From the IMG/VR virus record IMGVR_UViG_3300043536_000050, positions 1-20,214 of that record: a DNA stretch of 20,214 nucleotides, one strand, 5' to 3'. Of the stretch, positions 1-20,214 are shown piece after piece; positions within the stretch are counted from its first letter, which is position 1, and each line of letters starts with the position of its first letter. Origin of the DNA: a virus. The position numbers were made by a program, and so were the translations under genes. Under the pieces are notes generated by a model. The model was given only the letters and a program-made list of their open reading frames with translations. It made no database searches and had not been told where the DNA came from.

Positions 1-2
1 GT

Positions 3-56
3 CGGTTCATGTGGGGCCAGCCGATTCTTTGCAAAGGAGCGATCCCCCGTGCCTGA
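3..56 (+). CDS. 3' end of an upstream gene (partial)
   Basis: This frame is open from the window edge and ends at TGA 54-56. It encodes a tail of 17 residues (RFMWGQPILCKGAIPRA). It overlaps the GTG of the next gene by 8 bases, a spacing typical of this operon. Nothing can be said about function. It could also be a chance open stretch, because the fragment is very short. Confidence 0.3.
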   Translation, partial: RFMWGQPILCKGAIPRA

Positions 57-699
57 CCGTCACACAGCAATCGAACGAGCCGCCAGAGAGGTGATCTGCC
101 GAATCGAACGAGTCTTGGGCGACCTCCTAGGCTGGGACATGCTCACCCTCAACGCCGATGGACGAGGCGCAGCAACGGCCGACGCACCGTGGGCTAGATC
201 CGCAATCCGAGAAGCCCAGGAAGCATTGAGGCGTCTGGCTGCTGCCCTGGCTACTGAGGCCCCGAGCCCGGAGCCGGAAACGATTGTAGAGAACATTTGG
301 GATCATTGGGACGCCCATCTCTCCGATTGGGATCTTGAGGGATCTATCGCCAACACTGAGGCCAAGGAGCAAGCCGTGCTGTCGGTACGCAGGACGTTGG
401 GAATACCACCCACCCCGAGCCCGGAGCCCCACGGCTGCATCCCACAGTGCCGAGAGGACGGTTGCCAGGACCCGAGCAACCCGGATTGCATGTTGCGCCC
501 GGCCCCCGAGCCAATCACCGATGACGATCTCAATCGGGTTCGCTACCTGACCGTATCCGACCCTAAGGCTAGGGATGAGGCGTGGCCAGGGATCTTGCGG
601 CGCCTTGAAATAGCCGAGAGGGATCTGAAGGCAACGCGAGCGGCGTTCGAGGCAAAGACCAGGAGAACCGCTTCGATGTCAGACACGGAGGAGACGTGA
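49..699 (+). CDS. hypothetical protein with Cys cluster and helical C-terminus
   Basis: The protein has 216 residues and is not recognised as a known family. The start is GTG, with AAGGAG at 34-39 as ribosome binding site. The N-terminal 70 residues and roughly residues 160-210 look helical and charged. The middle has two Pro-rich linkers and a cysteine cluster C130, C134, C139, C147 that could bind zinc. The gene ends in a 4-base GTGA overlap with the RusA-like gene, so it belongs to the same DNA-metabolism transcript. A role next to the recombination/replication genes is inference from position only. Confidence 0.75.
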   Translation: MPDRHTAIERAAREVICRIERVLGDLLGWDMLTLNADGRGAATADAPWARSAIREAQEALRRLAAALATEAPSPEPETIVENIWDHWDAHLSDWDLEGSIANTEAKEQAVLSVRRTLGIPPTPSPEPHGCIPQCREDGCQDPSNPDCMLRPAPEPITDDDLNRVRYLTVSDPKARDEAWPGILRRLEIAERDLKATRAAFEAKTRRTASMSDTEET

Positions 700-1160
700 G
701 CACTCGCCAACTAAGCCTGATGATCGCCGGTAGACCGATGCTCGCCAACGATGGCGGCCACTGGGCGGCCAAGGCGTCTGCGGTGGCCGGTGTGCGCCTT
801 CTGGCGTCTCTCGCCGGTCGTGGGCAGCTCAACGACGAGAAGCAGATCACCGCCGAATGGTCAAGTCTCGACTTTGAGGGGATCCGGCACTATTCGTCGA
901 ATCATAGAGCTTTCCACCTCCCCGTCACCGTCCATGCTTACGGCATCCAGCCGACCTCGGCCAAGCGCTGGATCGACGCCGATGCGATCGCCCCGATGGT
1001 GAAGGCGGTGCTCGACGGCCTGGTGGATGCCAAGCTCCTCGAGGACGACGGCCCGAGGTTCGTGCGCAGCTACCACTACGACATCGCACGCCGGGGACCT
1101 GCTTGGGCCACGGTGGTAGAGATCCGAGAGACAGACGGGGAGGAATCGTGTCCGTGGTAG
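696..1160 (+). CDS. rusA: RusA-like Holliday junction endonuclease
   Basis: The protein has 154 residues, close to the usual size of phage RusA-type crossover junction endodeoxyribonucleases (about 120-160). These act as dimers and cut four-way junctions with Mg2+. The family core is visible at residues 93-118: acidic pair D94 and D96, then K103, D107-G108-L109 and D117-D118, matching the pattern DxD...K...DGL...DD. The residue after the second Asp is Ala where many relatives have Asn. The start is GTG in a GTGA overlap with the upstream stop, preceded by a GAGGAG-type site. The 3' end overlaps the start of the DnaA-like gene. In phages this enzyme resolves recombination or replication intermediates before packaging. 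The family call is firm; activity is not shown. Confidence 0.85.
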   Translation: MSTRQLSLMIAGRPMLANDGGHWAAKASAVAGVRLLASLAGRGQLNDEKQITAEWSSLDFEGIRHYSSNHRAFHLPVTVHAYGIQPTSAKRWIDADAIAPMVKAVLDGLVDAKLLEDDGPRFVRSYHYDIARRGPAWATVVEIRETDGEESCPW

Positions 1161-1438
1161 AAGCGCAACCCTGGTTGCGGCCCGAGCAGATCGTGACGGC
1201 GGTATGCGAATGGACGGGGATAGCGAAAAAAGACCTGATCAGCGCCCAGAAGATCAGCGGTCGGACGATGCAGGCCCGTCGGCTGCTGTGGGCGGCCATG
1301 CGAGTCGAAGGCATGAGCTACCCCGAGATCGGGCGATACGTCGGTCGGCACCACACGACGATCATGGCCGCGATGGCATCGTCTCACCCCATAGGCAACG
1401 AGGTGCACGCGCTGCTCAGGAAGGCCCGGGCATCATGA
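1148..1438 (+). CDS. DnaA domain IV-like DNA-binding protein
   Basis: The protein has 96 residues. The segment from about residue 39 to 80 carries the layout of the DnaA C-terminal (domain IV) signature: an Arg-rich helix (R39...A43-R44-R45), then SYPEIGRYVGRHHTTIM at 57-73. In DnaA, the G-R-x-H-[ST]-T loop contacts the DnaA box. There is no AAA+ ATPase domain, so this is a free-standing box-binding module. The GTG at 1148 is preferred over upstream starts because GGGAGGAA lies just before it and it gives a short overlap with the rusA stop. In this setting it could bind a phage origin, or titrate or mimic host DnaA; that is inference. Confidence 0.8.
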   Translation: MSVVEAQPWLRPEQIVTAVCEWTGIAKKDLISAQKISGRTMQARRLLWAAMRVEGMSYPEIGRYVGRHHTTIMAAMASSHPIGNEVHALLRKARAS

Positions 1439-1632
1439 GGCACGCTACGCCCCTGTTCGCGCTGCGCTATCGCTTTCACAGATGCCAGGCCGGCTCGTGG
1501 TGTTGTTGGCGGAGAGCGGTGGTCGAATGGCCATTGCCCGCGTGCATCCACCACGTCGACAACGATCTGATGCAGTTCGGCCGGAGCCTATGGCAGGCGT
1601 TTCGTCTCGACAGCCCACCTGAGCACCGCTGA
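1435..1632 (+). CDS. possible small hypothetical protein
   Basis: This is a 65-codon frame whose ATG overlaps the preceding stop as ATGA. AGGAAGG lies about ten bases upstream of the ATG. The product is rich in Trp, Cys and Arg, with no recognised domain. Its last 45 bases overlap the convergent HTH gene on the other strand. The ATGA coupling argues for it; the unusual composition and the overlap argue against. If it is not a gene, 1439-1587 is simply the convergent gap between the plus and minus operons. Confidence 0.33.
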   Translation: MRHATPLFALRYRFHRCQAGSWCCWRRAVVEWPLPACIHHVDNDLMQFGRSLWQAFRLDSPPEHR

Positions 1633-1848
1633 GCGGTCCCAGGCAGGCATACCCGAGAACAGCCGGGCCGGCCCGAGCATCACGCCACGCCGACGCCACT
1701 GATGAACCGTGGTCACCTTCACGCCGAGCAGCTCAGCGACCTCGCCCGTGTCGATCAGCTCACCGCGTTCAGAGTGCTCGGCCGCCATCTCGACCGCCTC
1801 GGAGATGAGCGCGTTCACCTGGTCCCGATTGTACAGCTGCGTCGCCAT
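1588..1848 (-). CDS. small helix-turn-helix protein (AlpA/MerR/excisionase-like)
   Basis: The protein has 86 residues. Residues 32-56 contain a clear winged HTH start: DTGEVAELLGVKVTTVHQWRRRG. This is typical of the AlpA / MerR-like helix_turn_helix_17 and excisionase families, which bind DNA as small regulators or recombination directionality factors. A helical acidic N-terminus precedes it, and the C-terminal part has W70-D71 and a short wing. The start ATG at 1848 has a good GGGGAGG site just upstream on the minus strand. It is the last gene of the leftward block. No integrase is visible here, so regulator and excisionase cannot be separated. Confidence 0.75.
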   Translation of the reverse strand: MATQLYNRDQVNALISEAVEMAAEHSERGELIDTGEVAELLGVKVTTVHQWRRRGVMLGPARLFSGMPAWDRSAVLRWAVETKRLP

Positions 1849-1870
1849 CGGTCCTCCCCGATAGATCCAG

Positions 1871-1897
1871 GCCGGCGCCCTCGCAAGGGCGACCGGC
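1871..1897 (-). other. strong stem-loop between small membrane gene and HTH gene
   Basis: GCCGG-CGCCCT pairs with AGGGCG-(A)-CCGGC around a 4-base loop, giving an 11-bp GC stem with one bulge. It lies in the 63-base gap between two leftward genes. No U-tract follows, so it may be an attenuator, an mRNA processing or stability element, or a partial terminator rather than a classical intrinsic terminator. Confidence 0.5.
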
Positions 1898-1911
1898 TCG
1901 ACCGATCAGAA

Positions 1912-2046
1912 TCAGAAGTCGTCGTCTGCCCATGGGCTGCCGTAGCGCTCCCAAGGGTCGGAGTAGTCCCGGTGGTGCCCCACGATGAGCCAGAGCCCGT
2001 AGAAGGCGGTACCACCGCCCAGAATCGCCGCGAGTAGGTAGGTCAT
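1912..2046 (-). CDS. small single-span membrane protein
   Basis: The protein has 44 residues: MTYLLAAILGGGTAFYGLWL, then IVGHH and an acidic/aromatic tail ending in ADDDF. Residues 3-22 form one hydrophobic membrane segment. The start ATG at 2046 shares one base with the stop codon of the upstream conserved gene (TGATG), so translation is probably coupled. Longer frames through this point are open by chance. Function is unknown; it is too short to be a typical holin, though a membrane-perturbing or signalling peptide is possible. Confidence 0.6.
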   Translation of the reverse strand: MTYLLAAILGGGTAFYGLWLIVGHHRDYSDPWERYGSPWADDDF

Positions 2047-2483
2047 CAAAGCCACCGATGCGTCAGGGCGTACCCACCATCGCGGTGATGCATGGCGCCG
2101 GCCTCCCGAGCTGGATACGGCGGGTTGTGGTGATCGTTGGCGGGGCAATCGGCACCGATGCAGTCGAAACCCTCGGGCCAGAGCGTGCGGCTCAGGCTGT
2201 AGACGAGATGAAAGCCCATGTCCATCCCACATCCACCGACCTTGATTCCGCCCCACCGCTCGTCGATCTTGTCGCGCATGGCACGAGCTGCCCAGAACGA
2301 GATGTCGAACGGCTCGCCATCTGTGACGATGATCAGCGAGATCGCCCGGCTCATGCCTGACGAGCTGACATGGCGAAGGATCGTCTGCACGGTGTCACCA
2401 GGTCGGAGCCACCCTCGCAACTTCTCGAGAGTGTTGGCGCGCTCCTGGTCCTGCACGGCCTTTGCAGCCTTGGTCATGGTCAT
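2046..2483 (-). CDS. conserved phage protein, unknown function
   Basis: The protein has 145 residues. I recognise the general type from actinobacteriophages by two stretches: LRPGDTVQTILRHVSSSGMS at 26-45 and GGCGMDMGFHLVYSLSRTLW at 83-102. No biochemical role is known to me. C85, C108 and C113 together with several His residues near the C-terminus could bind a metal. The start ATG at 2483 follows AAAGGA at a 6-base gap; an ATG two codons later is an alternative. It is the main gene of a leftward transcript with its own promoter about 150 bases upstream, and it is coupled to the small membrane gene downstream. Confidence 0.8.
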   Translation of the reverse strand: MTMTKAAKAVQDQERANTLEKLRGWLRPGDTVQTILRHVSSSGMSRAISLIIVTDGEPFDISFWAARAMRDKIDERWGGIKVGGCGMDMGFHLVYSLSRTLWPEGFDCIGADCPANDHHNPPYPAREAGAMHHRDGGYALTHRWL

Positions 2484-2542
2484 GGTCTGTCCTTTCGCTC
2501 GGTTGTCGCTAGCGCACTCGCTGCGCTCGCTTGCTCACTCAT
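2480..2542 (-). CDS. possible leader peptide in 5' UTR
   Basis: This is a 20-codon frame (MSEQASAASALATTERKDRP) that begins at ATG 2542 after an AGAGAGG-like site. It ends in an ATGA overlap with the start of the next gene. It lies inside the ~147-base leader implied by the 2637-2665 promoter. The frame also runs through a small hairpin (2511-2527, AGCGCA/TGCGCT). It may be a translated leader that couples to the downstream gene, or a chance frame. Confidence 0.3.
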   Translation of the reverse strand: MSEQASAASALATTERKDRP

Positions 2543-2636
2543 GTACCCGACACCTCTCTCACGGCTCGGGTTGCTAAGCCTCGCCAGTCGGCCCACGTGC
2601 TCTGGTCTGTAGCCAGCGCCCAAGGTGTCTAGTGCC

Positions 2637-2665
2637 ACGATACACCCGATGGTCTGCACTGTCAA
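2637..2665 (-). promoter_or_regulatory. sigma-70-type promoter for the 2483-1588 leftward genes
   Basis: On the minus strand TTGACA (2665-2660) is followed after exactly 17 bases by TATCGT (2642-2637). This is a perfect -35 and a 4/6 -10, including the key TA and final T. The predicted start is near 2630, giving a leader of about 147 bases. A short inverted repeat GGTGT/ACACC (2624-2646) straddles the -10 and could be an operator. Confidence 0.6.
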
Positions 2666-2834
2666 GCATCGTTGCGCCGGCACGTCGCTGAGCTCGTCGT
2701 GTTGAATCACTATCGACCGTCGTGGGTAACGATCCAACACCGCGGCGAGGGGTGGTCGTGCGCAGGGTGGGTGGGCATCCCCCCGTGCCTCGGAGCCCTC
2801 GGTCACTACCCCCTGGCCTGGCGGTGCCCCCCGG

Positions 2835-2856
2835 GGTGCTAACTCTAGCTAGCACC
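2835..2856. repeat. inverted repeat GGTGCTA/TAGCACC
   Basis: Perfect 7-bp arms lie at 2835-2841 and 2850-2856, around an 8-base spacer containing CTCTAGC. The size and spacing resemble a repressor operator. It lies some 170-200 bases upstream of the 2637-2665 promoter, so it is not directly on it. Confidence 0.45.
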
Positions 2857-2915
2857 TGCCGATTTGGCCCTCTGACCAGGGATTATGTAAGTGGAACGCT
2901 CCACACGAGGTCATC

Positions 2916-2970
2916 CCCGATTCCCTCTCAGATTTTTTGCGCCCCGCACTCACGAATCGGGTCCCGATCC
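2916..2970. repeat. nested inverted repeats CCCGATTC...GAATCGGG-T-CCCGAT
   Basis: CCCGATTC (2916-2923) pairs with GAATCGGG (2954-2961). The same ATCGGG also pairs with CCCGAT immediately to its right (2956-2968, one-base centre). Two mutually exclusive stems therefore share one arm. This is the geometry of an RNA switch or of multiple operator half-sites. An ATTTTTTG tract lies in the 30-base loop of the larger stem. Confidence 0.5.
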
Positions 2971-3065
2971 ATCTGACAGCAAAGCACCGAAGGTGCTGCG
3001 CTAGTGGCTTTTCGAACACCTGTCCACCGATTGCCTCCGCTTCGCTCCGGCGATTACACCAAGGA

Positions 3066-3087
3066 GCCCTTAGCGAAGGCATTTTTT
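3066..3087 (+). terminator. candidate intrinsic terminator, plus strand
   Basis: GCC(C)TT pairs with AAGGC around an AGCG loop and is followed directly by ATTTTTT. The stem is short with one bulge, but the U-tract is good for so GC-rich a genome. It would end rightward transcripts from the gene-poor region, either read-through of the left operon or a small RNA, before they oppose the leftward gene at 3192. Confidence 0.4.
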
Positions 3088-3191
3088 GACTGATCCGCAG
3101 GTCAGGAGGTTGCTCTACATTGCCGTGGCGCACCCTGGGGCTTCCTCAGGGGCTCGATCCACGCTTTACGGGCGACCTCAGATGGAGTGGA

Positions 3192-3395
3192 TCAGCGTCC
3201 CGAAGGCTTCCCCCACATCTCGTCGGCCTGCTTCGCTGCCTGGCGGGCGGCCCGGCGCTCCGAGGACTTCACCAGAGCGGTTCGCTGCTTGGTACCGAGC
3301 GATCGTTGGCTCGCCTGGGTGCCATCAGCCCGTGTGATGGTGACCGGCCCGGCTCGAGGTGCCAATGCCGGCGGCGTCTTGCGGCGGACTTTCAC
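3192..3395 (-). CDS. small basic hypothetical protein
   Basis: The protein has 67 residues when started at GTG 3395, which makes a GTGA overlap with the upstream membrane-protein gene. A GTG at 3407 would add four residues. The product is rich in Arg, Lys, Ala and Gln: MKVRRKTPPALAPRAG at the N-terminus and a helical SSERRAARQAAKQADEM near the C-terminus. There is no known domain. The charge suggests nucleic acid binding, but this is weak. It is probably cotranscribed with and coupled to the membrane protein upstream. Confidence 0.55.
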   Translation of the reverse strand: MKVRRKTPPALAPRAGPVTITRADGTQASQRSLGTKQRTALVKSSERRAARQAAKQADEMWGKPSGR

Positions 3396-3583
3396 GGGAC
3401 CGGGCACCCCGGTGCGCTGGTGGCCATGCAGTACCGGACGTAGTGCGGCACGGGCGAGGTGATCGTCGGCGCCGAAGGGGCGCTCGAGGTTTGCGGCTGA
3501 GCGATGATCGCTAGTCCTATCACGGCGAGGACCGCGATCACGATGACCCAGAAGTACGGGGTGTGCTGCCGTTCGTCGTCCAT
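3392..3583 (-). CDS. small single-span membrane protein
   Basis: The protein has 63 residues. A polar N-terminus (MDDERQHT) is followed by one strong membrane helix at about residues 10-29 (FWVIVIAVLAVIGLAIIAQ). A Ser/Pro/Thr-rich tail with two Cys residues follows. The start ATG at 3583 has AGAGGA at a good distance, and a TTGACA promoter lies just upstream. The topology would place the tail outside the cytoplasm if the N-terminus stays inside. Function is unknown: a superinfection-exclusion or lysis-accessory protein is possible, but nothing specific supports it. Confidence 0.65.
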   Translation of the reverse strand: MDDERQHTPYFWVIVIAVLAVIGLAIIAQPQTSSAPSAPTITSPVPHYVRYCMATSAPGCPVP

Positions 3584-3619
3584 GGATTGTCCTCTCGTGC
3601 TTCCCCTTACCGCACTCCT

Positions 3620-3648
3620 ATCTTGCGCTTCCGCAACGGATGTGTCAA
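3620..3648 (-). promoter_or_regulatory. sigma-70-type promoter for the 3583-3192 leftward genes
   Basis: On the minus strand TTGACA (3648-3643) is followed after 17 bases by CAAGAT (3625-3620). The -35 is perfect and the -10 matches at three positions including the last two. The predicted start near 3613 leaves a leader of about 30 bases containing the AGAGGA site. It lies in the divergent gap between the leftward block and the rightward structural genes. Confidence 0.5.
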
Positions 3649-3674
3649 GCTGAAGGTGCGGTCCACGCAGCGAG

Positions 3675-3733
3675 TCCCCCGGTACTTCGGTTGTCCTTGG
3701 CTTCCCCGCCGTTCGGTCACAGAGTCCGGGGGA
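3675..3733. repeat. inverted repeat TCCCCCGG/CCGGGGGA in divergent promoter gap
   Basis: Perfect 8-bp arms at 3675-3682 and 3726-3733 are separated by 43 bases. The right arm ends ten bases before the -10 of the rightward promoter. It could hold two half-sites for a looping regulator, or be a chance GC-rich pairing. Confidence 0.35.
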
Positions 3734-3743
3734 TCTTCGCGTC

Positions 3744-3749
3744 TAGGCT
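3744..3749 (+). promoter_or_regulatory. -10 element of a leaderless promoter for gene 3756
   Basis: TAGGCT fits the actinobacterial TANNNT -10. Its last base lies exactly 7 bases before the GTG at 3756, so transcription should begin on the start codon. No Shine-Dalgarno sequence is present upstream of that GTG, which agrees with a leaderless mRNA. No good -35 is visible. Confidence 0.45.
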
Positions 3750-3755
3750 CGGCTC

Positions 3756-4109
3756 GTGAGCTACGGCAGCTTCTACATCAACGGGCTCCAGACCGGGACG
3801 CCCAGCGGCGGCCAGCAGAGCCTCGGACCGTTCGCCATCGCCTTCGGGGACGTGATCGACACCCAGACCTGGACGGTGAACACCAGCTCGACGATCCCGG
3901 TGCCGGCGACCGCCCTCGGGGTGTGGATCGTCCCGCCGACCGGCTCGACCGTGGCGCTCTCCATGAAGACCGTCTCGGGGGACACCGGCATCTACATCGA
4001 CCCGGGCCAGCCCACGTTCATCAACTTCGACGTGACCACCCCGCACCTGCCATCCAACCTCTATCTTGTCAGTGCAAGTAGCGTTGCCGTCGTCGTCCAG
4101 TTCGTGTGA
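3756..4109 (+). CDS. beta-rich small protein, possibly virion-associated
   Basis: The protein has 117 residues. It is rich in Ser, Thr, Val and Gly with alternating hydrophobic patterns (for example TALGVWIVPP at 52-61 and SSVAVVVQFV at the end), suggesting a compact beta-sandwich. No family is recognised. Similar small all-beta proteins occur as phage decoration or tail-tip components, but the gene lies upstream of the terminase rather than next to the coat gene. It starts with GTG, apparently on a leaderless transcript, and opens the rightward structural operon. The next gene follows after 12 bases. Confidence 0.7.
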   Translation: MSYGSFYINGLQTGTPSGGQQSLGPFAIAFGDVIDTQTWTVNTSSTIPVPATALGVWIVPPTGSTVALSMKTVSGDTGIYIDPGQPTFINFDVTTPHLPSNLYLVSASSVAVVVQFV

Positions 4110-4121
4110 CAAGGAGATCCC

Positions 4122-4736
4122 GTGACCGATACCGCATCCCCAGCGCCCGAGGAGCAGACCCCGGTGGACCCTTCGGCGGCGCCCAGTCCGACCCCGGTGG
4201 AGTCTGTCCCGGAGGCTACGACCGAGGCGCCTGCCTCGACCGAGCCTGCTTCGCCTGCGAGTCCGGACGCCACCCCGCCGCCGACCCTGGAGCCGACCGC
4301 TACCGCCGAGCCCGCGCCCGTCTCGCCTCCCGCTGAGGCGCCAAACCCTACGGAAACGGCGGTGCCGGACTCCACGGCTGTCCCGTCGCCAGCTACCGAC
4401 GCTGCAACTGCGCCCCCGGAAGCTGCTGCGCCCTCACCATCGACGACGCCCGAGAGTACGGTGCCCCCGTCTTCCGTCACCACCCCGCAGCCGGCCGAGC
4501 CCACCGCGGCGCCCGTGACTCGACCTGGCCCTAGCCAGGTGATCCCGCAGCCCGGTTCCTTCGGGGACTCTCGAGAGGTGGAGGCGGCCCGCCGGCTCGG
4601 CATCGGCAACCCGCAGGTCACCGGCATCGCCCTCGACGCCATCCGGGCCATCGACCAGGGGATGAACGCCCTGGAGGCGTGGACGGCGCACGTCCGGCGC
4701 TACCTCGAGGTCGTGAAGCGGGAAACCCAGGCTTGA
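4122..4736 (+). CDS. Pro/Ala/Thr/Ser-rich disordered protein with small folded C-terminus
   Basis: The protein has 204 residues. Roughly residues 5-137 are almost entirely Pro, Ala, Thr, Ser and Glu (repeated TPxP, SPAS and EPT-like words) and should be disordered. Residues 145-204 are ordinary and look helical: SREVEAARRLGIGNPQV through to an Arg/Glu-rich end. The start GTG follows AAGGAGA. No signal peptide or membrane span is present. The layout resembles a tethered linker carrying a small binding domain, but no function can be assigned. Its stop codon lies inside the -35 of the next promoter. Confidence 0.75.
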   Translation: MTDTASPAPEEQTPVDPSAAPSPTPVESVPEATTEAPASTEPASPASPDATPPPTLEPTATAEPAPVSPPAEAPNPTETAVPDSTAVPSPATDAATAPPEAAAPSPSTTPESTVPPSSVTTPQPAEPTAAPVTRPGPSQVIPQPGSFGDSREVEAARRLGIGNPQVTGIALDAIRAIDQGMNALEAWTAHVRRYLEVVKRETQA

Positions 4737-4761
4737 CGCAACGGTAGTTCCCTGCAACAAT
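4733..4761 (+). promoter_or_regulatory. leaderless sigma-70-type promoter for gene 4768
   Basis: TTGACG (4733-4738) is followed after 17 bases by AACAAT (4756-4761). The first matches five of six consensus positions and the second four of six. The start point 7 bases beyond the -10 is the A of ATG 4768. There is no ribosome binding site. The -35 overlaps the stop codon of the preceding gene. Confidence 0.55.
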
Positions 4762-4768
4762 AGTTGCA
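4753..4768 (+). promoter_or_regulatory. palindromic operator over the 4768 promoter
   Basis: TGCAACAATAGTTGCA is a perfect inverted repeat with 6-bp arms and a 4-base centre. It covers the -10 element and the predicted start point, the classical position for a repressor. A small HTH protein is encoded at 5102-5308 in the same transcript and could be the ligand; that is inference. Confidence 0.5.
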
Positions 4769-5112
4769 TGGACGATGACGTGAGCGCCGAGGATCTGCCG
4801 ACCGAGGAGAACGAGCTGGCCGACCTCGACAGGTCCAACGGCCAGCGCATCCAGGCCCTCATGGGCGGCAAGTTCGGGGTCCAGATCCAGTTCCCGCCCG
4901 GCATGTGGGAGAACATGCGGCTCGCGGTGTTCTTAGAGCATCTGCTGATGCAGGTCGGCGCACTGGCCGAGGCCAAGCTGGACTTCGCCCACCGGGTTGC
5001 CGAGATCCTGGGCGCCGCCGAGGACAACGCCAAGAAGGCAGCGCTGACCGCCGGGGTGGAGCAGGCCTTGCAGGGCGGCATCGACCTCGGGAAGATGCGC
5101 CGTGGCGCCTGA
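4768..5112 (+). CDS. hypothetical helical protein
   Basis: The protein has 114 residues. An acidic N-terminus (MDDDVSAEDLPTEENELADL) is followed by QIQFPPGMWENMRLAVFLEH and then mostly helical sequence to the end, including an Ala-rich stretch at 66-100. There is no known domain. It has its own leaderless promoter and palindromic operator, so it may be expressed at a different time from the surrounding genes. Its last 11 bases overlap the start of the HTH gene. Confidence 0.72.
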   Translation: MDDDVSAEDLPTEENELADLDRSNGQRIQALMGGKFGVQIQFPPGMWENMRLAVFLEHLLMQVGALAEAKLDFAHRVAEILGAAEDNAKKAALTAGVEQALQGGIDLGKMRRGA

Positions 5113-5308
5113 TTTCCTGGCCGACATCCGGCGCTGCGCCGACGGCCGCAACGACTTCGACGAGCTGCTCGTCGCCGCGATCAAGGGCGCGCGCCGCCAA
5201 GGGATCAGTTGGACGCAGATCGGAGAGGCGGTGGGCATGACCCGGCAGGGCGCCGCCCAACGGTACGCCAAGTTCTGCCCGAAACCCCAGGTCGAAGATG
5301 CCTCGTGA
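5102..5308 (+). CDS. small helix-turn-helix DNA-binding protein
   Basis: The protein has 68 residues. Residues 36-57 (SWTQIGEAVGMTRQGAAQRYAK) form a helix-turn-helix of the sigma-region-4/RHH-free type seen in many small actinobacterial proteins with the pattern SWxxIGxAxGxxRQxAxxR. A helical N-terminus precedes it. The start is GTG inside the previous gene. It ends in a GTGA overlap with the membrane/coiled-coil gene. It probably regulates transcription, possibly its own operon through the palindrome at 4753-4768. A role in packaging initiation is less likely because a better small-terminase candidate lies at 5975. Confidence 0.7.
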   Translation: MAPDFLADIRRCADGRNDFDELLVAAIKGARRQGISWTQIGEAVGMTRQGAAQRYAKFCPKPQVEDAS

Positions 5309-5823
5309 CCACGGCGCTGATCCTGAGTGGGTGGCTCCTGTCCTTGGTCCTGACGGGCGCCTTGTGTTTCCTCCTCCTGCGTCAGAGCCCAACGTCGAGC
5401 CCGACTTCCCCGACTCCGAGTACGCCGCCGACCCCGATTTCGGCGCCTCCCGATTCGACCCCCTTCTCGACGGAGATGTGGACCTCGATGATGGAGCTGA
5501 TGAGGAGTTCACTGGCCGAGGATCGGGCATTGGTGGAGCGGCTGGTCCTGGGTCGGGAATCACCGCCGACGATCTACTCGTCGCCGCCGCAGCAGAGCTG
5601 GAACGAGAAGCCGATCGGGTTCGACTACGACTCCACTCCGCTGGCGCCGGGGATCGAGGCGGTCCTGGCCCGGGAGACGATCGAGAACGAGCAGTCTCGT
5701 TTGCTGAAGGAGCGCGCCGACTTGCAGGCGAAGCTAAGGGAGATGGCGACGGAGGCGGACCGTCTCGGCTTGGAGGACTTCTTGCCGGGGCCGTGGCAGG
5801 GGAGCGACGACCAGCCGACATAA
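5305..5823 (+). CDS. N-terminal membrane anchor plus coiled-coil protein
   Basis: The protein has 172 residues. Residues 3-25 form a membrane span (TALILSGWLLSLVLTGALCF). A Pro/Ser/Thr linker follows at 27-54, then two helical charged segments at about 57-85 and 116-156, the second with heptad-like Leu/Ala spacing. The GTG start overlaps the previous stop as GTGA, and the third codon positions are strongly G/C, which fixes the frame. The topology resembles type II inner-membrane proteins such as Rz-like spanin subunits, but no lysis genes are adjacent and a spanin would be odd in an actinobacterial phage. Function remains open. Confidence 0.7.
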   Translation: MTTALILSGWLLSLVLTGALCFLLLRQSPTSSPTSPTPSTPPTPISAPPDSTPFSTEMWTSMMELMRSSLAEDRALVERLVLGRESPPTIYSSPPQQSWNEKPIGFDYDSTPLAPGIEAVLARETIENEQSRLLKERADLQAKLREMATEADRLGLEDFLPGPWQGSDDQPT

Positions 5824-5978
5824 TGCTCGAGGTGATCGTGGCCGGCGTCTCGTCCATCCGCGGCGGCCAGCTCTCCATCACCTTCCACGTCCCGTTCGAG
5901 CAGATCGACGAGGGATCGCGCCTGCATCGGTTGCACGGAGAGCAGGTCCGGCTCGAGATAACCCCGTACCAGGCATGA
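5823..5978 (+). CDS. short conserved-looking phage protein
   Basis: The protein has 51 residues. The ATG shares one base with the upstream TAA (TAATG). The product MLEVIVAGVSSIRGGQLSIT, followed by FHVPFEQIDEGSRLHRLHGE, has the look of a small beta-alpha fold. Comparable short proteins with an FxVPxE segment occur in actinobacteriophages, but I cannot name the family. It is coupled on both sides and ends in ATGA with the terminase small subunit candidate. A longer frame beginning at 5298 also ends here but is judged spurious upstream of 5823. Confidence 0.6.
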   Translation: MLEVIVAGVSSIRGGQLSITFHVPFEQIDEGSRLHRLHGEQVRLEITPYQA

Positions 5979-6415
5979 GCCTCTCGGCCAAGGAACTCGA
6001 GCTCATCACCGAGCGCCTATTGGAAGAAGGCGTCCCGCCCGGCGTCGTCGCGCGGGTGTTCGACCTGGATGTCGACCTCGTGCGCGAGGCCCAGAAGGCG
6101 GTCCGGGTGCGGCGTTATGGCACCGATGACCTGGAGGAATACACCGAGCAGACCCGATGGGACGCCATGGAGCACGCGCGTCGGACCATCGCCACCGGCT
6201 CGGAGGCCGACAAGACCCGGTTCAGCGCGGCCATGCTGGGCAAGACCATGGCGGCATCGGCCCGGCGGACCCCGGCGGGGGTGATCCAGAACCAGGAGAC
6301 CATTCTTGAGATGATGGAGAAGATGCGAACGGGCGAACCGGCCGAGCCGAGGGAGCAATCGAGGTTCGTGGCCCGTCTCTCCAACCGCCCCGAGGATGAC
6401 GATGCCGAATCTTGA
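5975..6415 (+). CDS. putative terminase small subunit
   Basis: The protein has 146 residues and lies immediately upstream of the large terminase, with an overlap. The N-terminal part (about 5-45) has a helix-turn-helix-like arrangement: ELELITERLLEEGVPPGVVA, then RVFDLDVDLVREAQKAV. This fits recognition of the packaging site. The middle is helical and likely oligomerises; the C-terminus is acidic and disordered (PEDDDAES), as is usual where small subunits contact the ATPase. The sequence itself is not a clear match to a named family, so the call rests on position, size and domain layout. The start ATG overlaps the previous stop as ATGA. Confidence 0.65.
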   Translation: MSLSAKELELITERLLEEGVPPGVVARVFDLDVDLVREAQKAVRVRRYGTDDLEEYTEQTRWDAMEHARRTIATGSEADKTRFSAAMLGKTMAASARRTPAGVIQNQETILEMMEKMRTGEPAEPREQSRFVARLSNRPEDDDAES

Positions 6416-8099
6416 CCTCTGGCCGATGCTCGAGACCCTCACGATCAAGACCAAGGGGGCCAAGCTCAAGAAGCTGAACCGCAACGATGCCTTCGCCTGG
6501 GCGCAGCGCGAGGTGGTCTCCGAGATCGAGCGGCAGTACAACGCGGGCGAGCCAGTGCGGATCATCGTCCTGAAGGGCCGGCAGTTGGGACTCTCGACTC
6601 TGACCGAGGCGGTCCTGTTCCTCTGGTGCTTCCTGCACCCGGGGACCAACGCCCTGGTGCTCTCGAAGGAGAAGCCCGACTCCGAGTACCTGTTCTCCAT
6701 GACCAAGCGGTACTGGGAGATGGGACCGTTCCAGACCGCCTTCTCCACCAAGTACAACCGGCAGGGCTACATCGAGTGGATGACGGGATCGTCGATCCTG
6801 GTCGACACGGCCAAGAAGGAGGACGTGGGCCGTGGTCGTACCTTGCAAGCGGTCCACGGCTCCGAGGTGGCGATCTGGCCCGAGGCCGACGCCATCGTGG
6901 GAGCGCTGAACGAGGCCATCCCCTACGAGCACGGGACCATCGTGATCTACGAGTCGACGGCCCGGGGCGTGGGCGGCTTCTTCTACGAGGAGTGGATGAA
7001 GGCCATCGACCCCGCCGGGGGCAAATCCGACTTCACCCCGATGTTCTTCCCCTGGTGGGAGCACGACGAGTACGAGGTCAAGAACCACCACCTCCACATG
7101 GCCGAGCTGGACGATGACGAGCGCGAGATGCTGGTCGCGATCCCGAAGATGACCTTCGCCAAGCTGGCCTGGCGCCGTCGCAAGCTCCAGAGCTACTCCA
7201 ACCCCGAGACTTTCAAGGAGGAGTACCCGAACACCCAGGAGGAGGCGTTCCTATCCAGCGGCTCCAACGTCTTCCCCTTGGTCAAGCTGTCCCAGTGCTA
7301 CTTCCCCGACGTGGAGATGGAACAGGGCTTCTTGTACAACGACGGCGGGAAGGTGGCCTTCAAAGAGGACGACGAGGGGCACTTCTTCGTCTACGAGCGC
7401 CCCGACCCCCGGGGCAAGCGCCGCTACGTGGTGGCCGTCGATCCGACCTGGACCATCGAGGGTGATCCCTGCTGCATCCAGGTCATCGACCGCGCCTCGA
7501 TGGAGCAGGTGGCCGTCTGGCACGGGTCGGCCGACGCCCAGAGCATCGGGGACATCGCGCTGGCCATCGCCTACTGGTACGGACCCGAGACCATCTTGAA
7601 CACCGAGATCCAAGGCGGCGGCAAGACGGTGCTCGCCTGGTGGCGCGAGGCCAACTACCAGCACATATGGATGGACCGCCGGGCGGACCGCCCGAAGCTG
7701 ATGATGCAGGCGTACGGGTGGAACACCACCTACGAGACCAAGAACAACATGCTGACCACCATGCAGTCGATCATCCACCGCAAGCACCTGATCATCCACC
7801 ACCCGGCCACCTACTACGAGATGACCCGGTACATCGCCAACCCCGACGGCACCTACGGGCCGTCCCGGCGCAGCGGCCACGACGACTGTGTGACCAGCCT
7901 CGGCATCGGGATCATGACCGTGATCTGGGAGCAGGGCACCCTCGACTACTCGGCGGCCGCGCCCGCGCCCGGCCACCTGCCCGGAGAGCGCAACCCGCAA
8001 CTGGCCGGCAGCTACGGTCGCACGTATACACCTCCGGGCATGGCAACCTTGGGACCCATGGACGACGACGCGATGATCGGGATCGAGGTCACATATTGA
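6402..8099 (+). CDS. terL: terminase large subunit (packaging ATPase/nuclease)
   Basis: This is the motor that pumps phage DNA into the procapsid and cuts concatemers. The frame from ATG 6396 has 567 codons; ATG 6402 is preferred because GAGG lies at 6392-6395. Using the 6396 numbering, residues 57-68 (IVLKGRQLGLST) are the Walker A-type loop, and VHGSEVAIWPE at 153-163 holds the Walker B/catalytic Glu region. GRGRT at 145-149 precedes it. The nuclease domain starts at about 340, with D349 in VAVDPTW, E404 in TEIQGGG and the GHDD pair at 494-497 as the expected metal ligands. All key acidic residues are present and the length is normal. It overlaps the small subunit upstream and shares one base with the next gene. 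Confidence 0.95.
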   Translation: MPNLDLWPMLETLTIKTKGAKLKKLNRNDAFAWAQREVVSEIERQYNAGEPVRIIVLKGRQLGLSTLTEAVLFLWCFLHPGTNALVLSKEKPDSEYLFSMTKRYWEMGPFQTAFSTKYNRQGYIEWMTGSSILVDTAKKEDVGRGRTLQAVHGSEVAIWPEADAIVGALNEAIPYEHGTIVIYESTARGVGGFFYEEWMKAIDPAGGKSDFTPMFFPWWEHDEYEVKNHHLHMAELDDDEREMLVAIPKMTFAKLAWRRRKLQSYSNPETFKEEYPNTQEEAFLSSGSNVFPLVKLSQCYFPDVEMEQGFLYNDGGKVAFKEDDEGHFFVYERPDPRGKRRYVVAVDPTWTIEGDPCCIQVIDRASMEQVAVWHGSADAQSIGDIALAIAYWYGPETILNTEIQGGGKTVLAWWREANYQHIWMDRRADRPKLMMQAYGWNTTYETKNNMLTTMQSIIHRKHLIIHHPATYYEMTRYIANPDGTYGPSRRSGHDDCVTSLGIGIMTVIWEQGTLDYSAAAPAPGHLPGERNPQLAGSYGRTYTPPGMATLGPMDDDAMIGIEVTY

Positions 8100-8302
8100 T
8101 GCCGGAAGACATTGATGGTTTGGACGATACATCGGCGGTTCATACGCTCCTCGTTTGTATCGATCTCCTGAACAACGCGCTGAAAAGCACTACCCAAGCG
8201 CTTCGCGCCTGTGGGGCGCCGGAGGTCATTACCGACGAAACCTTGCTTGGGATGGAGCAGCTCTCGATGAATATCGAGGAAATCCAAGGGATGTATCGAT
8301 GA
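8099..8302 (+). CDS. small hypothetical protein with divergent codon use
   Basis: The protein has 67 residues. The ATG shares a base with the terL stop (TGATG), and the end overlaps the zinc-ribbon gene as ATGA. The product is acidic and helical: SAVHTLLVCIDLLNNALKST at 12-31 and MEQLSMNIEEIQGMYR at the end. There is no known family. Many codons end in A or T, clearly unlike both neighbours, which suggests that it was acquired more recently than the flanking packaging genes. Function is unknown; a terminase or portal accessory role is only positional. Confidence 0.65.
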   Translation: MPEDIDGLDDTSAVHTLLVCIDLLNNALKSTTQALRACGAPEVITDETLLGMEQLSMNIEEIQGMYR

Positions 8303-8712
8303 GGTACTCCTATCGGTGCCGCAGCTGCGGCGAGATCCAGTCCGAGACCGCGGCCGACATGATCCAGTGCCGGATGTGCGGCTCGGTGGCCAAGCGCATC
8401 TTCCAGATCGCCGTGAACCGGACCTCGCTTCGGACCGAGGCGCGCTGGGACCCCGTGGTGGGCCAGTACGTCGAGAACCATCGTGACTGGGAGTACAAGC
8501 TGCGCAGCGCCCAGGAGCGCGAGTCGAACGAGCTGGGCATGGAGGTCAAGCTGGCGATGGCCGACCCCCGGGACTCCGACGCTCTCGGTGATCTCCACGG
8601 GTGGGGCAAGGACGCCCGAGACGCCGACGCCGAGCCCAGCAAGCTCGTCAAGACGCCGACCCCGCATCGCCAGGACGACACGGGTGACCACCTGAAGGAG
8701 ATGGTCACTTGA
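8299..8712 (+). CDS. zinc-ribbon protein (FmdB-like)
   Basis: The protein has 137 residues. The N-terminal 30 residues form a zinc ribbon with C7-x2-C10 and C24-x2-C27 (YRCRSCGE and IQCRMCGS), closely resembling the FmdB-type regulatory zinc ribbon. The rest is charged and largely helical or disordered. The start ATG at 8299 overlaps the previous stop as ATGA and places the first Cys pair at the usual distance from the N-terminus; a longer upstream frame is not needed. It lies between the large terminase and the portal gene. A packaging or head-completion accessory role is inferred from position. Confidence 0.75.
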   Translation: MRYSYRCRSCGEIQSETAADMIQCRMCGSVAKRIFQIAVNRTSLRTEARWDPVVGQYVENHRDWEYKLRSAQERESNELGMEVKLAMADPRDSDALGDLHGWGKDARDADAEPSKLVKTPTPHRQDDTGDHLKEMVT

Positions 8713-10559
8713 CACTCGTGCAGGTAGAGGCCCCGCCGGTCTACGACGAGCAGGGGTTCCTCCGACGGCTCCAAGACCTGTACCAGCAGGCCAAGGACGC
8801 CAAGGGCCAGATGGCCTCGGAGTGGAAGCGCAACTACCGGGTCACCATGAACCGGGCGGCGCCGAATGTGCCCAATGCCCCGGGCACCCGGGCCAACGAG
8901 GTCTTCCCGACCATTGACGCCCGCATCGGCTGGATGACCGACCAGGAGGTGATGTTCACCGTCACCCCGGCGGCCGATCCCTTCTCGCTCTACGCCATGA
9001 CCACCGACATCCAAGCCGAGCAGCTCGAGGCCATCATGAACTCGGTGCTGCGCACCGAAGGCTGGTACGCCCAGATCGTGAAGATGCTCTGGGACTCGGC
9101 CATCTACGGCGCGGGCTTCCTCAAGGTGACCTGGGACCAGGGACTCGAACAGGGTCTCGGACAGGTCGCGCTCAAGTCCACGTCGCCATGGTGCTTGTAC
9201 GTCGACCCCTACGCCACCAATCTGGACGATGCCGAGTACATCATCGAGGTCCACACGATGTCGCCGGCCCAGATCGAGCGCCGGTTCCCCGACACGCCGA
9301 AGTACCTGATCGAGGACGCGGTCATCACGGGCGACAGCGATTCCGACCACATCCCGCCGAGCCAGGGCGGGCGCCCGGCCCAGCTCCGCAACTACCTCGG
9401 CGGCCTGATGACCCCCATCAACGCTGGTCAGGGGCCGACCACCTGGGGCCAACAGGGCCAGGCCAAGAAGCACATCACCGAGTCGCGCGGCGTGAACGTC
9501 TACGAGTGCTGGTTCCGAGAGAACTACGAGGAGGAGGTGACGCCGGGTGATCCAAGCATGGGTGACACCGAGACCGTCATCGTCGACCAGTGGCGGGTCA
9601 TCGTCTGGTCGGGTAACCGGATTCTCCTGGACGAACTCGCTGAAAATCTGTTCCATACAGATCGGCACCCTTATGTCAGGTACGTGGACGTGGAGACCGG
9701 GGAGTTCTGGGGATCGCCCCTGCTCAGAGACCTAGCGCCCTGCCAGCAGCAGATGAACACCCTGCTCGCCATGGCGCAGAGCAACATCATCTTCACCGGC
9801 AACCCGATCATGGTTGGGGTGAAGGGCTCCGGAGCGGACCGCACCACCATCCGCAACCGCCCCGGCGAGATCTACGACGTGAACGGGGGACCGACCGGCG
9901 GCCAGCAGAACAAGCCCTCGTGGATACAGCCGCCGAACCTGCCTCCCGCCATCATGGAGATGGTCGGCTTCTGGCGCGACGAGATCGAGCGCATCGCTGG
10001 GCTCAGCGCCACCCAGCGCGGTGAGGTCCCGAGCGGCCGGGCGACCGACAAGCAAGTCCAGGCCGGTCAGGAGGCGGGCTTCGTCCGGGTGCGCTCGGCA
10101 CAACGAAACCTCGAGTTGACGTTGAGGAAAGCGGGCGAGCTGGTCGCCAACCTGATCGTCATCAACTACGACACCCCGCGCTTCATGGCCATCGTGGGCG
10201 AGGAGGGTCAACCGATCTCGATCCGGCTCGCCGCTCAGCACTTCTATGCTCCGACCCAGGACGCCAAGGGCAAGGTCACCTTCGCCCCGCTGCGTTTCGG
10301 GCTCATGGTGAACGCCGGATCGTCCAAGCCGACCAGCCGGGCGGCCCGGATCAACGAGGCCGTGAACCTGAAGAAGATGAACGTGGTCGACGACCTCTAC
10401 GTCCTCCAGGCGTTCCGGGTCTCCCACGCCCAGGCCATCCTCGATCGCAAGAAGAAGCAGGAGCAGCAGGCCGCCCAGCTCGCCCAGATGCAGCTCGCCG
10501 CCAAGCAGGCCCAGAAACCTCCTGGTCAGAAGCAGTCCGCAGCGGATCGCCCTAGCTGA
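8709..10559 (+). CDS. portal protein (head-tail connector)
   Basis: The protein has 616 residues, the size of short-tailed phage portals of the P22/podovirus type. The dodecameric portal forms the DNA channel, docks the terminase and nucleates the procapsid. Typical features are a charged helical N-terminus and the central segment IEVHTMSPAQIERRFPDTPK. A later stretch reads EIERIAGLSATQRGEVPSGR, followed by a long helix. The C-terminus (from about 580) is a Gln/Lys/Ala-rich helix of the kind that extends toward the capsid interior. The start is TTG in a TTGA overlap, with AAGGAG 8 bases upstream. The call rests on size, position between terL and scaffold, and general sequence style. Confidence 0.85.
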   Translation: MTLVQVEAPPVYDEQGFLRRLQDLYQQAKDAKGQMASEWKRNYRVTMNRAAPNVPNAPGTRANEVFPTIDARIGWMTDQEVMFTVTPAADPFSLYAMTTDIQAEQLEAIMNSVLRTEGWYAQIVKMLWDSAIYGAGFLKVTWDQGLEQGLGQVALKSTSPWCLYVDPYATNLDDAEYIIEVHTMSPAQIERRFPDTPKYLIEDAVITGDSDSDHIPPSQGGRPAQLRNYLGGLMTPINAGQGPTTWGQQGQAKKHITESRGVNVYECWFRENYEEEVTPGDPSMGDTETVIVDQWRVIVWSGNRILLDELAENLFHTDRHPYVRYVDVETGEFWGSPLLRDLAPCQQQMNTLLAMAQSNIIFTGNPIMVGVKGSGADRTTIRNRPGEIYDVNGGPTGGQQNKPSWIQPPNLPPAIMEMVGFWRDEIERIAGLSATQRGEVPSGRATDKQVQAGQEAGFVRVRSAQRNLELTLRKAGELVANLIVINYDTPRFMAIVGEEGQPISIRLAAQHFYAPTQDAKGKVTFAPLRFGLMVNAGSSKPTSRAARINEAVNLKKMNVVDDLYVLQAFRVSHAQAILDRKKKQEQQAAQLAQMQLAAKQAQKPPGQKQSAADRPS

Positions 10560-10561
10560 CA

Positions 10562-10567
10562 TAGCAT
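10562..10567 (+). promoter_or_regulatory. -10 element of a leaderless promoter for gene 10574
   Basis: TAGCAT matches the TANNNT -10. It lies so that the start point 7 bases downstream is the A of ATG 10574. There is no ribosome binding site in the 14-base gap after the portal gene. No -35 is recognisable. Confidence 0.42.
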
Positions 10568-10573
10568 CGGGGC

Positions 10574-10828
10574 ATGGAGCACGCTCGCCCGCACACCTCG
10601 AACATGCACCCGGACATGGCGACCACGAACAGGGGTTCGGTCCTGTTCACCGGGCAGACCGGGCGGTCCAGCTATCCCGCCGGTCGGCTCGGGCGCGGTG
10701 CCCGCAACGCCCAGCAGCACCCCGCCGACTTCGTGCCCGGGAGCCAGGGCGACACCGGGATCAACGCCGTCGACTCGCTGAACGACATCGACGGGGACTG
10801 GGACGCCGACCCCATGGGCTGCTCGTGA
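10574..10828 (+). CDS. small hypothetical protein
   Basis: The protein has 84 residues. It is rich in Gly, Asp, Arg, His and Asn, with an N-terminus MEHARPHTSNMHPDMATTNR and an acidic end DSLNDIDGDWDADPMGCS. It looks mostly disordered. There is no known family. The ending has a loose likeness to the small protein at 11213 (WGADPNAMG), but too little for homology. It follows the portal gene and has an apparent leaderless start. The next small gene begins 3 bases after its stop. Confidence 0.6.
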   Translation: MEHARPHTSNMHPDMATTNRGSVLFTGQTGRSSYPAGRLGRGARNAQQHPADFVPGSQGDTGINAVDSLNDIDGDWDADPMGCS

Positions 10829-10831
10829 TCC

Positions 10832-10990
10832 ATGCCTCTCAAGCGTGGTTCCTCCCGATCCACCGTGAGCGGCAATATTCGCGAGATGATGGCGTCAGGG
10901 CATCCACAGAAGCAGGCGGTCGCCGCGGCTCTGTCGAACGCCCGAAGGTCGAAGCGGAAAGGCCGCTCCACGAAACGAGGGAGGAGGTGA
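10832..10990 (+). CDS. small Lys/Arg-rich phage protein
   Basis: The protein has 52 residues. The sequence [20 protein letters not shown], followed by [20 protein letters not shown], follows a pattern I know from many phage and bacterial genomes: a basic start, a Ser/Thr-rich helix cap, NI.EM...G.PQKQAVAIAL, then a Lys/Arg tail. Its molecular role is not established. The basic tail suggests binding to DNA, capsid interior or RNA. The ATG lies 3 bases after the previous stop with no clear ribosome site, so translation is probably coupled. Confidence 0.75.
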
Positions 10991-10997
10991 GCAACGT

Positions 10998-11072
10998 ATG
11001 AACCAGCCTGTCGACGCGCGCGAGCGCGGGAAGCGCCACGGTGGCCGTAAGCACGGACGGAAGGGCCGCTAG
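10998..11072 (+). CDS. 24-residue Arg/Lys/Gly peptide
   Basis: This 24-codon frame encodes MNQPVDARERGKRHGGRKHG followed by RKGR. A strong GGAGG site (10983-10987) lies 10 bases before the ATG, with the previous gene's stop just behind it. The peptide is nearly half Arg/Lys/His and cannot fold alone. It could neutralise packaged DNA or bind RNA. Its 3' end is part of the stem-loop cluster that follows, so its translation may affect that structure. It is short, so a chance frame remains possible. Confidence 0.5.
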   Translation: MNQPVDARERGKRHGGRKHGRKGR

Positions 11073-11176
11073 GCCAGCCGGTCCGTGTTGGGCTCACCCA
11101 ACGCACCAATGGTGGTTTGATTCGCGAACGATGGGTGATGGATTCTCCGCTCGGTGGTCCATCACCCATCGTCGCG
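11052..11176 (+). other. cluster of strong stem-loops between portal and scaffold units
   Basis: Three hairpins follow one another: CACGGAC (11052-11058) with GTCCGTG (11081-11087), GTTGGG (11087-11092) with CCCAAC (11097-11102), and a long one at 11123-11176. The last pairs 15 bases perfectly (11128-11142 with 11158-11172), plus four more after a one-base bulge, around a 15-base loop. No U-tract follows. It may be a rho-independent-like or processing element insulating the scaffold/capsid unit. Confidence 0.65.
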
Positions 11177-11183
11177 TCTGCGG

Positions 11184-11189
11184 TACGCT
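11184..11189 (+). promoter_or_regulatory. possible -10 element upstream of gene 11213
   Basis: TACGCT fits TANNNT and would start transcription near 11196. That leaves a 17-base leader containing the GAGGAGG site at 11201-11207. It directly follows the strong hairpin, consistent with a terminator/promoter boundary. No -35 is evident, so the call is tentative. Confidence 0.28.
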
Positions 11190-11212
11190 CCGATTGAACC
11201 GAGGAGGTTGTG

Positions 11213-11371
11213 ATGGCTGACCAGAACCAGATCCGCCCGAACTACGGGGCTGGGCCGAAGGGCAAGGCGAACATCATGCCCATGGGCCAGACCGAGACCG
11301 ACGCCTGGGGTGCCGACCCGAACGCCATGGGTCACATCCCAGCCGTGAAGGAAAACGGACCGCTGTCCTGA
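11213..11371 (+). CDS. small hypothetical protein upstream of scaffold
   Basis: The protein has 52 residues. It starts at an ATG 5 bases after GAGGAGG, the best ribosome site in the window. The sequence MADQNQIRPNYGAGPKGKAN, followed by IMPMGQTETDAWGADPNAMG, is rich in Asn, Gly, Pro and Met and looks disordered. There is no known family. The strong translation signal at the head of the scaffold/coat genes suggests an abundant late protein, perhaps a minor head component; this is inference. Confidence 0.6.
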   Translation: MADQNQIRPNYGAGPKGKANIMPMGQTETDAWGADPNAMGHIPAVKENGPLS

Positions 11372-11375
11372 TCCA

Positions 11376-11777
11376 GTGGCCGGCAAAGGGTCTTCGGCCC
11401 CCGAGAGCGTCGCGGCGGGCCTCCAGCAGATAGGTGCAGCGATCCAGGCCACGATGATGGCCCCCGACGCCGCGCCCCACCTCGCCCTACTCGAGCAGCT
11501 CTTGAAGGCGGTGGTCGGTGCGGCACAGCAAGGACATGGGGCTCCAGGCGGCGCAAAGCCTCCGGGCGCTCCTCCTGGTGGCGCTCCTCCTGGCCCCGGC
11601 GGGCCGGGAGGACCTCCGAGTGGTCCACCTCCAGGCGGCGGGACGAACATCGGTCAACTCATGGGCGGCGGTGCCCAGGGTCCCAGTGCCGCGGTGAGTG
11701 GGCAGGGTCCCACCCAGTCCGGTATCAGCGCAGACGACCTGCGGCGGGCCATGGCCGCCCAGGCAGACCAAGGATGA
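11376..11777 (+). CDS. Gly/Pro-rich protein upstream of scaffold
   Basis: The protein has 133 residues. A helical, Ala-rich N-terminal half (about 7-53) is followed by a Gly/Pro-rich stretch at about 55-88 (GAPGGAKPPGAPPGG and similar). A short helical end, ISADDLRRAMAAQADQG, closes it. The Gly/Pro part is not a strict G-X-Y collagen repeat. The GTG start is 4 bases after the previous stop and probably translated by coupling. Position before the scaffold suggests a procapsid or head-associated protein. No family is recognised. Confidence 0.65.
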   Translation: MAGKGSSAPESVAAGLQQIGAAIQATMMAPDAAPHLALLEQLLKAVVGAAQQGHGAPGGAKPPGAPPGGAPPGPGGPGGPPSGPPPGGGTNIGQLMGGGAQGPSAAVSGQGPTQSGISADDLRRAMAAQADQG

Positions 11778-11781
11778 TCTG

Positions 11782-12786
11782 ATGCCCTCGATCCACGAGC
11801 TGTTCGGCCTCGACCCCGCCCTCGCATCCGAGGGTGAAGGCAACGCCGACTTCGACATCGACAAGCTGTTCGGCGCCGCCGAGGAGGCGATCCCTGGTCA
11901 TCGTTCGCGCGTGACCAACGGTGACCTCCCCGGCGACTCGACTCCCCCGCCCTCGCCCGTGGTGGAGACCGAGCCGGCTGCCGGCACCACCCCGCCACCC
12001 CCGGTCACGGTCGGCGGGGAGGATCTGGGAGGCGACGAGGAGGAGGAGCCCGAGGCGTCTGAAGCCATCGCTTCTCCCCCCGTCGTCCCCCAAGCCGTGG
12101 CTGAGGATCCGATCGCCGCGCTGCTCCGCGAGGCGTTGGGCGACCCCGAGCGTCGTGCCCGGGTGTTGGGCGCCCTGGCCGGTGAGCCGACAGTCGCTCC
12201 TCCCGCTGCTCCCGCCCTGCCCGAGGAGATCGACCCGCGCTCACCCGAAGCGGCGCTGTGGATGCGCCAGAACGATGTCGACCGCAAGCTGGCCGAGATC
12301 GCCGCGGCCACCAAGGCGCAGTCCGAGTCCCTCGCCAAGCAGCAGGCGAACAATGCGGCCAACGCCGCCGGTGCGGCCTTCGCCGCCCGCTACCAGGGCA
12401 AGCTGGACGCCGCCGAGGTCATCGACATCTGCCGGATCGCCGGTTCCACCGGCATCGCTGCCCGGTTCGCCACCGGAGCGGACGATCTCCAGGCCGCGTT
12501 CGAGGAGTCGCTCGAGCACGTCGCCTGGACGAACGAGGGTTACCGGGCCAAGCTCATCGGCCAGCCCGCGGCACCCCCTGTCGTGCCGGGCAATACACCC
12601 CAAGCCCAGGATCGGAAGCGCAAGCTGACCGCGCTCAGCTCCTCGGCATCGCCGGTCTCGGGTCCCGCTCCAGGGGAATCCCCGTTGGAGACGCGCACCG
12701 ATGGTAGGTTGACCGAGAAATCGAGGATGTCAGTGGTCCAGCAGGCGGCGAGTGCGATTGCTCGCACGAGAGAAGGGTCCTTCTGA
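11782..12786 (+). CDS. capsid scaffolding protein
   Basis: The protein has 334 residues, lies directly before the coat gene and is rich in Ala, Glu, Pro and Asp, as scaffold proteins are. The N-terminal third is acidic and Pro-rich (GGEDLGGDEEEEPEASEA). The middle is helical, with a likely oligomerising segment RKLAEIAAATKAQSESLAKQ. The C-terminal end is basic and Ser-rich (DRKRKLTALSSSASP), the part that in other phages contacts the coat protein. ATG 11782 after AAGGA is chosen over an earlier in-frame start at 11698 that would overlap the previous gene widely. No protease motif is visible. Confidence 0.8.
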   Translation: MPSIHELFGLDPALASEGEGNADFDIDKLFGAAEEAIPGHRSRVTNGDLPGDSTPPPSPVVETEPAAGTTPPPPVTVGGEDLGGDEEEEPEASEAIASPPVVPQAVAEDPIAALLREALGDPERRARVLGALAGEPTVAPPAAPALPEEIDPRSPEAALWMRQNDVDRKLAEIAAATKAQSESLAKQQANNAANAAGAAFAARYQGKLDAAEVIDICRIAGSTGIAARFATGADDLQAAFEESLEHVAWTNEGYRAKLIGQPAAPPVVPGNTPQAQDRKRKLTALSSSASPVSGPAPGESPLETRTDGRLTEKSRMSVVQQAASAIARTREGSF

Positions 12787-12797
12787 GGTAAAAACTC

Positions 12798-13766
12798 ATG
12801 GCCACACCTACCGGAGTAGACACGATCACGTCGATCTCTCGACGCATCCTGCGAGAGGAGGCGACCGATGTGTACTACCTGGGTAGTCCGTTCACCTGGC
12901 GCCTGTTCCGCAAGAACCGGGTGGTTCGCCGGGGCGGGCTCCACATCGAGTCCCGCTTCGTCTACCAGCCCTGGTCGACCGGCGGCGCCTTCTACGGCCC
13001 CGAGGTCCTGAACGTCGACCCCTCGGACAACGAGATCTCCGGCGCCTGGGACTGGAAGGAGTACTACACCAACGTCACGTTGGACCAACGCTCCCTCATC
13101 CGGGCCGACTCGGAGTACGCGGTGGCCAACTACGTGGTCGAGCAGACCGAGTTGGCCAAGATGGACCTGCGCGACAAGATCGCCTACGGCATCTGGTCCG
13201 ACGGCTCGAACTACAAGGCGATCGACGGGGTCTACGAGGTCGTCGACACCGGGGTCTACGCCTCGAACTACGCCGGGCTGTCCCGCTCGAGCTATCCGTT
13301 CACGAAATGCGCTCCTCCCGACATCACGACCACGACGCTCGGCATGGGCGCCCTCAACTCGCTCTGGGACCTCTGCACCAAGGGCGCTCGGGCCCCGACG
13401 ATCACGGTCTCCACCCGGGCCAACCTCACCCGGTACGAGAACCTGTTGCAGGCCCAGGTCCAGTACACCCAGCCGACGGCCGTGGTCGACCAGACCTTCG
13501 CCTCCGGTGGCTTCTCGGGTGGCTGGTACCGCAACCAGCCCTGGTTGGTCGACGAGCACATCAACCCGACGGGCACCGAAGGGGTGCTGTTCTTCTTGAA
13601 CGAGGACTACTTCGAGCTGGTGGTGAACCAGAACGGCGACTTCGAGGTGGGCGACTTCCAGCAGCCGACCAACCAGTTCGTCATCACCTCGCTCACCTAC
13701 GTTGCGCTGAACTTGCTCTGCACAAACCCGCAGCTCAACTCGAAGTTCACGGCGCTCACGGCCTAG
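12798..13766 (+). CDS. major capsid protein
   Basis: The protein has 322 residues and follows the scaffold gene, as in most tailed phages; an HK97-like fold is expected. N-terminal residues read MATPTGVDTITSISRRILRE, then a beta-rich P-domain-like region with WDWKEYYTNVTLDQRSLIRA. Near residue 208 STRANLTRYENLLQ resembles the TN...L segment conserved in podovirus-type coats. The C-terminal part ITSLTYVALNLLCTNP closes the fold. No N-terminal propeptide or delta domain is obvious. The ATG has GAGG at 9 bases. This should be among the most strongly expressed genes of the window. Confidence 0.85.
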   Translation: MATPTGVDTITSISRRILREEATDVYYLGSPFTWRLFRKNRVVRRGGLHIESRFVYQPWSTGGAFYGPEVLNVDPSDNEISGAWDWKEYYTNVTLDQRSLIRADSEYAVANYVVEQTELAKMDLRDKIAYGIWSDGSNYKAIDGVYEVVDTGVYASNYAGLSRSSYPFTKCAPPDITTTTLGMGALNSLWDLCTKGARAPTITVSTRANLTRYENLLQAQVQYTQPTAVVDQTFASGGFSGGWYRNQPWLVDEHINPTGTEGVLFFLNEDYFELVVNQNGDFEVGDFQQPTNQFVITSLTYVALNLLCTNPQLNSKFTALTA

Positions 13767-13774
13767 GAGATCCA

Positions 13775-14437
13775 ATGCCCCTGGTGAACAGCTACAACGT
13801 CCTGGCTCAGTCCGCCGAGCAGCCCGAATATCAGGCGCTCTGGGAGCCCATCGCCCTCAACCCGGCCTCGGTGGCGACACTCGCCTTCCCGACGGCGGCC
13901 GGTGCCGGCTCCCTGGTCGCCGGGGCGATCCTGCAGTGGGGCCTCACGGGCACTCCGGCCGGTGTCGGGTCGTACCCGCCACTCGGTCCCACCACGTCGT
14001 ACCCCGGTGGCGACGGAGGACAGTCGGGAGCGACCGGCAACACCACCTTCCCGTACAACTGGACGGTCCAGTACGTCGACCTGGCCTCACCGTCCGCGAC
14101 CGTCTACATGGCGGGCGTCCTGCTCGGCGTGGGTTCGCTCGGCGCCCCGGCCCAGCCGCAGGGCCTCACCAACCCGGCGAACAGCGCCATCGGCAGCACC
14201 GCTCCCTCTCAGATCGCCATGGTGGGCAAGCGCGGCATCATGCAGGTCCTCGTGGACAACACCACGACCGTCGGCCACACGCTGGAGGTCTCCCCGACCT
14301 CGGGGCACACCGGCCAGGCTCACGACACCGCAGGCACGACCTTCACGTTCGGCACCACCTTCGGCATCGCCCTCCAGGCGGTGACCGTCTCGGCTGGTCC
14401 GCTCCTGTGCTGGGCCGCCGTCAACTTCCCCGTCTGA
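13775..14437 (+). CDS. probable capsid decoration or head-associated protein
   Basis: The protein has 220 residues and is rich in Gly, Ala, Thr, Val and Pro, strongly beta-patterned. Examples are NWTVQYVDLASPSATVYMAG and the end VTVSAGPLLCWAAVNFPV. The gene follows the coat gene after 8 bases, with AGGAGA before the ATG. The true start is ATG 13775; a much longer frame on the same strand is a shadow over the coat gene. Small beta-rich proteins at this position are usually capsid cement or decoration proteins, but a tail component is not excluded. Confidence 0.65.
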   Translation: MPLVNSYNVLAQSAEQPEYQALWEPIALNPASVATLAFPTAAGAGSLVAGAILQWGLTGTPAGVGSYPPLGPTTSYPGGDGGQSGATGNTTFPYNWTVQYVDLASPSATVYMAGVLLGVGSLGAPAQPQGLTNPANSAIGSTAPSQIAMVGKRGIMQVLVDNTTTVGHTLEVSPTSGHTGQAHDTAGTTFTFGTTFGIALQAVTVSAGPLLCWAAVNFPV

Positions 14438-14451
14438 GGAGGTAGTAGTCG

Positions 14452-15528
14452 ATGCCTGGATTGCCCTTCACCACCCCGGTCACGGATATCGAGTTGTGGA
14501 AGAACATCCTTGAAGACCTCGGGTTGCCGATCTACAACGCCGGCCCCACAGGAAGCCCCGCCAGCCCGGTCACGATGCGCGACGTGCTCCAGCTTCTCGA
14601 CTACGGGCTCTACAACAAGAGCCTCGCGGTCTACGGTGATGGCTCCGACGGCGTGTGCAACTTCATCGCTACCGGTTCCACCACGGTCGCCGGGGCCACG
14701 CTCTCGTCCGGGGTCTACACGATGACCCGGGACATCTGGCTCGCCAACGGGTCGATCATCCAGCCGACCGTAGTTATCAAGACCGCCGGCTTCCGCATCT
14801 TCTGCCAAGGCGTCTTCACCAACAACGGGACGATCCAGTCCAACGGGAACGCCGGCTCGGCGGCGACCGGCGGCGCGGCGCTGGGCTACACGGGCACCCT
14901 CTCGAGCGGCACTGTCGGCACGGCGGGTGGCACCGGCACGACCACGACGGCGGCGGCCGGCACGGCCCAGACCGTCAACTCCCTCGGGGGCGTCGGCGGG
15001 ACGGGCGGAGCCAGCACGGTCACCGTCAATGCCGGAGCGGCCGGGGGCGCGGTCACAGCGCCGACCGCGGTCATGCAGCTCCCGCGCTCGCTCGATCTGG
15101 CGGTCATCGGGAAGCTCCAGAACACCACGGCCTTCCTGGCCATGGGCGCAGGCTCGGGTGGCGGGTCCGGTGGCGGTGACGGCACCTACTACGGCGGTGG
15201 CGGCGGCGGTGGCGGTGGCATCGTCGTGGTGGTCGCCCAGAACATCAACGGCACCGGCTCGATCCAGGCCAACGGCGGCGCGGGCGGGGCTGGTGGCACC
15301 AACGGCGCGGCGACCTGCGGCGGCGGCGGCGGCGGCGGCGGCGGCATGGTGATCGTGGTCTCGGCTTCGGTCATCCCGGTCGCCACGTATTCGTCCGGTC
15401 CGATCGTCCCCGGCCAGGCCATCACGGCCAACGGTGGCGCGGGCGGGGCTGCTTCCCCGGCGGGTGGCGTGGCCGGCAACTCGGTGACCGCATCGCTGCC
15501 CGGCACTGTCATCCTTCTCCCCGCATAG
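14452..15528 (+). CDS. polyglycine-containing beta-helix-like virion protein
   Basis: The protein has 358 residues. A short helical N-terminus (to ~55) is followed by repeats such as STTVAGATLSSGVYTMTRDI and TAGFRIFCQGVFTNNGTIQS. I have seen this pattern in actinophage surface proteins; it suggests stacked beta-turns. Two runs of nine glycines occur (residues 248-256 and 290-298), embedded in Gly/Ala/Thr-rich sequence. Phage adhesins with polyglycine helices (the T2/S16 gp38 type) are the nearest known design. It may be a head fibre or receptor-binding protein. The ATG follows GAGGAGG. Length and sequence are complete. Confidence 0.65.
   Translation: MPGLPFTTPVTDIELWKNILEDLGLPIYNAGPTGSPASPVTMRDVLQLLDYGLYNKSLAVYGDGSDGVCNFIATGSTTVAGATLSSGVYTMTRDIWLANGSIIQPTVVIKTAGFRIFCQGVFTNNGTIQSNGNAGSAATGGAALGYTGTLSSGTVGTAGGTGTTTTAAAGTAQTVNSLGGVGGTGGASTVTVNAGAAGGAVTAPTAVMQLPRSLDLAVIGKLQNTTAFLAMGAGSGGGSGGGDGTYYGGGGGGGGGIVVVVAQNINGTGSIQANGGAGGAGGTNGAATCGGGGGGGGGMVIVVSASVIPVATYSSGPIVPGQAITANGGAGGAASPAGGVAGNSVTASLPGTVILLPA
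15193..15219 (+). repeat. GGY triplet tract encoding nine glycines
   Basis: Nine consecutive glycine codons (mix of GGC and GGT) encode residues 248-256 of the polyglycine protein. The imperfect triplets make it less slip-prone than the tract at 15319-15345. Confidence 0.8.
15319..15345 (+). repeat. perfect (GGC)9 triplet repeat
   Basis: Nine identical GGC codons in frame encode residues 290-298. A 27-base perfect triplet tract can gain or lose units during replication without breaking the frame, so the glycine count may vary between isolates. Confidence 0.9.
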
Positions 15529-15535
15529 GAGCCTC

Positions 15536-16228
15536 ATGGCCCAGTTCCTCGCCAAGCCCGAACTCGCCCCCGAGCTTCCCGCCGATGCCCAGGTGGCCCG
15601 TCTGGCGCGCACGCCCACGCTCGCCAACCGGGACATGCCGATCCTCCTGTTCGGTGAGTTCCTGCGGGTGGTGAACGAGGACAACCCCCGGGTCTTCCGG
15701 TACTTCGACGCCACCGACAAGTGCCACTACGACCGGCAGATCACCGGCACCTGGCACTTCCAGTGGAACCGCAAGCACTACGTGCTCGCTCCGGGCGAGT
15801 CGGCGTTCGTGCCCTTCGAGGCGCTGGTCGACGCCTTGGGCGACCCCCGCTCAATGGACGAGCCAGTTCCCTACAACGATGGCAATGGGGACCGCGGTGT
15901 CATCTTGAAGCGTCACGACCAGCTCAGTGGCTTGTTTGGCCGCTATGCTATCCGGGCTGAGTCGATTGAGATGCTCATGGAAGCGGCCCCCAAGCTCTCG
16001 GTCTACACGCTCAGCGACCAGCGGGTGGTCTTCCCGGCCATGCGCCCCGACATGCTGCCCTACCCCGCGCCGAACGTCCAGGAGCATCGGGTCGACTCGT
16101 CCTCCCGGGCGATCACCGATCGGTTGGAGGCCGAGAACGAGGAGCTGCGGTCCCGCATGGCGCGCTATGAGGCGATGCTGGAGCAGATCGTGGACAAGCG
16201 CGAGGGTCTCGACACGCCGGAGGCTTGA
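15536..16228 (+). CDS. hypothetical structural-module protein with C-terminal coiled coil
   Basis: The protein has 230 residues. The N-terminal 100 residues look folded, with WHFQWNRKHYVLAPGESAFV as a distinctive patch. The C-terminus (about 190-225) is a heptad-like helix, AITDRLEAENEELRSRMARY. The start ATG at 15536 follows AGGAG. The middle stretch at 15840-16000 has somewhat more A/T third bases than the flanks. No family is recognised. It lies between the polyglycine protein and the tail genes, so a head-completion or tail-assembly role is possible. It shares one base with the next gene (TGATG). Confidence 0.65.
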   Translation: MAQFLAKPELAPELPADAQVARLARTPTLANRDMPILLFGEFLRVVNEDNPRVFRYFDATDKCHYDRQITGTWHFQWNRKHYVLAPGESAFVPFEALVDALGDPRSMDEPVPYNDGNGDRGVILKRHDQLSGLFGRYAIRAESIEMLMEAAPKLSVYTLSDQRVVFPAMRPDMLPYPAPNVQEHRVDSSSRAITDRLEAENEELRSRMARYEAMLEQIVDKREGLDTPEA

Positions 16229-16443
16229 TGGCTCGGAAAAAGAGCGGCATCCACATCAAGCCCGAGAACCGGGGCAAGTTCACCGCGTCGTCCAAGGCGG
16301 CCGGCGAGTCCGTCCAGCAGCACGCCAAGTCGGTCCTCTCCAATCCCCGGGAATCGGCCAAGCAGAAGAAGCGGGCCAACTTCGCCCGGAACGCCGCCAA
16401 GTGGAACCGAGGGAAGCGGAAGTCCTCTCGCTCGAGTAGGTAG
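16228..16443 (+). CDS. small basic phage protein (KSGIHIKP type)
   Basis: The protein has 71 residues. The start MARKKSGIHIKPENRGKFTA matches a small family seen in very different phages: a K-x-G-I-H-I-K-P start, a helix, then a K-R-A-N-F-A-x-N-A segment. Here KKRANFARNAAKWNRGKRKS is at 47-66. Its role is not known to me; the strong positive charge suggests contact with DNA or capsid interior. ATG 16228 overlaps the previous stop by one base; a TTG one codon earlier is less likely. Confidence 0.75.
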   Translation: MARKKSGIHIKPENRGKFTASSKAAGESVQQHAKSVLSNPRESAKQKKRANFARNAAKWNRGKRKSSRSSR

Positions 16444-16445
16444 CC

Positions 16446-18218
16446 GTGGCCGCCCCAGCGCCGCCGACCAGGCCCTACAAGTGGATCGAGATCAGCGACT
16501 TCACGCCCGGGATCATCTCCCAGCAGCAGCTCGCCGGCTACTACTCCACCACCCAGAACTCCGTCGTCCCGGGCTCCAAGCTCGGTCAGGCCCAGCCCAC
16601 GACCTACGGCTGCATCGGGCTCCCGAACGGCGGGCTGGCCCCGCTTCCCGGCTTCTACAACGCCCCGTGGGCGACAGGCCACCAGGTAGCTCCCAACCAC
16701 ACGCCCGTCACCGGCTCGGGCGCGCTGAACATGATCAACGGCCTGTTCCTGAACGGGCCGATCAACTACTACGCCTCGACCACGCCCTACGCCCTGACGC
16801 AGGGCGATGAGATCCTGGTCGGACAAATCAACCTGACCAGCGGCGGCACGATGAACGCCTGGTTGGACTCGCTCCAGATCCACGGGGCGACCGCCACCTG
16901 GACGGGCATCATCAATCCCTCGCCCGAACCCGGGCTACTCCCGTTCTGCACTTGGACCGGAGCGATGACCCGAGCCAACGCCACCCCGGCCGATGTGGGG
17001 CTCGCTACGTGGTTCCTCTCCTTCTGGTACACCGGAGGGACCGCTGGTGAGCCAACCCCGGGCTATTTCGGCCAATGGAATTATCCGGACGTGGAAGATC
17101 CGACCGTGTTTACGCCTCACCTTCTTGGTGACGCATTGATCGGGGAAGCGGTTTGCCACCAGAATCGCATGATCCTGTTGACCTACTCCCCGAGTGAGTG
17201 GCCCAGTTCGAGCGGATGGGATACCTACGCTGGGGGCAACGACGAGTTCAACTACACCGAACCGCCCAATAGCATCGCCTTCGGGAGCCAGGCCGAAGTG
17301 TTCGTCCAGGAAGACCCATCGGGCTACGGCGCCTGGGGGTCCATCTCGGCATCCGAGTTGTTCCTGGTCAAGAATCTGCGCGGCGGCGTGGTGATCTCGG
17401 GCGACCTCAACTCCCCGACGGTCACCTGGCTCCCCGGGGTGACCCCGACCTATGGCCTGATGAGCCGCACGGCGCAGACGCCGCTCGGCCTGATCTATGC
17501 CTCGAACAACAACGGGCTCTGGGCGTGGAACGGCGGCAACACCTCCCAGAAGATCTCCAACCAGCTCGACGACAACTTCATGATCAACCCGGCGAACCCT
17601 CCCGTGCTGCGCGGCCCGACTGTCGACATCTGCCGGTGGGGCGACTGGATCGTCGTGTCGAACGACTGGCTCTGCGACACCAACACGGGTTCGTGGTGGA
17701 AGCTCCCTCTGGGCACCGAGCCCCATACGTGGTTCGTGGTGTCCTCAGACGGGAATACCCTCTACGCCGCCTCTCCGGTGCCCTCGTCCGCATACTTCAT
17801 GGACATCTACAACCGGACCACCCCCACCGTCAAATACCAGTGGGAGTCCTACCCCATTCGGTCGCCCGACGACGGCAAGAACTCGACCCTGGTGATCCGA
17901 GAAGTTGTCGTCAGGGCCATCGGATACGGCACGGTCGCCATCACCCTGACCGGTATCAGTCCGAGCGGCGTAAAAACCGTGAGCACGGGTGTTCCAAGCT
18001 CGACCTTCACCTTCGAGACGCCGACAGATCAGGCTCAGCCGACGATCCAGCGCCAGGCCATCGCCAACTCGCTCGGAGACGCGCTGCTCGCCCAGGACAT
18101 CACGATCAACGTCGTCGCTCAGGGCAGGACCTTCGACAGCGTGATCCAGCCCGCTCCGACCATCTACTCGATCGCCATCGGCTACGAGGATACCGGTCGA
18201 CCGGTGAACGCCACATGA
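16446..18218 (+). CDS. tail tube/nozzle-like protein
   Basis: The protein has 590 residues. It begins with PYKWIEISDFTPGIISQQQL and has an early GCIGLPNGGLAPLPGFY patch. The remainder is beta-rich (for example NNGLWAWNGGNTSQKISNQL), suggesting a propeller-type tail hub. Size, early motif and position before an adaptor gene match the tubular protein B/gp12 (nozzle) class of podoviruses, which forms the distal tail around the DNA channel. The start is GTG 3 bases after the previous stop. The family assignment is by style and context, not a firm motif. It ends in ATGA with the next gene. Confidence 0.65.
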   Translation: MAAPAPPTRPYKWIEISDFTPGIISQQQLAGYYSTTQNSVVPGSKLGQAQPTTYGCIGLPNGGLAPLPGFYNAPWATGHQVAPNHTPVTGSGALNMINGLFLNGPINYYASTTPYALTQGDEILVGQINLTSGGTMNAWLDSLQIHGATATWTGIINPSPEPGLLPFCTWTGAMTRANATPADVGLATWFLSFWYTGGTAGEPTPGYFGQWNYPDVEDPTVFTPHLLGDALIGEAVCHQNRMILLTYSPSEWPSSSGWDTYAGGNDEFNYTEPPNSIAFGSQAEVFVQEDPSGYGAWGSISASELFLVKNLRGGVVISGDLNSPTVTWLPGVTPTYGLMSRTAQTPLGLIYASNNNGLWAWNGGNTSQKISNQLDDNFMINPANPPVLRGPTVDICRWGDWIVVSNDWLCDTNTGSWWKLPLGTEPHTWFVVSSDGNTLYAASPVPSSAYFMDIYNRTTPTVKYQWESYPIRSPDDGKNSTLVIREVVVRAIGYGTVAITLTGISPSGVKTVSTGVPSSTFTFETPTDQAQPTIQRQAIANSLGDALLAQDITINVVAQGRTFDSVIQPAPTIYSIAIGYEDTGRPVNAT

Positions 18219-18634
18219 GCGCCAACCCGATCCCCGGCCTGTTCCTGCCATCGCCCAACGGCGATCCGCTCACCGCCCAGAACTGGAACGCGCTCCTCCG
18301 GTGGTCCAAGGGCATCTCGCCACGGATGCTCTTCGTCGACAGCCCATTGGCCGGGTCCAACCCACCCACACCCCCCTCGGACGCGTACCTCTGTGGTGGT
18401 GGCTATCAGGCGATCGTCTTCGCCTCGGGGGTCGGGACGCTCACCTTCCCGCAGCCCTTCCCCAACGGTCTATTGGCGATCAATCCGGTCGGCTTCCATG
18501 CCGCGGGCATCTTGAACATCGTCATCGACTCAGCCACCGCTCCGACGGCCGCCGCCGTGGTGCTCTATGCCACGCTGGCCGGCTCAGCGATCAACGCGAC
18601 GGTCAACGTCACCTACTGGGCCATCGGCTGGTGA
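18215..18634 (+). CDS. small tail-fibre-tip-like protein
   Basis: The protein has 139 residues. The N-terminus contains NPIPGLFLPSPNGDPLTAQN, and a central beta-rich part has GVGTLTFPQPFPNGLLAINP. The protein ends VTYWAIGW. That closing pattern (FP..FPNG... and a final W.AIG[WY]) resembles the C-terminal tip domains of phage tail fibres and pyocin-type knobs. Here it stands alone rather than at the end of a long fibre. ATGA coupling with the tail protein upstream supports a role at the tail tip, perhaps host binding. Confidence 0.6.
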   Translation: MSANPIPGLFLPSPNGDPLTAQNWNALLRWSKGISPRMLFVDSPLAGSNPPTPPSDAYLCGGGYQAIVFASGVGTLTFPQPFPNGLLAINPVGFHAAGILNIVIDSATAPTAAAVVLYATLAGSAINATVNVTYWAIGW

Positions 18635-18647
18635 AAGACTCTCTCCC

Positions 18648-19334
18648 ATGAGCGTGACCCTCGCCACCGCCACCACCGAGGTCCGAGCGCTGCTCGACGA
18701 GTCCACCGCGGGGTTCTGGACCGACGCCCAGATCCAGAGCTGGATCAACCAGGGTTGCCAGGACGTAGCGCGCCGGGCCGAGATCCTCTGGCAGGAGGTC
18801 AACTACAACGTCACGCCTTTGGTCCAGCTCTACCCCTTCCCTGCCGACTTCCTGAACGCGCACCGGGCCGAGTTCACCCTGTCCAGCTCCGACCAGACCT
18901 ACAACCTCGAGTACCGGGGCATCAACCAGATGGACGAGGTTTGGGGCATCCTGCACTCCCTGCCCAACTCCTGGCCGCAATTCTTCACGATCCGGGGCAA
19001 CAGCGTGCTCGGCTTCTACCTCATGCTCTATCCCTCGCCGGGCTCGGCTGGGACGCTCACCGTCTACTACTACCGCTCGGCGGTCATCCAGACCAGCACC
19101 TCGGGCAACATCGACACCATGCCCGGCTGGGAGGACATCGTGTACGACTACGCGGTGTTCAAGGCCAAGCGCAAGATGCAGGACCCGACCTGGAAAGAGG
19201 CCCAGCAGCTCTACGAGATGAACCTGCTCAACCTCATCAACAAGAGCCGGAACATGACCGACCAGGGCGACACGATCACCATGGGCAGCTCGAACTACCC
19301 GACCTATATGTATGGCGGGGGTGAGGACTGGTGA
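18648..19334 (+). CDS. head-tail adaptor protein
   Basis: The protein has 228 residues. The N-terminus MSVTLATATTEVRALLDEST, followed by AGFWTDAQIQSWINQGCQDVAR, has the helical pattern shared by phage adaptor proteins that bind the portal (T7 gp11/P22 gp4-like class). The C-terminal half includes GWEDIVYDYAVFKAKRKMQD, another feature of that family. The ATG at 18648 is preferred to an earlier in-frame start at 18567 inside the previous gene. No clear Shine-Dalgarno is seen. It ends in a GTGA overlap with the internal protein gene. Confidence 0.78.
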   Translation: MSVTLATATTEVRALLDESTAGFWTDAQIQSWINQGCQDVARRAEILWQEVNYNVTPLVQLYPFPADFLNAHRAEFTLSSSDQTYNLEYRGINQMDEVWGILHSLPNSWPQFFTIRGNSVLGFYLMLYPSPGSAGTLTVYYYRSAVIQTSTSGNIDTMPGWEDIVYDYAVFKAKRKMQDPTWKEAQQLYEMNLLNLINKSRNMTDQGDTITMGSSNYPTYMYGGGEDW

Positions 19335-20214
19335 GCACGACCGCGCCCAACTACGACCAGATCCTCGGCGGCCTGATCCAGGGCGGGGGCATCCTCGGGG
19401 CGGCGGCCGGCGCCGAAGCGCCCTCGATCGCCCAGTACGGTCAGCAGTACACCGCGGCGCAGGCCCAGCTCGGGGAGCTGCTGCCGGCGGCGGCCCTCCA
19501 GGGCAACGAACTCCAGACGAACACCGCCTACTCCCAGGCGCTCCTCGGCAACCAGTACCAGGGCAACCAGCTCCAGCAACAGGGACTCGCCTCCCAGATG
19601 GGCACCGCGGCCCAGCAGCAGGCGCTCGAGGCGGGCGTCTACGGCGTCCAGCAGCAGCAGTACCCGCTCCAGCAGCAAGAGAACCTGGCCGCCTTCCAGA
19701 ACACCCAGCAGTCCCTCGGGCTCCAAGCCGGGCTCCTCGGCACCCAGGAGCAGGTCGCGGCGGGCCAACAGGGGCTCACTCAGGGTCTCGGGGGCGTCGG
19801 CGGGGGTGGCTACGCCGCGCAACTCGCCAACCTGGCCTACCAGTACCCGCTCGCCCAGCAGCAGGCAGCGGGTCAGGCGGCGGCATCGGGCGCATCGAAC
19901 ACCGTCGGCGCACAGCAGGCGCAAGCGACTCTGGCCGAGCAGCAGACTTACAACGTGGGGAACGTCCAGAACGCCGCCCAGGCGTCCGCTCTGGGCTATC
20001 AAGGCCAAGTCGGCCAGTTCGCAGAGCAGGCGGGCCAGCTCGAGCTCCAGGGCCAGCAGAATGTGCAGCAGTACGGGATAAGCGGCCAGGGCGGTTTCGC
20101 CGGCCAGCAGCTCTCCCAGGCCCAACAGATCAGCCAGCTTCAGCAGCAGTCCGAGGTTGCGGGCTACGGCGGGCAGCAACAGCAGTTCGCAAACCAGCAA
20201 CAGCAGCTAGCGAA
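19331..20214 (+). CDS. Gln/Ala-rich putative internal virion (ejection) protein, partial
   Basis: The frame starts with GTG in a GTGA overlap and is still open at the window end (294 residues visible). The N-terminus STTAPNYDQILGGLIQGGGI has a Gly/Ala-rich amphipathic segment. The rest is extremely rich in Gln, Ala, Gly and Leu with runs of three or four Gln, for example GVQQQQYPLQQQENLAAFQN. It should be helical or disordered. Proteins of this kind right after the adaptor in podoviruses are ejected with the DNA (P22 gp7/gp16/gp20 or T7 gp14-16 analogues). No enzymatic motif is visible in this part. Confidence 0.72.
   Translation, partial: MSTTAPNYDQILGGLIQGGGILGAAAGAEAPSIAQYGQQYTAAQAQLGELLPAAALQGNELQTNTAYSQALLGNQYQGNQLQQQGLASQMGTAAQQQALEAGVYGVQQQQYPLQQQENLAAFQNTQQSLGLQAGLLGTQEQVAAGQQGLTQGLGGVGGGGYAAQLANLAYQYPLAQQQAAGQAAASGASNTVGAQQAQATLAEQQTYNVGNVQNAAQASALGYQGQVGQFAEQAGQLELQGQQNVQQYGISGQGGFAGQQLSQAQQISQLQQQSEVAGYGGQQQQFANQQQQLA

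What the first reader, a model, noticed from the sequence alone, without database searches (positions are those of the whole stretch)
4753..5308. Perfect 16-bp palindrome on a promoter with a small HTH gene nearby: possible autoregulatory switch
TGCAACAATAGTTGCA covers the -10 and start point of an otherwise good promoter (TTGACG-17-AACAAT) inside the structural operon. The second gene of the unit encodes a 68-residue HTH protein. A self-repressed internal unit would be an uncommon arrangement just upstream of the terminase genes.
Basis: partly seen in the sequence, partly recalled or inferred. Interest (0 to 1): 0.6.

Follow-up and report, generated by a model that had tools for sequence, protein, structure and literature searches.

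The report
Leaderless promoter with self-repressor operator
An uncultured phage, probably of Actinobacteria, carries a small DNA-binding protein gene whose likely landing site lies on the promoter at the head of its own operon, just before the DNA-packaging genes, so the protein probably turns down its own production, much as the mycobacterial protein ClpC2 does.

Summary
The site is real, but the palindrome is 14/16, not perfect: two 6-bp arms, TGCAAC/GTTGCA, around AATA. It spans an extended -10 and ends on the A of the ATG of a 114-aa gene, 35 nt after TTGACG: a leaderless promoter. A 68-aa HTH gene follows, overlapping. In eleven relatives the same promoter heads the operon that carries the HTH homologue. 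Nine lineages, the window included, keep the inverted repeat; its innermost pair changes on both sides (C·G to G·C). A blind scan of 2.9 million viral contigs for palindrome+ATG patterns finds an HTH of this family downstream at 15 of 135 sites and upstream at none. The HTH is homologous to those of mycobacterial ClpC2, a proven autorepressor with operator CGTCAAC-n5-GTTGACG abutting a leaderless ORF, and of RelI. Best reading: a ClpC2-type autorepressor, stripped to its HTH, with altered half-site and spacer, at the head of a phage packaging operon, repressing itself and probably the genes behind it. No binding or transcription data exist. In some relatives unrelated small genes sit between operator and HTH, as in acr-aca cassettes; their function is unknown. 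New variant of a known kind.

The parts
4733..4738 (+). -35 hexamer TTGACG, overlapping the TGA stop of the upstream 204-aa ORF
   Evidence: TTGAC or a near match 34-37 nt before the start in most relatives
4737..4752 (+). possible second, degenerate operator CGCAACGGTAGTTCCC (9 of 12 half-site bases)
   Evidence: shuffle p about 0.04; weak here, clearer in L138 and L144; L145 has a perfect GTCAAGGGGTCTTGAC on its -35
4753..4768 (+). operator O1 TGCAAC-AATA-GTTGCA over the extended -10 and +1
   Evidence: conserved and compensated in relatives
4756..4761 (+). -10 hexamer AACAAT with TG extension at 4753-4754
4768..5112 (+). 114-aa gene of unknown function, start codon at the predicted +1; homologues in L007, L140, L138, L141, absent elsewhere
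   Evidence: no Pfam, PHROGs, NCBIfam or PADLOC match; three helices predicted, pLDDT 69
5102..5308 (+). 68-aa HTH protein, proposed autorepressor (recognition helix TRQGAAQRY)
   Evidence: phrog_686 E 7.5e-9; RelI E 5e-11 and ClpC2/Rv2667 E 3e-6 by profile; three-helix model pLDDT 84
5298..5978 (+). next gene of the operon, overlapping the HTH gene (226-aa ORF; a second conserved ORF at 5305-5823 lies in another frame)
5975..6415 (+). 146-aa gene, small-terminase-like by position
   Evidence: homologues before terL in all relatives
6396..8099 (+). terminase large subunit
   Evidence: phrog_2 E 2e-26, PF17289 above cut-off

Best explanation
4733-4768 is a sigma-70-type leaderless promoter: transcription starts at the A of the 114-aa gene's ATG. 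The 68-aa HTH protein encoded by the second gene binds as a dimer to TGCAAC-N4-GTTGCA, which covers the extended -10 and +1, and blocks RNA polymerase. This gives negative feedback on the 114-aa gene, on itself and, as the following genes overlap and no other promoter was seen up to 6500, probably on the packaging operon. Shown by sequence: site, promoter spacing, gene order, conservation, paired changes in the arms, homology to ClpC2 and RelI. Inferred: dimer binding, repression, transcription start, extent of the operon.
For: (1) Same promoter at the head of the HTH operon in the relatives: start codon 34-37 nt after TTGAC or similar, inverted repeat over the -10: TGCAACAATCGTTGCATG (L007), TGCAAGGATTCTTGCATG (L140), TGCAAGGATCCTTGCATG (L138, L145), TGCAAGGATACTTGCATG (L141), GGCAAGATTCCTTGCGTG (L142), one-mismatch forms in L136, L143, L144. 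(2) The innermost arm pair is C-G in five lineages and G-C in five, one break. (3) HTH is the first gene in L136, L137, L143-L146; in the rest the operator stays at the operon head. (4) Blind pattern scans: HTH family within 1 kb downstream at 15/135 sites, upstream 0/135. (5) Homology to ClpC2 and RelI; ClpC2 autorepression, operator, tandem sites and leaderless start are published (PMC10030653); the Gordonia amarae ClpC2 locus shows two such sites. (6) L144 has the identical operator at a second leaderless promoter.
Against: No experiment on this protein or DNA. The half-site is TGCAAC with N4, not GTCAAC with N5. Two relatives (L137, L146) have only weak or different repeats at the position. 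The -10 AACAAT is a 4/6 match. The operon boundary is not proven; read-through from upstream genes is possible.
Confidence: 0.75

Rival explanations
1. The repeat is an RNA hairpin that hides the start codon in transcripts reading through from upstream (translational control), not a protein operator.
For: The arms can pair in RNA around the ATG (window MFE -23.8 kcal/mol, z -1.6; L140 z -2.4, L141 z -2.2), and C-G to G-C changes also keep a hairpin.
Against: A leaderless transcript does not contain the repeat. Second sites lie on the -35 or in the spacer (L145, L144, L138), outside such an RNA. In L145 z is only -0.7 and in L138 the predicted fold uses other pairings. Distantly related loci with the same HTH family carry the same kind of palindrome with other half-sites.
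Confidence: 0.08
2. The palindrome is bound by another regulator (host or phage), and the HTH protein acts elsewhere.
For: No binding data; other HTH genes exist in the phage (1103-1438, 1588-1848).
Against: In unrelated phages and bacteria the palindrome goes with this HTH family, and the half-site correlates with a residue of its recognition helix.
Confidence: 0.12
3. The pair 4768-5308 is a toxin-antitoxin module of the RelS-RelI/BrnT kind, the HTH protein being antitoxin and co-repressor.
For: RelI is the closest solved relative; phages BoyNamedSue and prophi104-2 carry a BrnT-like gene followed by this HTH.
Against: The 114-aa protein has no match to any toxin family, is predicted all-helical with low confidence, and is missing in about half of the relatives while the HTH stays.
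Confidence: 0.08

Closest known systems
ClpC2 (Rv2667 and mycobacterial/actinobacterial orthologues) autorepressor, PMC10030653
   Same: Homologous HTH; pseudopalindrome directly before the ORF, over the promoter; leaderless; tandem sites in some relatives; regulator inside its own transcription unit.
   Different: Phage protein is the HTH alone, without the Clp-like cyclomarin-binding domain; half-site TGCAAC with N4 instead of GTCAAC with N5; heads a packaging operon.
RelI antitoxin of RelS-RelI (M. tuberculosis), PMC13284704
   Same: Small HTH protein encoded second in its operon; closest sequence relative with a solved structure.
   Different: No RelS/BrnT-like partner here; the authors found no inverted repeat upstream of relSI and doubt that the complex binds DNA.
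Aca repressors of acr-aca operons, PMC9410906
   Same: Small HTH gene behind variable small genes; inverted repeat in the core promoter; sits in phage genomes.
   Different: No known acr gene here; not shown to be homologous; leaderless promoter.
Mycobacteriophage cluster A immunity repressor (7r6r)
   Same: HTH similarity (Foldseek's top match, probability 0.77, E 0.56; profile E 0.025).
   Different: Larger protein and a lysogeny repressor (from my own knowledge, binding asymmetric sites); here a palindrome at one promoter, and no Phage_integrase match in 12 relatives' contigs.

Membership tests
ClpC2-type autorepressor | homologous N-terminal HTH | tested here: met
   profile E 3e-6 to Rv2667; 41% identity over 54 aa to Gordonia amarae ClpC2
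ClpC2-type autorepressor | palindrome within 1-2 nt of the ORF, overlapping -10, leaderless spacing | tested here: met
   start site itself not mapped
ClpC2-type autorepressor | operator sequence CGTCAAC-n5-GTTGACG | tested here: not met
   TGCAAC-n4-GTTGCA
ClpC2-type autorepressor | second upstream operator | tested here: inconclusive
   9/12 match, p about 0.04 in the window; better in L138 and L144
ClpC2-type autorepressor | ligand-binding Clp-like domain | tested here: not met
   68-aa protein, HTH only
ClpC2-type autorepressor | protein binds and represses its promoter | not testable with these tools
   needs gel shift and reporter
RelS-RelI toxin-antitoxin | RelE/BrnT-like toxin gene directly upstream | tested here: not met
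   114-aa gene without family match; helical model
acr-aca cassette | inverted repeat in the core promoter of an operon ending in a small HTH gene | tested here: met
acr-aca cassette | associated anti-CRISPR activity | not testable with these tools
   114-aa protein and the L142 genes are uncharacterised
acr-aca cassette | HTH belongs to a known Aca family | not tested
   Aca profiles not available here

The most novel reading that the evidence does not exclude
An acr-aca-like cassette of actinophages: a ClpC2-type HTH repressor at the head of the packaging operon, with interchangeable small genes between operator and repressor (the 114-aa gene here, three unrelated small genes in L142) acting as counter-defence cargo. 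The wider HTH family would have an evolvable half-site read partly by the residue after TRQ (Ser with GTCAG, Ala/Gly with CAA).
Probability: 0.2. Interest if true: 0.7.

Novelty: new variant of a known kind. Interest (0 to 1): 0.5.

Why it matters
It suggests that ClpC2's autorepression is one case of a large actinobacterial and phage family of HTH proteins that sit behind palindromic, often leaderless promoters, and gives a set of natural operator variants paired with their repressors. It also bears on ClpC2 itself: the published model puts DNA binding in its C-terminal domain, whereas the part shared with phage proteins that have the same kind of operator is the N-terminal HTH. For the phages it predicts a feedback loop on packaging genes, and points to small genes of unknown function worth testing.

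Tried and rejected
Perfect palindrome: rejected (2 mismatches). Further copies of the site in the window: none convincing. A strict one-residue recognition code: only partial, 63 of 66 pairs fit but few independent changes (5 half-site, 6 residue, 7 joint; exceptions L230, L283, L289). Lysogeny switch: no Phage_integrase domain in 12 relatives' contigs, though the contigs may be fragments. Identity of the 114-aa protein: no family or fold match (model only pLDDT 69). Fold search with the HTH model gave only general HTH folds, best Z 5.0; ClpC2 and RelI were not among the rows shown. No similar DNA in isolated phages; terminase only under 30% identical among the best hits. One PHROGs search failed on a wrong coordinate, one genome scan on too diverse an alignment. 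Terminator-like hairpins before the promoter: strong in L141, L144 and L145 only, not evident in the window.

Full report
The observation. TGCAACAATAGTTGCA lies at 4753-4768. Its reverse complement differs at two of 16 positions, so it is two perfect 6-bp arms around AATA, not a perfect palindrome. TTGACG (4733-4738), 17 nt and AACAAT (4756-4761) form the only sigma-70-like promoter found in 3300-6500 (0.1 expected in shuffles), with a TG extension. Six bases after the -10 comes the A of the ATG of a 114-aa ORF (4768-5112), so the natural reading is a leaderless transcript; the -35 overlaps the stop codon of the previous ORF. The HTH gene (5102-5308) overlaps the end of the 114-aa gene and is itself overlapped by the next ORFs at 5298 and 5305. 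The window is a 20,214-base virus record. Its terminase and portal have only distant relatives among isolated phages.

Relatives. Searches with the terminase and the HTH protein gave four near-identical contigs and about eleven further lineages. In eleven of them (L007, L136-L138, L140-L146) an HTH homologue was found, and the promoter at the head of its operon has the same build, with the start codon about 35 nt after TTGAC or a near match; L007 is cut off before the -35, and L136 has no clear -35. The repeat at the -10 reads TGCAAC..GTTGCA in the window and L007, TGCAAG..CTTGCA in L140, L138, L141 and L145, GCAAG..CTTGC before a GTG start in L142, and one-mismatch forms in L136, L143 and L144. 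L137 (GCAAC..GGTGC) and L146 (GGTTACCGTAACC) are weak or different. The innermost pair is C-G in window, L007, L143, L144, L137 and G-C in L140, L138, L141, L145, L142, broken in L136: a compensated change. Exact 6-bp arms are found at 6 of 12 such starts against 1.25% of other start codons in the same contigs (Fisher 5e-9); lineages are related, so this p-value overstates independence.

Gene order. In L136, L137 and L143-L146 the HTH gene itself is first behind the promoter. In the window, L007, L140, L138 and L141 the 114-aa gene comes first; in L142 three small unrelated genes lie between operator and HTH. The operator thus stays at the operon head whatever is inserted. L144 carries the identical operator (TTCAACTAAGGTTGCA) at a second leaderless promoter, before a 74-aa gene resembling a ribbon-helix-helix protein, and the L013 contig has a second near-copy upstream of the preceding gene cluster. 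Strong hairpins end just before the promoter in L141, L144 and L145, which fits a unit boundary there; the window has no such terminator.

Blind test. Exact patterns for the palindrome plus ATG were scanned through 2.9 million viral contigs. Of 135 sites, 15 have an ORF of this HTH family within 1 kb downstream and none upstream. The patterns came from family members, so some hits are expected by construction (the window's copies, L007, L140, L138, L141, L145), but for TGTCAAC-N5-GTTGACA-NN-ATG four of six sites start exactly at an HTH ORF, at least three of them in contigs not seen before.

Wider family. In isolated phages the same layout occurs in Arthrobacter phages Elkhorn, Corgi and Noely (TGTCAAC-N5-GTTGACA two nt before the ATG; in Corgi and Noely between terminase and portal) and twice in PeggyLeg03; other palindromes precede the HTH in BlueFeather and PensacolaC28. 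In 80 bacterial loci HTH genes, many fused to a ClpX-type zinc finger, are preceded by GTCAGG-N5-CCTGAC. Ser after TRQ goes with GTCAG, Ala or Gly with CAA, in 63 of 66 pairs, but with few independent changes: a lead, not a code.

What it is. Profile search of the PDB finds RelI (E 5e-11) and ClpC2/Rv2667 (E 3e-6). ClpC2 represses itself by binding CGTCAAC-n5-GTTGACG one to two nt before its ORF, often with a second site, at a promoter judged leaderless; gel shifts and reporters are published (PMC10030653). The window has the same anatomy with a changed half-site and spacer and without ClpC2's ligand domain. I therefore read it as a stand-alone ClpC2-type autorepressor. The step from anatomy to function (dimer binding, repression, extent of the operon) is inference.

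Rivals. An RNA hairpin at the start codon is possible in read-through transcripts but would be absent from a leaderless one, and does not explain sites on the -35. A different binding protein is possible but unparsimonious. A toxin-antitoxin pair is unlikely, as the 114-aa protein matches no toxin and is often absent. The acr-aca resemblance (PMC9410906) is one of layout only; homology to Aca proteins was not tested.

Verdict. Interest is moderate: a known mechanism in a new place, with a natural series of operator variants.

Noticed in passing
window 5298-5978 and 5305-5823: Two long ORFs overlap in different frames over about 500 bases, and both have homologues in the same relatives (about 30-44% identity each): apparent dual coding. 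The second begins with a predicted membrane-like segment (by eye).
   Followed up: partly
L140:5296-5370 (also L139:3493-3567): A tRNA-Met (CAT) gene lies directly before the leaderless promoter of this relative.
   Followed up: no
L190 (Gordonia phage BoyNamedSue) 385-406: A BrnT-like gene followed by this HTH (a RelS-RelI-like pair) has a perfect 20-bp palindrome CTGTAAAGGTACCTTTACAG one base before its GTG start, although no inverted repeat was reported upstream of relSI in M. tuberculosis (PMC13284704).
   Followed up: partly
L218-L297, 80 bacterial loci: HTH proteins with TRQS, many fused to a ClpX-type zinc finger, are regularly preceded by GTCAGG-N4/5-CCTGAC; half-site and recognition-helix residue correlate, with exceptions L230, L283 and L289.
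   Followed up: partly
L142:2653-3464: Operator and leaderless GTG promoter head an operon of three small genes (64-76, about 58 and 71 aa) before the HTH gene; functions unknown.
   Followed up: partly
window 1103-1438 and 1588-1848: A DnaA C-terminal-like HTH protein and, on the other strand, a MerR/excisionase-like protein.
   Followed up: no
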